A stretch of DNA of 64,000 nucleotides from assembly GCA_026392355.1 (NCBI GenBank), contig JAPLCF010000043.1, positions 62,001 through 126,000 on the forward strand. The letters are read 5' to 3'. Shown here piece by piece: positions 1 to 64,000 of the stretch (positions within the stretch are counted from its first letter, which is position 1; each line of letters begins with the position of its first letter). The notes beneath the pieces are model-generated. The model saw only the letters and a list, made by a program, of their open reading frames with translations. It ran no database searches and had not been told where the DNA came from. Origin of the DNA: Actinomycetota bacterium. Its GTDB lineage: Bacteria > Actinomycetota > Thermoleophilia > Gaiellales > F1-60-MAGs149. The position numbers and the translations under genes are program-made.

Positions 1-3000
1 GGCTCGCACACGTTCCAAGTGCGTATCGCCGACGCCGCCGGCAACACTGGCCCGTCGGTGAGTTGGACGTGGACCGTCGACACCATCGCGCCATCGGGAA
101 CGCCGACGATCTCGTCGCATCCGGCGAACCCGACCAACCAGGCAAGTGGATTGGTCGCCTTCGCGGGGGTCGGTGTCGGCGAGACCTACCAGTGCCAGCT
201 CGACGGTGGCACCTGGGCAGCCTGCACCTCGCCGTACTCGACCAGCAGCCTCGCCGACGGCAACCACACGGTCGCCGTGCGTCTGGTTGACGCCGCGGGC
301 AACGCCGGCGTATCCGCATCGACGACCTGGGCTATTGACACCGTGGCGCCGACTGCGGCTCCGACCATCACGGGTACGCCGATTGGCGCCACGACGTCCA
401 CGTCGGTCTCTGCAGTCATCACCGGTTCGTCCGGCAATACCCTCGAGTGCCTGTTCGACAACGGCGCGTGGGGCGCGTGCACGTCGCCGTACACCGCTGG
501 CGGCGCCACGCTCGCCGATGGCACGCACACGCTCTCCGCCCGCCTCGTCGACGCCGCCGGCAACACCGGGCCCGTCGCCACGAAGGCGTGGATCGTCGAT
601 ACCGCGCCGCCGGTCGCGCCAGCCAACGGCGCCTTCCCGTCGTCGACGTCGCGCACGCCGAGCAGCTTCACGTTCACCGGCGAGACGTCCAGCACGTTCG
701 AATGCCGGCTGAGCGGAACACCGACTCCCCCTCCGCCCGTTGGCTGGCAGATCTGCACGAGCCCGTACACGACGCCGACCTTGCCCGCAGGCACCTACAC
801 ACTCGACCTGCGGCAGACCGACGCCGCGGGACAGGTCGGCCCGTCGCAGTCGATTACCTGGACGATCGACACCTCCGCGCCGCCCAGCATCGTGTTCGGT
901 AGGATCCCGACCAGTCCGACGGGTGAGATCACGGCCGAGCCGACCCTGACGCTCAGCGATGACGTCCCAGGCACCGCCACGTACGCCCTCTTCTGCAAGG
1001 TCGACGGCGGAGCGTTCGGCGCGGCAGGCACTGCGGACTGCCCGGTGACGGGTGTGGGCACGACCCGCACGCTGACGCTGGTCGGCCTCCCGGCCGGTGA
1101 CCACAGCGTCAGCGCGTACCAGGTCAAGACGCTCGCCGACAACACGACCACCACGAGCGTCACGACCAGCATCGTCTGGACAGTCGACCTCACGGCACCA
1201 GATGCGCCCGTGGTCTCGACCCAGCCGGCCAATCCGACCAACGCGACCACCGCGTCATTCGCCGCCACGGCAGAGCCCGACAGCACAATCCAGTGCAAGC
1301 TCGACAACGGCTCGTGGGCTGCCTGCCCGAGCCCCTTCCAGTACACCAGCCTTGTGGCCGGCTCACATACCCTGCTTCTGCGAGCGATTGACACCTCCGG
1401 CAATATCAGCCCGACGACGGCAGTCACCTGGTCGATCGACCTCACCGCTCCCGGGGCCGTCACGATCACCGGCCAACCCGCTGCGATCACGAACGCCACG
1501 AGCGGCACCGTCTCCTTCTCCCTCACCGGCGACGCGGTATCGACGCTCTGCTCGGTCGACGGTGGTGCGTACGCGTCGTGCACGTCGCCGAAGACCGTCA
1601 GTGGCCTCGCCGACGGATCGCACTCCGTCGCGATCAAGCAAGTCGACGCGGCCGGCAACATCGGCACGCCCACGACGGTGTCGTGGACGGTCGACACCGT
1701 CGCACCCGTCGCAGCGCCGCTGATCGTCAGTGGTCCTGCTGTCTACGTCGCGACCAGCACCTCGGCGTTCGCCTTTACGGGGGCCTCAGGTTCCGATACC
1801 TACGAGTGCCGCATCGACAGCGGTGGGTGGGGCACCTGTGGAGCCTCGTACACCTCGCCGTCGCTGGCCGATGGCAATCACACCCTGCAGGTGCGCCTCG
1901 TCGACGCGGCCGGCAACGTGGGCCCGTCGGCTTCGCGCACCTGGACGATCGACACCGTCGCACCGGGTGCGGCCGCGATCGCGAGTCAGCCGCCGGCGCT
2001 CGACATCGATACGACGCCAACTTTCGTATTCACCGGCCTCGGTGTCGGCGAGTCGTTCCAGTGCCGCATGGACGCCGGTGCGTGGGCGGCGTGTTCGACG
2101 CCGTACACCTCGGCGGCGCTCGCCGATGGCCAGCACGTCTTCCAGGTTCGCATCGTGGATCTCGCAGGCAATACGGGTACTGCCGTGAGCGCGACGTGGA
2201 CGCTCGACACGGTCCCGCCGGCCGGTCTGGCCCTGATCACCTCGGGTCCGAGTGGCATCGTTGCCGTGGCGACTGGCGCATTCGTCTTCTCGGGCGCCGC
2301 AGCCGGTGAGACCTACATGTGCAAGCTCGATGTTGCCGAATGGGCGGCTTGCCTGTCGCCCGTCGCCACCGGCTCCTTGACCGACGCCGTACATACGTTC
2401 CAGGTGGCGCTGGTCGATGCGGCTGGCAACCGTGGTACCGCAACGACCCGCACGTGGACGATCGACACGACGCCGCCGAGCGGGACGCCGACGATTACCT
2501 CCGCACCGGCAGACCCGAGCGCCACCACGACGCCGCAGTACGTCTTCACCGGCGCCGCCGCGGGCGAGACCTACCAGTGCCAGCTCGACAGCGGTGCGTG
2601 GACGGCGTGCACCTCGCCGTACACGACGGCCACGCTCGCCGATGGCGCGCACACGTTCAAGGTGCGCCTCGTCGACGCTGCTGGCAATACCGGTACGTCG
2701 ACGATCGCGACGTGGACAGTCGACACGACGCCGCCGTCCGGGACGCCGACGATCGGATCGCAGCCAACGAATCCGGATAACGACACGACGCCGACGTTCG
2801 CCTTCTCGGGCGCCCAGGGCGAGACCTACCAGTGCCGCATCGACTCGGGTACGTGGGCGGCGTGCACCACGCCGTTCACGTCTACCGCGCTTGTCGACGG
2901 CAGCCACACTTTCTGGGTGCGCCTTGTCGACGCGGCGGGCAACACCGGCGCGGCGACCACCGCCACATGGACTGTCGATACGACGCCGCCCGCCGGCTCG

Positions 3001-6000
3001 CCGACGATCATCAGCGCGCCGAGCGCCATGACGAACCAGACCACCGCGATCGTGTCCTTCGGTGGAAACGTCGGCGGCGAGGCGTACGCCTGCAGCATCG
3101 ATGGCGGCGCGTACGCCGCGTGCACGTCACCGTGGACGTCGGGGGTGCTCGCCGACGGCACGCACACGTTCCGCGTGGCGCTCGTGGATGCGGCGGGCAA
3201 TCAGGGCCCCGCTGCCTCGCAGACGTGGCGGATCAGCACCACGACGCCGACTGCCGTGCCGACGGTCACGCCGAGCCAGAGCGGCACCACCAACGACACG
3301 ACGCCGTCGTTCGCGCTCTCGGGCGGCGTCGCGGGTGGTACCTTCGAGTGTCGCGTCGACGGCGGTGCCTGGACCACGTGCGTCAACCCGTACACCGTCA
3401 GCCCAGCCCTCGCACCTGGGACCCATACGATCGAGACGCGCGTCGTTGACGCCTTCGGCAATGCCGGTGCAGCGACGTCGACGACCGTCGTGATCGACAC
3501 GACGCCGCCCGCGGCTCCGACCGCCTCGACGCCGCCCGCCAGCCCGACCAACCAGACCACAGCGAGCATCGGCATCAACGGCGAGGCCGGTGCCACGTTC
3601 GAGTGCAAGCTCGACACCGGCGCGTGGGTGGCCTGCAGCAACCCGACTGCCCTAACCGGACTGGCCGATGGTCCACACACGCTCGAGATGCGCCAGATCG
3701 ACAGCGCCGGCAACACCGGCCCGGCCACTTCCGTCGCCTGGACCGTCGATACCGCAGCGCCGTCGCCGGCCCCGACGATTATGGGTACGCCGATCAGCCC
3801 CGCCTCGACGAGTTCGGCAGCCCTGACGTTTGCGGCGACGGAGGCCGGCTCGACGTTCGAATGCTCGGTCGACGGCGCGACCTGGACGACCTGCACCAGC
3901 CCGCTGTCGCGGACGGGCTTCACCGAAGGCGGCCATGTCGTCAAGGTCCGCGAGATCGATGCCGCCGGCAACGTCGGCCCGGTCGCGACCGCCAGCTGGA
4001 TCGTCGACACCACGCCGCCGAGCAACCCACCCACGGTCACGGGAGTGCCCACCGGCGTTACGGCGTCCGGTGCGCTCAGCGCGACGTTCACCGGTGATGC
4101 GGGCAACGGCTTCCAGTGCAAGCTCGACTTCGGCGGCTGGGCGACCTGCACCAGCCCGTTCACGACGTCGGGCCTGGCCGACGGCCAGCACACGCTGTCG
4201 GTACGCCAGATCGATACCGCTGGCAACGCTGGGCCGAGCGTGTCGAGCATGTGGACGGTCGACAGCACGGCACCGACGGCTCCGCCACTGACGGGTACGC
4301 CGCCGGCGCTCACCTCCAACACGCAGCCCGTCTTTACCTTCACCGGCGACGGCGACACGACGTTCGAGTGCTCGCTCGACGGTACGACCTGGACCACCTG
4401 CTCGAGCCCCGTGCAGGTGGCTCCGGCGCTCGCCGACGGCAGCTACACCTTCAGCACGCGTCAGGTCGATGCGGCCGGCAACCACGGCCCGGTCAGCTCG
4501 TTCGCCTTCACGGTCTCGGCAACGGCACCGCCCGAGGTATTGATTGACAACATCCCGGGCAGCCCGACCGGCGAGACGACCGCCGATATCTTCCTCACGG
4601 GGGAGCCGGGTGCCAGGATCGAGTGCGCCGTCGATGGTGGCGCCTGGACCACGTGCACCAGCCCACTGTCGCTCACCGGCCTCGGCGAGGGCGCGCACGA
4701 GGTACTTGTCCGCCAGCAGAGCGCCGCCATTCCGCCGGTCCAAAGCGCCGAGACCGCGATCCGCTGGCTCGTCGATCTGACGCCGCCGCCTGCGCCTGCC
4801 ATCTCCGGTCGACCCGCCGATCCGACGACGTCGCGGAGCGCCACGTTCAACGTGACCACCGCGCCCGACACGACGCTCGAGTGCCAGCTGACGCCAGGCG
4901 CGACGTGGGCGCCGTGTACGCCGCCGCTCACCTTTGCGTCGCTGGTCGACGGGACCTACACGTTCCAGACGCGCTCGATTGACAGCGCCGGCAACATCAG
5001 TTCTCCGACCAGCAGCACGTGGACGGTCGACAACGTGCCGCCGACCGGGACGGCCGTAGTCGCGAGCGGTCCCGCCGCTCAGACCGCTTCGTCGGTCGCG
5101 ACGTTCCAGTTCTCGTACGGCGCCGACGGCACGGGTGCGCTCTGCAGTCTCGACGGCGCTGCCTTCGCGCCGTGTGCCACGCCGGTCACGATTCCGCATG
5201 TCGATGAGGGCTCGCATACGTTCCGCATCAAGCCCGTCGATGCAGCCGGCAACGTGGGTGCCAACATCACCACGTACACGTGGGACGTCTTCATTCCTAC
5301 GACGCCGCCGCCTGGCCCGGTTGGGATCACCATCGACGGTGGGGCCACCTGGATCGCGTCGAGCTCGGCGGTGATCGACATCATCTGGCCCGCTGGTACG
5401 CGCTACATCGAGCTATCAAACGACGCTGGCTTCGCCACGGTTACGCGTCATGCGATTACGACGCAGCTGGCATGGGATCTACTGCCTGGCAGCGGCCAGC
5501 GCACCGTCTACGCGCGCTTCCTCGATGTCGCGGCGGCACAGATCTCGACGTCGCAGGATGCCGTCGGTGTCGATCCGACCGCCCCGGGCGTCTCCGCTAT
5601 TGAGGCGACGTGGTCCGGTGCGGGCACGGTGCTTGTCACACCGACGATGAGCGATGCCGACAGCGGCGTCACGAGCTGGCAGGCCACGACGGATCCGGCC
5701 AATCCCGGCGCTGTGATTGGGGTCGGCACGCGCTCGGCCACGATCGCCGCCGCACCGGGCGCCACGATCTTCGTACGTGCGGTCGACCTGGCGGGCAACG
5801 TCTCGGCCTGGGTCACGCGTGCTGCACCCGCGGTGCAGGCCGCGACCGCAGGCTCCACGACGACAGGTGCCAACACGATCACCATCGCCGCCAACGCCAC
5901 GGCCAGTACGGTGGCCAGGGTCGCGGGCTCTGGTGCCGCGGACGTGGCGCTTGGCTGTACGGCCACAGACGGCTCGACGTGCGATTTCCGCATCGATCTG

Positions 6001-6969
6001 TGGTACCGGAAGAAGGTCATCGCCAGCTCGAGCACGCGACTCGCCTCGGGCGCGCGCAGCACCGTCAGCTTCAAGCTGCCCAAGGACGTGCAGCGCCAGC
6101 TCGCGCAGTCGGGTGGGCTGGATCTGAACATGTCGGTGCAGGCGAAGACAGCCGCAGGCGAGGAGACGAGGGACGCGCCGCTGGCGCTGACTGCGCCCCG
6201 CGCCACAGCGATCACGTCGATCAACCCGTCGAATGTCTCGACGAGTGGCGCGTCGGCGCAGCTGACGGTGCGCTGCGGCGGCACGATCCCGTACCACTGT
6301 GCTGGCCCGCTCCAGCTGTACGCCGTACCGCAGGGACGCCGCTCGGCACGCGCAGCTGATCCCGTAGTCGCCACGGCGTCGGTCAAGGGGGCGGCCGGCG
6401 CGAACCTGCCCGTCAAGATCGTCCTCAACGCCAAGGGCAAGGCGCTGCTCAAGAAGCAGGGCACGCTGCGAGTGGTCGCGCGGATGTCGGTGCCGGAGAC
6501 AGGTGCCGCCAAGTCCAGCGCATCGTTCGTCTTCCAGACGGTGCGTACCGACGACTGGCTGCGGCGCGTTCTTGCGGAGATGAGCCGCTCCACGCCGGCC
6601 CGCTGGTTTCTCAACAACACGCTAGATTCATTCCGTGCCGGGCGCATCAGCGCCGCTGAGGCCGCACGGCTGATCGAGAAGCACACGCTCGAAGAGCGTG
6701 AGAACACCGTCAAGCGCATCCAGCTGTATCTGCAGGCGCCAGCCTCGCAGAAGCTGCAGGCGCACTACCTCATGCTCGCCTACACCCAGTCGGTGGTCGC
6801 CGACCAGAAGACGGTCGCCTGGCTCAGGGCCGGTGGCAGCCCGGCGACGGAGCCGTGGCAGTACCACGCCAAGGTCTCGGCGACGAAGGCCACACTCATC
6901 AAGCTGCTGGTCAAGGCCGCGGCGCCGCTGGGCATCCCCGTGCCCCAGGCAAGCAGCATCTACCCGTAG
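1..6969 (+). CDS. Giant secreted Ig-like repeat protein, 5' end missing
   Basis: The reading frame is open from the first base, so the N-terminus and any signal peptide lie upstream. About 2,320 residues are visible. Roughly the first 1,770 are about twenty repeats of 80-95 residues. Each starts near a D-T-x-P-P junction, carries two cysteines about ten residues apart (pattern YQCQLD...W..C.SPY) and ends in VDAAGN.G. This matches bacterial Ig-like domains of large extracellular adhesins, and the paired cysteines suggest one disulfide per domain, so an exported protein. The tail differs: a beta-rich section with C-x-C pairs, then about 130 residues that look helical (from DDWLRRVL to the end). 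I see no LPXTG or other sorting motif. Adhesion or a structural surface role is inference. Confidence 0.8.
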   Translation, partial: GSHTFQVRIADAAGNTGPSVSWTWTVDTIAPSGTPTISSHPANPTNQASGLVAFAGVGVGETYQCQLDGGTWAACTSPYSTSSLADGNHTVAVRLVDAAGNAGVSASTTWAIDTVAPTAAPTITGTPIGATTSTSVSAVITGSSGNTLECLFDNGAWGACTSPYTAGGATLADGTHTLSARLVDAAGNTGPVATKAWIVDTAPPVAPANGAFPSSTSRTPSSFTFTGETSSTFECRLSGTPTPPPPVGWQICTSPYTTPTLPAGTYTLDLRQTDAAGQVGPSQSITWTIDTSAPPSIVFGRIPTSPTGEITAEPTLTLSDDVPGTATYALFCKVDGGAFGAAGTADCPVTGVGTTRTLTLVGLPAGDHSVSAYQVKTLADNTTTTSVTTSIVWTVDLTAPDAPVVSTQPANPTNATTASFAATAEPDSTIQCKLDNGSWAACPSPFQYTSLVAGSHTLLLRAIDTSGNISPTTAVTWSIDLTAPGAVTITGQPAAITNATSGTVSFSLTGDAVSTLCSVDGGAYASCTSPKTVSGLADGSHSVAIKQVDAAGNIGTPTTVSWTVDTVAPVAAPLIVSGPAVYVATSTSAFAFTGASGSDTYECRIDSGGWGTCGASYTSPSLADGNHTLQVRLVDAAGNVGPSASRTWTIDTVAPGAAAIASQPPALDIDTTPTFVFTGLGVGESFQCRMDAGAWAACSTPYTSAALADGQHVFQVRIVDLAGNTGTAVSATWTLDTVPPAGLALITSGPSGIVAVATGAFVFSGAAAGETYMCKLDVAEWAACLSPVATGSLTDAVHTFQVALVDAAGNRGTATTRTWTIDTTPPSGTPTITSAPADPSATTTPQYVFTGAAAGETYQCQLDSGAWTACTSPYTTATLADGAHTFKVRLVDAAGNTGTSTIATWTVDTTPPSGTPTIGSQPTNPDNDTTPTFAFSGAQGETYQCRIDSGTWAACTTPFTSTALVDGSHTFWVRLVDAAGNTGAATTATWTVDTTPPAGSPTIISAPSAMTNQTTAIVSFGGNVGGEAYACSIDGGAYAACTSPWTSGVLADGTHTFRVALVDAAGNQGPAASQTWRISTTTPTAVPTVTPSQSGTTNDTTPSFALSGGVAGGTFECRVDGGAWTTCVNPYTVSPALAPGTHTIETRVVDAFGNAGAATSTTVVIDTTPPAAPTASTPPASPTNQTTASIGINGEAGATFECKLDTGAWVACSNPTALTGLADGPHTLEMRQIDSAGNTGPATSVAWTVDTAAPSPAPTIMGTPISPASTSSAALTFAATEAGSTFECSVDGATWTTCTSPLSRTGFTEGGHVVKVREIDAAGNVGPVATASWIVDTTPPSNPPTVTGVPTGVTASGALSATFTGDAGNGFQCKLDFGGWATCTSPFTTSGLADGQHTLSVRQIDTAGNAGPSVSSMWTVDSTAPTAPPLTGTPPALTSNTQPVFTFTGDGDTTFECSLDGTTWTTCSSPVQVAPALADGSYTFSTRQVDAAGNHGPVSSFAFTVSATAPPEVLIDNIPGSPTGETTADIFLTGEPGARIECAVDGGAWTTCTSPLSLTGLGEGAHEVLVRQQSAAIPPVQSAETAIRWLVDLTPPPAPAISGRPADPTTSRSATFNVTTAPDTTLECQLTPGATWAPCTPPLTFASLVDGTYTFQTRSIDSAGNISSPTSSTWTVDNVPPTGTAVVASGPAAQTASSVATFQFSYGADGTGALCSLDGAAFAPCATPVTIPHVDEGSHTFRIKPVDAAGNVGANITTYTWDVFIPTTPPPGPVGITIDGGATWIASSSAVIDIIWPAGTRYIELSNDAGFATVTRHAITTQLAWDLLPGSGQRTVYARFLDVAAAQISTSQDAVGVDPTAPGVSAIEATWSGAGTVLVTPTMSDADSGVTSWQATTDPANPGAVIGVGTRSATIAAAPGATIFVRAVDLAGNVSAWVTRAAPAVQAATAGSTTTGANTITIAANATASTVARVAGSGAADVALGCTATDGSTCDFRIDLWYRKKVIASSSTRLASGARSTVSFKLPKDVQRQLAQSGGLDLNMSVQAKTAAGEETRDAPLALTAPRATAITSINPSNVSTSGASAQLTVRCGGTIPYHCAGPLQLYAVPQGRRSARAADPVVATASVKGAAGANLPVKIVLNAKGKALLKKQGTLRVVARMSVPETGAAKSSASFVFQTVRTDDWLRRVLAEMSRSTPARWFLNNTLDSFRAGRISAAEAARLIEKHTLEERENTVKRIQLYLQAPASQKLQAHYLMLAYTQSVVADQKTVAWLRAGGSPATEPWQYHAKVSATKATLIKLLVKAAAPLGIPVPQASSIYP

Positions 6970-6992
6970 CCGGGAACCCCCGTGGGGAGAAG

Positions 6993-8183
6993 CTATCGCC
7001 GGTACGTCTCGGCGAACTGTACGGCGGTGCGCGCCGACAGCCCATGACCTTGCACGGCGAAGCGCATGGCGTCGGCGTCGAGCTCCGCCGGTACCTCACC
7101 GAGCCGATCGCGCACGAGTCGGTGGCAGATCGCAAGGTACGCATCGCGATCCTGGCGGCCAAAGCGAATGCGGCGCCCGAAGCGCGCGGCCAGCGCCGAC
7201 TTCTCGCCGGCCGTCTCGGCCTGGTCGACGTCGTCGGCGCGCTCCGACTGCGAGGAGTGCATCAGGTTCAGACGGTTCGACGTGGCCCAGACGATCACGT
7301 TCGGTGGGCGCTCGGCGACGCCGCCATCGAGTGTGGCGCGCAGCATGCGGTCGAGGCGATCGTCGTCGTCGACCACGAGGTCGTCGAGGAAGAGCACGGT
7401 GCAGGGTCCGTCGCGCAGCGCGAGCAGCGCCTCCTCGACGTCGTCGAGCTGGTCGCGTTCGACCTGCACAAGGCGCACGCCCTGGTCGGCGAAGGCATCG
7501 GCGCACGCGCGGACGGCAGCCGACTTGCCGGTGCCGGGCGGCCCGTACAGCAGCGCGTCGTTGGCGGGCGCGCCGTGCAGGAACGCCTGCAGGTCCTCGA
7601 GCAGCGGCGCGCGCTGGTCGTCGTAGCCCGTCAGGTCGGCGAGCGCGATGCGGTCGGGCGCGCAGACGCCGACGAGTTGCCCGTCGAGCCAGCGCAGCAC
7701 GCGATGGATGGCGAGGTCGCCGGTCGCATCGGTCGAGTGGAACGCGGCGAGCGTCGAAGCGTGGGGGAGCCAGGTGGCGTCGGCCGCCAGCGTATCGACG
7801 AGTGCCACGGCAGCCGGCGGCATCGCATCGCGTGTGCGGGGCGGCAGCGGCGTGCCCGCCAGTGCGCCCTCGAGGCCGTGGCGTTGCAGGAGGCGACGGG
7901 CGTCGTCGTGGGCAAGCGTGCCGAGGCGTGCCAACTCAGCACCGGCCAGGGCAAGCCGTGCGTCATCGGCCGGGAGGCCGGTGCGTGCAGCCGTGGCGAA
8001 CGGTCCGTCGGAGGCGACGACGGCGAGGGCGACTGTGGTGGCGACGTCGAGCTCATGCCCCATCGCGGCGCGTGCCGCGTCGGCGGCCAGCAGCTCGCGG
8101 TCGGGGTTCTCCGCCAGCTCGAGCAGCGCGCCGACGAGCGGGTCGTCGTGCAGGTCGGCGTACGCGACGAGCGGCGGGGTCAC
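6993..8183 (-). CDS. DUF815-type AAA+ ATPase
   Basis: 396 residues. The N-terminal half is Ala/Leu-rich and helical. The C-terminal half is an ATPase core with Walker A GPPGTGKS near residue 220, Walker B CTVLFLDDL, a sensor-1-like VIVWATSN and an arginine-rich stretch ARFGRRIRF. This order matches the DUF815 family of single-domain AAA+ proteins of unknown substrate. The start is the GTG at 8183, which overlaps the TGA of the upstream ureohydrolase gene (GTGA), so the two are translationally coupled and follow the OsmC gene. The function is unknown; ATP-driven remodelling is inferred from the fold only. Confidence 0.8.
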   Translation of the reverse strand: MTPPLVAYADLHDDPLVGALLELAENPDRELLAADAARAAMGHELDVATTVALAVVASDGPFATAARTGLPADDARLALAGAELARLGTLAHDDARRLLQRHGLEGALAGTPLPPRTRDAMPPAAVALVDTLAADATWLPHASTLAAFHSTDATGDLAIHRVLRWLDGQLVGVCAPDRIALADLTGYDDQRAPLLEDLQAFLHGAPANDALLYGPPGTGKSAAVRACADAFADQGVRLVQVERDQLDDVEEALLALRDGPCTVLFLDDLVVDDDDRLDRMLRATLDGGVAERPPNVIVWATSNRLNLMHSSQSERADDVDQAETAGEKSALAARFGRRIRFGRQDRDAYLAICHRLVRDRLGEVPAELDADAMRFAVQGHGLSARTAVQFAETYRR

Positions 8184-9181
8184 GGCTTCTCGTGGCGGGA
8201 CTCGCGTCCCGTGCGCCGCAGCGCCATGCCGTTGAGTCCTTCCAACAGCACGCGATGGCCGGCCATCGCGGTGATCGCCGCGTGGTCGTACGGCGGCGAG
8301 ACCTCCACGAGATCGAAGGCGGCGACGTCAAGCTGGCTGGTGACCGTGCGCACGGAGCGCAGCAGCTCGCGCGTGGTCAGGCCGCCCGGCTCAGGCGTGC
8401 CCGTGCCCGGTGCGTAGGCGGGGTCGAGCACATCGATATCGACGGTCAGGTACGTCTTCGGTGCCGCCTGCCGGGCGTGATGGATCGCCTCGTGCACGAC
8501 GTCACTGATGCCGCGGTCCATCACTTCGTCCATCGTGGCCCACTGCATGCCCTGCTCGCGCATCCACTGGAACAACTCGGGTCCGGGCCACGTGCCGCGT
8601 AGGCCGATCTGAAAGATGTTCGAGCCCTTCAGGTGGCCGCGTTCGATGGCGGCGCGGAACGGCGTGCCGTGCGGCGGCTCGCCGTCCTCGGGGACGCCCG
8701 TGTCGGCGTGCGTGTCGAAGTGGATCACCGAGTAGCCGTCGGCGCCGAACTGTGCGTGCATCGCCTGGAGCATCGCGTGCGACAGCGAGTGGTCGCCGCC
8801 GATCACGACGGGCACGGTGTCGGTGGCAAGCGCAGCGCCCGCGGCTTCGGCGAGCAGTGCGTGCGAGCGGGGGAGATCGCTGGCGACCACGTCGATGTCG
8901 CCCCAGTCGACGATGCGCAACTCCTGAAGGGGATCGATGCCGGCATGCATGCTCGGCCGGTCGCCCGTGACGTTGATGTCCTCGGCGGTGCGCACGGCCT
9001 GCGGGCCGAAGCGCGTGCCCGGGCGGTACGAGACACCTTCATCGAACGGTGCACCGATCACGACGGCATCGGCAGTGGCAACGTCATCGCGTGACGACAC
9101 GAGCGGCACGCCGCAGAAGGTGCGCACCACGCCGTAGAACGCGTGGTACGAGCCGTGAACCGGATCCTGTGGCTCGCTCAT
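8180..9181 (-). CDS. speB: Agmatinase/arginase-family ureohydrolase
   Basis: 333 residues from ATG 9181; the open frame continues upstream but the homology starts here and the start overlaps the OsmC stop codon (ATGA). The metal-binding signatures of ureohydrolases are present: GGDHSL, the D-x-H-x-D site as DTHADT, and DIDVLDPAYAPGTGTPE. The family hydrolyses guanidino groups (agmatine, arginine, guanidinobutyrate and others) at a binuclear manganese centre, releasing urea. The substrate cannot be fixed from sequence; agmatine is the default guess. A second, diverged ureohydrolase lies at 40370-41308. It sits in the middle of a three-gene minus-strand operon. Confidence 0.85.
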   Translation of the reverse strand: MSEPQDPVHGSYHAFYGVVRTFCGVPLVSSRDDVATADAVVIGAPFDEGVSYRPGTRFGPQAVRTAEDINVTGDRPSMHAGIDPLQELRIVDWGDIDVVASDLPRSHALLAEAAGAALATDTVPVVIGGDHSLSHAMLQAMHAQFGADGYSVIHFDTHADTGVPEDGEPPHGTPFRAAIERGHLKGSNIFQIGLRGTWPGPELFQWMREQGMQWATMDEVMDRGISDVVHEAIHHARQAAPKTYLTVDIDVLDPAYAPGTGTPEPGGLTTRELLRSVRTVTSQLDVAAFDLVEVSPPYDHAAITAMAGHRVLLEGLNGMALRRTGRESRHEKP

Positions 9182-9630
9182 CGCTCGTTGATCTCCCAGT
9201 CGTTCTGGATTTCCGCGCTGGTCGAGGCGGAGATGAAGCAGTCGCGCTCGGCCTTGCCGATCAGCTCGCGCGCCTGCTCGGCCTGCCCGGCGGCGACGAC
9301 GACGCGGGGGCGCTGATGCACGTGAACGAAGGCGTAGCGGCCGTCCTCGACACGGCGCATGACGGTGCCACCGATCTCGGAGCCGTACTCGAGCACGTCG
9401 ACGCCCTTGTGTTCGGCGTGGGCGAGGAACGAGATCATCGTGCAGGAGGCGAGGCTGCCAAGGAACAGGTGCTCGGGGCTCCAGCGATCCTCCTCCCCCA
9501 TGGGGAAGTCGGACGGCGGCCCCGACAGGATCGACGGGCGCCCCTCCGCGCTCAGCGTGGAGGCACGACGACCATCCCACGCGACCTCGACGTCGTACTG
9601 GAAGCTCTTGCGGTTCGGCACGTAACGCAT
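9178..9630 (-). CDS. OsmC/Ohr-family protein
   Basis: 150 residues, the usual length for OsmC-like peroxidases. The two family cysteines are visible: one in GSLASCTMI and one in ERDCFISAS. In characterised members this pair reduces organic hydroperoxides. The N-terminal MRYVPNRKSFQYDVEVAWDGRR is typical of a variant OsmC group often annotated only as OsmC family. It is the first gene of a coupled minus-strand operon with the ureohydrolase (4-base overlap) and the AAA+ ATPase. Peroxide detoxification is inferred from the family. Confidence 0.85.
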   Translation of the reverse strand: MRYVPNRKSFQYDVEVAWDGRRASTLSAEGRPSILSGPPSDFPMGEEDRWSPEHLFLGSLASCTMISFLAHAEHKGVDVLEYGSEIGGTVMRRVEDGRYAFVHVHQRPRVVVAAGQAEQARELIGKAERDCFISASTSAEIQNDWEINER

Positions 9631-9724
9631 CTTACCGACCCTTTAGGGAGTGCCGCCGCGCGCTCGCAACGGTGCCATGCTTCACGCACATCGGGGAACC
9701 TCCCCCGACGCGGACGGCCTCCAA

Positions 9725-9730
9725 TAGGAT
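9725..9730 (+). promoter_or_regulatory. Candidate -10 box upstream of the acidic small protein
   Basis: TAGGAT 36 bases before GTG 9767, in the divergent gap after osmC. No convincing -35 is visible. The gene has a ribosome-binding site (AGGAG) 8-9 bases before the start, so this would be a leadered mRNA. Confidence 0.35.
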
Positions 9731-9766
9731 CCCGCCCGAACCGATTTTCCGCAGGAGAACGACACC

Positions 9767-10213
9767 GTGTCCGACGACAGCAACGAGACCGAGATCGAGG
9801 CAACCGCCGAGGCTGAGGCCGAGGCTCCCGCCGCTGACGCGACGGAGGCCGTGGCCGACGAGGCTCCCGCCGAGGCCGTCGCCGACGAGGCCGCCGCTGA
9901 GGCTGTCGCCGAGGCCGACCTCCCCGAGGTCGCTGGCGAGTCCGCCGAGTCCGGTGAGGCCGCCGAGGTCTACGACGCCCCCGCCGCCACCGCGACGATC
10001 GTTCAGGACGGCCCGACGGTCGCCCGCGTCTACATCTGCAAGCACGGCCATCGCACGATCTCGCTCTGGCAGGTCCCGGAGACGTGTCTCCGCCGCGTCA
10101 AGGGTCACATCTGCGGCGAGGCTACGGTGCCGCTGGCCGACGCGCCCGCGGACGCCAAGGAGAAGATGCTCAACCCGCTCAAGGCCTCCAAGAAGGCCGC
10201 GAAGAAGTCGTAA
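9767..10213 (+). CDS. Small protein with acidic disordered N-terminus and C/H-rich core
   Basis: 148 residues from GTG 9767, preceded by an AGGAG site. Residues 1-75 are almost only Ala, Glu, Asp and Val and must be disordered. Residues 85-120 form a compact part with YICKHGHRTISLW followed by ETCLRR and HICG; these cysteines and histidines could bind zinc. The tail is Lys-rich (KKAAKKS). The stop overlaps the ATG of the next gene by one base, so the two are coupled. I do not recognise the family. A nucleic-acid or ribosome-associated role would fit the composition but is a guess. Confidence 0.65.
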   Translation: MSDDSNETEIEATAEAEAEAPAADATEAVADEAPAEAVADEAAAEAVAEADLPEVAGESAESGEAAEVYDAPAATATIVQDGPTVARVYICKHGHRTISLWQVPETCLRRVKGHICGEATVPLADAPADAKEKMLNPLKASKKAAKKS

Positions 10214-10479
10214 TGGGCGGTCCCGACCTCTCCAATCCGCTTGGTATGTCCTGGCTTCAGCCGCTGACGGAGGACGAGCGCTCGCGCATCGTCTTCTCTG
10301 AGGCCGGCGAGATGCTGGACGACGGCGACTGGTACGTCGACGCCACGAGCCCGAAGCGCGGCCCCGTGCTCGCGCTCGAGGGCGAGTTCGTGCCCAAGCA
10401 GGGGCTCTACATCCGTCGCTCCAAGGTGGGCGAGGATCTCTGGGGTCGGGTTACGCTTGCCGCCTCCGGCAAGCTCTAA
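10213..10479 (+). CDS. Conserved-looking hypothetical protein, 88 aa
   Basis: Starts at ATG 10213, sharing its A with the TAA of the preceding gene. It has no signal peptide, membrane segment or known motif. Notable parts are PLTEDERSRIVFSEAGEMLDD and YVDATSPKRGPVLALEGEF, giving an alternating charged/hydrophobic pattern of a small soluble globular protein. Codon use resembles the neighbours. Coupling to the upstream acidic protein suggests a shared function, which is unknown. Confidence 0.6.
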   Translation: MGGPDLSNPLGMSWLQPLTEDERSRIVFSEAGEMLDDGDWYVDATSPKRGPVLALEGEFVPKQGLYIRRSKVGEDLWGRVTLAASGKL

Positions 10480-10520
10480 ACCTCAGCTGCGCGAAACCCG
10501 TCGTCAATTCTCAGCCGGCG

Positions 10521-10526
10521 TACGCT
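10521..10526 (+). promoter_or_regulatory. Candidate -10 box of the ABC exporter operon
   Basis: TACGCT, in the 93-base gap before the ABC ATPase gene. Transcription would start near 10533 and give a leader of about 40 bases to the preferred GTG start at 10573. Confidence 0.35.
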
Positions 10527-10572
10527 AGCCTGCGATCAACCCTTGACCGATCGATCAGACGGAGTTCCCCCT

Positions 10573-11334
10573 GTGAGCGCTGAGCCCGAAGCAGCACCCG
10601 TGATGGCAGCCACCGGCGACGTCGTGGTCGCGACCGACCTGACGAAGATCTACGGCGAGGGCGACTCCGAGGTGCGCGCACTCGATGGCGTGTCCGTCTC
10701 GTTCCCCAAGGGACAGCTGGCGGCGGTCATGGGGCCGTCCGGCTCGGGCAAGTCGACGCTGATGCACATCCTCGCCGGTCTGGATCGTCCGACCGGCGGC
10801 AGCGTCCTGGTCGACGGCACGGAGCTCGCGGGCCTCAACGACCAGAAGCTCACGCTCCTGCGCCGCGACAAGATCGGCTTCGTGTTCCAGTTCTTCAACC
10901 TGCTGCCCATGCTCACCGCCAAGGAGAACATCGAGCTGCCCATGAAGATCGCCGGTGCCAAGCCCGATCCGGAGTGGGAGGCCACGCTCGTCGAGGCAAC
11001 CGGGCTCGGCACGCGCCTGACGCACAAGCCGGCCGAGCTGTCGGGCGGCCAGCAGCAGCGCGTCGCCGTGGCACGCGCGCTGCTTTCCAAGCCCGCCGTC
11101 ATCTTCGGCGACGAGCCGACCGGCAACCTCGACTCCAAGACCAGCGGCGAGGTGCTCGACCTGTTGCGCCGCGCGGTCGATGAGTTCGGCCAGACCGTGA
11201 TCATGGTTACGCACGACGCCAGCGCAGCCGCGATCGCCGACCGCGTGCTGTTCCTGCGCGACGGCAAGATCGTGCGCGATGCCGGTCGTCTCTCTGCCGG
11301 CGAGATCCTCGACACGATCAAGACGCTGGAGTAG
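10573..11334 (+). CDS. ABC transporter ATP-binding protein, MacB/LolD type
   Basis: 253 residues from GTG 10573, which has a GGAG site 8 bases upstream; a TTG at 10543 would add ten residues without such a site. It contains Walker A GPSGSGKST, a Q-loop in FVFQFFNLLP, the signature LSGGQQQRVAVARAL, Walker B AVIFGDEPTGNLD and the switch histidine in MVTHD. This profile is that of ATPases that drive MacB-type mechanotransmission or lipoprotein/peptide export rather than import. The permease partner begins 2 bases after the stop. Confidence 0.9.
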   Translation: MSAEPEAAPVMAATGDVVVATDLTKIYGEGDSEVRALDGVSVSFPKGQLAAVMGPSGSGKSTLMHILAGLDRPTGGSVLVDGTELAGLNDQKLTLLRRDKIGFVFQFFNLLPMLTAKENIELPMKIAGAKPDPEWEATLVEATGLGTRLTHKPAELSGGQQQRVAVARALLSKPAVIFGDEPTGNLDSKTSGEVLDLLRRAVDEFGQTVIMVTHDASAAAIADRVLFLRDGKIVRDAGRLSAGEILDTIKTLE

Positions 11335-11336
11335 GC

Positions 11337-13892
11337 GTGCTCGGGCTCGTCCTGCGAGGGCTCGCGACGCGCAAGCTGCGCTCCGCCCTCACCGCTATCG
11401 CGATCCTGCTCGGTGTCACGATGATCTCCGGCACGCTTGTGCTGACGGATCAGATCGACCGTGCCTTCGTGCAGATCTTCCAGGCGGGCAACGCCAAGAT
11501 CGACGTGGTGATCAAGCAGAAGCCGCCGTTCGAGAACGTCCAGACGAGCGTCTATCTCAACGCGACGATCGTGGATCAGGTGCGCAAGGTCGACGGCGTC
11601 AAGACCGCCGATCCCTTCATCCAGACCGAGGGCTACCTGATCGCCAACGGCGAATCGCTCAACTCGACCGGTGGTGCGCCGAGCTTCGTCTTCACCAGTG
11701 TCGCGGAGGACCTCAACCCGTACACCCCGATCGAGGGACGGCTCCCGGAGGCCTCGGGCGAGGTGGCCGTCGCGAAAGAGATCGCCGCGAAGGGTGATGT
11801 CGCCGTCGGCTCGAAGCAGCAGCTCGCCACCCAGGACGGCATCAAGGACGTCACCGTCGTCGGCATCCTCCAGTACGGCAACGGCGATACGTCGCTCGGT
11901 GGCTCGACGACCGTGCTGGCGACCCTCACCGACGTGCAGCAGTGGTGGGCGCTCGAGGGCAAGGCGAGCTACATCTACGTCAAGGCGCAGGACGGCGTCT
12001 CGCAGGGCGAGCTGAAAGACCGCATCCGTTCGGCGCTGCCGCAGCAGGATCTGATCGTCCAGACCGGGCGGGAGGACGCGGACGAGCAGGCGGGTCAGCT
12101 CAACGATCTGATCGGCAAGATCATCCGCTACGCGCTGCTCGCGTTTGCGGGCGTGGCGATCCTCGTCGGCGCGTTCATCATCTACAACACCTTCTCGATC
12201 ACCGTCGCTCAGCGCACCCGCGAGTTCGCGATGCTGCGCACGATCGGCGCGTCGCGTCGCCAGATCCTCGCCAGCGTCATCGGCGAGGCGTTCCTGATTG
12301 GTCTGCTCGCCTCTGTCGCGGGCATCGTGCTTGGCCTCGGGTTGGCGTGGGGACTGGGCAAGCTGTTCGGGGCGATCGGCTTCGGGCTACCGGCCACCGG
12401 GCTGATTCTCTCGTGGCAGACCGTCATCGTGTGTCTGGCGGTCGGCATCGGCATCACGGTGCTGGCTTCGATCTTCCCGGCGCTCCGCGCCACGAAGATC
12501 GCACCGATCGCTGCCCTGCGCGAGGGCGCCACGCTGCCCGTCGGGCGCTTCGCGAAATTCTCGCCCATCATCGCCGTCATCATCGGCGTGCTCGGCATCG
12601 CCGGCATGGCCTACGGGCTGATCAGCAGCGGCAGCACGACAGGGCGGCTGACGACGCTTGCCGGTGGCGCGATCCTGATCTTCCTGGCCGTGGCCATGCT
12701 TTCGCGGTACATCGTTCGTCCGGTCGTGTCCGTGCTCGGCATGCCAATCGGCGCGGTCGCTGGCGGTGTGGGGCGCATCGCCTCAGAGAACGCGGCGCGC
12801 AACCCGGCGCGCACCGCGGTGACGGCGGCGGCGCTGATGATCGGCATCGGCCTCGTCGTGTTCGTAACCATCTTCGTCGGCGGCATCAAGGCGTCGTTCA
12901 CCGGTGCGATTGACTCCTCATTGAAGAGCGAGATCACCGTCAGCGCCCGCGGCTTCGGTGGCACGATCCCCGCTGCCGTGCTGCCGGCGGTACAGGGCGT
13001 CGAGGGCGTGCAGACGGCCTCGCCCGTCGGCGGCACCGCGGTGCAGATCGGCAACGGCGGCTACGCGCTGATCGGTATCGACCCGACCACGCTGCCCGAT
13101 GTCTACGCCTTCGACTGGACCGACGGCTCCGACGCGCTGCTCGGCACGCTCGGCACCGACAAGGCGCTCGTCGAGAGCAAGATCGCGGAAGAGCTCAAGG
13201 TCAAGCCGGGCGGCACGATCGACGTCCTCTCGATCAGCGGCGCCAAGGCCACGTTCACCGTCGTGGGCACCTATACCGACCCGACGATCCTCAACGGCAT
13301 CGTGGTGGACCAGCCGGCCTTGAAGCCGCTGCTGCAGTCGAACGCCACCGGGCTCAACACGATCTTTGTGCGCGTCGCCGACGGTACGAGCGTCGAGACG
13401 GTGCAGGCGGGCGTCGACGAGGCGCTCAAGCAGTTCCCGACCGCCCAGGTGCAGTCGAACCAGGAACAGAAGGACCAGGCCGCCTCGGGCGTCAACACGA
13501 TCCTCGTGATCTTCTACGCGCTCCTCGCGCTCAGCGTCGTGATCTCGCTGTTCGGCATTGTCAACACGCTGGTGCTGTCGATCTTCGAACGCACTCGCGA
13601 GATCGGCATGCTGCGCGCCGTCGGCACCACCCGGCGTCAGCTGCGCGCGATGATCCGCTGGGAGGCCGTGATCACCTCGATCATCGGCGGTGTGCTCGGT
13701 GTGCTGCTCGGCATCCTCTTCGGCTGGGCCGTCTGCAAGGGCCTCGAGAGCGACGGGCTCGTCTTCGTCTTCCCGACGAGCCAGATCATCATCTTCCTCG
13801 TGCTGTCGATCGTGGCTGGCGTACTCGCCGCGATTCTGCCGGCGCGCCGAGCGGCGAAGCTCGACGTGCTGGCGGCGCTGTCGTACGAATAG
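11337..13892 (+). CDS. FtsX/MacB-like ABC permease, duplicated form
   Basis: 851 residues from GTG 11337, directly after the ATPase gene. Architecture: an N-terminal membrane helix, a periplasmic-core-like soluble domain to about residue 255, three membrane segments with the FtsX pattern (TFSITVAQRTREFAMLRTIGASRRQ), a further membrane pair, a second soluble domain (about 520-700) and a final three-helix FtsX domain (SIFERTREIGMLRAVG). The two REFAMLR/REIGMLR motifs are the coupling helices. This double-core layout is common in actinobacterial exporters. The cargo is unknown. Confidence 0.9.
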   Translation: MLGLVLRGLATRKLRSALTAIAILLGVTMISGTLVLTDQIDRAFVQIFQAGNAKIDVVIKQKPPFENVQTSVYLNATIVDQVRKVDGVKTADPFIQTEGYLIANGESLNSTGGAPSFVFTSVAEDLNPYTPIEGRLPEASGEVAVAKEIAAKGDVAVGSKQQLATQDGIKDVTVVGILQYGNGDTSLGGSTTVLATLTDVQQWWALEGKASYIYVKAQDGVSQGELKDRIRSALPQQDLIVQTGREDADEQAGQLNDLIGKIIRYALLAFAGVAILVGAFIIYNTFSITVAQRTREFAMLRTIGASRRQILASVIGEAFLIGLLASVAGIVLGLGLAWGLGKLFGAIGFGLPATGLILSWQTVIVCLAVGIGITVLASIFPALRATKIAPIAALREGATLPVGRFAKFSPIIAVIIGVLGIAGMAYGLISSGSTTGRLTTLAGGAILIFLAVAMLSRYIVRPVVSVLGMPIGAVAGGVGRIASENAARNPARTAVTAAALMIGIGLVVFVTIFVGGIKASFTGAIDSSLKSEITVSARGFGGTIPAAVLPAVQGVEGVQTASPVGGTAVQIGNGGYALIGIDPTTLPDVYAFDWTDGSDALLGTLGTDKALVESKIAEELKVKPGGTIDVLSISGAKATFTVVGTYTDPTILNGIVVDQPALKPLLQSNATGLNTIFVRVADGTSVETVQAGVDEALKQFPTAQVQSNQEQKDQAASGVNTILVIFYALLALSVVISLFGIVNTLVLSIFERTREIGMLRAVGTTRRQLRAMIRWEAVITSIIGGVLGVLLGILFGWAVCKGLESDGLVFVFPTSQIIIFLVLSIVAGVLAAILPARRAAKLDVLAALSYE

Positions 13893-13978
13893 GGGTCGAT
13901 GCCCGATGATGTCGCGGGCATGCAGCACCTCATCGTCACCGCCGCACGACCCTGCACGGCGGTGATCTGGATGGGCAC

Positions 13979-14887
13979 ATGCTGACCGCGCTGCTCTGGG
14001 GCGGCTCGTTCGCCGCCGGTATCGCGTGGCAGTGGCGCTCGCCGCACACTGCCGCACCGTGGAACAAGCGGATCTTCAACTTCTACTTCCACTTCTTCGC
14101 GCCCGTGGTCGTCCTGTTCGCCTACACCGTGGTGCCGGCGGATGCGACGACGCTGATCGGCCTCGGTGCCGTGATCCTCGCTTCGTACATCGTGCTTGCG
14201 ATCGGCCTCATCTACGCCCGGATGGCGGCTCGCGATCGCGGTGAGCAGGGCGTCCTTGCGCTTGGCAGCGGCTTCACCAATACGGTCACGCTTGGCTACC
14301 CGGTGATCAACGCTGTCTTCGGCCCCGCCGGACTCGCGCTGCAGGTGCTGTTCGCGCAGTTCATGTACCTAATCCCCATCGTCTCTGTGTCGACGACGAT
14401 CGCCGCGCACTACGGCAACGGCACCCGCCCGCGCGGCTGGGGCGGCATCATCCGCCAGATCATCAACGTGCCGCTGGTCTTCGCGGTGATCGCCGTGGCG
14501 ATCCGTGTGGCGGGCTTCGATATCGAGCCGTACGTGACGCGCCCGACCGACTGGGTCGTCTTCCTGATGGGTCCGATCGGCTTCCTCGAGCTCGGCCTGG
14601 CCCTGCCGCTCGACCGCATCTCCCACGACATCCACGACATCTGGCGCGCAGCAGGCCCGATCTTCCTGCGTCTCGCGATTGCCCCGGCGATCCTCTTCGT
14701 CATCCACCTCGCCATCCGCGTGGATATTCCGACCGTCTACTACCTGTCGATCGCGATGCCCGCCGCCTTCCACACGCTGATTCTCGCGCGCGTCTACGGC
14801 CTGCCCGGACCGATGATGCGCCTGATCGTCGTGATCTCGAGCCTGATCATGATCGGCGCGATCTTCGTCGGGCTGTCGTTCTTCTAA
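13979..14887 (+). CDS. AEC-family permease (auxin efflux carrier-like)
   Basis: 302 residues with about ten hydrophobic segments. The central ALGSGFTNTVTLGYPVINAVFG is the characteristic AEC stretch, with the small-residue helix used in the substrate path. Bacterial members export or import organic acids such as malate or malonate; the substrate here cannot be told. ATG 13979 gives the first membrane helix at once; no clear Shine-Dalgarno sequence precedes it. It converges on the class II aldolase gene with a 45-base gap. Confidence 0.8.
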   Translation: MLTALLWGGSFAAGIAWQWRSPHTAAPWNKRIFNFYFHFFAPVVVLFAYTVVPADATTLIGLGAVILASYIVLAIGLIYARMAARDRGEQGVLALGSGFTNTVTLGYPVINAVFGPAGLALQVLFAQFMYLIPIVSVSTTIAAHYGNGTRPRGWGGIIRQIINVPLVFAVIAVAIRVAGFDIEPYVTRPTDWVVFLMGPIGFLELGLALPLDRISHDIHDIWRAAGPIFLRLAIAPAILFVIHLAIRVDIPTVYYLSIAMPAAFHTLILARVYGLPGPMMRLIVVISSLIMIGAIFVGLSFF

Positions 14888-14932
14888 GTTCTGCGGGTTA
14901 TCAGTCGCCGCCGCTGGCTGGCGCGCTCGTCG

Positions 14933-16006
14933 CTACGACATGGGGATCTGCCGCAGGATGTGCGGCTCGACCCGGTCGAAGATCTCCTCGAGCGACTCGC
15001 CCGTGATCGTCAGGCCGTGGTTCTTGAGGCCGATGATCGCGTGGGCCGGGTCGGGCTGGACGCGCACGAGATCGGCGACGGCGTCGGCCAGCTCGGCCGT
15101 ACCGCACGGGTAGTTGATCTCGGTGGCGTCCACGCCCTCGACCCACGCGTGCACGTGGATGATCGCGCCGACGCTCGGGTGCTCGCGGTAGATCTTGAAG
15201 TGCTCGATCGCGTCGACGGACACGCGGCGGGGCTCGATGCCCGGCGGGACCGACATAACCATCGCCTGGGCGGCGGCGTCGTAGTCGGTGACCAGCAGCA
15301 TGTCGCGACCGATCTCCTGCAGATTCGACTTGTCGACACCCGAGGCGCTCATCCAGAAGCGGTCAGCATCCTTGCGGGCCGACAGGTTGCCGTAGGACAG
15401 GCCGCCAATCGAGTACAGGCGCATGACGTGCTCGAGGTCGCGCTTCTCGAGGTAGTCCTGGATCGGGAACGGGGCGGGCAACAGGTCGAGCGCGTCGAGG
15501 CGCTGGCCGGCGGCCGTCAGGCTCTCCGTTACCTCGTCGCCGTCCCACAGCTCGGCCTCGAGGTCGGGGTTCCAGATGTTGTCGATCACGAGGTGGCTCT
15601 CGGCCAGCGGCGCGAGACGCTCGGCGACGTTTGCGTAGAACGCGTCGGTGCCGTCGTCGGTGATCGCGTAGTTACCCTGCTCCATCGTGCCGAAGCGTGC
15701 CTCGGTGCCCGGCACAACACGCACGGAGACGTTCGAGAGAGCGCGAACCAGGACGGGGTAGTAGTCGCTGATCGCCTCCTTGAAGTCGGCCGGCGGCGCG
15801 GCGCCCTCGTAGATCGCGGCGCAGAACGTCGTCTTGTTCTCGCGGCGGTACGGGCGCACGTTGTCGCGGTTGACGAAGTTACAGACGAGATTCGCCGTGG
15901 CGAGATCATCCGTCCGCTCGTACCCGCGGGCCGTCAGGGCGGCGCTGAGCCGGTCGGCGAAGGACGAAAGGGTGTCGGAGACCTCTCCGTGGAAAGCAAA
16001 TCGCAT
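14933..16006 (-). CDS. Class II aldolase/adducin-domain protein with N-terminal extension
   Basis: 357 residues. The C-terminal two-thirds is a class II aldolase/adducin domain: GNLSARKD.DRFWMSASGVDK for substrate and phosphate binding, HVHAW for zinc ligands and GLKNHGLTITG for the third histidine. In the family this fold does retro-aldol cleavage or epimerisation of sugar phosphates. The first 140 residues (with FVNRDNVRPYRRENKTTF) are an extra domain absent from fuculose- or ribulose-phosphate aldolases. The true reaction is unknown. It is transcribed divergently from the helicase gene. Confidence 0.75.
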   Translation of the reverse strand: MRFAFHGEVSDTLSSFADRLSAALTARGYERTDDLATANLVCNFVNRDNVRPYRRENKTTFCAAIYEGAAPPADFKEAISDYYPVLVRALSNVSVRVVPGTEARFGTMEQGNYAITDDGTDAFYANVAERLAPLAESHLVIDNIWNPDLEAELWDGDEVTESLTAAGQRLDALDLLPAPFPIQDYLEKRDLEHVMRLYSIGGLSYGNLSARKDADRFWMSASGVDKSNLQEIGRDMLLVTDYDAAAQAMVMSVPPGIEPRRVSVDAIEHFKIYREHPSVGAIIHVHAWVEGVDATEINYPCGTAELADAVADLVRVQPDPAHAIIGLKNHGLTITGESLEEIFDRVEPHILRQIPMS

Positions 16007-16049
16007 GTGCTGAGGGTAGCACTCGGTGTGATGCGGAGTACCGCCAGTT

Positions 16050-16065
16050 CCGCTTTATGAAGCGG
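16050..16065. promoter_or_regulatory. Inverted repeat in the aldolase-helicase divergent gap
   Basis: CCGCTT-TATG-AAGCGG, a perfect 6-bp stem with a four-base centre in the divergent promoter region. It could be an operator for either gene. No regulator is suggested by the neighbours. Confidence 0.35.
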
Positions 16066-16083
16066 TGTTGCGGGCGTCTGCGC

Positions 16084-16089
16084 TACAGT
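16084..16089 (+). promoter_or_regulatory. Candidate -10 box of the helicase gene
   Basis: TACAGT about 94 bases before ATG 16183. It would give a leader of roughly 85 bases, the longest in this window. No clear -35 is seen. Confidence 0.3.
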
Positions 16090-16182
16090 TCACGTCAGTT
16101 CGGTGCCGTCGGGCACTGAGGATCCGCGATCCAGCAGCCGACCACAGGTCGTGCCAGCGCTGGAGGGCGGTTGGAGGCTTGG

Positions 16183-19100
16183 ATGCTCGAAGCCGGTGAT
16201 GCGGCGATCAGCGCAGAGTTCGTGGATACGACGGGGAGCCCGTCGTTCGACGACGTGCAGCGTTGGATCGGTGAGCGCATCGTCGCTGAGGGCGAGCCCG
16301 TCGAGCTGCGCCGCGGCTCGGTCTGGGCCGGTGCCTATGTCGACGCCGTCGAGGAGATGGCCGCGGGGCTGAAGGCACCGTCGCCGGAGTATCGCCGTCG
16401 CTACGCGCTGCCGCTGGGCCTCGAGCGCATGCTCGGCCCCGACGAGCCGCACCTCGCCTCTGGCCTCGCGCTGCGTGCCCATCAAGTTGACGCCTTGGCG
16501 GGCATGCTCGCTGCCGTCATCGGCGACTACGAACGCCAAGAGGCCGATGACGCCGCCGAGGCCGACCTTGAGGACGACGCGCCGCGGTTGGCCGATGAGT
16601 CGCAGGCCGTCGTGGGCGATACCGGCGGCGACGACGATGCCGAAGACGAAGAGCTGGTCTTTGAAGACGACGATGAGAGCGAGGCCGTCGAGCTGCCGCC
16701 GCTGATTGACGACGAGCCGGTCGCGCGTGTGGTGCTGGCCGGCGTTGATGAGGACGAGGACGACGACGAGGACGAGGACGACGAGGACGCTACGGGCGAG
16801 CACGAAGCTGCCGACCCCGGCGCCGTCCGTCGTTACCGCTTCAAGCACCCGACCGCATCCGGCAAGACCGTCGCCGCCGCTGCGTTCGTCGACGCCGCGC
16901 GCATCACCGGCGTGCTGATCCTCACGCACCGTCGCCTGCTCGTCGACCAGTTCAAGCGCGACCTCAAGGAGCAGGGCTACGGGCATCGCATCAAGGAGCC
17001 CGTGCTCGGCGTCGCGCGCCCACCGGTCGTGCCGCCGATCTCGATCGAGACCTACGCGTGGTTCATCAAGAACGCCGATCGCCTGAGCCGCGATACCTAT
17101 GGCGTGATTCTCTGCGACGAGGCCCACACAGCGCTCGGCGACCGCACCTCGGCCGCGATCCGTCGTCTCGATACGCCGACCTACATCGGCATGACGGCCA
17201 CCGACGAGCTGTTGCAGAAGCACGTCGGCGACGTGTTCCCGGCCGAGATCGCCGACTTCCCGCTCGGTGAGGCCGTGCTCTCCGGCGTGGTCGCACCGTT
17301 GCGCGCCGTGCGTGTGCCGCCGGGCGCCTCGCTCAAGCGCGTGCGCCTCGTGGGCGGCGACTACGACCAGCAGGAGCTTGCCGACGCGCTCGACCACGAC
17401 GCCGTCAACATGGCTGCCGCGATGTACTACCTCGACATGTTCGGCCAGCGGCCGGGCATCGTCTACGCCGCGGGTGTCGACCACGCGGGCCGTGTCGCCG
17501 CATCGATGCGCGCGATTGGCCTCAAGGCCGAGGCGGTCTCCGGCCGTACGCCGCCGCGCGAGCTGGCCGAGACGCTTGCCGCCTACGAGCGCGGTGACGT
17601 CAACGTGCTCGTCAACGCGCAGCTGCTCGCGGAGGGCTGGAACGCGCCGCGCGCCACCGTCTGCATGCACCTAGCGCCGACCGCGAGCCGCCGCGTGTAC
17701 CAGCAGCGCGTCGGCCGCGTCATGCGCCTGCACCGCCGCAAGGAATCGGGCGTTGTCGTCGACTTCGCTGAGGCCGCTGCGCCGCATACCGACCGCACGA
17801 TCACGCTGCACTCGCTGCTCGACGTCGATACGTTCCAGCCGGGCGCGCTCGTGACGCCGCGGCCGCCGCGCGTGCGCCGCCGCTGGCGTCGCCTGCCGAA
17901 GGCGCTCGTGCGCGAGGCGCCGTGGGTCGTGCCCGTCACGCCCGACCCCCTTCGCCGCGCCCAGGTGATCCGCGACAACTGGAAGACCGTCGCCGTCGAC
18001 CGCCTGCCTCTTGACGAGCAAGAGCTCTGGGCTGCCCACGCCGCCGAGCGTGCGCAGCCGAAGGATCTCGAGAAGCTGGCCCGCGTGCTCGTCGCCGTGC
18101 CGCGCGAGGCCCGCATGGTGTTCTTCGCCAAGTGCGCGGCCGAAAATCGTCACCGCCAGCTGCGCCTTGAGGCGCTGCGTGATCTCGCCCAAAGCGGCCC
18201 GGGCACCAATCTGTTCGAGCAGGCCGTCCGTCTCGTCGAGCGCGCCCCCACCTGGCGGCAAGATCGCCAGCAGGGTGCCCGCACGCTGTTGCTCGCCCTC
18301 GGCGATGGCTTCGGCGAGGCCTCGGACCATTACGTCACCGCGTGGGCCTGGCGTCTCGCAGGCGCTTCGCACGACGCGCAGCAGCGTCGCGTCACCACCG
18401 CGCTCGAAAACGGCCGCGACCTCGTGCGCAGCCTCGCCGGCAAAACCGGGGAGGAAGCGCGGGCGCAGGCCAAGGCGGTCGTCGCCATCGCCGAGGAGCA
18501 GCCGCTCGATGTCGGTGCTGCGATTCTCGCTTGCGTGCGCACCACCGACCCGTCGGCCGAGCGCGTGCTCGACGATGCCAGCATCCGCATGTCGGCCGAC
18601 CCGCGCGCGCTCGCCGCGGCACTTGGCTCGAACGTTCCGCTGCCACGGGGCGTCAAGCGCCCGACACGTTCGCGCGTGACCGCCGCGGCGCTGTCTGGCT
18701 CGGCGCTACCGTCGGCGATTGGCGCGCTGCCCAACGAGGCCGCGCACGAGGAGCCCAAGAAGCGCCGTCGCCGTCGTCGCAAGAAGAAGGGCAACGGCGA
18801 GGTGCAGGTCGACGAGAGCGGCGAGGTGACCGTCGTCGATGAGGCCGGTACCGCGGAGCAGCCAAGCACGGAAGATCAGCCCGTCGCGGACGAGCAGTCC
18901 GTCGACGCGCCGAGCGAGCAGGCCGACGAGCCCAAGCCGAAGAAGCGCACGCGGCGCAAGAAGGCCGTTGAGGAGACGCCGGCCGACGAGTCCGCGCTCG
19001 AGGACGTCGCTGTGGCAGCGCCCGTAGAGGACGCAGGCGCGGAGGAGTCCACCGCTGAGGCCGCGCCGAAGCCCAAGCGCCGCCGCAAAGCCAAGCCGAA

Positions 19101-19374
19101 GGCCGATGACGTCGCGGTCGAGGAGCCGGTCGTCGTGGAACCGGCCGAGCCGGTCGTGGAATTCACCGCCTCAGGCATGCGCCGCGTCGTGATCGATGAC
19201 GCCGACGACGCCACGTTCTCGACCGATGGTCTCGCGCCCAAGCGTGGCCGCGGCCGCAGCAAGCCAAAGCCGCGTTCCAAGCCCAAGCCGAAGGCCGCGC
19301 CGCAGTCGAACGCCGAGCAGTCCACCGTCGAGGCGCCCGCACCGGTTGAGCCGGCCGAGATCCCCGAGTGGTAG
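16183..19374 (+). CDS. SF2 DEAD/DEAH-type helicase with long charged tail
   Basis: 1,063 residues from ATG 16183 (GGAGG five bases upstream; a TTG four codons earlier is less likely). Order: a ~100-residue N-terminal part, an acidic low-complexity insert (about 110-215, nearly all D, E, A), then a helicase core. The core has Walker A as HPTASGKTVAAAAF, motif II LCDEAHTALG, motif III GMTAT, and a C-terminal lobe with VLVNAQLLAEGWNAPRATV and QQRVGRVMRLHRR. After a helical middle come about 250 residues of alternating acidic and Arg/Lys-rich blocks (for example KKRRRRRRKKKG). Such tails bind RNA or scaffold partners in RNase E-like proteins. Whether it acts on DNA or RNA is unknown. Confidence 0.8.
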   Translation: MLEAGDAAISAEFVDTTGSPSFDDVQRWIGERIVAEGEPVELRRGSVWAGAYVDAVEEMAAGLKAPSPEYRRRYALPLGLERMLGPDEPHLASGLALRAHQVDALAGMLAAVIGDYERQEADDAAEADLEDDAPRLADESQAVVGDTGGDDDAEDEELVFEDDDESEAVELPPLIDDEPVARVVLAGVDEDEDDDEDEDDEDATGEHEAADPGAVRRYRFKHPTASGKTVAAAAFVDAARITGVLILTHRRLLVDQFKRDLKEQGYGHRIKEPVLGVARPPVVPPISIETYAWFIKNADRLSRDTYGVILCDEAHTALGDRTSAAIRRLDTPTYIGMTATDELLQKHVGDVFPAEIADFPLGEAVLSGVVAPLRAVRVPPGASLKRVRLVGGDYDQQELADALDHDAVNMAAAMYYLDMFGQRPGIVYAAGVDHAGRVAASMRAIGLKAEAVSGRTPPRELAETLAAYERGDVNVLVNAQLLAEGWNAPRATVCMHLAPTASRRVYQQRVGRVMRLHRRKESGVVVDFAEAAAPHTDRTITLHSLLDVDTFQPGALVTPRPPRVRRRWRRLPKALVREAPWVVPVTPDPLRRAQVIRDNWKTVAVDRLPLDEQELWAAHAAERAQPKDLEKLARVLVAVPREARMVFFAKCAAENRHRQLRLEALRDLAQSGPGTNLFEQAVRLVERAPTWRQDRQQGARTLLLALGDGFGEASDHYVTAWAWRLAGASHDAQQRRVTTALENGRDLVRSLAGKTGEEARAQAKAVVAIAEEQPLDVGAAILACVRTTDPSAERVLDDASIRMSADPRALAAALGSNVPLPRGVKRPTRSRVTAAALSGSALPSAIGALPNEAAHEEPKKRRRRRRKKKGNGEVQVDESGEVTVVDEAGTAEQPSTEDQPVADEQSVDAPSEQADEPKPKKRTRRKKAVEETPADESALEDVAVAAPVEDAGAEESTAEAAPKPKRRRKAKPKADDVAVEEPVVVEPAEPVVEFTASGMRRVVIDDADDATFSTDGLAPKRGRGRSKPKPRSKPKPKAAPQSNAEQSTVEAPAPVEPAEIPEW

Positions 19375-19420
19375 TACCAGCCGTGCGGCACGCCGTCAGG
19401 CGCAGCCGCTCGGCACCCGC

Positions 19421-19639
19421 CTACTTGTAGCGGTAGGTGATGCGCCCGCGGGTGAGGTCGTACGGGCTGAGCTCGACCTTCACGCGGTCGCCAGGCAGGA
19501 TGCGGATGTAATGGCGTCGCATGCGGCCGGAGATGTGGCCGAGCACCTCATGCCCGTTATCGAGCATGACGCGGAACATGGTGTTCGGAAGCGATTCCGT
19601 CACCTCGCCCTCGACTTCGATCTTCTCTTCCTTCGTCAC
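19421..19639 (-). CDS. infA: Translation initiation factor IF-1
   Basis: With the GTG start at 19639 (GGAG five bases upstream) the product is 72 residues, exactly the usual IF-1 length; a TTG at 19666 would add nine residues. The OB-fold signatures are clear: [37 protein letters not shown] and [25 protein letters not shown]-1 binds the 30S A site during initiation. It is not linked to rpmJ, rpsM or rpsK here, unlike the usual ribosomal-protein context, and is divergent from the aminopeptidase gene. Confidence 0.95.
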
Positions 19640-19705
19640 CTTAACTCCGTCATTGACTTCGCTCAATGGTACTGGAGTCGTCAGAGAAGCGACCCCGCCA
19701 GCCTG

Positions 19706-19711
19706 TAACGT
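19706..19711 (+). promoter_or_regulatory. -10 box, leaderless start of the M29 peptidase
   Basis: TAACGT ends 7 bases before ATG 19719. A start site that close implies an mRNA that begins at or next to the start codon. Confidence 0.45.
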
Positions 19712-19718
19712 CCGCTGT

Positions 19719-20957
19719 ATGAACGTTATGACTCCCGACGAGCTGGGCCGTTATGCGGACGCCGTCATCGATACCTGCCTGCACATCAAGAAGGGCGATA
19801 CCGTCGCCATTCACGGCGAGCCCGGGTCCCGCGCGTACGTCCATGCGCTTGTCGACTCGGCCTACGCATCGGGTGCGCGCTTCGTCGATGTGCTCTACGT
19901 CGACCCGGTCATCCGCCGCGCGCGCATCACCGGCGCCAAGGACGTCAACACGCTTAAGTGGTCGCCGCGCTGGCACCTCACGCGCATGAAGGACCTGATC
20001 GCGGCCGACGCGTCGCTGATCTCCATCGCCGGTGAGGAGAACCCGTCGCTGATGAAGGGTGTCGATCCCAAGCGCGCGATGCTCGAGATGACGGCCCGCA
20101 TGCCGGGTCGTGAGGCGTATCTCAAGGCCGTTGCGGCTGGCACGGCGCGCTTCTGCGTCGTGGCGTATCCCGCGCCGGGCTGGGCTAAGCAGGTCTACCC
20201 GAAGCTGTCGGTCGAGCGGGCGCAGCGCGCACTGGCCAAGGACCTCCTGTCGTTCTGCCGCATTGGTGCGAACGATCCGGCGGGGGCGTGGGGCAAGCAC
20301 GTCGAGAACCTCGTCAAGCGCGCCACGCTGGTCAACAAGCGCAACTTCGTGGCGATGGAGTTCGTGGCACCGGGCACCGACTTGCGCGTCGGCCTGGCCC
20401 CGAAGACGCGCTGGTGCGCGGCCGAGATGAAGACCCCGAATGGCCGCCGTTGGTGTGCCAACCTCCCGACGGAGGAGGTCTTCGCGAGCCCCGACTATCG
20501 CTACACCGAAGGGCACTTCACCTGTACGCGTCCGCTCTCACTCGACGGCCAGATGTTCGATGGCATCAAGGCCGAGTTCGCCGGTGGCCAACTCCAGCGC
20601 ATTCAGGCCAAGACGGCCAAGCAGCGTGACTACCTCGCCGCCTACTTCGCGCGCGACAAGGGCGCCGGGCGCCTCGGCGAGGTGGCGCTGGTCGACAAGG
20701 CCTCGCGCATCGGCCAGGCGAACCGGATCTACCACACGACGCTGCTCGACGAGAACGCCGTCGCGCATGTCGCCTTCGGCTCGGCCTACGGCGCGACGCG
20801 CTTCCCCGACTCCCGTATCACGGGCGATCGTGGCCTCAACGTCTCGAAGATCCACGTCGACGTGATGATCGGCTGCGACGACCTGTCGGTCACCGGTATC
20901 ACCGCCAAGGGCGAGCGCGTCCCGGTCATCAAGACGGGTGCCTGGGCGCTGAAGTAA
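19719..20957 (+). CDS. M29-family metallo-aminopeptidase
   Basis: 412 residues from ATG 19719. The family is that of aminopeptidase T/AmpS/PepS, cytosolic enzymes with two metal ions. Candidate metal-site segments match in order: [28 protein letters not shown] and [12 protein letters not shown]. These enzymes trim N-terminal residues from short peptides with broad specificity. The N-terminal half ([23 protein letters not shown]) is the standard Rossmann-like domain. It is divergent from infA and convergent with the carD operon. Confidence 0.85.
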
Positions 20958-20960
20958 GTC

Positions 20961-21197
20961 CTAGGTCGGGTCGTCGACCAGAATGACCCGCAGGCCCCAG
21001 GCCTCGCCCGACTCGAACAGCGCGTCGGCATCGACCTCGTCCTCCCAGCCGAGCACGTGTGGCTCGGGCTGGGCGGCGGTAGAGCCGAGGACGGCGCGGC
21101 GCTTGGGCACCTCGACGGGCTCGGGGCCCTGCAGCATGCGCTCGCGCGCCTCCTCGGCAGCCTCGACGGCTGGTCCCTCTGCGTAGCCCTTGCCCAT
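20961..21197 (-). CDS. Hypothetical protein, 78 aa
   Basis: Lies 9 bases downstream of the HhH-GPD gene on the same strand, so it is probably the last gene of the carD operon. It is Glu/Ala-rich in its first 30 residues, then has PHVLGWEDEVDADALFESGEAWGLRVILVDDPT. No signal or membrane segment. I do not recognise it. It could be a small accessory of the DNA repair protein or a spurious frame. Confidence 0.45.
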   Translation of the reverse strand: MGKGYAEGPAVEAAEEARERMLQGPEPVEVPKRRAVLGSTAAQPEPHVLGWEDEVDADALFESGEAWGLRVILVDDPT

Positions 21198-21206
21198 AGG
21201 CCGATG

Positions 21207-21773
21207 CTACTTGGCAGCGGCGCGTTTCGCAGCCTTAGCTGCGCGCTTGCCCGCCTGATACGCGGCGAGCTCCTCGGCGGTGCGGACCTCCCCAAGCGTG
21301 GGGTGGGAGGGCAGCAGCGCCGTCAGGCCAGGCAGGTTGACGCCGTACTGCTTGGCGAGCAGCACCATCAGCGACGTGACCTTAAGCGAGCCAATGCCCG
21401 GCAGCGCGCCAAGGCGGGCGGCGAGGTCGTCGCCGCTGGTTGCCTCCGTCCAGACGCGTGCGCCGTCGCCACCGTATGTGTCGACGATGACGTGGCAGAG
21501 GTCCTGCACGCGGGCAGCCATGGTGCCGGGAAAGCGGTGCACTGCCGGCTTCTCGCGACAGACGGCGAGGAACGCGTCGGCGTCCATCGTCGCGATGCGC
21601 GCAGGATCGAGGTGGCCGAGCCGCTCGCGCAGCACCGCCGGACCAGCGAATGCCTTCTGCACCGTCACCTGCTGATCCAGCACGAAGCCGATCAGCAGCG
21701 CGTTCGGATCTTGCGCCAGCAGACGATCAGCGGCCTCGTCACCGGTCCAGGGGAGCAGTGCGGGAGCGGCCAC
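21207..21773 (-). CDS. HhH-GPD-type base excision repair protein
   Basis: 188 residues. It has the endonuclease III-like helical core: VLDQQVTVQKAFAGPAVLRERLG in the first half and the hairpin-helix LPGIGSLKVTSLMVLLAKQYGV. It resembles the short actinobacterial HhH-GPD family of unknown lesion specificity. There is no iron-sulfur cluster loop, and the catalytic Asp that follows the HhH in EndoIII is not evident, so glycosylase activity is uncertain. The Lys/Ala-rich tail could bind DNA. It starts 5 bases after carD stops. Confidence 0.75.
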   Translation of the reverse strand: MAAPALLPWTGDEAADRLLAQDPNALLIGFVLDQQVTVQKAFAGPAVLRERLGHLDPARIATMDADAFLAVCREKPAVHRFPGTMAARVQDLCHVIVDTYGGDGARVWTEATSGDDLAARLGALPGIGSLKVTSLMVLLAKQYGVNLPGLTALLPSHPTLGEVRTAEELAAYQAGKRAAKAAKRAAAK

Positions 21774-21778
21774 GGGGC

Positions 21779-22285
21779 CTACTTGGCGGCGATGCGCTTC
21801 TCGATCGCCGCGTCGATGCGGGCGTCAGTCGCCTCGTCATCGAGCTTCAGTGCGGCGGCGAGCTCGCGGGCGTAGGCCTTGCGAACCTTCTCCATCAGCG
21901 TGCGCTGGCCATCGTTGAGCTTGCGCGTCTCGGCGGTGTCGACGAGCGAGGCGAGGACCTCGACCATGGCGTCGAGCTCGCCCTCGGCGAAGCGATCCTT
22001 GAGCAGGCGGCCGTCGCGGTTCCACGGGATCGCCTCCTCGTAGCCAGAGACGAGCGCCTCGAGCGAGCGCTCGGCGGCAGCCTTCGTCGTGACGAGGCGC
22101 AGACCGCGCTCAACGGCGCGGTCGAGCGGCACGGTGACGTTCATCTTGGAGTCGAGGACGAAGAGATCGACGACGGTGACCTTGTTCCCGAGCACGGTCT
22201 TCTCGCCGATGCCTTCGACGCGTGCGAAGCCCTCCGGCCCGAACACCACGGTCTTGCCCTTCTCGAACTGTGCCACCTTCGCCAT
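21779..22285 (-). CDS. carD: CarD-family transcriptional regulator
   Basis: 168 residues from ATG 22285 (GGAG five bases upstream). The N-terminal Tudor-like RNA polymerase-interaction domain shows FEKGKTVVFGPEGFARVEGIGEKTVLG. The C-terminal helical domain (SLEALVSG..EEAIPWNRDGRLLKDRF) carries the tryptophan that wedges into the upstream edge of the open promoter in mycobacterial CarD. The protein stabilises open complexes at rRNA and other promoters. It is divergent from a small membrane protein and heads an operon with the HhH-GPD gene. Confidence 0.9.
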   Translation of the reverse strand: MAKVAQFEKGKTVVFGPEGFARVEGIGEKTVLGNKVTVVDLFVLDSKMNVTVPLDRAVERGLRLVTTKAAAERSLEALVSGYEEAIPWNRDGRLLKDRFAEGELDAMVEVLASLVDTAETRKLNDGQRTLMEKVRKAYARELAAALKLDDEATDARIDAAIEKRIAAK

Positions 22286-22361
22286 ATCGGCTCCTGATTC
22301 GACGTGCTGAGGGCTAAGGATACGCGAGGACGCGATTTCGCCCGCCGGGTGCGTGGTCGGG

Positions 22362-22367
22362 TACGCT
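22362..22367 (+). promoter_or_regulatory. Candidate -10 box of the small membrane protein
   Basis: TACGCT in the carD divergent gap, about 43 bases before ATG 22410. Confidence 0.35.
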
Positions 22368-22409
22368 TCACGGGTCGCGTTTGCGATGCCCACTGACTCT
22401 ACGAGGTTG

Positions 22410-22610
22410 ATGATGCTCCGCCGCCTGCTTCCCGTCGCATTCCTAGCACTGCTGCTGATTCCGTCGGCTGCGCTCGCCAACGAGGAAGGCGCACCCAAGG
22501 AGTACGTGACCGAGTTCTTCATCGCGTTGATCATCGGTGTCATCGCCCTGTTCGCGATCATCGCGGGCTTCGAGGCGCGTCGCGCCGGCCGCAAGAGCTC
22601 GTCGCACTAG
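22410..22610 (+). CDS. Small exported or membrane protein, 66 aa
   Basis: Two adjacent ATG codons (22410 and 22413); the second is better spaced from GAGG. The first 24 residues are a signal peptide (LRRLLPVAFLALLLIPSAALA, cleavage likely after ALA). A second hydrophobic helix follows (FFIALIIGVIALFAIIAGFEA) and then a basic end RRAGRKSSSH, which would be cytoplasmic. The mature product would thus be a single-span membrane protein with about 15 residues outside. No family recognised. It converges on selB with a 2-base gap. Confidence 0.65.
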   Translation: MMLRRLLPVAFLALLLIPSAALANEEGAPKEYVTEFFIALIIGVIALFAIIAGFEARRAGRKSSSH

Positions 22611-22612
22611 CG

Positions 22613-24457
22613 TTAGCCAGCGGTTCCGCGTCGCACGATGCGCGTGTCGCCCGTGCGGCGGGTAATGCCGTCTGCGTCCATACGTTCGAGCAGCGCCTGC
22701 ACCACCTTGCGCGATGAGTCGGTGGCATCGCGCACCTGCGCGAGCGTCACCTCACCGCCAGTGGCGCACAACTCGCGGACGATCCGGACTGCGTCGGCGT
22801 AGGCCGCTCCGCTGACGGCGATGCCGTCGGGCAACCGGGCGATCCGGCCACTTCGATCGAGTTGCGCGAGCACGGCCCAGGCGTCGTCCGTTGGCAGTGC
22901 GAGCTGCTCGACCAGCTCGGATTGGCGATGCGTGGCGAAGGGCTCCGCGTCGAGCTGGGCGAGGATGTCTGCGGCGACCGCCAGGTCGGCGTCGCTGGCG
23001 CCGGTGCCCGCCAGTCGCACGGTGGCGCCATCTCGCTCCAGCACGCCGTCCTGAAGGAGCTGCTCGAGCAGGGCATCGCGCCATGGCGTCTCTTTGAGCA
23101 GCGCGCCCATCGGCACCGACGGATCCAGCGGATGTTCAATCGCGCGCGTCGACAGGCGCGACTCGATCGCGGCGCGGATCGCCTCGTAGCGCGAGCGCGC
23201 CACGTGCCACTCGCCGAACACGAGGGTGTCTGGCGTCGCGGCGAGCGCGGATGCCGCCGCGTCTGGCTCGAGGAGTCCGCGAGTCGCCACGTCGTCGGCG
23301 CGTACCGCACCCTCGCGCAGCATCGCTCCGACGATGGCGGCGGCATCGCCGGTGGCGAAGGTGCGCAGCCGAGCCACGTCGGCGTCACTACCGGCGTGGC
23401 GGCGGGGCCGGGGATCGAGGATCGTGGCACCCGCGATGGTTCCCGGCGGGGCGAGGCGGCGCAGCACCACGCGGTCTCCACGGAGCGCGGCGAGCGGTTC
23501 GGTCAGGCGCAACTGGAAGAACCCGCTGTCACCGAGCTGCACGGCCTTGGCGTGCGCGATGGCAGTGCCGTGCAGCACCTCAATCGGCTCGCCGCGGCGT
23601 GGTGCCTCAGCGCCAGCAAGGACCGCGAGTTCGACGTCGAGGCGGTACGACGGCGCGGCAGGCAGGCCCGTCCACAGGACGGCGCCCGGAGGCACCTCGT
23701 CACGTTCGATACCGACCAGCGCAGCCGCCACGCGACTACCGGCGCCGGCCTGCTCCGTGTCCTCGCCGTGGACCTGCAGCGAGCGCATGCGCGCCTCGCG
23801 ACCTGACGGTTCGATGGTCACGGTGGTGCCCGGGGCGAGTGTTCCGGACCAGAGTGTGCCGGTCACGACGGTGCCGATGCCGTGCAAGGTGAACGAGCGA
23901 TCAACGGGTAGACGGGCACGTCCGCCACCACTGCGCGATGGCGTTTCGGCAGCAGCAGTTCGCAGTGCCGTCAGGAGGTCCTCAAGACCGGTCCCGGTCG
24001 GGGCGGAAACCGGGACAATTGCCGCGTCGGGGAACGGTGTGGCTGCGAGCGCAGCACGCACCTCCTCCGCAGCGGCGACACGACGCGCGTCGTCGACGAG
24101 GTCGGCTTTCGTCAGCGCGACGACGGCATGGCGGACGCCGAGCAGGGCCAGGATCGCGAGGTGCTCGGTGGTCTGCGGCATCACGCCGTCGTCTGCCGCG
24201 ACGCAGATCAACGCCAGATCGATGCCGGTCGCGCCCCCGACCATCGTGCGGACGAAGCGTTCGTGGCCGGGCACGTCCACGACGCTGAGGCGCAGGTCGT
24301 CACTCAGGGCGAGGTCTGCGTAGCCGAGCACGATCGAGATGCCGCGACGGTGCTCCTCCTCGAGCCGGTCGGTGTCCGTGCCGGTGAGCGTGCGCACCAG
24401 CGTCGTCTTGCCGTGGTCGACGTGGCCGGCGGTACCGAGCGTGAGGTGGCGTGTCAT
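22613..24457 (-). CDS. selB: Selenocysteine-specific elongation factor
   Basis: 614 residues. The GTPase domain has [17 protein letters not shown] (G1), [15 protein letters not shown] (G3) and LTKADL (G4), without the EF-Tu insertions, followed by two EF-Tu-like beta barrels and four winged-helix domains in the C-terminal 250 residues that read the SECIS hairpin. The ending [27 protein letters not shown] is a typical winged helix. The start overlaps the selA stop (ATGA). Together they imply selenocysteine use in this organism. Confidence 0.93.
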
Positions 24458-25797
24458 CGGCAGGCGTTGACGCGCGCGGCGACGGTTGCAACGTCCGCGT
24501 CGGCGAGCAGCGTGCGACAGTCGAGCAGCAGCTGCCCGTCTTCGAGACGTCCGAGGATCGCGGGCGTACCCGTACGCAGCGCCTCGTGCAGCGCGCCATC
24601 CTGATCAGGCAGGGCACAGGCGGCGCTCGGCAGGTCGATTGTCGGCAGCGCACCACCACCGATGCGCGCAGCCGATTCGACGACCTCGCCGCCCGTTGCC
24701 GCGGCAAGCTCTTCGGCGCGGCGACGCACATCGGCCAGCGGCATGCTGATCAAACGGCGGACCGGCACGGCGGTGCGGGCGCGGGCGGGATCGCCGTGCA
24801 GGCGCAGCGTCGCCTGCAGCGCAGCGAGGCTGAGGCGGTCGATGCGCAGGGCGCGGGCGAGCGGGTGCCGGCCGATCGTGTGCACGAGGTCGGCGCGGCC
24901 GGCGATCAGGCCCGCCTGCGGACCGCCCAGCAGCTTGTCGCCGGAGAACAGCACGACGTCGGCACCATCACCGACCGAGCCGCGCGCGTCGGGCTCGCCC
25001 GGCAGGTCCGGGTCGGGAGACAAGAGGCCCGAGCCGATGTCGTCGACGACGGGGACGCCATGCTCGCGACCGAGACGCGCGAGGTCGGCGGTCGCGACCT
25101 CCTCGGTGAAGCCCACGACCCGGAAGTTCGAGGGGTGGGCGCGCAGGATCAACGCCGTGTCGGGGCCGATCGCGGCGGCGTAGTCGTCTAGACGGGTGCG
25201 ATTGGTCGCGCCGACCTCGACGAGACGCGCACCGGCCTGCTCCATGATCGTCGGCAGGCGAAACCCGTCGCCGATTTCGATCATCTGCCCGCGCGACACG
25301 ATCACCTCGCGGCCACGAGCAAGAGCGGCGAGCGTCAGCACCAGCGCCCCGGCAGCGTTGTTGACTGCCATGCCGGATTCGGCACCCGTCAGGCGCGCGA
25401 TCAGCGGGCCGAGATGCGACTGGCGCGAGCCGCGCTGGCCGGTCGCCAGATCGAGCTCGAGGTCCGCGTAGCCGCCGGCGCTGGTGGTGATGGCCTCGAC
25501 GGCCTCGGGGGCCAGTGGCGAGCGACCGAGGTTGGTGTGGACGATGACGCCGGTGGCATTGATGACGGTGCGCAGCGGCTGCGCGTCGAGCGCGCGGGCG
25601 GTGGCCACGACGATCGCGGTCTCGGCCTCGCGGTCGGCAGCGGCGTCGGCTCCGTCCAGCAGTGCGGCACGGCGCGCGTCGAGCGCGCGGCGGACCAGAT
25701 CGGCCGCGCCAGCCTGTCCGAGCTCGTCGATCAGCGCCGCGCAGGCGGCGTCGTGTAGCACGTGCTCGACCGAGGGCAGTTGGCGCAGGGCCTCCAT
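24454..25797 (-). CDS. selA: L-seryl-tRNA(Sec) selenium transferase
   Basis: 447 residues from ATG 25797; the frame is open for another 790 bases upstream but that part overlaps the divergent GST gene and is not coding. It is a PLP enzyme: [17 protein letters not shown] near the N-terminus, [27 protein letters not shown], and the cofactor lysine in [13 protein letters not shown]. It converts Ser-tRNA(Sec) to Sec-tRNA(Sec) with selenophosphate. selD and the tRNA gene selC are not in this window. Confidence 0.93.
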
Positions 25798-25878
25798 GTG
25801 CCGAATGGTACGGGGAGTCGTCGTCCCGGCGAGCCGTCTCGCGCCTCGCGGGATATCTCTGATACCTTCACCGGCGCA

Positions 25879-26547
25879 ATGATTCATCTGTATCAGATCA
25901 CCGGTTCTTCGTCGTTTGCGGCTCGCGCTGCCCTTGAAGAGGCTGGTGCGGCGTACGAGGCGATCAACGTCCATCCGCGCAACCGCGACGTGATTCCGGG
26001 CTTTGCCGAGACGAACCCGCTGAAGCGCGTCCCGGCTCTGCACGACGGGGATGTGCGCGTCTACGAGACCGGTGCGGTCCTGCTCTACATCGCCGACCGC
26101 TTCCCGGAAGCCGGCCTGATTCCGCCGATCGGCGACCCGCGCCGCCCGGATGTCTACCGCTGGATCACGTGGACGGCCAACACACTGCATGGTGCGTGGT
26201 GGCCGCTGATGATGCCGTCGTTCCTCACGTCGGACGAGGCCGGTACCGACGGCATCCGCTCGAAGGGCCTCGGCGCCATGGCACAGCACGGCGCCTACCT
26301 CGACACGCAGCTTGAGGGCCGCGAGTGGTGCATCGGCGACCAGTTCACCATCGCCGACATCTACCTCTACATGCTCGTCGGCTGGCAGTCGTTCGTGGAC
26401 GACGTCCAGGTTGGCGGTGCCCCGATGCAGGAGCACTTCGCCCGCGTTGGCGCTCGTCCGGCCATCGCTCGTGCCCGCGAGCTCGACGACCTCAAGCCCG
26501 ACTTCATGCGCAACAACCCCGACATGCGGGGCGGCGAGAAGATCTAG
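25879..26547 (+). CDS. Glutathione S-transferase-like protein
   Basis: 222 residues from ATG 25879. Thioredoxin-like N-terminal domain (IHLYQITGSSSFAARAALEEAG, with ALHDGDVRVYETGAVLLYIAD for the gamma-Glu binding site) and an all-helical C-terminal domain (CIGDQFTIADIYLYMLVGW). These are the canonical GST landmarks. Actinobacteria of this type usually lack glutathione, so the thiol partner may differ. It is divergent from selA with an 81-base gap containing GATACCT about 11 bases before the start. A palindrome begins at its stop codon. Confidence 0.85.
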   Translation: MIHLYQITGSSSFAARAALEEAGAAYEAINVHPRNRDVIPGFAETNPLKRVPALHDGDVRVYETGAVLLYIADRFPEAGLIPPIGDPRRPDVYRWITWTANTLHGAWWPLMMPSFLTSDEAGTDGIRSKGLGAMAQHGAYLDTQLEGREWCIGDQFTIADIYLYMLVGWQSFVDDVQVGGAPMQEHFARVGARPAIARARELDDLKPDFMRNNPDMRGGEKI

Positions 26548-26613
26548 GACATTCTGGATCCGGATCCAAATTGTCCATTTGCGGGACAATTCGGATCCGG
26601 ATCCAAATTGTCC
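26547..26613. repeat. Pair of GGATCC-core palindromes between convergent genes
   Basis: Two 30-bp palindromes at 26547-26576 and 26584-26613 share the centre GGATCCGGATCC and the ends GGACA...TGTCC. The second is palindromic along its arms except for one pair near the core. They fill the gap between the stop codons of the GST and MoaD-MoaE genes. As RNA either strand folds into a hairpin, so they could terminate both genes. The same core recurs at 41312-41407, which suggests a family. Confidence 0.8.
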
Positions 26614-26616
26614 GCC

Positions 26617-27276
26617 TCAGGAGCCGCGTCCGACCCAGACGGCGCCGTCGGCGTAGACCTCGCGCTTCCAGATCGGAACGGACACCTTCAACTGCTCGAT
26701 GATCCACTGGGTCGCGGCGAGCGCGGACGGGCGGTGTCGTGAGGTCGAGACGATCACGACCGAGGCCTCGCCGGGCATGACGACACCGGTGCGGTGCACG
26801 ATCTCGACGGCCAGGAGCTCATGGTCCGCGGCGGCCTTCCGAGCGATGCGCTCAAGCTCTTCGACCGCCATCTCCTCGTAGGCCTCGTACTCGAGGCGCA
26901 CGACGTCCTTGCCGCGCGTCGCGTTGCGGACCGTGCCGGTGAAGGCGGCCTGCGCGCCTGCGCGCTCGTCGTTGGCGCGGGCGTGGGCGGCGGCGATATC
27001 GATCGGGTCGGCGCTGATGGCCACGCCGATGCGCGGCTCGTCCGAACCACCGGAGACGGGTGGAATCAGCGCGATCTCATCGCCCTCGCCGACAGGGGTC
27101 GAGGCGTCCGCGTACGTCCGGTTGATCGCGAAGGCGATGCCCGGCGGTTGCTCACCGAGGTCGAGCAGCGGCCAGACGTCGCCAGCCACGGCACCCGCGG
27201 GCAACTCGAGGACGGTCGAGCCGGTGCCTGCGCGCTCACGCAGGCCGGCGAACAGGCGGACGGTGACGCTCGGCAT
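26617..27276 (-). CDS. moaX: Fused MoaD-MoaE molybdopterin synthase
   Basis: 219 residues. Residues 1-77 are a MoaD (ubiquitin-like) domain that ends in the diagnostic PPVSGG, so the sulfur-carrying Gly-Gly (76-77) is internal. Residues 80-219 are MoaE: AQAAFTGTVRN, VRLEYEAYEEMAVEELERI, VVIVSTSRHRPSALAATQWIIEQLK and VPIWKREVYADG with the catalytic lysine. The enzyme adds two sulfurs to cPMP in molybdenum cofactor synthesis. In M. tuberculosis MoaX, a similar fusion, the MoaD part is released by cleavage after the Gly-Gly. It is divergent from the mutase gene. Confidence 0.9.
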   Translation of the reverse strand: MPSVTVRLFAGLRERAGTGSTVLELPAGAVAGDVWPLLDLGEQPPGIAFAINRTYADASTPVGEGDEIALIPPVSGGSDEPRIGVAISADPIDIAAAHARANDERAGAQAAFTGTVRNATRGKDVVRLEYEAYEEMAVEELERIARKAAADHELLAVEIVHRTGVVMPGEASVVIVSTSRHRPSALAATQWIIEQLKVSVPIWKREVYADGAVWVGRGS

Positions 27277-27315
27277 GGCGGCAGTCTACGGGGGCATCGA
27301 GGAACCGTGTCCGGC

Positions 27316-27321
27316 TACGCT
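27316..27321 (+). promoter_or_regulatory. -10 box, leaderless start of the mutase operon
   Basis: TACGCT ends 8 bases before GTG 27330, with no Shine-Dalgarno sequence between, so the mRNA probably starts at the GTG. Confidence 0.45.
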
Positions 27322-27329
27322 GCCACATC

Positions 27330-28889
27330 GTGAGCGACGATCAGGTGACGACCGAATCGGGCATTCCCGTGCCGCCCTTCTGCGAGGGCCCTGGCAGCGG
27401 CGCCATCGGCGACCCCGGGCAGTACCCGTACACCCGCGGCGTACGCGCCGACGGCTACCGCAGCCGCCCGTGGACGATGCGCCAGTACGCCGGCTTCGCC
27501 AGCGCCGAGGAGACGAACGAGCGCTTCCACCTGCTGCTCGAGCGTGGCCAGACCGGCCTGTCGACGGCCTTCGATTTGCCGACGCAGCTTGGCCTCGACT
27601 CCGACGATCCGAAGAGCCTCGGAGAGGTCGGTCGCACCGGTGTCGCGATCGACTCGGTCGAGGACATGGAGCGCCTCTTCAAGGGCATCCCGATGGGCGA
27701 GGCGTCGACGTCGATGACGATCAATGCGCCCGCTTCGGTGCTGCTCCTGCTGTACCAGCTGACGGGCGAGCGCCAGGGCGTCGCGCCGGAGCAGTTGAGC
27801 GGCACGATCCAGAACGACATCCTCAAGGAGTACGCGGCGCGCGGGAACTACATCTATCCGCCGCGCCCGTCGATGCGCCTGACGGTCGACACCATGGCCT
27901 ACGCCAAGGAGCACCTGCCGCGCTTCAACACGATCTCGATCTCCGGGTACCACATCCGTGAGGCCGGCTCGACGGCGGTGCAGGAGCTTGCGTTCACGCT
28001 CGCCAATGGCCTGGCCTACGTGCAGGCCGCGGTCGATGCTGGCCTCGACGTCGATGCGTTCGCGCCGCGCCTGTCCTTCTTCTTCAATGCGCACAACGAC
28101 GTCTTCCAAGAGGTCGCCAAGTTCCGTGCGGCACGCCGCATGTGGGCGCGCTTCATGGAGGAGCGTTTCGGCGCCAAGGACGAGCGCTCGAAGATGCTGC
28201 GCTTCCATGCGCAGACGGGCGGCTCCACGCTGACGGCGCAGCAGCCCGAGGTCAACCTGATCCGCGTGGCGCTGCAGGCGTTCTCGGCCACGGCTGGTGG
28301 CGCGCAGTCGCTGCACACCAACGGCTTCGACGAGGCGCTCGCGTTGCCGACGGAGCACGCCGCCACGCTCGCGCTGCGCACGCAGCAGGTGCTCGCGCAC
28401 GAGTCCGGGATCACCGCCACGGCCGATCCGTTTGGCGGCTCCTGGTACATCGAGGGCCTCACCGACGAGCTCGAGGCGCGTGCGCTCGAGCTGATCGACG
28501 AGATTGACAAGCTCGGTGGCAGCGTTGTCGCGACGGAGCAGGGCTTCATCCAGGACCAGATCGAGGACTCCGCCTACCGCTCGCTGCGCCGCCTCGAGAA
28601 CGGCGACGACATCGTCGTCGGCGTCAACAAGTACCGCAACGAGGAGGAGCCCGAGGTGCCGATCCATCGCATCGACGCGAGCCTCGAGCAGCAGCAGGTC
28701 GCGCGCACGCAGGCGCTGCGCGCCGCCCGCGATAGCGGCGCCGTTGAGTCGGCGCTCACCGCTGTCCGTGCCGCTGCCGACTCCGATACGAACCTGCTCC
28801 ATCCCATGAAGGACGCGCTCGCCGCCCACGCGACGGTCGGCGAGGTGTGTGGCGTCCTACGCGAGGCCTGGGGCACCCACGACCGCTGA
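27330..28889 (+). CDS. Methylmalonyl-CoA mutase, large (catalytic) subunit
   Basis: 519 residues: the TIM-barrel substrate domain only, without the C-terminal B12 domain, so a separate small B12-binding subunit is needed and is not in the window. Motifs: RPWTMRQYAGF, TSMTINAPA, NTISISGYHIREAGSTAVQE and DPFGGSWYIE. The Tyr in RQYAGF (residue 53) and the Arg in PSMR match the Tyr/Arg pair that favours methylmalonyl-CoA; isobutyryl-CoA mutases have Phe/Gln. It interconverts methylmalonyl-CoA and succinyl-CoA. It leads directly into the carboxylase genes that make methylmalonyl-CoA. Confidence 0.85.
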   Translation: MSDDQVTTESGIPVPPFCEGPGSGAIGDPGQYPYTRGVRADGYRSRPWTMRQYAGFASAEETNERFHLLLERGQTGLSTAFDLPTQLGLDSDDPKSLGEVGRTGVAIDSVEDMERLFKGIPMGEASTSMTINAPASVLLLLYQLTGERQGVAPEQLSGTIQNDILKEYAARGNYIYPPRPSMRLTVDTMAYAKEHLPRFNTISISGYHIREAGSTAVQELAFTLANGLAYVQAAVDAGLDVDAFAPRLSFFFNAHNDVFQEVAKFRAARRMWARFMEERFGAKDERSKMLRFHAQTGGSTLTAQQPEVNLIRVALQAFSATAGGAQSLHTNGFDEALALPTEHAATLALRTQQVLAHESGITATADPFGGSWYIEGLTDELEARALELIDEIDKLGGSVVATEQGFIQDQIEDSAYRSLRRLENGDDIVVGVNKYRNEEEPEVPIHRIDASLEQQQVARTQALRAARDSGAVESALTAVRAAADSDTNLLHPMKDALAAHATVGEVCGVLREAWGTHDR

Positions 28890-28940
28890 GTGACGCCCGG
28901 CGGGGTATTCTCCCGCCGTCCGAGAGGAAGACGAGATCCT

Positions 28941-30503
28941 GTGACCGACCGCCACGAAACCGGAACCACCGCCCAGCGCATTGCCCATCTTGAAGAGCTG
29001 CGTGCGCAGTCGGAGCATCTCGACCCCAAGGCCGAGGAGCGCCAGCGCGCGCGCGGCAAGGGCCTGGCGCGGGAGCGCATCGAGGCGCTGTTCGATCCCG
29101 GCACGTTCCGCGAGATCGACCGCTACGCCCAGCATCGCAACGCCGAGCTGGCCGACCGTCGCCCGTACGGCGACGGCGTCATCACCGGCCATGGCCTGAT
29201 CCACGGTCGCCGCGTCTTCGCGTTCTCGCAGGACTTCACCGTCTTTGGCGGCTCGCTCGGCGAGGTCTTCGCCGAGAAGATCTGCAAGGTGATGGATCTG
29301 GCGCTCCGCTACGGCTGCCCGATCATCGGCATCAACGACTCGGGTGGCGCCCGCATCCAGGAGGGCGTCGTGTCGCTCGGCGGCTATGCCGACATCTTCC
29401 AGCGCAACGTCGACGCCTCCGGTGTGATCCCGCAGATTTCGCTGATCATGGGACCCTGCGCCGGCGGCGCGGTCTACTCGCCGGCGATCACCGACTTCAT
29501 CTTGATGGTCCGCGAGACCTCGCACATGTTCATCACTGGGCCCGATGTGGTCCGTGCGGTGACGGGCGAAGAGGTCTCGATGGAGGAGCTCGGCGGCGCG
29601 GACGCGCACGCCGAGAAGAGCGGCGTCTGCCACCTCGTCTGCGAGGACGAGGCCGCGGCAATCGCGGATGCACGCGCGCTGATCTCCTTCCTTCCGCAGA
29701 ACAACCTCGACGCCGCACCGTGGGCGCCGACGGACGACCCGGCCGATCGCGAGTGCACCGAGCTCGACACGCTGATCCCGGATAGCCCGAACAAGCCGTA
29801 CGACATGCACGCCGTGATCCGCTCGATCACCGACGACGGGCTCTTCTTCGAGATCCAGCCGACGTACGCGATGAACATCCTGACCGGCTTCGCACGTCTC
29901 AACGGACACTCAATTGGCATCGTCGGCAACCAGCCGAGTCAGCTCGCCGGCGTGCTCGATATTGCTTCGTCGGAGAAGGCCGCGCGCTTCGTGCGCACCT
30001 GCGACGCCTTCGGCATCCCGATCCTCACGCTCGTCGACGTGCCGGGCTTCCTGCCGGGCACCGAGCAGGAGTGGGGCGGCATCATCCGCCACGGCGCGAA
30101 GCTGCTCTACGCCTACGGCGAAGCGACGGTGCCGAAGCTCACGCTGATCACGCGCAAGGCCTATGGCGGCGCGTACGACGTGATGGGCTCGAAGCACCTG
30201 CGCGCCGACGTCAACCTGGCGTGGCCGACGGCAGAGGTCGCCGTGATGGGCCCCGACGGCGCCGTCAACGTCGTCTACCGCAAGGAGCTTGCCGAGGCCG
30301 CCGATCCGGATGCGCGTCGCGCCGAGCTGATCGACGAGTACAAGGCGCGCTTCTCGAATCCGTTCACGGCCGCCGAGCGTGGCTTCGTCGACGACGTGAT
30401 CATTCCGCGCGAGTCGCGCCAGGCGCTGATCGACGCCCTCGAGGCCTCGCTCACCAAGCGCGTCGAGCGCCCCCGCCGCAAGCACGGGAACATCCCGCTG
30501 TGA
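28941..30503 (+). CDS. pccB: Propionyl-CoA carboxylase beta (carboxyltransferase) subunit
   Basis: 520 residues from GTG 28941. Crotonase-like carboxyltransferase with the two oxyanion-hole regions [20 protein letters not shown] and [16 protein letters not shown]. The Asp in GAYDVM is at the position where propionyl-CoA carboxylases have Asp and acetyl-CoA-preferring forms have Ile or Cys (known from Streptomyces PccB/AccB), so propionyl-CoA is the likely substrate. The stop overlaps the GTG of a 56-aa protein, which overlaps the biotin carboxylase start. Confidence 0.9.
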
Positions 30504-30670
30504 GTCACATCGACGAGCGCGACGAGGCCAAGGCCCGCGAGGAGCTCGCCATCGAGGCGGCGCTGCGCGTGGTGGAGCAGGACGGTCCGCTTGCCGGGCA
30601 TCCCGCCTATCGCTCGGCGTGGCGCCGTCAGGCCGCCCGCGAGCAGCTCGACAACGGGATGGACGCATGA
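30500..30670 (+). CDS. 56-aa protein between pccB and the biotin carboxylase gene
   Basis: GTG 30500 overlaps the pccB stop (GTGA) and its own TGA overlaps the ATG of the next gene (ATGA), so all three are coupled. The product is highly charged and helical: [19 protein letters not shown] then [17 protein letters not shown]. Position and size match the epsilon subunit that stabilises acyl-CoA carboxylases in Streptomyces and Mycobacterium, but I do not see convincing sequence similarity to it. A structural subunit role is inference from context. Confidence 0.65.
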
Positions 30671-32436
30671 GCACGCCTCCGTTCGACAAGATCCTCGTCG
30701 CCAACCGCGGCGAGATCGCGATTCGCGTCTTCCGCGCCTGCCGCGAGCTCGGCATTGGCACGGTCGCCGTCTACTCCGAGGCCGATGCCGGCGCGCCCCA
30801 TGTCCGCTACGCCGATGAGGCCGTGCTGTTGGGCGCTGCTGCGCCGAGCGAGAGCTACCTCAATATCCCCAAGCTGATCGACGCCGCCACGCGCACCGGT
30901 GCGCAGGCGATTCACCCGGGCTACGGCTTCCTCGCTGAGAGCGCGCCGTTTGCGACCGCCGTGATCGAGGCCGGTCTGACGTGGATCGGTCCGCCGCCGA
31001 GCGCGATCGACGCGATGGGCTCGAAGATCAACTCGCGCGTGCTGATGGCCGCGGCGAACGTGCCGATCGTGCCGGGCACGACGGAGGAGATCACCGATCC
31101 CGCGCGCGTGATCGAGCTCGGTGAGCAGTACGGCTGGCCGATCGCACTGAAGGCCTCGGCTGGTGGTGGCGGTCGTGGCCTCAAGGTCGTGCACGAGGCG
31201 TCGGAGGCCGAGCGTCTGCTCGAGGCCGCCAAGCGCGAGGGCGAGGCGTGGTTCGGCAACGGTGCCGTCTACGTCGAGAAGTACGTCGAGGATCCGCGCC
31301 ACGTCGAGATCCAGGTGATGGCCGACACGCTCGGTAACACGATTCATCTGGGCGAGCGCGACTGCACGCTGCAGCGCCGCCACCAGAAGATCGTCGAGGA
31401 GGCACCGTCGCCGGCCGTCGACGAGGACCTGCGCGCCCGCATGGGAGCAATGGCCGTCAACGCCGCCAAGGCTGTCGACTATGTCGGTGCCGGAACCGTC
31501 GAATGTCTGCTCGATCGCCATGGCGACTTCTACTTCCTCGAGATGAACACCCGCGTGCAGGTCGAGCATCCGGTCACCGAGCTGGTGACGGGCGTCGACA
31601 TCGTGCGCGAGCAGATCCTCGTCGCCGCGGGCAATCCGCTCTCGTACACGCAGGACGACATCGTGATGCGTGGGCACGCGATCGAGTGCCGTGTCAACGC
31701 CGAGGATCCGGGCAATGGCTTCACGCCGTCGCCGGGTAAGCTGCTTCGCCACCGCCCCCCGAGCGGCCCGGGTATCCGCGTCGAGTCCGGCGTGGAAGAG
31801 GGTGGCGAGATCAACGATCGCTACGACCCGATGGTCGCGAAGCTGCTCGTGTGGGACACCTCCCGTGAGCGCGCCATCGCCCGTATGCGCCGTGCGCTCG
31901 ACGAGTACGAGATCGTCGGTCCGAAGACGCTGCTGCCGATGCATCGCATCGTCATGCGCGCGCCGGAGTTTGCCGAAGGCCAGACGTGCGCGGGTCTTGT
32001 CGAGGGTGCGTGGGCCGATGCCTGCGCCGCACTCGCGGACGAGCCCGTCACCGCAGCACCTACGGCTGCCGGCGGCGTCACGATTCCGCGGCACGTGCCG
32101 GTTGAGGTCGAGGGGCGCCGCTACGACGTCGTGCTGCGCCTGCCCGCCTCTGCCGGTGCTGAGGAGGCGCGTGAGCGCATCCGCGCCCGCATGTCCGGCG
32201 GTGCCGGAGCGGCTGCCGAGGGTGCGATCGTCTCGCCGATGCAGGGCACGGTGCTGCAGCTCGAGGTCGCTGAGGGCGACACGGTCGAGGCGGGGCAGGT
32301 CGTGGCCGTTGTCGAGGCAATGAAGATGGAGAACGAGGTGCAGTCGCTGCACGCCGGTACCGTCGCCGCGGTGCACGTGCAGGCGGGCCAGGGCGTGCAG
32401 GCCGGGCAGACGCTGATCGAGCTCGAAGGGGCGTAG
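30667..32436 (+). CDS. Acyl-CoA carboxylase alpha subunit (biotin carboxylase + BCCP)
   Basis: 589 residues from ATG 30667. Biotin carboxylase: KILVANRGEIAIRVFRACRE, the ATP-grasp glycine loop KASAGGGGRGLKVV, EKYVEDPRHVEIQVM and EMNTRVQVEHPVTE. The BCCP domain closes the protein with the biotinyl lysine 554 in VEAMKMENEV. It carboxylates biotin with bicarbonate and ATP; the PccB subunit transfers the carboxyl to propionyl-CoA. A Pro/Ala-rich linker (about 455-480) joins the parts. In related actinobacteria such alpha subunits are shared by several beta subunits. Confidence 0.92.
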   Translation: MSTPPFDKILVANRGEIAIRVFRACRELGIGTVAVYSEADAGAPHVRYADEAVLLGAAAPSESYLNIPKLIDAATRTGAQAIHPGYGFLAESAPFATAVIEAGLTWIGPPPSAIDAMGSKINSRVLMAAANVPIVPGTTEEITDPARVIELGEQYGWPIALKASAGGGGRGLKVVHEASEAERLLEAAKREGEAWFGNGAVYVEKYVEDPRHVEIQVMADTLGNTIHLGERDCTLQRRHQKIVEEAPSPAVDEDLRARMGAMAVNAAKAVDYVGAGTVECLLDRHGDFYFLEMNTRVQVEHPVTELVTGVDIVREQILVAAGNPLSYTQDDIVMRGHAIECRVNAEDPGNGFTPSPGKLLRHRPPSGPGIRVESGVEEGGEINDRYDPMVAKLLVWDTSRERAIARMRRALDEYEIVGPKTLLPMHRIVMRAPEFAEGQTCAGLVEGAWADACAALADEPVTAAPTAAGGVTIPRHVPVEVEGRRYDVVLRLPASAGAEEARERIRARMSGGAGAAAEGAIVSPMQGTVLQLEVAEGDTVEAGQVVAVVEAMKMENEVQSLHAGTVAAVHVQAGQGVQAGQTLIELEGA

Positions 32437-32517
32437 GGAGCACACAACGCGCCCGGTTGTGGGGGCGGCGCACGACCGTCCCCGCTCGCTCATTCGCTTT
32501 CTGACGTCGAGGTTCCC

Positions 32518-32523
32518 TATAGT
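32518..32523 (+). promoter_or_regulatory. -10 box, leaderless start of the GntR-type gene
   Basis: TATAGT, the best match to the -10 consensus in this window, ends 9 bases before ATG 32533. The regulator thus has its own promoter in the 96-base gap after the carboxylase gene. Confidence 0.5.
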
Positions 32524-32532
32524 TCCGGCGCA

Positions 32533-33270
32533 ATGGCGCAGAACGACACCACCGTGTGGGACGACGAGCCCATGTTCGTGCGCGACGCCGTCTTCCAGCC
32601 GATCGACACGCCGACGGCCGTGGACGAGGTCGCGCGGCGCATCCGTCAGGCGATCGTGCTCGGCGTCTTGCGCGATGGTGACCGCCTGCCCGCCGAGACC
32701 GAACTGGCGAAGCGCATCGGTGTCGGCGTGATGACGGTGCGTGCCGCGCTGAGCGAGTTGCGTGCCGACGGACTGCTCGAGACGCACCGCGGCCGCCTTG
32801 GTGGTTCGTTCGTGGCGTCGAGCGACAAGGCGTTCCTCTCGGGCGTCCCCGCGACCGACCCCTCGCATCTGCGGCAACAGGCCGAGATCCTTGGCGGATT
32901 GGAAGCGCAGGCGGCGCGCCTGGCCGCCGCCTTGATCACCGACGAGGAGCTCGAGATCCTGGCCGAGTTGACTGCCGAGATGGGGCAATCGCACAATGCA
33001 GACGAGGTCGGCGTCATCAACAACCGCTTCCACCTGATGATCGCCGCTGCCTCCGGCAATCGCGACCTCGTCTCCGTGATCAGCCAGCGTCGCGCCGAGC
33101 TGTACTCGGCCGCCTACGCGCTGTCCGGGGTCAAGCTGCCGCTCCTGCTGGACGGCGATGCGCATCCTGGCATCGTTGAGGCGCTCGCTGCGCGTGACGG
33201 CGAGCTCGCCAGCGCCCGCATGTGGGAGCACCATCGAGTCACCATGGACGGCGTGCTCGACGCAATGTGA
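32533..33270 (+). CDS. GntR/FadR-subfamily transcriptional regulator
   Basis: 245 residues. Winged-helix domain at about 30-95 (AVDEVARRIRQAIVLGVLRDGDRLPAETELAKRIGVGVMTVRAALSELRADGLL, the usual GntR helix-turn-helix) and an FCD-type ligand domain: LEAQAARLAAALITDEELEIL, NNRFHLMIAAASGN and ARMWEHHRVTMD, with histidines that bind metal in the family. Such regulators usually sense a carboxylic acid or acyl-CoA. Its place between the propionyl-CoA genes and ETF-QO suggests control of this catabolic block, which is inference. Confidence 0.85.
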   Translation: MAQNDTTVWDDEPMFVRDAVFQPIDTPTAVDEVARRIRQAIVLGVLRDGDRLPAETELAKRIGVGVMTVRAALSELRADGLLETHRGRLGGSFVASSDKAFLSGVPATDPSHLRQQAEILGGLEAQAARLAAALITDEELEILAELTAEMGQSHNADEVGVINNRFHLMIAAASGNRDLVSVISQRRAELYSAAYALSGVKLPLLLDGDAHPGIVEALAARDGELASARMWEHHRVTMDGVLDAM

Positions 33271-33320
33271 GCGGGCGGCGTTCCGCCTCCTCACAGGCCG
33301 CCCGCGCTATCGTGCCGGGG

Positions 33321-35024
33321 ATGCCTACGCTCCCCAGTGATTTCCCGCCACCGTATGACCCTGCGGCCGCTGTAGACGCTCCGAACGCGCCGATCGACCT
33401 CCAGATCCCAGCCGGGGTCTGCATTGTCGGCGGCGGTGCGGCTGGTCTCGCCTGTGCCGTCAAGCTCGGCCAGCTCTTGGCCGACGATCCCGAGATCCTC
33501 GAGCAGCTCGGCGAGGTGCCGATCGTCGTGATCGAGAAGGGCAAGTCCATCGGCAGCCACTCGCTGTCCGGCGCGATGATGAACCCGCAGCCGCTGCGCG
33601 AGCTCTTCCCGGATCTCACTGACGACCAGCTGCCCACGTATGGCGCGGTCAACAAGGAGTCGGTCTACTTCATGACGTCGCGCAAGCGCGCGATCAAGTT
33701 GCCAACGCCGCCGGAGTTCCAGAACCACGGCAACCACGCAATCTCGCTGGCCACGCTCAACAAGTTCCTCGCCGAGCAGGCCGAGGCGCTCGGCGCCTAC
33801 GTGCTGCCCGAGACTGATGCGCAGACGCTCCTCGTCGAGAATGGCGCCGTGCGTGGCATCCGCACCGGCGTCAAGGGCCTCGATAAGGACGGCAACGAGA
33901 AGCCGGGCGCCGCACCCGCGACCGAGGTGCACGCCCAGGTGACCGTGCTCGCCGAGGGTGCGCAGGGCAAGCTGCGCGAGGCCGCGATGACGGCGTTCAA
34001 CGTGTCGAGTCCGTTTCCGCAGGTCTACGCCCTTGGCGTGAAGGAGCTGTGGAAGGTCCCGAAGAGCCTCGACCGCATCATCCACACGCTCGGTTGGCCG
34101 CTCCGTGGCGCTGCGCGCTACCGCGAGTTTGGCGGCTCCTGGCTCTATCCGATGGGTCCCGAGCACGTCTCGATGGGCATGGTCGTCGGCCTCGACTGGG
34201 CCGACTCGACGCTGAGCGTTCACGACCTGCTGCAGGAGCTCAAGCTCCATCCGCTCATCAAGAAGATCCTCGAAGGTGGCGAGCGCGTCGAGTGGGGCGC
34301 GAAGATCATCCCTGAGGGTGGCTATTACGCGATTCCCGATCAGCTCACGCTGCCGGGGGCCATGTTCGTCGGCGACTCGGCCGGCTTCGTCAACGTGCCG
34401 CGCCTCAAGGGCGTGCACTACGCGATCCAGTCGGGCATCCTCGCTGCGCAGGCGATCCACGCTGCGCTGAAGGCCGGCCACGACGTCACCCAGCCGGGCG
34501 CCCTAGCGGCCTACGACTCGGCGGTGCGCACGGGCAAGATCGGCCAGGACCTGTGGGAGGTGCGCAACTCGCGCCAGCAGTTCCAGCGCGGTCTCGTCGG
34601 TGGTGGCGCGGTTGCGCCGCTGATTACCCTCACCAAGGGGCGCTTCCCCTTCGGCGCGACGGCGTTCTCCGAAGACAGCCACCACGAGGTCGAGAACCTC
34701 AAGAGCGTCTACACGGAGCCCGATGGCCAGTACACCTTCGACAAGCTGTCGAGCGTGTTCCTGTCGGGTAACAAGACCCGCGACGACCAGCCGAACCACC
34801 TCCGTATTCATCAGCCGCGGGTGCCGAAGGTCCTTGCCGATGCGTGGGTCAACATGTGCCCCGCGCAGGTCTACGAAGTCGTTGAAGGCTCCGATTCCGG
34901 TGATGGCCTCGTGCGCGTGCACATGGATCCGTCGAACTGCGTGCAATGCGGGGCAATCACCGCCAAGGGCGGGCGCTTCACGCCACCCGAGGGCGGCAGC
35001 GGCCCCGAATACCAGAAGATGTAA
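33321..35024 (+). CDS. Electron transfer flavoprotein-ubiquinone oxidoreductase
   Basis: 567 residues from ATG 33321. FAD-binding CIVGGGAAGLACAVKL at residues 32-47, IEKGKSIGSHSLSGAMMNP, and LVGDSAGF-like FVGDSAGFVNVPRLKGVHYA. The C-terminal ferredoxin domain is the family mark (CPAQVYEV...PSNCVQC...PPEGGSGPEY). It passes electrons from ETF, charged by acyl-CoA dehydrogenases, to the quinone pool. Oddity: only three of four cluster cysteines are found (513, 540, 543); residue 546, where the CxxCxxC motif needs the next Cys, is Ile. See findings. Confidence 0.88.
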   Translation: MPTLPSDFPPPYDPAAAVDAPNAPIDLQIPAGVCIVGGGAAGLACAVKLGQLLADDPEILEQLGEVPIVVIEKGKSIGSHSLSGAMMNPQPLRELFPDLTDDQLPTYGAVNKESVYFMTSRKRAIKLPTPPEFQNHGNHAISLATLNKFLAEQAEALGAYVLPETDAQTLLVENGAVRGIRTGVKGLDKDGNEKPGAAPATEVHAQVTVLAEGAQGKLREAAMTAFNVSSPFPQVYALGVKELWKVPKSLDRIIHTLGWPLRGAARYREFGGSWLYPMGPEHVSMGMVVGLDWADSTLSVHDLLQELKLHPLIKKILEGGERVEWGAKIIPEGGYYAIPDQLTLPGAMFVGDSAGFVNVPRLKGVHYAIQSGILAAQAIHAALKAGHDVTQPGALAAYDSAVRTGKIGQDLWEVRNSRQQFQRGLVGGGAVAPLITLTKGRFPFGATAFSEDSHHEVENLKSVYTEPDGQYTFDKLSSVFLSGNKTRDDQPNHLRIHQPRVPKVLADAWVNMCPAQVYEVVEGSDSGDGLVRVHMDPSNCVQCGAITAKGGRFTPPEGGSGPEYQKM

Positions 35025-35039
35025 CGAGGAGCAGTCTCC

Positions 35040-36188
35040 ATGGATCTCTATGAGCACCAGGGCAAGGAGCTGTTCGCGAAGGCGGGTATTCCCGTCGCAG
35101 CTGGCTACGTCGCCTACACCGTCGATGAGGCGCGCGCCGCCGCCGAGAAGCTCGGTGGGGTCGTCGTGGTCAAGAGCCAGGTGCTCGTGGGCGGCCGCGG
35201 CAAGGTTGGTGGCGTCAAGGTCGTCAAGGACCCTGCCTCGGCAGCGGAAGCGGCCGAGGCGATCCTCGGGCTCGACATCAAGGGCCACATCACGCGACGC
35301 CTGTACATCGAGGCGGGCGTGAAGATCGCCAAGGAGTACTACTTCTCCGTCACGTTCGATCGCTCGGCCAAGATGCCGCTGCTGATGCTCACGACGATGG
35401 GCGGCATGGACGTTGAGGACGTCGCGGCGAACCATCCCGACAAGCTGGCCCGGCTGCATGTTGATCCGGCGCTCGGCTACCGCGGCTTCCATGGTGTGCA
35501 GCTGATGAGCGAGGCCGGTATCCCGGTCGAGGAGCGCAAGGCGCTCGCGCCGATGCTCGCCGCGCTATACGGCGTGTTCCAGCAGGACGACGCCATGCTC
35601 GTCGAGGTCAACCCGCTCGTGCTGCTCGAAGACGACACGTTCCTCGCGGCCGATGCCAAGGTGACGATCGACGACAACGCGCTCTTCCGCCATCCCGACA
35701 TCGAGGCCATGCGCGATCTCGCCGCCATGGACCCGCAGGAGCAGGCGGCCCGCGAGCACCATCTCGCCTACGTGAAGCTCGACGGCGACGTCGGCATCCT
35801 CGGCAACGGCGCCGGTCTCGTGATGAGCACCGTTGACGTGATTGCCCAGGCAGGCGGTCGTCCGGCCAACTTCTTGGACGTTGGCGGCGGTGCCAGCGCG
35901 GAGAAGATCACGACGGCGCTCGAGATCGTGCTGAGCAACGACAAGGTCAACAGCGTGCTGTTCAACATCTTCGGGGGCATCACGCGCTGCGACGAGGTCG
36001 CCAAGGGCCTGCTCGGCGCGCTGGATGCCACGACGATCACCGCGCCGATCGTGGTGCGCCTCGACGGCACCAACGCCGAGGAGGGACGCGCGCTGCTCGC
36101 CGAGGCGGCGCGCCCCGAGATCACCGTCGAGAAGACGATGCTCGAGGCCGCGGCCACCGCCGTCCGCCTCGCAAAGGAAGCGAGCTAG
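35040..36188 (+). CDS. sucC: Succinyl-CoA synthetase beta subunit
   Basis: 382 residues from ATG 35040, 15 bases after the ETF-QO stop, with AACGAGGAG upstream as ribosome-binding site. ATP-grasp domain with VVKSQVLVGGRGKVGGVKV and the metal-binding VEVNPLVLLEDD; the C-terminal CoA-ligase domain has FLDVGGGASAEKI and NIFGGITRCDEVAKG. It forms ATP or GTP from succinyl-CoA with SucD. Placed after the propionyl-CoA genes it would take the succinyl-CoA made by the mutase. Confidence 0.95.
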   Translation: MDLYEHQGKELFAKAGIPVAAGYVAYTVDEARAAAEKLGGVVVVKSQVLVGGRGKVGGVKVVKDPASAAEAAEAILGLDIKGHITRRLYIEAGVKIAKEYYFSVTFDRSAKMPLLMLTTMGGMDVEDVAANHPDKLARLHVDPALGYRGFHGVQLMSEAGIPVEERKALAPMLAALYGVFQQDDAMLVEVNPLVLLEDDTFLAADAKVTIDDNALFRHPDIEAMRDLAAMDPQEQAAREHHLAYVKLDGDVGILGNGAGLVMSTVDVIAQAGGRPANFLDVGGGASAEKITTALEIVLSNDKVNSVLFNIFGGITRCDEVAKGLLGALDATTITAPIVVRLDGTNAEEGRALLAEAARPEITVEKTMLEAAATAVRLAKEAS

Positions 36189-36190
36189 TC

Positions 36191-37066
36191 ATGGCCATCA
36201 TCGCCACCAAGGACACGCGCCTGGTCGTGCAGGGCATTACCGGTCGTGAGGGCACGTTCCACGCGCTGCGCAATCGCGACTACGGCACTAACGTCGTTGC
36301 CGGCGTCACGCCCGGCCGCGCGGGCCAGAACGTCGAGGGCATTCCGGTCTTCGACTCTGTCGCCGATGCCGTCGCCGAGCAGGGTGCCAACACCTCGCTC
36401 ATCCTCGTCCCACCGCGCTTTGCCGCCGAGGCGATCCTCGAGGCCGCCGAGGCCGGCGTGGAGCAGATCATCTGCATTACCGAGGGCATTCCCGCCCACG
36501 AGATGCTCGAGGTCTACCACTACATCCGCCCTCGCGGTATCCGCCTGCTCGGGCCGAATTGCCCCGGCGCGCTCTCGCCCGGCATCGCCAACGTCGGCAT
36601 CATCCCGGCCGAGGTCTTCAAGCAGGGTCCGATCGGCCTGATGTCGCGCTCCGGCACGCTCACGTACCAGATCGGTGGCGAACTGGCGGCTAAGGGCCTC
36701 GGCAACTCGACGATCATCGGCCTCGGTGGCGATCCGATCGTCGGCACGTCGTTCATCGACGGGCTCGACATGTTCCAGGCCGACGACCAGACCGAGTACA
36801 TCGTGATGGTCGGTGAGATCGGTGGCAATGAGGAGGAGAAGGCGGCCGAGGTGATCGCCGAGCGCATCACCAAGCCCGTTGTCGCCTACATCGCCGGCTT
36901 CGAGGCTCCTCCGGGCAAGACGATGGGACACGCGGGTGCGATTATCTCCGGCTCGGCGGGCACGGCTGCAGCCAAGAAGGAGGCGCTCGAGGCCAAGGGC
37001 GTTCGCGTCGGGACGAATCCGACCGAGGCTGCGCAGCTGATGGCCGACCTCGTCACCAAGGGCTGA
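36191..37066 (+). CDS. sucD: Succinyl-CoA synthetase alpha subunit
   Basis: 291 residues, starting 2 bases after sucC. The CoA-binding fold has VVQGITGREGTFHAL and VTPGRAGQNVEGIPVFDSV. The phosphohistidine is in GKTMGHAGAIISGSAGTA, and LLGPNCPGALSPG and GDPIVGTSFID are further family marks. Length is normal for the subunit. Confidence 0.95.
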   Translation: MAIIATKDTRLVVQGITGREGTFHALRNRDYGTNVVAGVTPGRAGQNVEGIPVFDSVADAVAEQGANTSLILVPPRFAAEAILEAAEAGVEQIICITEGIPAHEMLEVYHYIRPRGIRLLGPNCPGALSPGIANVGIIPAEVFKQGPIGLMSRSGTLTYQIGGELAAKGLGNSTIIGLGGDPIVGTSFIDGLDMFQADDQTEYIVMVGEIGGNEEEKAAEVIAERITKPVVAYIAGFEAPPGKTMGHAGAIISGSAGTAAAKKEALEAKGVRVGTNPTEAAQLMADLVTKG

Positions 37067-37098
37067 TTTCCGCCGTCGCACGCGGGCGCTGGCCTTCG

Positions 37099-37104
37099 TA
37101 GACT
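37099..37104 (+). promoter_or_regulatory. -10 box, leaderless start of the aminotransferase gene
   Basis: TAGACT ends 7 bases before ATG 37112, so the aminotransferase has its own probably leaderless transcript. Confidence 0.45.
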
Positions 37105-37111
37105 GCGGGGT

Positions 37112-38188
37112 ATGGCCACCATCTCCTTCGCACGCGGCGTTCCGTCCGCAGATCTCCTTCCCGTCGACGAGCTCAAGAGCGCCATTGTCCGCGCGATGGA
37201 GAAGGACGCCACGGGTATGCTGCTCTACGGCGACCCGATGGGGTACATGCCGCTGCGCGAGTGGGTCGGCAAGCGCTGGTACCACGACCCGGCTGGCGTC
37301 TTCGTCACGAACGGCTCGCTGCAGGCGTTCGCGTTTCTCGCTGAGGTGCTGTTCGCCGGCTCCGGCGGCCGTGCCGCCGTCGAGGCCCCGACGTACGACC
37401 GCACGATTCTTACGCTGAAGCGCTTTGGCGCCACCGTCGATGCGTACCCGCTGCTCGAGGATGGCATCGACGTCGATGCACTCGAGGCTGCGATCAAGGC
37501 GGGCAAGGCGCCCGGGCTGGTCTACATCATCCCGAACTTCCAGAACCCCGCCGGCAACGTAACCACGCTCGCCGTCCGCCAGCGTCTGGTCGATCTGGCT
37601 GCCGAGCACGGCTTCTGGATCTTTGAGGACGATCCGTACGGCGACCTGCGCTTCTCCGGCGAGGACGTGCCGCGCATGTTCGATCTCGATCAGGCTGGCC
37701 GCGTGATCTACTCGACGTCGTTCACCAAGACGATCGCTCCTGGCATCCGTGCTGGTGCGCTGCTGCTCCCCGAGGAGCTGCGCAAGAAGATGGCCTACAT
37801 CGCCAACCAGACGTACATCGGCGCAGTGCATTTCGCCCATGCCGCCGTTGCCGAGTACTGCAACGCCGGTGAGTTCGACAAGGGCTTGGACCGTGCCCGC
37901 CCGCAACTCGAGGCGCGTAAAGATGCGCTCGTCGCAGCGCTTGACGCACACCTCGGCGATCGCTTCACCTTCCGCGCGCCGGAGGGTGGCTACTTCCTCT
38001 GGGGCCGCCTCGACGGCGTCGACTGCGATGCGCTGCTGCCGAAGGCCAACGAGGCCGGCGTGCCGTTCGTCAAGGGCAGCGACTTCTTCGTCGACGGCTC
38101 AGGCAAGGATCACCTGCGCCTCGCCTTCTCCGCGGTCAAGCCCGAGGAGATGGACGAGGGCATCGGTCGCCTGGCTCAGCTTCTCTGA
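37112..38188 (+). CDS. PLP-dependent aminotransferase, fold type I
   Basis: 358 residues, cytosolic. Typical of the 2-aminoadipate/MocR-like aminotransferase group: LYGDPMGYMPLREWVGKR, IPNFQNPAGNVTT with the cofactor-binding Asn, EDDPYGDLRF, and the Schiff-base lysine in YSTSFTKTIAPGIRAG. It lacks the N-terminal GntR domain of MocR regulators. Substrates in this group include 2-aminoadipate, aromatic and branched-chain amino acids; the neighbouring propionyl-CoA genes would fit branched-chain amino acid breakdown, but that is a guess. Confidence 0.85.
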   Translation: MATISFARGVPSADLLPVDELKSAIVRAMEKDATGMLLYGDPMGYMPLREWVGKRWYHDPAGVFVTNGSLQAFAFLAEVLFAGSGGRAAVEAPTYDRTILTLKRFGATVDAYPLLEDGIDVDALEAAIKAGKAPGLVYIIPNFQNPAGNVTTLAVRQRLVDLAAEHGFWIFEDDPYGDLRFSGEDVPRMFDLDQAGRVIYSTSFTKTIAPGIRAGALLLPEELRKKMAYIANQTYIGAVHFAHAAVAEYCNAGEFDKGLDRARPQLEARKDALVAALDAHLGDRFTFRAPEGGYFLWGRLDGVDCDALLPKANEAGVPFVKGSDFFVDGSGKDHLRLAFSAVKPEEMDEGIGRLAQLL

Positions 38189-38193
38189 GCCAG
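38171..38193 (+). terminator. Hairpin overlapping the aminotransferase stop codon
   Basis: CTGGCTCAG and CTGAGCCAG form a perfect 9-bp stem around CTTCT, with the TGA stop inside the 3' arm. No T-run follows. It may act with the palindrome at 38223 as a terminator. Confidence 0.5.
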
Positions 38194-38222
38194 CGCCCCG
38201 CCGTCATCCCTTCTGCATGGGA

Positions 38223-38253
38223 CTTCCTATTGGGGTCCGACCCCAATAGGAAG
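38223..38253. terminator. Long palindrome between convergent genes
   Basis: Two perfect 15-base arms, CTTCCTATTGGGGTC and its complement, flank one central base, 16 bases before the end of the first LapA-like gene. It can fold on either strand and probably terminates both. A related copy lies at 38619-38645 after the second LapA-like gene. Confidence 0.7.
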
Positions 38254-38269
38254 GTGATCCCCGCCGTCG

Positions 38270-38533
38270 CTACTTCTGCTTGTGATGGCGGTGGTGGCGA
38301 TGCCGCAGCAACGCCGTTCCGAGGATGCCGAGCGCGAGACCGAGCCCGGCGCTCACGAGCAGCGCCAGGATCAGTGACGTATCGGTCTCGGCGAAGATGA
38401 ACGAGATGTGGACACTCTGCGTGTTGGCCAGCGTGAAGGCCAGCAGGCAGATGAACACGATCGTTATGACCGCAAGCAGGATGTACGGCTTGATGCTGCG
38501 CTTGCGCTGTTCGGTGTGGCGGCTCTCGCTCAT
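38270..38533 (-). CDS. LapA-domain (DUF1049) small membrane protein, copy 1
   Basis: 87 residues from ATG 38533. Two transmembrane helices (IKPYILLAVITIVFICLLAFTLA and SLILALLVSAGLGLALGILGT) joined by NTQSVHISFIFAETDT, the LapA-domain signature (N-x-Q-x-V..SF). The tail is His-rich (RHRHHRHHKQK). In proteobacteria LapA helps LPS assembly; the role in Gram-positives is unknown. A paralogue follows at 38662-38904. Confidence 0.8.
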   Translation of the reverse strand: MSESRHTEQRKRSIKPYILLAVITIVFICLLAFTLANTQSVHISFIFAETDTSLILALLVSAGLGLALGILGTALLRHRHHRHHKQK

Positions 38534-38618
38534 ACGGAAAGTATAGCCAGATGCATAAATTGCAGTCATCTGCGTCCCGGCGCAACCTGTGAGCCCGTCA
38601 CGGCATGCCCTCGCGGCG

Positions 38619-38645
38619 TCCTCGTGGTGTCTGACCCCACGAGGA
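38619..38645. terminator. Palindrome downstream of the second LapA-like gene
   Basis: Arms TCCTCGTGGTGTC and GACCCCACGAGGA with one central base and one mismatch. The centre GTC-x-GACCCC and the following GATCC..CCGCCGTC match the copy at 38223-38253, so gene and terminator seem duplicated together. Confidence 0.65.
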
Positions 38646-38661
38646 AGTTGATCCACCGCCG

Positions 38662-38904
38662 TCAGCGGTGGCGTCGGCGCAGCAGCAGGAACGTCCCGAG
38701 GATGCCGAGCACGAGGCCGAGGCCTGCGCACGCGATCATTACCCAGATCAGCGCGGTGTCGGTCGAGAAGGCAACGAACGACACGTGAACCGTCTGCGTG
38801 TTGACGAGTGCGAAGGCCAGCAGGTAGACCAGCACCACAGCGACGACAACGAGCAGGATGTACGGCTTGCGCTCGCGCTTCTGGTGGGGCTGGGGCTCGC
38901 TCAT
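38662..38904 (-). CDS. LapA-domain (DUF1049) small membrane protein, copy 2
   Basis: 80 residues. Same layout as its neighbour: basic start MSEPQPHQKRERKPYILL, two membrane helices, and NTQTVHVSFVAFSTDT between them; it ends in LLLRRRHR. The two copies share the order of all landmarks but have diverged through most of the helices, so the duplication is old. It lies 18 bases downstream of the cysteine-rich small gene, possibly in one transcript with it. Confidence 0.8.
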   Translation of the reverse strand: MSEPQPHQKRERKPYILLVVVAVVLVYLLAFALVNTQTVHVSFVAFSTDTALIWVMIACAGLGLVLGILGTFLLLRRRHR

Positions 38905-38922
38905 AGAGGAACCCTACCGGGG

Positions 38923-39102
38923 TTAGGACGCGCGGACGGCAAAGACGGGCTGCGCGGCGGGGCGTTCGATCAGCTGTGCCTGCGGCGGCGGCACGAGACC
39001 CTCGCGCTTGGCGGGCCTGAAGGTCGCGCACGGCTCAGTGCGGGCCAGCGCGCACAGATCATGCACGTGGAAGTAGCACTGATTACAGGCACGTACAGAC
39101 AC
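38923..39102 (-). CDS. Small cysteine/histidine-rich protein, 59 aa
   Basis: Start chosen at GTG 39102 because GGAGGAG lies 9 bases upstream; a longer frame runs further upstream with no such site. The product begins SVRACNQCYFHVHDLCALAR and continues TEPCATFRPAK: four cysteines (C-x2-C-x7-C-x7-C) and two histidines in the first 30 residues suggest a zinc site. The C-terminal half is Pro/Ala-rich. Family not recognised. It may be cotranscribed with the LapA-like genes downstream. Confidence 0.6.
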   Translation of the reverse strand: MSVRACNQCYFHVHDLCALARTEPCATFRPAKREGLVPPPQAQLIERPAAQPVFAVRAS

Positions 39103-39244
39103 CGAAGCTGGCTCCTCCCAGGGGACGCGATGGGTGTCGACGAAGCCCTTCTCCGGCGACAAGGACAGACTACGAACTGGTGGAGTTCTGGACAAGGGAA
39201 ACGGAGGCGATTTCCCCGCAATTTCGGCAATTTTCGGATTACGA

Positions 39245-40252
39245 CTACGGCGTCGCCGCGAGCACCCGTAGGGCGTCGGTGAAGGTCTCAACCGGCACGA
39301 TCGTCAGGCCCTTGACGCGAACGCTGCGTGCCTCGGCCGCGTTGGCTTTGGGCACCAGGAAGAGTTCGGCGCCGGCACGGCGTGCACCGATCGCCTTCTC
39401 ACCGACCCCGCCGACCGGTCCAACCGTCCCGACCATCGAGAGCGAGCCCGTCGCCGCCACGCGTCGGCCGCGGAGGTTCGCGTAGTCCTTGCCGGCGCTG
39501 TAGATCTGCAACGCGAAGGCCAGCCCGGCCGAGGGCCCCCCGACGCCCTCAACGCTATAGGTCACCTTGCGAGGCGACACGACCGTGCTCGCCTGCGCTG
39601 GCAGGATGCCGAGGATGGCACGGTCGCCCTGGCCCTTGATCGTCTCGGTATCGATCGTCAACAGCTTGCCATCGCGGTGCAGACCGAGAGACACGCTCTG
39701 CTTCACCCCGACCGTCGCGACCACCTCGCGGAGCGAGTCGATCGTCGTGATCTGCTTGGACTGCGCACGAAGGATCAGATCACCGAGCTGGCCGCCGTCC
39801 TTCGCGATCGGCGCGTCGGGATCCATGCCGGCGATCTGTACGCCGGTGGAGGTGACGGTCACCTGATAGCCGAGGGCTCGTAGCCCAACGACCTCGGCTG
39901 CGTCCTGCGACGAGCCCATTGCCTCGGTGTCGAGGCGCGCGCGCTCCTCATCGCTTTCGCCGGCGGGCTGCACCGCATGCTCCGGGACGAGTTGACCGCC
40001 GTCGCCGACGCCGAACCACGTTTCCCAGACCGTGGCGTGGCGGACGCCGACCGTGGTGAAGTAGAGCCGACCAGAACCGGGCGCCGGAGTCTTCTCGCCT
40101 TCCAGCTTGACGGCACCGAGCGTCGGTTGCGCGGCGCGTGGCACGAAGGCGAAGTCGCTGCTCTGCGCCTGCAGTGCCCAGAGCGCGGTCGCACCGCACG
40201 CCACGATCGCCACGACCGCGAGCACCAGGATCGAGCGGAGAGTGCGGGTCAT
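39245..40252 (-). CDS. YlbL-like PDZ and Lon-type serine protease
   Basis: 335 residues from ATG 40252 (an ATG 15 codons earlier is less likely). One N-terminal membrane helix (ILVLAVVAIVACGATALWAL), then a PDZ domain (about 150-215, GVQIAGMDPDAPIAKDGG, LRAQSKQITTIDSLREVV) and a Lon-type proteolytic domain with catalytic Ser in GGPSAGLAFAL and Lys in GVGEKAIGARRAGA. This matches the PDZ-S16 family (B. subtilis YlbL), membrane-anchored with the protease outside; YlbL trims cell-division inhibitors there. The substrate here is unknown. Confidence 0.87.
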   Translation of the reverse strand: MTRTLRSILVLAVVAIVACGATALWALQAQSSDFAFVPRAAQPTLGAVKLEGEKTPAPGSGRLYFTTVGVRHATVWETWFGVGDGGQLVPEHAVQPAGESDEERARLDTEAMGSSQDAAEVVGLRALGYQVTVTSTGVQIAGMDPDAPIAKDGGQLGDLILRAQSKQITTIDSLREVVATVGVKQSVSLGLHRDGKLLTIDTETIKGQGDRAILGILPAQASTVVSPRKVTYSVEGVGGPSAGLAFALQIYSAGKDYANLRGRRVAATGSLSMVGTVGPVGGVGEKAIGARRAGAELFLVPKANAAEARSVRVKGLTIVPVETFTDALRVLAATP

Positions 40253-40356
40253 CGACAGGGGCGGGAGTAGGCGGTCATGTACGGGGTACCTCGCCACCCA
40301 GAGCCGGGCGGCGCGTCCGATGGATCATACGACGCGACAGCCAGCATCCGACCGCG

Positions 40357-40362
40357 TACAGT
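40357..40362 (+). promoter_or_regulatory. -10 box, leaderless start of the second ureohydrolase
   Basis: TACAGT ends 7 bases before ATG 40370, no Shine-Dalgarno sequence between. Confidence 0.45.
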
Positions 40363-40369
40363 TGCGCCC

Positions 40370-41308
40370 ATGCATGAGCCGACTGATGCCCTCGCCGCAC
40401 CCCGCTTCACCGGGATCCGCACGTTCGCCCGCCTGCCGCATGTCCCCGAGATCGATGGCGCCGATGCGGCGATCTTCGGCATGCCGTGGGATGGCGGCAC
40501 GTCGTTCCGATCGGGCTCGCGGTTCGGCCCCGAGGCGATTCGCTCGGCCTCCGCGCTGCTGCGTCCGTACAACCCGGCGCAGAACCAGATGGTGTTCGGT
40601 CACCTGTCGTGTGTCGACGCGGGCGACGCGCCGACCGTCCCGGGCTACATCGAGGAGACGTTGGCACGCATCGAGCAGTACGCAACCGGCATCATCGACC
40701 GCGGCGCCGTGCCGATCGGTCTGGGCGGCGACCACTCTGTGGCACTCGCCGAGTTGCGCGCGATTGCGAAGAAGCACGGTCCCGTGGCCTACGTGCAGGT
40801 CGATGCGCATCACGACCTGTGGGACTCCTACAACGGCAAGCCCTACAACCACGGCACCTTCGCCAAGCGTGCCATCGAAGAGGGGCTGATCGATCCCGCC
40901 AAGTCGTTTCAGGGCGGGCAGCGCGGCTCGCTGTACGGCCCGGAGGACTACGAGGTCGCCGCGGACCTCGGCATCAAGCTCGTGCCGTGGCTCGAGCTGC
41001 GCCACTGGACGCCAGAGCAGTTCGGTCAGCACATCAAGGAGCGGGTCGGTGACGCACCGCTGTTCCTCTCGTTCGACATCGATTTCGTCGACCCGGGCCT
41101 GTGTCCGGGCACGGGCACGCCGGAGATCGGCGGCCCGTCAGGCGAGCAGGCGCTCGATCTCCTGCGCGCATTGCGTGGCATCAACCTCGTCGGTGCCGAC
41201 GTCGTCGAGGTCGCGCCGCAGTACGACAGCGCCGGTCAACACACGGCGTTGATGGCGGCCAACGTGGTCTACGAGCTGCTGACGCTGCTGGCGATCAACA
41301 AGGGCTGA
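40370..41308 (+). CDS. Second agmatinase-family ureohydrolase
   Basis: 312 residues from ATG 40370. Full set of manganese ligands: GGDHSVALAEL, DAHHDLWD and FDIDFVDPGLCPGTGTPE. It differs from the copy at 8180-9181 in the D-x-H-x-D site (DAHHD against DTHAD) and in the active-site loops (SYNGKPYNHGTF, GGQRGSLYGPED), so the two likely act on different guanidino compounds. Members of this type include guanidinobutyrase and guanidinopropionase. It is divergent from the YlbL-like gene and convergent with pabA. Confidence 0.87.
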   Translation: MHEPTDALAAPRFTGIRTFARLPHVPEIDGADAAIFGMPWDGGTSFRSGSRFGPEAIRSASALLRPYNPAQNQMVFGHLSCVDAGDAPTVPGYIEETLARIEQYATGIIDRGAVPIGLGGDHSVALAELRAIAKKHGPVAYVQVDAHHDLWDSYNGKPYNHGTFAKRAIEEGLIDPAKSFQGGQRGSLYGPEDYEVAADLGIKLVPWLELRHWTPEQFGQHIKERVGDAPLFLSFDIDFVDPGLCPGTGTPEIGGPSGEQALDLLRALRGINLVGADVVEVAPQYDSAGQHTALMAANVVYELLTLLAINKG

Positions 41309-41311
41309 GGC

Positions 41312-41407
41312 GGGACAGAATGGATCCGGATCCATTCTGTCCCAGGATCGTCATGGAGCGCTGATTCCGCGCTCTGGGACAGTTTGGATCCGGATCCATT
41401 CTGTCCC
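41312..41407. repeat. Pair of GGATCC-core palindromes between convergent genes
   Basis: Two 32-bp palindromes at 41312-41343 and 41376-41407. The first is perfect: GGGACAGAATGGATCC followed by its complement. The second has GGGACAGTTTGGATCC as left arm, with one non-pairing position. They lie 3 bases after the ureohydrolase stop and 3 bases before the pabA stop. The core GGATCCGGATCC is the same as in the pair at 26547-26613. Confidence 0.8.
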
Positions 41408-41410
41408 ACC

Positions 41411-42037
41411 TCAGCCGAGTCGCTCGGCGTCGGCGACCAGCGCGCTGACGCGCGCGTCGTCGATCGCGTGGCCGGCCTGACGTGCGAGGTTCGCGAGGAT
41501 GCGAAAGCCCTGCGGCGTCAGCACGCTCTCGGGGTGGAACTGCACGCCTTCGATCGGCAGGGTGCGATGGCGCAGGCCCATGATCAGCCCGTCGGGGAGG
41601 CGTGCGGAGACGATCAGTTCGCCGTCGGTGGATGGCTCATCGGCCGCCAGCGCGTGATAGCGCCCGGCGTTGAATGGGGTGGGCAGGCCGGCCAAGAGTC
41701 CGGTGCCATCGTGCTCAACGTGGGAGGCGCGACCATGCATGGCATTCGCGTTTGGCCCAACGTGGACGCCGAACGCCACGGCAATGCATTGGTGGCCGAG
41801 GCAGATGCCGAGCACGGGGATGTCGCGACCGAACGTGCGAATGGCTGCGGTGGAGATGCCCGCCTCGTCAGGACCTTGCGGGCCGGGCGAGACGATCAGG
41901 CCCGTCGGTGCCAGCGCCGCGATCTCGTCGAGCCGCGTGCTGTGCGATGGCACCACGCGGGCGGGCACGCCAAGCTCGGCCAGGCGATGCTGGATGTTGA
42001 GGACAAACGAGTCGCGATTGTCGAGGATCACGATCAC
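41411..42037 (-). CDS. pabA: Glutamine amidotransferase subunit of aminodeoxychorismate synthase
   Basis: 208 residues from GTG 42037 (GGAGGG seven bases upstream, overlapping the pabC stop). Class I amidotransferase: ILDNRDSFVLNIQ, SPGPQGPDEAG, the catalytic Cys in GICLGHQCIAVAFG and the His-Glu pair in GVQFHPESVLT. It supplies ammonia to PabB. TrpG-type anthranilate synthase subunits look the same; the linkage to pabB-pabC decides for p-aminobenzoate. Confidence 0.85.
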   Translation of the reverse strand: MIVILDNRDSFVLNIQHRLAELGVPARVVPSHSTRLDEIAALAPTGLIVSPGPQGPDEAGISTAAIRTFGRDIPVLGICLGHQCIAVAFGVHVGPNANAMHGRASHVEHDGTGLLAGLPTPFNAGRYHALAADEPSTDGELIVSARLPDGLIMGLRHRTLPIEGVQFHPESVLTPQGFRILANLARQAGHAIDDARVSALVADAERLG

Positions 42038-42681
42038 GGCAATGCCCTCCACGCAGCGGCGAGGTCGTCGAGCGCGGCCGACTGCGCCAGCGCGGTGCCC
42101 TCGACGCTGGCGATCGGGACGACACCGCGTCCGGCCGTCAGCAGCGCGGCGCCGCGGACAGTCTGGAACTCGACGAGGTGCACGTCACGTTCCCGGACCT
42201 CACAGTGCGCGACGGCCCAGGCGCGCGTGATGCCCGGCAGGATGCCGCGCAGGGCAGGGGTGGAGAACCCGCCGTCGGCGTCGTGCAGCAACACGCTGGC
42301 GCGTGTCGTTTCACCGATGAGTCCCGCGGACGAGCTGAGCAGGGCCTCGCCGCCCACCGCAGACTCGGCGGCATCAGCCCAGGCTCGGTCGGCGGTCTTG
42401 AGAAGGCGCGCCTCGAGTCCCGGGTCGTAGGAGCGGTCGAGCAGCAGGTCGACGGGTGTCGCCGGACGTGGTGGGCGCGTGGCGGGGCGGACACCATCGT
42501 CGTCCACATCGACGCGCAGCAGAAACGGCGGGTCGGTCAGGAGCAGCGCGTCCTCGAAGCACGCGTCGACAGCAGCAATCTGCTCGGACGAGGCACCGGA
42601 GCGCGCGAGGCGCTCGAGGTGCCGCTCGCGCAGGCGAATGCGCCCGTCGTCGACGAGCACGGTCTCGAAGACGGCGATCAT
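42034..42681 (-). CDS. pabC: 4-amino-4-deoxychorismate lyase
   Basis: 215 residues from ATG 42681; the longer frame upstream overlaps pabB and is not coding. Fold type IV PLP enzyme: IAVFETVLVDDGRIRLRERH, the cofactor lysine in ARLLKTADRAWADA, SSSAGLIGETTRASVLL and TPALRGILPGITR. It releases pyruvate from aminodeoxychorismate to give p-aminobenzoate. It is shorter than branched-chain aminotransferases, as expected for PabC. Both ends overlap neighbouring pab genes by 4 bases. Confidence 0.87.
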   Translation of the reverse strand: MIAVFETVLVDDGRIRLRERHLERLARSGASSEQIAAVDACFEDALLLTDPPFLLRVDVDDDGVRPATRPPRPATPVDLLLDRSYDPGLEARLLKTADRAWADAAESAVGGEALLSSSAGLIGETTRASVLLHDADGGFSTPALRGILPGITRAWAVAHCEVRERDVHLVEFQTVRGAALLTAGRGVVPIASVEGTALAQSAALDDLAAAWRALP

Positions 42682-43949
42682 GTCTCCCACCCCGCCAGCG
42701 TGGCGTGGGTGGCGGTGAGGAATGGCCGCGCCTTGACCAGCGTCTCCTCTGCCTCCTCGGCGGGGTCGGACAGGAGGGTCACCGCGCCGCCGGCGCCGTA
42801 ACGGGCTTCGCCGTCGGCAACGGTCGCGGTGCGGATGGCGATGCTGGCGGTCAGCGTGCGTCGCGCTGGCTCGTAGGCGAAGACGGTGCCGCAGTAGAAG
42901 CCGCGCGCGTCTGCCTCGAGGCGATCGATCAACTCCATCGCGCGCCGTTTCGGGGCGCCAGTGATCGAGCCGCCGGGGAAGCACGATACGAGCACGTCGG
43001 GCAGGCGCACGTCCTCGCGCACGGTCGCCTCGACGGCACTGACGAGATGCATCACGTTCTCCGTGCGCTCGAGCTCGCACAGCGCGGTCACGCGGACGGA
43101 GCCGGGCTCGGCCGTTGCGGTCAGGTCGTTGCGAAGAAGGTCCACGATCATCACGTTCTCTGCGCGGTCCTTGGCAGAGGCGGCGAGTTCAGCGGCCAGA
43201 GCGTCGTCCTCGGCGGGCGTTGCGCCACGCCGCCTCGTGCCCTTGATCGGTCGTGTCTCAGCACGGCCATCGCGGATGTGCAGGAAGACCTCGGGCGAGA
43301 CGCTCGCGATCTCGACTCCGTCGCCCGCCAGATAGGCCGCATGATCGGCGGGGGCGACGGCGATCAGCCGCTCGAAGAGGTCCCAGCCGCCGCTCTGCCA
43401 CGGGACGCGTACGACGTGGGCGAGGTTGATCTCGAAGGCCTCGCCGGCGCTGATCAGCCGCTGCACATCACGGGCGCGCTCGGTGAACTGCGTGCGCGAC
43501 AGGCCCGACGTCGCGGTGCGATCACCAAGCTCCGTGAGGTCAGCGGGGAATTCCGCCGCCTCGATCGCCGCCGTCAGCACGTTGCGCGTCGGGCCCTCGG
43601 GCCCAAGCACCTCCCAGGTGCCGCTCGCCTCGTCATGCACGGCGTACGTGCGGTGGTAGTGCGCCAGCATGGCCGGGTCGCGCGGTGCATGCCGTGCCGC
43701 AATCCCAAGCAGGTCGAGTCCGGCGTCATAGGCGATCGCGCCGACCCAGACGCCTTCACCGTGCGCCTCATGTACGAGTCGCGGCGGAATTGCGGGCAGG
43801 CCAGCGCCGGTCTCGAGTTGGATCGTGGCGTCGGGCGCCACGGCCAGCAGCGACCGCGTCCCGAAGGGCGTGCGGTGAGCGCTCAGGAGCAGCGTGGGGC
43901 GGTGGCCGTCCGCGAGGAGTCGACGGGCGGCGCCGAGCGGAGTCGACAT
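42678..43949 (-). CDS. pabB: Aminodeoxychorismate synthase component I
   Basis: 423 residues from ATG 43949. The chorismate-binding domain fills the C-terminal 260 residues: EAFEINLAHVVRVP, SPEVFLHIRDG, TRPIKGTRRRG, SAKDRAENVMIVDLLRNDL, FPGGSITGAPKRRAMELID and GAGGAVTLLSDPAEEAEETL. The lysine in PIKGT marks PabB (aminodeoxychorismate synthase) as against anthranilate synthase. First gene of the pabB-pabC-pabA operon feeding folate synthesis. Confidence 0.88.
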   Translation of the reverse strand: MSTPLGAARRLLADGHRPTLLLSAHRTPFGTRSLLAVAPDATIQLETGAGLPAIPPRLVHEAHGEGVWVGAIAYDAGLDLLGIAARHAPRDPAMLAHYHRTYAVHDEASGTWEVLGPEGPTRNVLTAAIEAAEFPADLTELGDRTATSGLSRTQFTERARDVQRLISAGEAFEINLAHVVRVPWQSGGWDLFERLIAVAPADHAAYLAGDGVEIASVSPEVFLHIRDGRAETRPIKGTRRRGATPAEDDALAAELAASAKDRAENVMIVDLLRNDLTATAEPGSVRVTALCELERTENVMHLVSAVEATVREDVRLPDVLVSCFPGGSITGAPKRRAMELIDRLEADARGFYCGTVFAYEPARRTLTASIAIRTATVADGEARYGAGGAVTLLSDPAEEAEETLVKARPFLTATHATLAGWET

Positions 43950-44008
43950 GCACAGCAGGGTATCCGACGGGCTGCGGCCGCTGGCGTCTCCGCTGCGATG
44001 TGACGAGC

Positions 44009-44779
44009 ATGACTCCCCTTCTGATCCTCTCGGGTGCCTCGCGCGGCATCGGCCGTGCGATCGCCGAGCGGGCCCTCGAGCGCGGCTTCGCGGTCGGCGG
44101 TCTGGCGCGCTCGGCAGATGAGCTCGCAACGCTTGTCGCCCTCAACCCAGAGCGTGTTGAGGTGGCCGTCGCCGACGTGCGTGATCAGGCAGCGGTGGCC
44201 ACCGGGGCGGCTGCCGCCATCGCCCGCTTCGGCGCACCCTCGCTCGTCGTCGCCGCGGCCGGCACGCTCGGGCCGATCGATCGGCCGTGGCTGCTGCCTG
44301 CGGGCGAGCTTGACGACACCCTCGCTGTCACGGTCACCGGTGCCGCCAATCTCGCTGCGGCGACGGTTCCGGCGATGCTCGCCGCGGGGCGAGGTACTTT
44401 CGTCGCCGTGTCGGCGTCCAGCGCGACACGCGTCTTCCCCGGCTGGGCGGCCTACGGTGCGGCCAAGGCCGGCCTCGACGCGTACGTGCGCTACCTCGCC
44501 GAGGAGGCAGGCGATGCGTTGACGGCGTTCTCGTTCGTGCCCGGGCTGACCGACACGGCCATGCAGGCTGGGCTGCGCGAGGTCGATGTCGAGCGGTTTC
44601 CCCAGGTCGAGCAGTTCCGTCGCTGGCACGAGCGCGGCGTCGGCAAGGCGCCGGCCGTGGTGGCCGGGGCGCTGGAATTGGCGCTCGCCCTGCCGCGCGA
44701 GGACCTGCACGGCAACGTGGTCGAGGCCGATGCGCTGCTCAAGGCGCAGGCTCAGGCTGCGCGTCGCGCCGAGGCCTGA
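44009..44779 (+). CDS. Short-chain dehydrogenase/reductase
   Basis: 256 residues from ATG 44009. NAD(P)-binding SGASRGIGRAIAERAL, AAAGTLGPI for the NAG-like motif, catalytic Ser in VSASSATRV and Tyr-Lys in AAYGAAKAGLDAY. The Arg after the glycine motif (ARSADEL) suggests NADPH. Sequence features are closest to the sepiapterin reductase-like/YueD group, but the substrate is unknown. Its last 28 bases overlap the 3' end of the convergent membrane protein gene. Confidence 0.85.
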   Translation: MTPLLILSGASRGIGRAIAERALERGFAVGGLARSADELATLVALNPERVEVAVADVRDQAAVATGAAAAIARFGAPSLVVAAAGTLGPIDRPWLLPAGELDDTLAVTVTGAANLAAATVPAMLAAGRGTFVAVSASSATRVFPGWAAYGAAKAGLDAYVRYLAEEAGDALTAFSFVPGLTDTAMQAGLREVDVERFPQVEQFRRWHERGVGKAPAVVAGALELALALPREDLHGNVVEADALLKAQAQAARRAEA

Positions 44780-45513
44780 GCCTCGAGGACGCGATACAGG
44801 CGATACGACCCGAGCGCGACGATCGGTACCGTCAACGCGTTGCCGATCAGGCCGAACGCTGAGCTGCCCACGGCCGCGGCCGTGCCTTCGGGGAAGGCGA
44901 GTCCAATCGATGAGATCGTAATGGCGACGGCAAGCGCGATCAGCGAGATGGTGACGATCACGCCGAGCGTCCGCAGCCATTTACCGCGGGTCAGCGTGGC
45001 CGAGCGTCGGAGCGCCGGCGCGTAACGGGCATCGCCGGTCACGACGGCGACGGTCGAGACCGTCAGGCGGACGCCGTTGAGTAGTGCCGAGCCGAACAGG
45101 ACACCGATCCCCATGGTCATCAGCGTCGGCGAGTTCGCGGCGTAGCCCGCAGCGATCAGGGCTCCGGGCAGCGCAACGATCACGAGCAGCACCATCAGCT
45201 GCGTGATGACGTAAGACGCGAGCAGGCCAAAGGCGGGGCCGATCTCCCGTCGCACCTGGGCAGTCTCGGTCTGCTCGAGAGCGATCGCGCTGCGAATGAT
45301 CACGATCGAGGCCAGCGGCGCGAACAGCAGCACCGACCCGACGGCATCGATGATCGCCAGGCCCTGCTGCGTGCTTGGGGTGTCTGGCACGACGAGTTCA
45401 AGCGCTAACAACGCGATGGTGAAGGGCAAGAAGATCAGGAAGGAGGCCACAACGAGAGGCCCGAAGAGGCGGCGATAGAGCCCGAGCGACTCGCGGATGA
45501 CTTGTCCGATCAT
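44752..45513 (-). CDS. Six-helix membrane protein, unknown function
   Basis: 253 residues. Six hydrophobic segments (near 20-40, 57-75, 100-125, 130-155, 180-210 and 220-240) and a short basic end. The N-terminus [20 protein letters not shown] resembles the glycerophosphoryl diester phosphodiesterase membrane-domain or DUF975-like families, but I cannot assign one. It overlaps the SDR gene tail-to-tail. Confidence 0.65.
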
Positions 45514-45591
45514 GCGCCAAGGCTAGCCGCGCGACTCCGCTGCATCGCAGTTCGGTGCGATATGAACTGCAATGGCACTGAATTCGCCAAT

Positions 45592-45607
45592 CGTGACGCC
45601 TGTCACG
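45592..45607. promoter_or_regulatory. Crp/FNR-type operator upstream of sdhA
   Basis: CGTGACGCCTGTCACG is a perfect palindrome of the form GTGA-N6-TCAC, the core of Crp/GlxR-type sites. It ends 3 bases before the likely -35 (45611), so its centre is about 46 bases before the predicted start site, near the spacing of an activator. Crp controls sdh in some actinobacteria. A second inverted repeat (GCAGTTC...GAACTGC, 45547-45570) lies upstream. Confidence 0.5.
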
Positions 45608-45610
45608 TCC

Positions 45611-45639
45611 TTGCGGGCATCCGCCACCACACGTACTCT
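45611..45639 (+). promoter_or_regulatory. Promoter of the succinate dehydrogenase operon
   Basis: TTGCGG, 17 bases, then TACTCT: the best-spaced -35/-10 pair in the window. It would give a leader of about 40 bases; sdhA has a GGAGG site 6 bases before its GTG. Confidence 0.5.
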
Positions 45640-45684
45640 GCCTACACGCGCGGCATCGCCGTGCATTGCTTTCGGAGGTTTCTA

Positions 45685-47367
45685 GTGATTCGACATGACG
45701 TAATTGTCCTCGGTGCGGGCCTCGCAGGCATGCGCGCAGCGATCGAGGCGAAGCGGGCCGGCGTTGATGTCGCTGTCATCTCGAAACTGCATCCGACCCG
45801 TTCCCATTCCGGCGCGGCAGAGGGCGGCATCAACGCTGCGCTCGGCAATGCGACGGAGGATTCGCCCGCCACGCACGCCTTCGACACCGTCAAGGGCTCG
45901 GATTATCTGGGCGACCAGGACGCGATCGAGATCTTCGCCCAAGAGGCGCCCGGCGACATCTACGAGCTTGAGCACATGGGCGCGATCTTCACGCGCGCTG
46001 CCGATGGCAAGCTCGCGCAGCGCCCGTTCGGCGCTGCTGGCGCGCCGCGCACGATCTACTCGGCCGACATCACTGGCCACGTCCTGATCCACGTGCTCTA
46101 CGAGCAGCTCGTCAAGCACGAGATCAAGGTCTACGAGGAGTTCTTTGCCACGCAGGTCGTTGTTGACGGCGGCCAGTGCGCCGGCGTGATCGCTTGGGAT
46201 ACCCAGCGCGGCGGCCTCCATGCCATTCAGGCGAACCACGTGATCCTCGCGACGGGTGGCGTCGGCCGCATGTACTACGGCACGACCAACGCGTTCGCGT
46301 GCACCGGTGACGGCATGTCGCTGGCCTGGAACGCCGGCGTGCCGCTCAAGGACATGGAATTCCTGCAGTTCCACCCGACGACCCTCAAGTCGAACGGCGT
46401 GCTCATCACCGAGGGCTGCCGCGGTGAGGGCGGGTACCTCCGCAACAAGGACGGCGACCGTTTCATGGTTGCTGACGCGCCGAACGCGATGGAGTTGGCC
46501 TCCCGCGACGTCGTGTCGCGCGCCGAGTGGAAAGAAATTGCCGACGGTCGTGGCGTTGACGGCTGCGTGATGCTCGACCTTACGCACCTCGGCTGGAAGA
46601 AGCTTCAGAGCCGCCTGCCAGGCTCGCGCGAGCTGGCCATGGACTACGCCGGCGTCGATCCGATCGAGCAGCCGATCCCGGTCCGCCCGGGTGCCCATTA
46701 CATGATGGGCGGCGTTGACTGCGACGTGTGGGGCGAGACGATCGTGCCGGGCCTCTGGGCTGCCGGCGAGGTCTCCTGCGTCTCCATCCACGGCGCCAAC
46801 CGCCTCGGCGGCAACTCGCTGATGGAGACCGTTGTGTTCGGTCGTCGCGCCGGTCAGGCTGCGGCAGAGCGCGTCAAGGAGCAGGGCGACACCGGCGCCC
46901 GCATCGAGGCCTCTGTGCTCGCCGACGAGGATCGTCGCATCGCGGCGATCGTCGGCAACTCCGAGGGCGAGCGCCCCGGCGTGCTCCGCGAGGAGCTGGC
47001 CAAGACGATGTACGACAAGGCCGGCGTGTATCGCACCGAAGAGGCACTCACCGAGTGCAAGGAGAAGGTCGTCGAGCTGCGCGAGCGCGCCAAGACGCTC
47101 AAGATCGACGATCACGGCTCGATCTTCAACACCGACCTCACGTCGGCCATCGAGCTCAATTCGCTGCTCGAGTGCGCCGACTGCCTCGTCACCAGCGCAC
47201 TCGCCCGCAAGGAAAGCCGTGGCGCCCACTCGCGCCTCGACCACACCGAGCGCGACGACGATCACTGGCTGAAGCACACGCTCAACTGGAACGACAACGG
47301 CGAAGTCCGCCTGGACTACAAGCCCGTCACCATCACCAAGCATCAGCCTCTGGCACGGAGCTACTGA
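45685..47367 (+). CDS. sdhA: Succinate dehydrogenase flavoprotein subunit
   Basis: 560 residues from GTG 45685 (GGAGG six bases upstream). FAD-binding [17 protein letters not shown]; the covalent-FAD histidine region [21 protein letters not shown]; active-site segments [26 protein letters not shown] and [28 protein letters not shown] and [22 protein letters not shown]. It oxidises succinate to fumarate. First of three genes that are 1-2 bases apart. Confidence 0.95.
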
Positions 47368-47368
47368 G

Positions 47369-48427
47369 TTGACCGAGATCAAGAACGCTCACTTCACCAC
47401 CCTCAAGGGTGCGTACGACACCGAGAAGATGGAGGCCACGCTGCGCGTGCGCCGCTACGACCCGGAAACGAAGAAGTCCCGCTTCGATAACTTCACGGTG
47501 ACGATCCCGGTCACCGCCTCGGTGCTCGACGCGCTCGACGCGATCAAGGACACGCACGACGGCACGCTCTCGTACCGCAAGTCTTGCCGCATGGCAGTCT
47601 GCGGCTCCTGCGGCATGCGCGTCGACGGTGGTGCGGCGCTGGCCTGCAAGACGCCGATGAAGAAGTTCGTCGACGCCGGCCATACGATCACGGTTTCGCC
47701 GATGGGCAACCTGCCGGTCATCAAGGACCTCGTCGTCGACATGGCGCCGTTCTGGCAGAAGATTCGTGCGGTCAAGCCGTACCTCGACACGCGCGATGTC
47801 GACGTGCCGGAGAAGGAGTGGCGAGTCGAACCCGCCGCCAGCGATCAGATTCATAAGGAGTCGCTCTGCATCCTTTGTGGCTGCTGCGTCTCCGAGTGCA
47901 ACTCGATGGAGTCGGATCCGGAGTTCCTCGGACCGGCGGCCCTCGCCAAGGCGTACCGCTTCGTCGGCGATGCCCGCGACCAGGACACCCGCGAGCGCCT
48001 GCGCGACCTCAACGGCGCGCACGGCATCTGGGACTGCACCCGCTGCTACTTCTGCAACCAGCGCTGCCCGAAGCACGTCGATCCGCGCGACGCGATCGCC
48101 AAGCTCGGTGCGGAGTCCTTCAAGGAGGGCTTCACGCGCGACGAGGGCGCCAAGCACGCCAAGGTGTTCGTCGACTCGACGTACAAGGGCGGCTACCTGC
48201 GCGAGACCGAGCTTGTGCCGAAGACCATCGGCCCGGTCAACGCCATCAAGGACATGCCGTTCGCGCTGCAGCTTGCACGCGCCGGCAAGGTGCCGAATCC
48301 GCTCTCGCCGCACAAGGCGAAAGACAATGACGAGGTCAAGCGGCTCTGGAAGCTACTTGAGAAAGAGGCGAAGGGACAGCCGCGGCGCGCCAACGCTAAG
48401 CACCCCGACGCCGTCCAGGGAGACTGA
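47369..48427 (+). CDS. sdhB: Succinate dehydrogenase iron-sulfur subunit
   Basis: 352 residues from TTG 47369, two bases after sdhA. N-terminal 2Fe-2S ferredoxin (SCRMAVCGSCGMRVDGGAALACK) and two further cysteine clusters (CILCGCCVSECNSM and CTRCYFCNQRCPKHVDP) for the other centres. It is about 100 residues longer than classical SdhB; the extra C-terminus (from about 255, ending in a charged tail) may dock the CCG-type subunit encoded next. Confidence 0.92.
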   Translation: MTEIKNAHFTTLKGAYDTEKMEATLRVRRYDPETKKSRFDNFTVTIPVTASVLDALDAIKDTHDGTLSYRKSCRMAVCGSCGMRVDGGAALACKTPMKKFVDAGHTITVSPMGNLPVIKDLVVDMAPFWQKIRAVKPYLDTRDVDVPEKEWRVEPAASDQIHKESLCILCGCCVSECNSMESDPEFLGPAALAKAYRFVGDARDQDTRERLRDLNGAHGIWDCTRCYFCNQRCPKHVDPRDAIAKLGAESFKEGFTRDEGAKHAKVFVDSTYKGGYLRETELVPKTIGPVNAIKDMPFALQLARAGKVPNPLSPHKAKDNDEVKRLWKLLEKEAKGQPRRANAKHPDAVQGD

Positions 48428-48429
48428 CC

Positions 48430-49344
48430 ATGCAGGATCGTTACGCCTATTACCCCGGTTGCCTCGCCAGCCTCTCGCAGAAGGAGCTTGACTCCTCGAC
48501 GCGTGCCATCGCCAAGAAGCTCGAGATCGAGTTGGTCGAGATGCCCAGCGTCACGTGCTGCGGCGCCGGCGACATTCATGAGGCCAAGCCGGACTACTAC
48601 CTGCATATCTCTGCACGCATCCTCGGCCAGGCCGAGCAGATGGGTTGCGAGACGATCCTGACGATCTGCAACGTCTGCACCCTCAACCTGCGCCAGGCCA
48701 ACAAGGCCCTGCAGGAGGACAAGGACGTACTCAACCGGGTCAACGACAACCTCAAGCAGGTTGGCGCTGCCACGTACCAGGGCGGCGTCGACATCCGTCA
48801 CCTGCTCTGGGAGGTCTCGGCGGGTGAGGGCTACGACCGCTTCAAGAGCATTGCCGTCAAGAGCCTCGAGGGTCTCAAGGTCGCGCCGTTCTACGGCTGC
48901 CAGATCCTGCGCCCCGCCAAGATCCTCGGCTTCGAGAACTCGGATCGTCCCGAGTCGCTCGAGCGCCTGATCACGGCCTGCGGCGCTGAGCCGATCGACT
49001 ATCCCGCCAAGGTCAAGTGCTGCGGCTTCCCGATCGTCTTGGCGCGCGAAGACGTCGCCCTCGGCGAGCTCGTCCAGCCGCTGCAGCAGGCCACGGAGGC
49101 CGGCGCCGACGTGATCGTTACGCCGTGCCCGCTCTGCCACCTGTCGCTTGACGCCTGGCAGCGCAAGGCCAGCGCCTTCGCGGGCAGCGACTACCAGATT
49201 CCGATCCTGCATCTCGCCCAGCTCTTGGGCGCGGCGGCCGGCATCGAGGAGTCCGAGCTCAAGTTCAAGCGCCACGTCACGCGTTTGAGTCCCGAGGTCA
49301 AGGCCAAGCTCAAGGTGCCTTCGGCCATCGGTACCCAGGCGTAA
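48430..49344 (+). CDS. sdhE: CCG-domain subunit of a type E-like succinate:quinone reductase
   Basis: 304 residues, 2 bases after sdhB. Two cysteine-rich CCG domains: YYPGCLAS, VTCCGAGDIHEA and TICNVCTLN in the first; FYGCQILRP, KCCGFPIVLARED and TPCPLCHLSLD in the second. This is the HdrB/SdhE type known from archaeal and epsilonproteobacterial (MfrE) type E enzymes. It replaces the heme-bearing SdhC/SdhD anchors, none of which is encoded nearby. The protein has no membrane helix; amphipathic helices attach it in studied examples. SdhE here means this subunit, not the flavinylation factor of the same name. Confidence 0.85.
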   Translation: MQDRYAYYPGCLASLSQKELDSSTRAIAKKLEIELVEMPSVTCCGAGDIHEAKPDYYLHISARILGQAEQMGCETILTICNVCTLNLRQANKALQEDKDVLNRVNDNLKQVGAATYQGGVDIRHLLWEVSAGEGYDRFKSIAVKSLEGLKVAPFYGCQILRPAKILGFENSDRPESLERLITACGAEPIDYPAKVKCCGFPIVLAREDVALGELVQPLQQATEAGADVIVTPCPLCHLSLDAWQRKASAFAGSDYQIPILHLAQLLGAAAGIEESELKFKRHVTRLSPEVKAKLKVPSAIGTQA

Positions 49345-49368
49345 GGCAACAAGTCGTCGGGCGTCCAG

Positions 49369-49374
49369 TAGGCT
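49369..49374 (+). promoter_or_regulatory. -10 box, leaderless start of the next gene
   Basis: TAGGCT ends 7 bases before ATG 49382. Confidence 0.45.
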
Positions 49375-49381
49375 AGGCCGC

Positions 49382-50263
49382 ATGGGCGTCAAGACCAAGA
49401 TTCTGCGCAGCGGAATGAACGCTGCGGTCAATGCCGCACAGAATCCGAAGGCGTACGCCGCTGCGACCCAGTTCGCCCCGTTCCTTAAGAACGGAAGGAC
49501 GGGTGCCTTCCTGCGTGGTTCGTCGCGCAACGCGTCTGTTGAGGCGATTGCGTCGCTTGCTGAGCTTGGTGTCCATCCGCTGATCGAGCGCATTGGCGGC
49601 GGCATGCTCACCGCCATCGATTTCGCCGTCAATCAGTTCGCCAACAGCGCTGCGGTGCGGGCCGATGTCACACGCGTGGTGCGCTCGGAGCTCGATGAGC
49701 GCGCCCTCGAACGCCAGGTCGTGCGCGATGCTGCCTGGAAGGGCGCAGCGCGCGGTGCGGTCAGCGCCATCCCCGCCGTCATCCCGGCCGCGGGCACCGG
49801 CATCGAGCTCGCGGCTGCGGTCGCCGATCAGATGGTGCGCACGGTGGCCGAGGCGCGCATGGTCCTCGCGCTGGCCCATCTGCGCGGACTCGATGTCCAG
49901 CAGGTCGAGCTACGCCGCCTCGACATCCTGCTCGTCCTCGGTCTGTCGGCCGGAGCGGCCGAGATCGACGGCGACATCATTCGCGTGCAAGACCTCGAGA
50001 TCTCCGTCGCCGAGCTCCAGGCTGGCGCGATTCCGCCTGAGGCTGCGCTCACGCTCGGCACCGCTGTCGGCACCGACATCGTCGCCAGTATCGCCAAGCG
50101 TCGTACCGCCGGCGTCCTGCTGCGCCTGCTTCCGGGCGGGCTATCCGTCGTAACTGCGGCGTGGTACGACTGGCGCGCGACGGGAAACACGGGAAAGCAC
50201 GCTGTTGCGTACTTTGATGTGGTCGCGCCGATGACAGACGCGTCGCAGACCGCGCGCACCTAG
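49382..50263 (+). CDS. Unknown protein with glycine/alanine-rich hydrophobic centre
   Basis: 293 residues. Mostly helical, with a moderately hydrophobic hairpin-like centre (ARGAVSAIPAVIPAAGTGIELAAAVADQMVRTV) and another near the end (GVLLRLLPGGLSVVTAAWYDW). The arrangement recalls EcsC-like or DUF697-like proteins that insert loops into membranes, but I cannot assign a family. It has its own promoter after the sdh operon and is followed by a nuclease gene. Confidence 0.65.
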   Translation: MGVKTKILRSGMNAAVNAAQNPKAYAAATQFAPFLKNGRTGAFLRGSSRNASVEAIASLAELGVHPLIERIGGGMLTAIDFAVNQFANSAAVRADVTRVVRSELDERALERQVVRDAAWKGAARGAVSAIPAVIPAAGTGIELAAAVADQMVRTVAEARMVLALAHLRGLDVQQVELRRLDILLVLGLSAGAAEIDGDIIRVQDLEISVAELQAGAIPPEAALTLGTAVGTDIVASIAKRRTAGVLLRLLPGGLSVVTAAWYDWRATGNTGKHAVAYFDVVAPMTDASQTART

Positions 50264-50291
50264 TCGCACGTCGCACCTGCACACTGGGGCC

Positions 50292-50867
50292 ATGCACCGC
50301 CGCTCGCTGGTCCTGATCATCGTCGTGTTGCTCGCCGTGGTCGGCATTGCGCGCCTCGTGCGCGTGCCATCGGAGCGCATACCGATCACCAGCAGTGGGA
50401 CGGTCGCCGAGGGCCCAGCTGAGGTCCTCGACGTGTCGGATGGCGACACGATCCGTGTGCGCATGGCGGGCTACGAGGGCCCCGTGCGCATCGTCGGCAT
50501 CGACACCCCGGAGATTGAGCACCCCGGTAAGCCGGCCGGGTGTTTCGGCACGGAGGCGGCCGCTGCAACACGCGCGTGGGTGGACGGGCGCACCGTCAAC
50601 CTCGTGCCCGCACTCGAGCAACGAGACCGCTACGACCGCCTGCTGGCTCGGGTCGTGCCCACGGATGGCCCGATCGCTGGGCGCGACCTCTCGCGCACGT
50701 TGGCGCTGGCGGGCTTTGCGCGCGAGCTGGCGATCGCACCCAACACGCAGGACGCACCCGCCATTGCGGCGCGGGTGCGTAGCGCACAGCGTCATGATCG
50801 TGGTCTGTGGTTGGCATGCGGTTTCGCCGCGGCCTTTCCCGGCAAGGAGCCTGTCGGCGGCGGGTAG
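50292..50867 (+). CDS. Staphylococcal nuclease-like (thermonuclease) protein, membrane-anchored
   Basis: 191 residues. An N-terminal membrane helix (SLVLIIVVLLAVVGIARLV) without a clear cleavage site, then an SNase OB-fold: DVSDGDTIRVRM, RIVGIDTPEIEHP with the Arg, Asp and Glu of the active site, and RDRYDRLLARVVP with the second arginine. The family cleaves DNA and RNA with calcium. It likely works outside the membrane. One disulfide is possible (the two Cys in PAGCFGTE and LACGFAA). Confidence 0.85.
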   Translation: MHRRSLVLIIVVLLAVVGIARLVRVPSERIPITSSGTVAEGPAEVLDVSDGDTIRVRMAGYEGPVRIVGIDTPEIEHPGKPAGCFGTEAAAATRAWVDGRTVNLVPALEQRDRYDRLLARVVPTDGPIAGRDLSRTLALAGFARELAIAPNTQDAPAIAARVRSAQRHDRGLWLACGFAAAFPGKEPVGGG

Positions 50868-50870
50868 GCT

Positions 50871-51716
50871 GTGGGTGTGCGCGTACTTCCCCTGATCGGT
50901 CTCGCTGTCGCTGGCCTCGCCGCTGGCGCACTCGAGGCAATGGCGGTGATGCGCATCGACCGCGACATCCCGATTCGCGATCTCGACCCGCGGCTCGATG
51001 GTCTGCGCATCGCGCATGTCTCCGACCTTCACCTCGGCGCACCCGGTGTCAACAGCATGGCTGCCTGGCGCGCGCTCGAGCTGCTCGACGAGGCCGCACC
51101 CGACTTGATCGCCGTCACGGGTGACCAGCTCAGCCACGCGCGTGGCGCTGACGAGCTGCTGGAATTACTCAGCTGCTTTCACGCCCCGCTGGGAACGGTG
51201 GCGATCCTCGGCAATCACGACCTTGGCTACGTCCGCGACCCTTTCTCCAAGGCCGGCCCCGTGCCCGACTACGGATCGGTCGGCGTCACGCTGCTGCGCG
51301 ACGAGACGATCGCTGTCGAGCACAACGGCGCGCATATCGACATCAGCGGGATCGAACCGCGGCAGCAAGAGAAGCCGCAGGTGTTGCCGCCGTACGGCCA
51401 GCCGCTGCTCGCGCCGTGGCCCGAGAGCGACGCAGATCTCCACGTCGTCCTCTCGCACTATCCGGACCTCTTTGACGCGTTGCCTCCTGATAGCCGCGAC
51501 CTCGTTCTCGCCGGTCATCTGCACGGCGGGCAAGTCTGCATCCCGTGGCCGTCCGGTCGCATCCGACTCTCGCAAATCAACCACGGATACACCGATGGGG
51601 TCTTCACGCGCGGCGACGCCACGATGCACATCTCCCGTGGTGTGGGCACGACGTTCGTCCCGGTGCGGTACTTCGCTCGGCCCGAGATCACGATCCTCAC
51701 GCTCGTTCCCGCCTAG
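50871..51716 (+). CDS. Metallophosphoesterase with N-terminal membrane helix
   Basis: 281 residues from GTG 50871, 3 bases after the nuclease gene. A membrane segment (LIGLAVAGLAAGALEAMAV), then calcineurin-like metal motifs: IAHVSDLHLGAPG, VTGDQLSHARG, GNHDLGYV, VLSHYPDLF and LAGHLHGGQV. It resembles YkuE/YaeI enzymes of the cell surface that remove phosphate from lipid substrates such as lipid A-like or UDP-sugar lipids. Substrate unknown. Confidence 0.87.
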   Translation: MGVRVLPLIGLAVAGLAAGALEAMAVMRIDRDIPIRDLDPRLDGLRIAHVSDLHLGAPGVNSMAAWRALELLDEAAPDLIAVTGDQLSHARGADELLELLSCFHAPLGTVAILGNHDLGYVRDPFSKAGPVPDYGSVGVTLLRDETIAVEHNGAHIDISGIEPRQQEKPQVLPPYGQPLLAPWPESDADLHVVLSHYPDLFDALPPDSRDLVLAGHLHGGQVCIPWPSGRIRLSQINHGYTDGVFTRGDATMHISRGVGTTFVPVRYFARPEITILTLVPA

Positions 51717-51719
51717 GAT
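51714..51719 (+). promoter_or_regulatory. -10 box overlapping a stop codon
   Basis: TAGGAT includes the TAG stop of the phosphoesterase gene and ends 6 bases before ATG 51726, so the next gene can be made from a leaderless mRNA. Confidence 0.4.
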
Positions 51720-51725
51720 CACTCC

Positions 51726-52319
51726 ATGGCGATCACGTCCCTCGTCCGCGCCTCGCTCCACGACGCGCCCGAGCCGTGCCGCACGTGCACGTGGTGGCAG
51801 GGCGGCGCGCGCACAGTGGACAAGGAACGCTGGGCCGCTGGCGTCGAAGGGCGGTTTGGTGCGTGGGGGATGCTCTACCGCGAGGACGAGCGCACCGTCG
51901 GCATCGTGCAGTACGGGCCGTCGGCCGACTTTGGCTACGCGCGGCGCTTGCCGGCCGGGCCGCCCTCGCGCGATGCCGTGCTTGTGACGTGCGCACTGAT
52001 CGAGCCGTCCGCAGGCCCTTGGGTTGTGCAGCGGCTGCTCCTCGCCGTCGCCGGCGAGACGCGCGACCGTGGCTTGATTGCGCTCGAGGCGTTCGCCACA
52101 CCGATCGAGCGCCCGGACGCGCCGCACCTCGTGCCGCTGCCGCGTGCCGAGTTGGAGGAGATTGGCTTCGTCGCCATCCGCGAGGCTGGTGACATTGCGC
52201 TGATGCGGCTTGACCTCCGTGGGCTCATCACCGTGCCTGCCAGCAAGACATCCCTCCTCGACCGCGTGCGTGAGGAGATCGCCGAGCGGCGCGCGAAGCG
52301 CGTACCGGCGCGGTACTAG
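51726..52319 (+). CDS. GNAT-like protein, unknown substrate
   Basis: 197 residues. The middle (TVGIVQYGPSADFGYARRLPAG, ALIEPSAGPWVVQRLLLAVAGETRDRGLIALEAFAT) follows the beta4-alpha3 order of GNAT acetyltransferases, and a CRTCTWWQ motif near residue 18 may bind metal. The basic tail EIAERRAKRVPARY could bind nucleic acid. Assignment as a GNAT is tentative. The stop is followed at once by a strong hairpin. Confidence 0.55.
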   Translation: MAITSLVRASLHDAPEPCRTCTWWQGGARTVDKERWAAGVEGRFGAWGMLYREDERTVGIVQYGPSADFGYARRLPAGPPSRDAVLVTCALIEPSAGPWVVQRLLLAVAGETRDRGLIALEAFATPIERPDAPHLVPLPRAELEEIGFVAIREAGDIALMRLDLRGLITVPASKTSLLDRVREEIAERRAKRVPARY

Positions 52320-52680
52320 GGGCAGGCCAGTCGCCCCGAGTGGGGCGGCTGGGTCCCTGAGAGAGGAGAGAACGCAGGCTGCGCGGGCGGGACCACACGC
52401 AGCGCGGTGGAAAGCATCCGGCAGCCTGCATGAGGGAGCGTTGCGCCGGGTGGTTGGACTCGCTCAGTAGTTCAAGGGCGAAGTGGTGCGGGGGAGTACG
52501 TGGGGCACGGGCTCCAGTAGCCCAGCTCGCTGCGAGGTGGACAGTCACCAGCAGCCGTCCACGACGATGCGTTCTCCGGGGCCGGGAACGCCGCTCGACG
52601 TTCGCTGCGCCGGTGGTCTCCTACGACAGGCGGAGCACGGGGGTCAAAACCGGAGTCAGCATGGGCGCTTCCCCTCAACG
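52320..52680 (+). ncRNA. Candidate structured RNA, unknown family
   Basis: A 360-base stretch without a credible gene but dense with stems: 52327-52352; GCAGGCTGC 52374-52382 with 52421-52429 (9 bp); TTGGACT 52454-52460 with AGTTCAA 52469-52475; GGGCT 52509-52513 with AGCCC 52519-52523; GTGGAC 52537-52542 with GTCCAC 52557-52562; CGTTCTC with GGGAACG at 52570-52590. The bases GAGAACGC (52368-52375) can also pair with GCGTTCTC (52569-52576), closing the whole region. It lacks the conserved P4 core of RNase P and the tmRNA ends. High G+C makes chance stems common, so strand and extent are tentative. Confidence 0.4.
52327..52352 (+). terminator. Strong GC hairpin after the GNAT-like gene
   Basis: CCAGTCGCCCC, loop GAGT, GGGGCGGCTGG: an 11-bp stem with one G-T pair, 8 bases after the stop codon. 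No T-run follows. It can be a terminator or the first stem of the structured region to 52680. Confidence 0.6.
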
Positions 52681-52738
52681 TGATTGGAGCACCTACCAGC
52701 CAGCCGCGTGCACGGCCCGTCGCTCGAAGCTCGCTGGA

Positions 52739-53509
52739 CTATTGCAGGGTCTTCAGCGCCTCGATCGCATCTGGGTCGCCGAGTGCAGCGGCCTTCTGCC
52801 ACCACGACTCGGCCAATGCCAAGTCGCCCGCCTGCTTGGCCAGGAGGCCGAGTGCATACATCGACATCGAGTCGTCGAGCGCAGCAGCCTTCTGCCACCA
52901 CGATTCGGCCAGCTTGACGTCACCCGCCTCGTCCGCAATAGCCCCAAGGTCGTACATCGCCCTTGGGTCGCCAAGCGCAGCAGACTTCTGAAACCATGAC
53001 TCGGCGAGCTTCATGTCGCCCGCCCTCTTGGCAAGCAGGCCGAGGCGAAACATTGCGTTCGGGTCGTCAAGCGCAGCGGCCTTTTGCCACCACGCCTCGG
53101 CCACCTTCACGTCACCTTCAGAGTTGGCAAGAAAGGCGAGATTGTTCATCGCGTTGACGTTGTCGAGCGCGGTGGCCTTCTGCCACCACGACTTGGCCAA
53201 CTCCTCGTCGCCGTCCTGATCCGCACGCAAGGCGAGGACATTCATCGCCTCCGAATTGCCGAGCTCGGCCGCCTTGGTGCAGATCACCTTCGCAACAGAC
53301 CAGTCAGAGTTTCCCTGGGCGGCGATGCACGCAGCGTCGTCGGGCGCTGACGTCGCCACAGCCTGAGAGGTGGCTGTGTCGTCTGACGATGATCCACACG
53401 CAGCCACACCGACGCCCACGGTCCCCACCAGCACAATCAGCAGCAGACGACGCACCACCGAGAGCCGCTCTGTCGCTGTCTTCACGAAGTGCCCGAGGCT
53501 GCTCTGCAT
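52739..53509 (-). CDS. SEL1/TPR-repeat lipoprotein
   Basis: 256 residues. Signal peptide with lipobox: RRLLLIVLVGTVGVGVAACGSSSDD, so a lipid-anchored extracellular protein (Cys near residue 38). The rest is five to six 36-residue SEL1-like repeats of the form G-D-x-x-LAESWWQKAAALDDP-x-AM-x-x-LG-x-LA. Such solenoids bind partner proteins. Neighbouring repeats are very alike, also at the DNA level (108-bp period), so the copy number may vary between strains. It is isolated between two unusual non-coding stretches. Confidence 0.8.
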   Translation of the reverse strand: MQSSLGHFVKTATERLSVVRRLLLIVLVGTVGVGVAACGSSSDDTATSQAVATSAPDDAACIAAQGNSDWSVAKVICTKAAELGNSEAMNVLALRADQDGDEELAKSWWQKATALDNVNAMNNLAFLANSEGDVKVAEAWWQKAAALDDPNAMFRLGLLAKRAGDMKLAESWFQKSAALGDPRAMYDLGAIADEAGDVKLAESWWQKAAALDDSMSMYALGLLAKQAGDLALAESWWQKAAALGDPDAIEALKTLQ

Positions 53510-53604
53510 GCCTTCATTCCTTTTGGCGTGACGTCCGCATCAGTTGCAGGGGCTCCGAGGAGTCCCACCGCGGCTTCGAGGGTTGTGAGCATCGAAATCT
53601 TCAT
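53482..53604 (-). CDS. Possible 40-aa leader ORF upstream of the SEL1 gene
   Basis: ATG 53604 follows GAGAGAGCGATCTCGC, itself an inverted repeat. The product MKISMLTTLEAAVGLLGAPA... has a weakly hydrophobic start and its 3' end overlaps the SEL1 start by 28 bases in another frame. It might couple translation or be chance. Confidence 0.25.
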   Translation of the reverse strand: MKISMLTTLEAAVGLLGAPATDADVTPKGMKACRAASGTS

Positions 53605-53734
53605 GCGAGATCGCTCTCTCGTGGTGCGTTGACGGAGGCTCAAGGGTATCTGCCGGGATTGACCGGTGGGGGCTCCGATTCGACGTAGCGGGGCTGGCCC
53701 CGGCCGCATCAACGCGACCGACCGTGCCCGGACT

Positions 53735-54212
53735 TTACGGCGACTGCAACAGGAGTTCTGCGATGTCGGGCTTGATCAACGCACCGTTCCTCCGCTCTGT
53801 AGACGGAGAGGAGGTGTTGTCCGCGCTGCGCGCGGGCCGAGTTTCTAGGTGCGCTGGTTGTGGCTCACGATCGGCTACCCAAATGCTGCGCATTTGGGCC
53901 GATAGTTCCCCTCAATCTGCGCAAGGGCGACGCGTCGAACAGGTCGACATCGCCCGAGCGTCACTGGGAAGTGAGGAGCAATTCTGCGATGTCGGGCTTG
54001 ATCAACGCACCGTTCCTCCGCTCTGTTGACGGAGAGGAGGTGTTGTCCGCGCTGCGCGCGGGCCGTGTTTCTAGGTGCGCTGGTTGTGACTCACGATCGG
54101 CTACCCAAACGCTGCGCGTTTGGGCCGATAGTTCCCCTCAACCTCCGCAAGGGCTCCGCGTCGACCAGGTCGACATCGCCCGAGCGTTAGCGAGAGTTGA
54201 GTAGGAGTTCTG
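53735..54212. repeat. Two 226-bp tandem units fused to the asd 3' end
   Basis: Unit A (53761-53986) and unit B (53987-54212) align with no gap and about 19 mismatches, 9 of them in the last 28 bases. Read on the minus strand each unit ends like asd: DIAELLL plus three residues and a stop. The stops lie at 54187 (asd), 53961 and 53735, exactly 226 bp apart. The ELLL codons differ synonymously (CTC CTA CTC; TTG CTC CTC; CTC CTG TTG). Inside each unit CCCAAATGC-TGC-GCATTTGGG becomes CCCAAACGC-TGC-GCGTTTGGG, a compensatory pair. The remaining 53605-53734 holds a GGGGC..GCCCC hairpin and nothing else that I can name. Confidence 0.85.
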
Positions 54213-54252
54213 CGATGTCGACCGCGTTCGACGCGGCGCCCTTGCGGAGGTT
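54140..54252. repeat. Large imperfect palindrome across the asd stop codon
   Basis: Left arm 54140-54179 (AACCTCCGCAAGGGC ... GGTCGACATCGC) is the complement of 54212-54252 inside asd with about four differences; the 32-base loop contains the asd stop. A second inverted copy of the same asd segment is in unit A at 53914-53953. An asd transcript would end in this hairpin. Confidence 0.75.
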
Positions 54253-55194
54253 GTCACCCACCACCCAGCACGCAAGCCCGTTGGGCGCCCCAAGATCCTC
54301 GCGGATGCGGCCGACGAGGACGCCGTCGCGGCCCGTGGCCTGGCGGGCCGTCGGATAGGTCATCGTTTCGGGATCGTCAAGGACCGTAATGCCGGCCTCG
54401 GCGTCGAGCATCGCGCGGAAGGCGAGCGCCGACAGCGGCTCGCGCGTCTCGATCCACACAGCCTCGGAATGGCCGTTGATCACCGGAACGCGCGTGCAGG
54501 TTGCGGAGACGCGCAGGTCGGGCAGTTCGAGGATCTTGCGCGACTCGTGGACGAGCTTCAGCTCCTCATCCGTGTAGCCCTGATCGCCGGAGAACGAGCC
54601 CGCCACCGGCAGGACGTCGAAGGCGATCGGCTTCGGATACTGACGCGCCGTGGGATCGTCGTTGCCGGCCAAGACCTCGGCGGCCTCCTCACGGAGCGCA
54701 TCGATCGCGGACTGGCCTGTGCCGGACACGGCCTGGAACGTGGCGACCGTGATGCGCTCGAGGCCGACCGCGTCGCGCACGGGGCGGAGGATCGGCATCA
54801 GCTGCATGGTCGAGCAATTGGGGTTCGCGATGATCCCGCTGTGGGTGTGTGCCGCGTGCGGGTTGACGTCGGCGACGACGAGCGGCACATCGGGCTGCAT
54901 GCGGAACGCCGACGAGTTGTCGACGACCGTGGCACCCGCAGCAACGGCGATCGGCGCCCACTCGCGCGAACGCGTCGCGCCGGCCGAGAAGATCGCCACA
55001 TCGACGCCCTCGAAGGCCTCGGCGGAGACGGCCTGGACCGTCAGCTCCTCGCCCTTGAAGGTCACCTTCGAGCCGGCACTGCGCTCAGATGCGAGCAGCA
55101 CGAGCTCGTCGATCGGGAGCGAGCGCTCCTCGAGTACCTGCAGCATCGTGCGGCCAACCGCGCCAGTCGCACCGAGAATCGCGACCTTAGCCAC
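54187..55194 (-). CDS. asd: Aspartate-semialdehyde dehydrogenase
   Basis: 335 residues from GTG 55194, which overlaps the ask stop by 8 bases. NADP-binding ILGATGAVGRTML, catalytic Cys in NPNCSTMQLMP, QAVSGTGQ, and the catalytic His in INGHSEAVWIE. It reduces aspartyl phosphate to the semialdehyde for lysine, threonine, methionine and diaminopimelate. The C-terminus DIAELLLNSR is the start of the 226-bp repeat array, and the last 40 coding bases before it form one arm of a palindrome. Confidence 0.93.
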   Translation of the reverse strand: MAKVAILGATGAVGRTMLQVLEERSLPIDELVLLASERSAGSKVTFKGEELTVQAVSAEAFEGVDVAIFSAGATRSREWAPIAVAAGATVVDNSSAFRMQPDVPLVVADVNPHAAHTHSGIIANPNCSTMQLMPILRPVRDAVGLERITVATFQAVSGTGQSAIDALREEAAEVLAGNDDPTARQYPKPIAFDVLPVAGSFSGDQGYTDEELKLVHESRKILELPDLRVSATCTRVPVINGHSEAVWIETREPLSALAFRAMLDAEAGITVLDDPETMTYPTARQATGRDGVLVGRIREDLGAPNGLACWVVGDNLRKGAASNAVDIAELLLNSR

Positions 55195-56446
55195 GCACAG
55201 CCTCTTCCTCGGTCGGGTCCTTCTCGAGTTCGAAGGCGGCATGGAGCGCCTGCACCGCGCGCGGCACCTCGTTCTTGGCCACCATGCACGAAACCTTGAT
55301 CGGCGACGTGGCGATCATGCGGAGGTTGATGTCCAGATCGGCCAGCGTGCGGAACATCTTCGCGGCGATACCCGGATGCGACCGCATGCCGGCGCCGATC
55401 AGGCTGACCTTGCCGAGGTTGTGGTCCTCCGCAACCTGCATCGAGCCGAGCGTGCCCTGTGCGTCCTCAATCGCGACGCGCGCGGCGGGCACGTCCTCGG
55501 TCGGGACAGAGAACGACAGTTCGGCCACACCGTGCACGACGTTCTGCAGGATCGTGTCGACGTTCACACCGTGCTTCGCAACGGCGTCGAAGACCGTCGC
55601 AGCGGCGCCCGGCACATCGGGGATGCCGGTCAACGTGAACACGACCTCCTTCTCGTTGTGCGTGACACCGGAGATGATTGCCTCTTCCATGCCTTCTTCT
55701 CCAATCCAGGTTCCCTCTTCGTCAGAAAAGGTTGAGCGGGCGTGCACGCGCACGCCGTGATTACGAGCGAGCTCCACGGAGCGGAGCATCAGGACCTTTG
55801 CCCCCGATGCTGACATCTCGAGCATCTCGTCGTACGAGATGCGGTCCTGCTTGCGTGCATCAGGCACGATGCGCGGGTCGGCGCTAAACACGCCGGCGAC
55901 ATCGGAGTAGATCTCGCAGGCGGCGCCCAGTGCGGCGGCCAGCGCGACGGCGGTAGCGTCGGAGCCACCACGGCCGAGCGTGGTGACGTCCTTCGTCTCG
56001 GGCGAGACGCCCTGGAAGCCCGCGACAAGCACGATCTTGCCCTCGTCGAGTGCCTCAACAACACGGTCCGCGCGGATCTTGGTGATCTTCGCCTTGGTGT
56101 GGGCGGCATCGGTCTCGATGCCAGCCTGCGAGCCGGTCAGCGAAACAGCTTCGTACCCAAGGTCATGAATGGCCATCGCGACGAGGGCGCACGAGATGCG
56201 CTCGCCCGTCGACAGCAGCATGTCCATCTCGCGACCATTTGGCTCGACCGAGACCTGGTTGGCAAGCTCGATCAGGCCGTCCGTGGTCTTGCCCATCGCA
56301 GAGACGGTGCCCACAACGCGCTTGCCGCGCTCGCGCATGGCGACCATGCGCTTAGCGACGTTCTTGATCTTCTCGGCGTCGGCGACGGACGAGCCGCCAA
56401 ACTTCATCACGACGGTGTCGAAATCCTGCTCTGCGCGTGCTGCCAT
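55187..56446 (-). CDS. ask: Aspartate kinase
   Basis: 419 residues from ATG 56446 (another ATG four codons earlier is possible). Kinase domain: VMKFGGSSVADAEKI, STGERISCALVAMAI and GRGGSDATAVALAAALGA. Two ACT domains in the last 160 residues (FTLTGIPDVPGAAATVFDAVAKHGVNVD and VSLIGAGMRSHPGIAAKMFRTL) give feedback control by lysine and/or threonine. First step of the aspartate family. Many actinobacterial ask genes also make a separate small subunit from an internal start; whether this one does is not clear. Confidence 0.93.
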   Translation of the reverse strand: MAARAEQDFDTVVMKFGGSSVADAEKIKNVAKRMVAMRERGKRVVGTVSAMGKTTDGLIELANQVSVEPNGREMDMLLSTGERISCALVAMAIHDLGYEAVSLTGSQAGIETDAAHTKAKITKIRADRVVEALDEGKIVLVAGFQGVSPETKDVTTLGRGGSDATAVALAAALGAACEIYSDVAGVFSADPRIVPDARKQDRISYDEMLEMSASGAKVLMLRSVELARNHGVRVHARSTFSDEEGTWIGEEGMEEAIISGVTHNEKEVVFTLTGIPDVPGAAATVFDAVAKHGVNVDTILQNVVHGVAELSFSVPTEDVPAARVAIEDAQGTLGSMQVAEDHNLGKVSLIGAGMRSHPGIAAKMFRTLADLDINLRMIATSPIKVSCMVAKNEVPRAVQALHAAFELEKDPTEEEAVRG

Positions 56447-56488
56447 AACGCTCTGCATGGTCGCAGAGCACGGCAGATCAGGCGCAAC

Positions 56489-57085
56489 TCAGGCGTCGAT
56501 CGAGCGACGCCCCTCGAGGGCGCGACCGAGCGTTACTTCGTCAGCGAACTCGAGATCGCCGCCGACTGGCAGACCGCTGGCGAGCCGCGTGATGCGCGTG
56601 CGGTCGCGCAGCAGCCCGGCGATATAGGCCGCCGTGGCCTCGCCGGTCATGGTCGGATTCGTGGCGACGATCACCTCGGTGATCCCGCCGCGATCGACGC
56701 GGGCCACGAGTTGGGCGATGGTGAGATCCTCAGGATCGACACCATCGAGCGGCGAGAGCGCGCCGCCGAGCACGTGATAGCGCCCGCGGAATGCACCGGA
56801 GCGTTCGATCGGATCGACATCCTGCGGAGCTTCAACCACACAGATCATCGCGTCGTCGCGCCGCGTATCGCGACAGATCGGGCACAGCCCATCCTCGGCG
56901 AAGCCATAGCACTCGGGACACGGCTGGATCCGCGCCCGTGCCTCCTCAATGGCCGTCGCCAGCTGGAGCGCATCGCCCTCCGGCACACGCAGCAGGTGCA
57001 CGGCAAGGCGCTGGGCCGAGCGGCGCCCGACACCAGGCAGCCGCGTCAGCTCGCGAACGAGCGCCTCGGCAGACGGTGGCAGCAC
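56489..57085 (-). CDS. recR: Recombination protein RecR
   Basis: 198 residues from GTG 57085, the normal RecR length; a much longer open frame upstream overlaps ybaB and dnaX and is not coding. HhH region LVRELTRLPGVGRRSAQRLAVHLL, zinc finger CPECYGFAEDGLCPIC, Toprim motif ICVVEAPQDVDPIE and Walker B-like NPTMTGEATAAYIAGLL. With RecO it loads RecA at gaps. The start lies 5 bases after ybaB stops. Confidence 0.93.
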   Translation of the reverse strand: MLPPSAEALVRELTRLPGVGRRSAQRLAVHLLRVPEGDALQLATAIEEARARIQPCPECYGFAEDGLCPICRDTRRDDAMICVVEAPQDVDPIERSGAFRGRYHVLGGALSPLDGVDPEDLTIAQLVARVDRGGITEVIVATNPTMTGEATAAYIAGLLRDRTRITRLASGLPVGGDLEFADEVTLGRALEGRRSIDA

Positions 57086-57090
57086 GCCGG

Positions 57091-57396
57091 CTAGAACCCC
57101 GGCAGGTTGATGCCCTGCGTCAACGGGCCAAGGCGCGACTGCTGTGCAGCCTCTGCCTGATTCTTGGCGTCGTTGAGTGCAGCCAGCACGAGGTCCTGAA
57201 CCATGTCCGGATCGTCGGGATCGAGCAGCTTCGGATCGATCGTGATGCCGCGCCAGTCGCCGCTGGCGGTGCACGTCGCGGTGACGAGGCCGTTGCCGGC
57301 CTGGCCGGTCACCTCGAGGACAGCCAGCTCTTCCTGCGCGGTGGCCATGGCCGCCTGCATCTGCTGGATCTGCTTCATCATCGCCTTCTGGTTCAT
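57091..57396 (-). CDS. ybaB: YbaB/EbfC nucleoid-associated protein
   Basis: 101 residues. Coiled-coil start MNQKAMMKQIQQMQAAMATAQEEL, then the YbaB core VTATCTASGDWRGITIDPKLLD and DMVQDLVLAALNDAKNQAE. Homologues form DNA-binding dimers. The position between dnaX and recR is conserved across bacteria. The ATG overlaps the dnaX stop by 4 bases. Confidence 0.92.
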   Translation of the reverse strand: MNQKAMMKQIQQMQAAMATAQEELAVLEVTGQAGNGLVTATCTASGDWRGITIDPKLLDPDDPDMVQDLVLAALNDAKNQAEAAQQSRLGPLTQGINLPGF

Positions 57397-59375
57397 CCGA
57401 TCTCCTCTTCGCTGGCATCGAGAGTTTCCACGAGGTTGCGGACGAACTCCTCCTCGCGGGTATGCGGGTCGTCGAGCTCGCCGTCGTAGTCCTCAGAGTG
57501 CACGACGTTGAGGTCAACCTCGGCCGGCGACTCGGTGGCCGCTGCGGGCTCGGCGGCAGTGGTGGCCTCGACGGACGGGGTAGGAATCGATGGTGGTGGG
57601 GCGCCGTCACCGGCGGTCTCAAGCACCACGCGGACCTCCGCACCGAGCGACGCCGACAGCGCGGCGGCTAGCTCGTGCCGATTCTGTTCGCGGTCGGCCT
57701 GGCTCTTCTGGAACTGGCTAGCACTCGGAAAGGCAACCACGACCGCTCCGCGCTCGATACGCAGGGGCGAGGCGGGCATCAGCATAGAGCGTAGCTTCGG
57801 CGACACGCGCGACAGGGCCTCGTCCCAGATGTCGCGTAGCTCGGCGGCCGGTAGGTCGAGGTCTCCGGACGGTTCGCGGGGCGGAGCCGCGGCCGGCGGG
57901 GTGGGCGCAGGGGGAGTCTCCACCACGGGCGTCGGCGCAGGCGGTGTCGGCGGTGCGACGGGCGGTGCTGCCGGTGGCGTAGGAGCGGCAAGCGGCTGCG
58001 CTTCCTCGTCGTCGGCATGGAACGAGTCGGGCTCGACCATCGGCGCAGCAGCCGGCGCGTCCCACGGCGGTGCCTCGTCGGTCGGAGCAGACGGTGTAGC
58101 GGTGGTCGGCGGTGCAGCAGGCGCGGCGGCCGGTGCCGGTGGTGCGGCGGGTGCTGCCGGCGGCGGCGTCACGGGAGCGGTAGGTGTAGCGGGTGCCTCG
58201 ACGGGTGGCAGGGCCGCAGCGGAGCGTGCCGGCGCACCGCCCTCAAGCGCCTCGATACGGCGCAGTGCACCGTCGAGCGTGCGATCGCCACTGGGGCGCG
58301 CAGCCTTGATCAGCAGCAGCTCGAGCGCCAGACGGGCATCTGCGCCGCTGCGTAGCGAGCCCTCGGCGTCGAGCAGACCGTCGATGAGCGCGATTGCCGC
58401 GCCTTCGGTCATCTGCGTCGCGGCGCGCTTGACGGCATCCTCGACGGCCGAGCCCAGCATCGCGCTCCGCGGCGGTGCGCCGAGCTCGAGGGTCAGCAGC
58501 ACGGCACGGAGGCGATCGATCAGATCGCGGATCAGTCGACTGATGTCCTGGCCGCCCTCGACGAGCTCGTCGAGTTGCAGCAGGGCCGCGCGCGCGTCGC
58601 CGGCGTTAACGGCGTCGATCAGCTGCGTGAGCACCTCGTCGTCGACGACGCCGAGGATGGCCTGGGCCGAGGCCGCGTCGATTGCGCCGCCGCTGGCAGA
58701 TGAGAGCTGGTCGAGCGACGAGATGGCATCGCGAAACGAGCCGCCCGCGTGGCGCGCGATCAGGCGCAGCGAGTCGTCATCGGTACCGATCGACTCCGCG
58801 TCGGCGATGCGACGCAGCGCCTCCAGCAGCTCATCGGGCGTGGGGCGCAGGAAGGCGAACGACTGACAGCGTCCGCGCACGGTATCGGGCAGACGGTGGG
58901 GCTCCGTGGTGCAGAGAATGAAGACCACGTGCGGCGGCGGCTCCTCGAGGGTCTTCAACAGCGCGTTGGCAGCGTCTGTCGTGAGCGAGTGGGCCTCGTC
59001 GAGGATGTAGACGCGGTAGCGCCCGAGCACGGGCTGCTGGTTGACGCGATCGCGGATCTCACGGACGTCGTCGATGCCGCGATTGCTCGCCGCGTCGAGC
59101 TCGAGCACGTCGAGCGCGGTACCGTCGGCAATCGTGCGGCACGACTCACATTCGAGGCACGGCGTTGTGGTGGGTGCGTCGAACGCCTGGCAGTTGAGCG
59201 ACTTGCCGAGGATCTTCGCGAGCGACGTCTTGCCCGTGCCGCGAGGCCCGGAGAACAGGTAGGCGTGCCGTACGCGCCCCTGCTCGATCGCGTTCGTCAG
59301 GGTCTGCACCACATGGCGCTGGCCGACGACGTGCGCGAGGTCCTGAGGACGGTACTGGCGGTAGAGCGCGGACAC
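57393..59375 (-). CDS. dnaX: DNA polymerase III subunits gamma/tau
   Basis: 660 residues. AAA+ clamp-loader: FSGPRGTGKTSLAKILGKSL, zinc-binding Cys cluster ending CLECESC, Walker B VYILDEAHSLT and the sensor FILCTTEP. The region 375-515 is a Pro/Ala linker (APPTPPAPTPV-type), followed by the tau-specific C-terminal part (residues 520-600). I see no clear frameshift site that would make gamma. The SRP RNA gene is just upstream, a common arrangement. Confidence 0.92.
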   Translation of the reverse strand: MSALYRQYRPQDLAHVVGQRHVVQTLTNAIEQGRVRHAYLFSGPRGTGKTSLAKILGKSLNCQAFDAPTTTPCLECESCRTIADGTALDVLELDAASNRGIDDVREIRDRVNQQPVLGRYRVYILDEAHSLTTDAANALLKTLEEPPPHVVFILCTTEPHRLPDTVRGRCQSFAFLRPTPDELLEALRRIADAESIGTDDDSLRLIARHAGGSFRDAISSLDQLSSASGGAIDAASAQAILGVVDDEVLTQLIDAVNAGDARAALLQLDELVEGGQDISRLIRDLIDRLRAVLLTLELGAPPRSAMLGSAVEDAVKRAATQMTEGAAIALIDGLLDAEGSLRSGADARLALELLLIKAARPSGDRTLDGALRRIEALEGGAPARSAAALPPVEAPATPTAPVTPPPAAPAAPPAPAAAPAAPPTTATPSAPTDEAPPWDAPAAAPMVEPDSFHADDEEAQPLAAPTPPAAPPVAPPTPPAPTPVVETPPAPTPPAAAPPREPSGDLDLPAAELRDIWDEALSRVSPKLRSMLMPASPLRIERGAVVVAFPSASQFQKSQADREQNRHELAAALSASLGAEVRVVLETAGDGAPPPSIPTPSVEATTAAEPAAATESPAEVDLNVVHSEDYDGELDDPHTREEEFVRNLVETLDASEEEIG

Positions 59376-59499
59376 GTTGTGAGCCTACCAGCCGGTCGCG
59401 GGCACCACGCGACCTCCGCGGGCGCGAGGCCCGCGGAGGAGACGTAGCGGCCGTGCACCCTCCGTTGTGAGGAACCGGTCTGTCCGTTTCACCGGCCAA

Positions 59500-59600
59500 T
59501 CACTCCGATCAGGCGGAACCGCGGCGCACCGGCGGATTCTCTGAGTGCTGCTGCCTTCCGGCCCTGACACGGTTCGAGGTTGCCGATCGCGCGGGACCTG
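59500..59600 (-). ncRNA. ffs: Signal recognition particle RNA (4.5S), core hairpin
   Basis: The minus strand has GTCAGGGCCGGAAGGCAGCA (apex near 59557), the Ffh-binding motif with the GGAA tetraloop and the symmetric A-rich bulge. The arms pair down the stem: GATCGGC (59583-59589) with GCC-T-GATC (59507-59514), and AACC with GGTT. The gene sits 120 bases upstream of dnaX on the same strand. Further helices outside the core (59492-59666) suggest a longer RNA; see findings. The rest of the 366-base gap to 59741 has no gene. Confidence 0.88.
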
Positions 59601-59741
59601 ACCATCAACGCTCCTGGTGGTGCCACGTACTCCTTGTTCCCCCCGAGAGAGGGGATTGGTGCCCGGCTAAAGCGGATTGCCGGTCGAGGGAACCGCAAAC
59701 TCCCCGCCTAGCACGGCCATACGGGAGGGTAGACGAAAACG

Positions 59742-60626
59742 TCAGTCGGAGGTGGTGCCGCCGTCGGCTGGCGCATCGGCGGGCGCGTCGGGAAGCGCCG
59801 GTGCGGTATCGACGGCCGGACGATCATCCTCGGTCGGCGCAGCAGCCGGCGTCGCCGTGGGCTCGGCCGCGGATGGCGTTGTGGTTGTAGTGGTGCTGGC
59901 AACGGGGACCTTCTTCGGTCGTCCCAACAGGACGATCATCCAGATGATCAGCCCGATACCGACGAGGCCGATCGCGACCCCGATGCCGAGCGCCCACCAG
60001 CCGACGGTCTTGAGGATCGGCGCACGGAACGTCATCGACGCGTCTACGGCCATACCGGGCTTGCCGTCGGTGCGCATGACCACGACGCGGACGTCCTTAC
60101 CTTCGAGGTCAGCGAGCGTGAGGGTGATGTCGCCCGTGGCGCTATCGGCTTGGCGCAGCCAGAAGTCCTTAGTGGCCGGAGCCGCGACGCGCGTGCGCTT
60201 CCCGGGCTCGACGACGAGCTGCACGTCCGTGCCACCGCCCGAGGCAATGTCAGTCGGGTTCGGTGCCTGTGCCGAGTCGCCCGCCGTTGAGCCGGTCGAC
60301 TCGACATGCGCGATGGTGACGTTGCGCAGGTAGCGGTTGACGTCCTTCGCAGGGGCGAGGCCGACAAAGATCGGAGCGCTTCCGGCCTGCGGGGTGACGC
60401 GGAACGTCACCGATGCGTCGCCCACCTGCGACGGAATGTCCTGCGCCTTGACGCTGAATTCTGGCGACACGATCGCCACGGCCTTCTTCGGTGCGTCCAA
60501 GCCATTGAGGGGGATGGCGAGTCCCGACCCGTCGCCGAGCCAGCCGACGATGCCGATCCCAACCGCAAGGAAGGGGAGGGCGAAGAGTGCGATCAGCCCG
60601 CCAATGATGATGCCGACGATTTTCAT
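59742..60626 (-). CDS. Two-span membrane protein with Thr/Ala/Pro-rich tail
   Basis: 294 residues from ATG 60626. Helix 1 at 3-28 (IVGIIIGGLIALFALPFLAVGIGIVGW), an external domain of about 165 residues (EFSVKAQDIPS, VTFRVTPQAGSAPIFVGLAP, LRNVTIAHVESTG, LTLADLEGKDVRVVVM), helix 2 near 205-230 and then a low-complexity cytoplasmic tail of Thr, Ala, Pro and Asp. The external part looks like a beta-sandwich. Family not recognised. Confidence 0.7.
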   Translation of the reverse strand: MKIVGIIIGGLIALFALPFLAVGIGIVGWLGDGSGLAIPLNGLDAPKKAVAIVSPEFSVKAQDIPSQVGDASVTFRVTPQAGSAPIFVGLAPAKDVNRYLRNVTIAHVESTGSTAGDSAQAPNPTDIASGGGTDVQLVVEPGKRTRVAAPATKDFWLRQADSATGDITLTLADLEGKDVRVVVMRTDGKPGMAVDASMTFRAPILKTVGWWALGIGVAIGLVGIGLIIWMIVLLGRPKKVPVASTTTTTTPSAAEPTATPAAAPTEDDRPAVDTAPALPDAPADAPADGGTTSD

Positions 60627-60731
60627 TGGGCCAGCGTACCCCGCTTTCCGGGCGTTAGTCGCTGCATCGGACGGATGTCCGGGGGGCCGCAAGATACATT
60701 TGTCGCGTTGCACCGCGAGAAGGAGGATCTC

Positions 60732-60953
60732 GTGTCGACGGAGGACTTCAACCGAACTGTTCTGACAGATGCCATCGCCGAGCATCTCGCGCTGCGCCAG
60801 CGCAACGCGCAGCTCGAGCAGGCGATGCCGCTGCGGGACTACCTGCCGAACGACTACCTGCGGGTCGATGAGCCGACCCATCAGGGCACAGTCTTGCCGA
60901 TGCACCAGTGGTTCGACCTGGACGAGGGCGACGCCCTCGACTGGGCTGCCTAG
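60732..60953 (+). CDS. Small soluble protein, 73 aa, unknown
   Basis: Start GTG 60732 has GGAGG five to six bases upstream. The product STEDFNRTVLTDAIAEHLALRQRN..LEQAMPLRDYLPNDYL then has MHQWFDLDEGDALDWAA. It is acidic, with a helical first half, and has no signal or membrane segment. Not recognised. Confidence 0.6.
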   Translation: MSTEDFNRTVLTDAIAEHLALRQRNAQLEQAMPLRDYLPNDYLRVDEPTHQGTVLPMHQWFDLDEGDALDWAA

Positions 60954-61043
60954 CCCAACCGAGCGTCTACCAATCGAGGTCGTGGTGGACCCGTGTAGAT
61001 CGCGGGTGTGAGCCGGTCAACGCCGGCGCGCAGGCATCGCGAC

Positions 61044-61049
61044 TAGGGT
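61044..61049 (+). promoter_or_regulatory. -10 box, leaderless start of ferritin
   Basis: TAGGGT ends 6 bases before ATG 61056. No obvious iron-box palindrome is seen upstream; GCCGG-TCAAC-GCCGG direct repeats lie at 61013-61027. Confidence 0.45.
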
Positions 61050-61055
61050 GCGGGT

Positions 61056-61589
61056 ATGGCTACCGACTTCACTTCGCTTCTCGCCGACCAGGTTGGCAAC
61101 GAGTTCTCCGCCTCGCAGCAGTACATCGCGGTCGGCGCATGGTTTGAGCAGCAGACCCTGCCCGAGCTCGCCGGGTTCTTCTACCAGCAGGCGGTGGAAG
61201 AACGCAATCACGCGATGATGCTGCTCAAGTTCCAGATGGACACCGATCGCAAGGCGGACCTGCCGGGTATCGCTCAGCCGAAATCGGATTTCGCCAACGC
61301 CAAGGAGCCGGTCGAGCTGGCGCTGGCGCAGGAGAAGCGCGTCACGGAGCAGATCACCGCGCTGGCCAATGCTGCGCGCGCCGAGAGCGATTTTCAGGCG
61401 GAGCAGTTCATGCAGTGGTTCCTTAAGGAGCAGGTCGAAGAGGTCTCCTCGATGAACGACCTGCTGAAGATCATTGATCACGCCGGCTCGAACGTGCTGC
61501 TGGTCGAGGATTACCTGACGCGCGAGGTCGCCAAGGCCACGGGTGGGGTCGACCCGACGGCGCCGCCGGCAGCGGGTGGCGCGCTCTAG
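61056..61589 (+). CDS. ftn: Ferritin
   Basis: 177 residues. Four-helix bundle of a non-heme ferritin like M. tuberculosis BfrB: ferroxidase ligands in NEFSASQQYIAVGAWF (Glu) and QAVEERNHAMMLLKF (Glu, Glu, His), and ALAQEKRVTEQI and EQFMQWFLKEQVEEV (Glu/Gln) in the later helices. It stores iron as a 24-mer and oxidises Fe(II). The Gly/Pro/Ala C-terminus (VDPTAPPAAGGAL) is disordered, as in other actinobacterial ferritins. Confidence 0.92.
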   Translation: MATDFTSLLADQVGNEFSASQQYIAVGAWFEQQTLPELAGFFYQQAVEERNHAMMLLKFQMDTDRKADLPGIAQPKSDFANAKEPVELALAQEKRVTEQITALANAARAESDFQAEQFMQWFLKEQVEEVSSMNDLLKIIDHAGSNVLLVEDYLTREVAKATGGVDPTAPPAAGGAL

Positions 61590-61592
61590 TCG

Positions 61593-62501
61593 CTAGTCGA
61601 GCGCGTCTGGCTCGGGCTCCGAGCCGGCGGGTTCGACATGCACGACCACGTCGGCCGATGGCAGTCGCTCCTCCAGCGACGCCTCGATGCGGTCGGTAAT
61701 CACGTGGGCCTCGGCCACCGTCATCTGTGGATCGACGACCACGTGCACGTCGACGTGGCGGACGGCGCCAGAACGGCGCGCGCGTAGGCGGTGGTAGCTG
61801 ATCACGCCTGCGGGCTTCGAGCGCTCGAGCGTGTCGCGGATCGTGTCGAGGTCGTCTTGCGAGACCGTCTCGTCAACCAGCACGCGTACGCCGTTGAGTA
61901 CGAGGCGGCCACCCGTGACCGCGACCCACGCAGAGATCGCGATGCCGAAGATCGAGTCAACCTCGACCCAGCCGGTGATCGCAATCACGATGAGTGCGGC
62001 AGCGGTACCTGCGCTTGACCACACGTCCGCGGCGATGTGCGCCGAGTCGGCTTCGAGGGCTGCCGAGTGGGATGACTTGGCCACACGCGATACGCGGCGG
62101 GCTACGAAGAAGGACGTGCCGGCAGAGAGACCCATTACCACGATGCCGAGGGCGGAGTTCTCGACGGGCGCACCGAAGGAGCGCGCCGACTGAATCACGA
62201 CGAACAGCGCGACGACGATCAGGATCAGTCCCTCGATCACGGCCGAGACGTGCTCGAGCTTCTGGTGGCCGAAGGGGTGTTTCGGGTCCGGTGGTCGGTC
62301 GGCGGCACGCACGGCGGCCAGGGCGATCAGCGCGGCGAGCAGGTCCGAAAACGAGTGCGCGGTCTCTGCCAAGATCGCCGAGGATCCGGTGGCCACCGCG
62401 ACTGCACCCTTGACGGCCACGCTCGTGCCGGTCAAGGCGACGCTCAGGAGCGCGGCATTGCGCTTCGAGCGTGGAGCATCGGCAGAGGGGTGGGCAGCCA
62501 C
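61593..62501 (-). CDS. Cation diffusion facilitator, zinc/cadmium type
   Basis: 302 residues with six membrane helices and a cytoplasmic domain from about 210. The metal site in helix 2 is HSFSD (in AETAHSFSDLLAA) and in helix 5 is HIAAD: two HxxxD motifs, the pattern of Zn/Cd exporters rather than iron or manganese forms. The cytoplasmic domain has DVHVVVDPQMTVAEAHVITD and ends VHVEP. It pumps metal out with protons. It converges on ferritin with a 3-base gap. Confidence 0.9.
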   Translation of the reverse strand: MAAHPSADAPRSKRNAALLSVALTGTSVAVKGAVAVATGSSAILAETAHSFSDLLAALIALAAVRAADRPPDPKHPFGHQKLEHVSAVIEGLILIVVALFVVIQSARSFGAPVENSALGIVVMGLSAGTSFFVARRVSRVAKSSHSAALEADSAHIAADVWSSAGTAAALIVIAITGWVEVDSIFGIAISAWVAVTGGRLVLNGVRVLVDETVSQDDLDTIRDTLERSKPAGVISYHRLRARRSGAVRHVDVHVVVDPQMTVAEAHVITDRIEASLEERLPSADVVVHVEPAGSEPEPDALD

Positions 62502-62588
62502 TCGTGCACGCTAGCGAACGTCATGGCGCATCCGAGGTCGAGGCGCTCCTAGACCGTCTGCGCGACCTGTGGGAGGCTGGATTTCGTC

Positions 62589-62594
62589 TACAGT
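62589..62594 (+). promoter_or_regulatory. Candidate -10 box of the amino-acid ABC transporter
   Basis: TACAGT about 43 bases before ATG 62637. The gene also has CTGAGG 8-13 bases upstream as ribosome-binding site. Confidence 0.4.
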
Positions 62595-62636
62595 CCAGCC
62601 GTCCAGATGCGTTCCACCAGACCACCTGAGGTATCG

Positions 62637-63512
62637 ATGTCCAAGCTCCGCATTGCTCCCGCGCTTCTACTGATCGCTCTTGCCGCGCTGCTCGCAGCCT
62701 GCGGCGGCAGCGACTCCGGCTCCTCCTCGTCCGCCGCGGCCGACTCCACGGCCGCCGCTGCCGACACCTGCGCCAAGGACCAGCTTGCGCTGAAGAACGC
62801 CGGCCAGCTGACGATCGGTACCGATAAGCCCGCCTATCCGCCGTACTTCGAGGACGACGATCCGTCGAACGGCAAGGGCTTTGAGAGCGCCGTCGCCTAC
62901 GCGATCGCCAAGCAGCTCGGCTTCACCGCCGACGAGGTGAAGTGGGTCGTGGTGCCGTTCGATTCGTCGTACGCACCGGGCGACAAGACGTTCGACTTCG
63001 ACGTCAACCAGATCTCGATCACCGAGGATCGCCAGAAGGTCGTCGACTTCTCGACGCCGTACTACACGGCGCCGCAGGCGATCATCGTAGCTGCGGACTC
63101 GCCGCTCGCCGGCAAGACGATGCTGGCCGACTTCAAGGGCGCCCAGATCGGCGTGCAGGTTGGCACGACGAGCCTTGATGCAGTCGAGTCGCTGATCGCG
63201 CCGACGGCGCAGGCCAAGGTCTTCAACAACTCGAACGACGTTGTTGCGGCTTTCAAGCAGGGCCAGGTCGACGCGATCGTCACGGACCTGCCGACGGCGC
63301 TGTACCTGACCGCCGCCGTGCTCGAGAACGCCGCCGTCGCCGGTCAGTTCAACGCGCCGGGTGGCGACGAGTGGGGTGCGCTGCTCCAGAAGGGTTCCGC
63401 GCTGACGCCGTGCGTCGACAAGGCGATCGAGGCCATGAAGGCCGATGGCGAGCTCGACAATCTCACGATGACGTGGATGGCCGAGCAGGCCGGAGCGCCC
63501 GAGCTTAAGTAG
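62637..63512 (+). CDS. Amino-acid ABC transporter substrate-binding lipoprotein
   Basis: 291 residues from ATG 62637. Lipoprotein signal: LRIAPALLLIALAALLAAC followed by GGSDSGSSSS. The SBP family 3 fold shows TIGTDKPAYPPYFEDDD, GFESAVAYAIAKQLGF, DFDVNQISITEDRQKVVDFSTPYYTAPQAI and QVDAIVTDLPTALYL. It binds a polar amino acid; which one is not clear (the Tyr/Pro-rich start is broad). The permease gene follows after a 48-base gap with a strong hairpin. Confidence 0.9.
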   Translation: MSKLRIAPALLLIALAALLAACGGSDSGSSSSAAADSTAAAADTCAKDQLALKNAGQLTIGTDKPAYPPYFEDDDPSNGKGFESAVAYAIAKQLGFTADEVKWVVVPFDSSYAPGDKTFDFDVNQISITEDRQKVVDFSTPYYTAPQAIIVAADSPLAGKTMLADFKGAQIGVQVGTTSLDAVESLIAPTAQAKVFNNSNDVVAAFKQGQVDAIVTDLPTALYLTAAVLENAAVAGQFNAPGGDEWGALLQKGSALTPCVDKAIEAMKADGELDNLTMTWMAEQAGAPELK

Positions 63513-63518
63513 GCAATT

Positions 63519-63549
63519 GGTGCCACGCCCCACTTGGGGGCGTGGCACC
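63519..63549 (+). terminator. 13-bp hairpin between binding protein and permease
   Basis: GGTGCCACGCCCC, loop ACTTG, GGGGCGTGGCACC: a perfect stem 6 bases after the stop. It is followed by TACCTCTCTTC, not a T-run, so it is more likely a partial terminator or a 3'-end stabiliser that gives more binding protein than permease. Confidence 0.7.
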
Positions 63550-63560
63550 TACCTCTCTTC

Positions 63561-64000
63561 ATGAGCGCCGAGCCCATCAGTCGTAGGGAGATCCGGGCAG
63601 CGGCGCGCAAGCGCAGCGATCGTCAGAACATGCTGATCGCGGCGCTCTCCACGATCATCGTGATCGGTGGCGGCATCCTGCTCGTGACGACGCGACAGGG
63701 CTGGCCTGTCGTCCAGGAGACGTTCTTCTCCGTCGACGCATTCAGGATGTCGTTCCCCGACATCCTGCGCGGCTTCTGGATCGACGTGAAGCTGTTCCTC
63801 GTCGTCGAGGTGCTGGTGCTGATCTTCAGCCTCCTCGTGGCAGTGCTGCGCTCGACACGCGCTCCGGCGCTCTACCCGTTCCGCCTGATCTCTGCGGTCT
63901 CGACCGATCTGTTCCGCGGCATCCCGACGATCCTCGTCGTGTACCTAATCGGCTTCGGTATTCCGGCGCTGGCGCTACCGGGCGTGCCGAACGATCCGAT
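63561..64000 (+). CDS. Amino-acid ABC transporter permease, 3' end cut off
   Basis: 146 residues are visible from ATG 63561 and the frame runs off the window. Two to three membrane helices: LIAALSTIIVIGGGILLVTT, FWIDVKLFLVVEVLVLIFSLLVAVL and the start of TDLFRGIPTILVVYLIGFGIP. The motif RSTRAPALYPFRLISAVSTDLFRGIPTIL is the HisM/GlnP-type signature. It partners the binding protein upstream; an ATPase gene should follow outside. Confidence 0.88.
   Translation, partial: MSAEPISRREIRAAARKRSDRQNMLIAALSTIIVIGGGILLVTTRQGWPVVQETFFSVDAFRMSFPDILRGFWIDVKLFLVVEVLVLIFSLLVAVLRSTRAPALYPFRLISAVSTDLFRGIPTILVVYLIGFGIPALALPGVPNDP

Follow-up and report, generated by a model that had tools for sequence, protein, structure and literature searches.

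ETF-quinone oxidoreductase (ETF-QO) delivers electrons released in the catabolism of fatty acids and amino acids to the quinone pool. Its iron-sulfur cluster is classically a [4Fe-4S] centre held by four cysteines, all of which are visible in the pig enzyme (2gmh) when it is aligned to the protein described below. In pig ETF-QO, hydrogen bonds from the Tyr in CPAGVY and the Thr in CKTC raise the potential of the cluster.

Other described systems can be compared with this enzyme. In EtfABCX, EtfX (FixX; 7koe_D) is a separate subunit carrying two [4Fe-4S] clusters, according to the available text of PMC10734219, and its partner FixC/EtfC has no fused Fe-S domain. Mycobacterial EtfD, an ETF:menaquinone oxidoreductase with the same expected role, also has a replaced cysteine: the available part of PMC13083937 describes a linear [3Fe-4S] cluster with Thr at the Cys site of heterodisulfide reductase, in a heme-containing membrane protein that is not homologous to ETF-QO. 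In [3Fe-4S] ferredoxins (CXX?XXC...CP) and in fumarate reductase FrdB, the ferredoxin-type site has three cysteines (PMC6237146 and PMC1459171, in the text available). We describe here an ETF-QO in which the cluster site likewise has three cysteines. It is a real, conserved variant with a likely ordinary role and an unusual cluster ligation, undescribed as far as our searches reach; we found no published description of a three-cysteine ETF-QO, an absence that carries little weight since subscription journals were little covered.

An ETF-QO with three of the four cluster cysteines

The window (the whole stretch of 64,000 nucleotides analysed) carries on its forward strand a 567-aa frame at 33321..35024, with an ATG at 33321, a stop codon at 35022-35024 and no internal stop. 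The encoded protein matches the ubiquinone-binding domain PF21162 (83.8 bits, gathering cut-off 27.7) and the Fe-S domain PF05187 (58 bits, gathering cut-off 24), and its best solved relative is pig ETF-QO 2gmh, detected by phmmer with an E-value of 8.6e-91 over residues 31-566. An AlphaFold2 model computed from 48 sequences reached a mean pLDDT of 88.4 and a pTM of 0.92, with pLDDT of only 52-76 over residues 541-567 and 62-67 over residues 481-500. After trimming of the stretches with pLDDT below 60, residues 12-567 of the model aligned with residues 14-584 of 2gmh (Z 43.4, rmsd 2.4, 529 aligned residues, TM 0.86), and ETF-QO homology and fold were found over the chain by phmmer and structure comparison, respectively. 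EtfC (7koe_C) matched the FAD part of the model with a Z of 33.0. The protein falls outside the FixC/EtfC family, scoring 80.2 bits against an NCBIfam FixC model whose cut-off is 610, and in contrast to FixC/EtfC its Fe-S domain is fused.

This C-terminal Fe-S domain (residues 466-567, 34716..35021, + strand) aligned with residues 476-583 of 2gmh at an E-value of 1.2e-12 and with PF05187 over residues 469-565; when searched on its own, it retrieved 2gmh, all further matches being reductases with E-values of 0.18 or higher. Aligned to the tail of the pig enzyme, which has the fourth cysteine, the window protein (NCVQCGAITAKGGRFTPPEGG) keeps on the + strand the CPA cysteine, Cys513 (TGC, 34857..34859), and the first two cysteines of CxxCxxC, Cys540 (TGC, 34938..34940) and Cys543 (TGC, 34947..34949), whereas the third is replaced by Ile546 (ATC, 34956..34958, + strand), at a site that is Cys in 11 of 11 canonical proteins compared. 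The initial annotation had named the protein an ETF-QO with these four residues and had counted only three canonical cluster cysteines. Its residue numbers and codons are all correct, and the 2gmh alignment confirms its count; its description of the tail as otherwise normal, however, does not hold, as CKTC of 2gmh reads CGAI in the window protein (Gly-Ala for Lys-Thr), DIKDP is not conserved and the loop preceding PPEGG lacks four residues.

With the pig (2gmh/2gmj) and proteobacterial (L226-L230) enzymes, the window protein shares the chain homology, the ubiquinone-binding and Fe-S domains and the motifs CPAxVYE, NCxxC and P(E/Q)GGxGPxY; it differs from both in having CxxCxxI for CxxCxxC, in the Gly-Ala pair and in the shortened loop. 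Since it possesses three of the four cysteines that characterize ETF-QO, we file it as a variant subfamily and not as a member of canonical ETF-QO, to whose 11 representatives it is 34-39% identical. Homology-based annotation assigns to such proteins a [4Fe-4S] cluster that their residues do not support.

Distribution and phylogeny of the CxxCxxI tail

The spread of the CxxCxxI tail was investigated by whole-genome searches with the full protein, so that the matches were not selected by their tail, in overlapping sets of 41 relatives, 150 genomes of the class and 197 of the phylum, and in three additional phylum-level groups (25, 57 and 46 genomes). Tails were counted by genome, using only matches reaching the C-terminus and leaving out nine genomes from records picked by their tail. 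The C-terminus was reached in 148 genomes, with CxxCxxI in 142, CxxCxxC in six, and no other tail or co-occurrence of both. In Thermoleophilia, the class of the window, 121 genomes carried CxxCxxI and five CxxCxxC (126 in total). The three further groups, which were a non-random choice as they entered through tail-picked records (depositor names Calditrichaeota, Desulfobacterota and Deltaproteobacteria), had CxxCxxI in 2/2, 7/7 and 12/13 genomes, the exception being CxxCxxC; the nine genomes left out all carried CxxCxxI. Within the genus the same tail was found in all nine genomes where the C-terminus was reached, the match in G007 ending before it and G002 and G008 having no match. Among the matches listed outside the class in the phylum search, none reaches the C-terminus and the best is FixC-like (E 8.1e-30). 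Additionally, a contig scan with patterns including NCVQCGAI yielded 80 loci kept of 403 confirmed relatives (L073-L152), which inform on the occurrence of the type but not on its frequency and were excluded from the tail counts. One further locus, L197 (G467), has a single in-frame TAG inside an otherwise whole ETF-QO frame.

As judged from these sequences, the CxxCxxI ETF-QO is an old, widespread branch found in Thermoleophilia and three more phylum-level groups. The initial annotation had asked whether the Ile is conserved in the lineage, which the counts in Thermoleophilia establish; the five CxxCxxC genomes among the 126 of the class have a different, canonical ETF-QO. In a tree of 59 proteins computed without the Fe-S domain, all 40 CxxCxxI proteins fell on one side of a branch with SH-aLRT 100, and the same split was supported at 99/99 in a more careful tree, likewise without the Fe-S domain, of 43 of the 59 proteins, the 16 omitted including the long-branch L203. 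The protein thus belongs to a deep, clade-wide subfamily, which the initial annotation had not noted, nor had it noted the four-residue deletion or that the CKTC motif loses its Thr. The quick tree placed the three-cysteine type beside plasmid (proteobacterial) forms (SH-aLRT 82), whereas the careful tree left this fork open, so that the series of losses has no firm root. Given that EtfX and all 11 canonical proteins have the fourth cysteine, its loss is likelier than its gain, although the outgroup is distant.

Six of the 11 CxxCxxC proteins compared (L058, L203 and L206-L209; five from Thermoleophilia, one from elsewhere) represent a second kind of ETF-QO. The C-terminal 120 residues of these proteins contain CxxCxxCD[VI]KDP and three extra cysteines before CPA, giving seven. 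A canonical-type tail from Thermoleophilia aligns with EtfX at E 1.2e-12, whereas the tail of the window protein gave no match to EtfX at E 5. In L206, the only member of this kind aligned to EtfX, the last cysteine of EtfX corresponds to Asp. In the seven-cysteine forms, Asp could possibly be a ligand of a second cluster or of the vestige of one, and their residues are suggestive of a position halfway between two-cluster EtfX and one-cluster ETF-QO. A stepwise loss of ligands can be tentatively drawn, although as a whole it is rather doubtful: an EtfX-like ferredoxin with two [4Fe-4S] clusters would have given rise to a fused form with three extra cysteines and Asp, then to the four-cysteine mitochondrial and proteobacterial form and, once, to a three-cysteine form with a native [3Fe-4S] cluster whose potential is set for menaquinone.

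Residues conserved in the three-cysteine type

Conservation was measured on 135 CxxCxxI proteins no shorter than 500 aa, each from a different unselected genome. Cys513, Cys540, Cys543, Pro514, Tyr518, Asn539 and Ala545 were invariant (135/135). The invariance of Ile546 (135/135) follows from the definition of the set, the telling point being that no third tail type was observed in the 148 genomes. None of the 135 proteins has gained a replacement cysteine, Cys45 being Cys in only 66 of them. No new His was found in the Fe-S domain either, as His493 is common to all 11 canonical proteins. Thr547 was rejected as a ligand because other proteins of the type have Ser, Asn or Gly at this position; the loop also varies at 548 (Ala, Ser, Asp or Phe) and 549 (Lys or Arg), and no invariant side chain capable of binding iron was detected over residues 544-552 in the 135 proteins.

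Several positions separate the two types. Asn484 and Thr/Ser486 are fixed in the three-cysteine type (135/135 each), where canonical proteins have Thr or Ala and His, respectively. Arg487 (132/135) is different in the 11 canonical proteins, and Asp488 (134/135) is mostly Glu in them. Outside the Fe-S domain, in the FAD/quinone part, His301 is present in 135/135 proteins of the type and in 5/11 canonical ones. Of the two residues that hydrogen-bond the cluster in the pig enzyme, the three-cysteine protein retains the Tyr but has Ala instead of the Thr, which would point to a lower cluster potential.

Probable binding of the cluster

The reading that we favour, at a probability of about one half, is that the window protein holds a native [3Fe-4S] cluster on three cysteines and feeds menaquinone; the sequence, the clade, the invariant residues, the predicted fold and the gene neighbourhood are direct results, whereas cluster binding, cluster type, electron path and acceptor are all inferred. 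The single cluster would be held by Cys513, Cys540 and Cys543, with Ile546 filling the corner that the fourth iron would otherwise take, and electrons would pass from acyl-CoA dehydrogenases to ETF, then to the cluster and FAD, and finally to menaquinone. Because the three cysteines never vary, a cluster is probably bound. On the L206-EtfX alignment, Cys540 and Cys543 correspond by count to C61 and C64 of EtfX, and the available text of PMC10734219 reports no intact complex with the C61A and C61A/C64A variants. Ferredoxins with one motif cysteine replaced contained [3Fe-4S] in every case isolated, with potentials from -340 to +230 mV, according to the accessible part of PMC6237146. Mycobacterial EtfD, with its Thr and its linear [3Fe-4S], is a second precedent (PMC13083937). 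It is to be noted that these ferredoxins lack the second, middle cysteine of CxxCxxC, as does FrdB (PMC6237146 and PMC1459171, in the portions available), whereas the window protein lacks the third, which counts against the parallel.

Possible, though less probable, is that a [4Fe-4S] cluster is kept in which something other than cysteine binds the fourth iron, either a side chain from another part of the protein or water/hydroxide as in site-differentiated clusters. The C29A variant of EtfX retained a [4Fe-4S] EPR signal with one cysteine missing and with partial non-Cys ligation (PMC10734219, available text). Asn484, Thr/Ser486 and Asp488, which are fixed in the three-cysteine type and differ in canonical proteins, would be candidate ligands, as would His301 despite its location in the FAD/quinone part; the loop itself, however, offers no invariant residue with iron-binding capacity. 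A protein that has lost its cluster and passes electrons directly from ETF to FAD is improbable: such a loss would fit the altered loop with its deletion of four residues, and also the decrease of the PF05187 score from 131 bits in the canonical protein of G048 to 42-62 bits in 10 genomes with the three-cysteine type, but a lost site would drift, whereas the three cysteines, Pro514, Tyr518 and Asn539 are fixed across several phylum-level groups. The initial annotation had proposed a 3Fe-4S cluster, another ligand or loss of the cluster; the first two remain candidates and loss is disfavoured. The annotation had also named a sequencing error as part of what would refute its reading. No support was found for such an error, for misassembly or for gene decay, even though the assembly is a 50-contig draft, and all three are ruled out by the identical tail type in relatives (9/9 genomes of the genus, 142/148 overall) and the uninterrupted frame.

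As a large branch in nature that lacks the fourth ligand, the three-cysteine type offers a ready means of testing what the ETF-QO cluster must do. With a native [3Fe-4S] cluster as the preferred reading, it bears on whether such a cluster can serve in this enzyme and on how its potential is matched to menaquinone, whose couple is given as -74 mV in PMC10734219.

Genomic context and quinone acceptor

The ETF-QO gene lies in a run of genes on the + strand (27330-37066) that looks like a module leading from propionyl-CoA to succinate. Upstream are genes for methylmalonyl-CoA mutase (27330..28889), a carboxyl transferase resembling propionyl-CoA carboxylase beta (28890..30503), a PccA-like biotin carboxylase with a biotinyl domain (30619..32436, start not settled) and a GntR/FCD regulator (32533..33270), and downstream are those for the SucC-like beta (35040..36188) and SucD-like alpha (36191..37066) subunits of succinyl-CoA ligase. 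In this genus, ETF-QO is thus embedded in a propionyl-CoA/succinate run, whereas in most related loci it is found next to ETF genes. Upstream sequence of 1 kb or more is included in 72 of the 80 tail-picked loci. In 51 of the 80, ETF-QO is preceded at no more than 600 bp by a same-strand ETF gene, judged EtfA-like from its size, and sucC is a neighbour in nine, L073-L081, which are the nearest relatives. The source genome has two ETF domains at C9:566065-567317, not adjacent to ETF-QO, and ETF domains were present in all 25 genomes tested. The upstream ETF genes, together with the alignment of model residues 12-567 to 2gmh, indicate that the window protein is very likely a working ETF-QO.

A menaquinone marker (PF02621 or menB) exceeded its cut-off in 37 of 39 genomes with the three-cysteine type, including the source genome; neither marker did so in G380 and G433, both of this type, and in G440. 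A recent survey finds ubiquinone pathways almost only in Pseudomonadota and one class of Desulfobacterota (PMC13386864, in the text available). On these two grounds, menaquinone is most likely the acceptor of the three-cysteine ETF-QO. Menaquinone use as the divider between the two types was rejected, as five of the six genomes with CxxCxxC proteins also have the markers; menaquinone alone therefore does not explain the cysteine change.

Elsewhere in the window, adjoining SelB-like and SelA-like genes on the - strand (22613-26589), the latter a long frame of 711 aa, represent selenocysteine machinery; tRNA genes were not detected anywhere in the 64 kb. Next to them, a single frame on the - strand (26620-27276) joins ThiS/MoaD-like and MoaE domains in a fused molybdopterin synthase.

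Follow-up and report, generated by a model that had tools for sequence, protein, structure and literature searches.

The intergenic region described here lies at 52320-52738 of the window (the whole 64,000-nt stretch of DNA that was analysed), between two convergent genes. The upstream gene, which the preliminary description of the locus called GNAT-like, gave no match in Pfam or NCBIfam; it is the last member of a co-directional plus-strand run that starts at ~45.5 kb, and its orthologues are present in four genomes of the same genus. A check of open reading frames found no credible gene in 52320-52738, which confirmed the earlier observation for 52320-52680. A coding reading of 52501-52738 was dropped because the mismatches against the related genome G011 are evenly spread across codon positions. 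A large bacterial SRP RNA (134.7 bits) is found on the minus strand at 59451-59716. Perfect palindromes were observed behind gene ends at ~38223-38255 (TTCCTATTGGGGTCCGACCCCAATAGGAA) and 41312-41343 (GGGACAGAATGGATCCGGATCCATTCTGTCCC), and the GGGACAGAATGGATCCGGATCCATTCTGTCCC palindrome (~41312-41343) recurs almost unchanged on the other strand. The features of the locus are as follows:

51726-52319, plus strand: upstream gene (197 aa, "GNAT-like"), its stop codon ending at 52319
52327-52352, plus strand: hairpin P2, an 11-bp stem CCAGTCGCCCC/GGGGCGGCTGG with a 4-nt loop, present in G011 and in the related genome G006 (two copies)
52353-52373, plus strand: purine-rich linker with CCTGAG, kept in all four copies
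52374-52429, plus strand: hairpin P1, comprising a 9-bp outer stem GCAGGCTGC/GCAGCCTGC, an inner helix, an internal loop and the apical hairpin CCACACGCAGCGCGGTGG
52439-52500, no strand assigned: fast-evolving boundary, 27% divergent from G011, where the conserved element stops
52441-52738, no strand assigned: remainder of the region first described and 3' flank of the lipoprotein gene, with structure at or below shuffle level (tested up to 52700)
52739-53509, minus strand: SEL1/TPR-repeat lipoprotein gene, convergent with the upstream gene and the core of a cassette
53855-53920, no strand assigned: asd-linked three-tier hairpin, copy 1, in a neighbouring array separate from P2 and P1
54081-54146, no strand assigned: asd-linked three-tier hairpin, copy 2, in the same neighbouring array

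Folding of the intergenic region

The preliminary description had proposed a new structured RNA of about 360 nt, closed by long-range pairs in the manner of RNase P. When the whole 361 nt of that proposal (52320-52680) were folded, its z-scores against dinucleotide shuffles were -1.51 on the plus strand and -1.10 on the minus strand. It contains 4 Watson-Crick helices of at least 7 bp compared with 5.6 in shuffles, and 47 compared with 52 when G-U pairs are included. Stems of 9-11 bp exist, without an excess over shuffles. The 9-bp long-distance pair (52368-52376 with 52568-52576) shares positions with the P1 stem, its direct competitor, and its pairing is disrupted in G011; the supposed closing pair (52434-52442 with 52664-52672) is altered there as well, with long-range pairing at chance level; with stem counts like those of shuffles and pairs that G011 does not conserve, the RNase P-like architecture found no support. 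Piecewise folding gave z = -3.74 for 52320-52440, which none of 200 shuffles equalled, z = +0.03 for 52441-52580 and z = +0.79 for 52561-52700. Since only 52320-52440 beats the shuffles, the structured part is ~120 nt rather than 360 nt, clearly better folded than its shuffled controls where the full region is just slightly so (z of -1.5).

No Rfam family (rnpB, tmRNA, SRP, 6S, introns and riboswitches) scored above the gathering threshold in the region, and matches with E up to 10 comprised a single chance match (E 3.1); the first description had seen no hallmark of rnpB, tmRNA, SRP, 6S or group I/II introns. An rnpB in disguise was ruled out: the true rnpB of this genome lies at G000:C9:592041-592386, and the sole likeness of the region to bacterial RNase P RNA (RF00010) is that it has several stems. 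Likenesses to attC sites, group II introns and T-boxes were considered as well, had no tool support and were dropped.

The structured element spans 52320-52438 and consists of hairpin P2, the linker and the two-tier hairpin P1. P2 starts 8 nt past the stop codon of the GNAT-like gene, its stem includes one U-G pair that is intact on the plus strand only, and 21 nt separate its end at 52352 from the start of P1 at 52374. The P1 part alone (52350-52440) reached a z-score of -3.24, and the three copies of the element that were folded gave -3.74, -4.57 and -3.28, and in each case none of 200 shuffles folded as well. The sequences that follow P2 (GTCCCTGAG) and P1 (ATGAGGGAG) are not U-tracts, and a simple terminator scan of the region found neither a match nor a U-tract. 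A promoter scan, which is blind to other promoter types, detected no sigma-70-like site in the region.

Distribution, conservation and strand polarity

In a DNA search that covered 60 relatives, G011 (contig CAINDT010000123.1, a lake MAG) matched over the full 420 nt at 91% identity, and G006 (CANJXE010000023.1) over the first 119 nt only, at 88%. A second, diverged copy was spotted by eye in G006 ~230 bp further on in the same orientation, and it was re-found by a covariance model whose training set also included that copy. In each of the three genomes, the element immediately follows the orthologous gene. G001 and G002 carry that gene without the element, although the G002 gene is the closest to that of the window (86.7% nucleotide identity, compared with 81.0% and 79.7%); the sequence behind it shows no unusual fold. 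The covariance model detected no other genome among 299 relatives and no other genus among 397 genomes of the phylum, in searches run with stricter filters that may have lost weak matches. When ~85,000 species were scanned with a degenerate pattern, the result was the same two MAGs and two distant matches (L070 and L071), which were rejected as chance because they had no covariance-model score. No plasmid, phage or viral-contig relatives were found. Each genome carries the element at a single locus rather than dispersed, and all genomes found to have it belong to a single genus of lake actinobacteria.

Compared with G011, 52320-52438 has diverged by ~6%, the adjoining 52439-52500 by 27% and the upstream gene by 19%. 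Because the inside is far less divergent than both the flank and the gene, these 120 nt are constrained, and the constraint stops abruptly on the 3' side. Even the diverged copy retains some of the unpaired bases, CCTGAG and ARAGCA among them. In the alignment of the four copies, 92.9% of the P1 cells are paired, and 5 of the 21 P1 pairs changed on both sides with pairing kept, compared with a shuffle mean of 1.7 (1 of 500 shuffles was as high), a test of modest power with a limited control, as two of the four sequences come from one genome. Shifted registers contained 0-1 such pairs. One example is the compensatory A-U to G-C switch at 52395/52408 between the genome of the window (G000) and G011, which accounts for two of the small number of P1 differences between them. 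Homologues in two genomes of the same genus and these double changes bear out a conserved, covarying structure without an Rfam family in the left third of the region first proposed, and the closed ~360-nt architecture falls away. Of 127 cells, 121 show standard pairing when read on the plus strand and 115 when read on the minus strand; G-U pairs occupy six cells on the plus strand and none on the minus strand. Since all six G-U pairs sit on the plus strand, the functional form is more likely the RNA of that strand, which would be the tail of the upstream message.

The lipoprotein cassette and the asd-end array

The window and G011 are ~95% identical over ~52,500-53,750, non-coding flanks included, whereas the core genes that flank this segment are ~80% identical; divergence is 5% in the segment compared with 19% in the neighbouring gene. 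Judged from these identities, ~52.5-53.75 kb is a recently exchanged lipoprotein cassette, with 52501 onward included. The earlier suggestion of an accessory island holds for this cassette but does not extend to the structured element, which is beyond the limits of the cassette and is also present in G006, a genome in which the cassette was not seen.

Tandem repeats of the asd 3' end occupy 53748-54219, each with a very conserved 66-nt hairpin, and they also occur at L055:1-383, L056, L065 and L067. The hairpin is present in 8 of 13 members of the genus, in several of those eight in tandem with the asd gene end, and all strong matches adjoin asd or an asd fragment. It exists as two types, which differ by coordinated changes (A-U/G-C and C-G/U-A) and a swapped G.A/A.G mismatch. 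This array is a stronger structured-element candidate than P2-P1. Each repeat carries an inverted copy (88-90%) of ~42 bp of the asd 3' end, at 53912-53952 and 54138-54178, and these copies could pair with the end of the asd mRNA. In G010:C28 (L067, 9828-11335), an FHA-domain gene and a zinc-ribbon/DUF4234-like gene lie between asd-end repeats, so the asd end resembles an insertion hotspot. In G005:C15, asd and a C-terminal asd fragment (554-1606 and 21847-22221; L065 and L066), with repeats after each, bracket ~20 kb of genes for peptide transport and metabolism; the ten ORFs scanned there included no integrase. Homology between P2/P1 and the array units was considered and dropped, as a profile of the units finds nothing (nhmmer best E 1.8); a covariance model gave weak matches (E 0.65 and 2.1), and there is one 32-bp BLAST match.

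A probable two-hairpin 3' end and its known counterparts

We consider that 52320-52438 is probably a two-hairpin 3'UTR that terminates transcription of the upstream genes or protects the 3' end of their message. On this reading it would be the untranslated tail behind the plus-strand gene run whose last member is the GNAT-like gene. Once polymerase passes the stop codon at 52319, the transcript would fold P2 and then, 21 nt on, the long P1, and the two GC-rich hairpins could stop transcription without a U-tract (the I-shaped type), block 3' exonucleases, or both. Read on the opposite strand, the hairpins could also halt polymerases that arrive from the lipoprotein/asd side, which is convergent; 52441-52738 would simply flank the lipoprotein gene at its 3' end and have no specific structure. 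From the position, folding, conservation, covariation and plus-strand polarity established here, we infer transcription, termination and protection. The location of P2 close behind the stop codon, the end of a co-directional run and the convergent next gene make termination or 3'-end protection the most likely role; the missing U-tract, the empty terminator scan, the 21-nt gap between the hairpins and the absence of the element from G002 count against it and keep our overall confidence moderate. Conservation of the unpaired CCTGAG and ARAGCA exceeds the need of a plain terminator and leaves room for a more specific role.

Such a role is taken further by a genus-specific structured regulatory RNA, either a small RNA derived from the 3'UTR or a cis-acting element whose conserved unpaired bases in P1 and the linker would bind a protein or ligand. 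The unpaired blocks conserved across copies, the fold retained in the second, diverged G006 copy, the sharp conservation boundary at 52438 and the lack of a matching known family all speak for this reading; the immediate 3'UTR position, the lack of a promoter-like site and the restriction to three genomes of one genus, among all those searched, leave it a minority possibility. That the 120 nt are a new genus-specific RNA of this kind (a small RNA, or a binder via CCTGAG and ARAGCA) able to duplicate locally is similarly tentative. Given that the element is the immediate 3'UTR, a terminator or 3' protector made of two hairpins is a simpler reading than a new ncRNA.

The two G006 copies, and the asd-end repeat array and exchanged cassettes in the same gap, are what a decayed or non-autonomous repeat would predict, namely REP/MITE-like palindromes that undergo local duplication between the GNAT-like gene and asd. 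We regard this as unlikely: one locus per genome falls short of the copy number of dispersed REP/MITE elements, no sequence homology to the array units was found, and the element is constrained rather than decaying. A new large (~360 nt) ncRNA with long-range closing pairs, as first proposed, is highly improbable, for although long-range complementarities of 8-10 bp are possible, stem counts are at shuffle level, the long-range pairs are broken in G011, structure after 52440 is not beyond chance and G006 retains the first 119 nt only.

Comparison with relatives thus shrinks an ncRNA candidate picked by eye to a conserved two-hairpin mRNA tail, which offers a clear example, from an uncultured genus of actinobacteria, of a 3' element that lacks a U-tract, covaries and is polarised by strand. 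Compared with a canonical intrinsic terminator, P2 offers the GC-rich hairpin near the stop codon (11 bp, at 8 nt) and lacks the U-tract after the stem. Gupta and Pal (2021; PMC8355165) report that, across 1060 species, some 50% of the best candidate hairpins that follow stop codons have no U stretch and that most identified terminator units are no further than 20 nt from the stop codon. They define hairpin clusters by a spacing under 15 nt and I-shaped terminators as U-less hairpins within ~80 nt of the stop codon. By these definitions, P2-P1 resembles I-shaped terminators and hairpin clusters in being GC-rich, U-less, within 20 nt of the stop codon and more than one hairpin in a row, whereas its spacing of 21 nt is too wide for a cluster. 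Unlike I-shaped terminators, it has conserved unpaired bases and a P1 that is long and two-tiered. In Bacillus cereus, terminator stems evolve by compensatory changes, and terminators shared by convergent genes are more conserved (PMC5381666). P2-P1 shares with these bidirectional terminators the convergent layout, compensatory stems and raised conservation; in contrast to them, it is U-less on both sides, its G-U pairs are intact on the plus strand only and its convergent gene varies by genome. Most likely, then, P2-P1 is a fairly ordinary element, a fresh instance of the already known hairpin 3'UTR.
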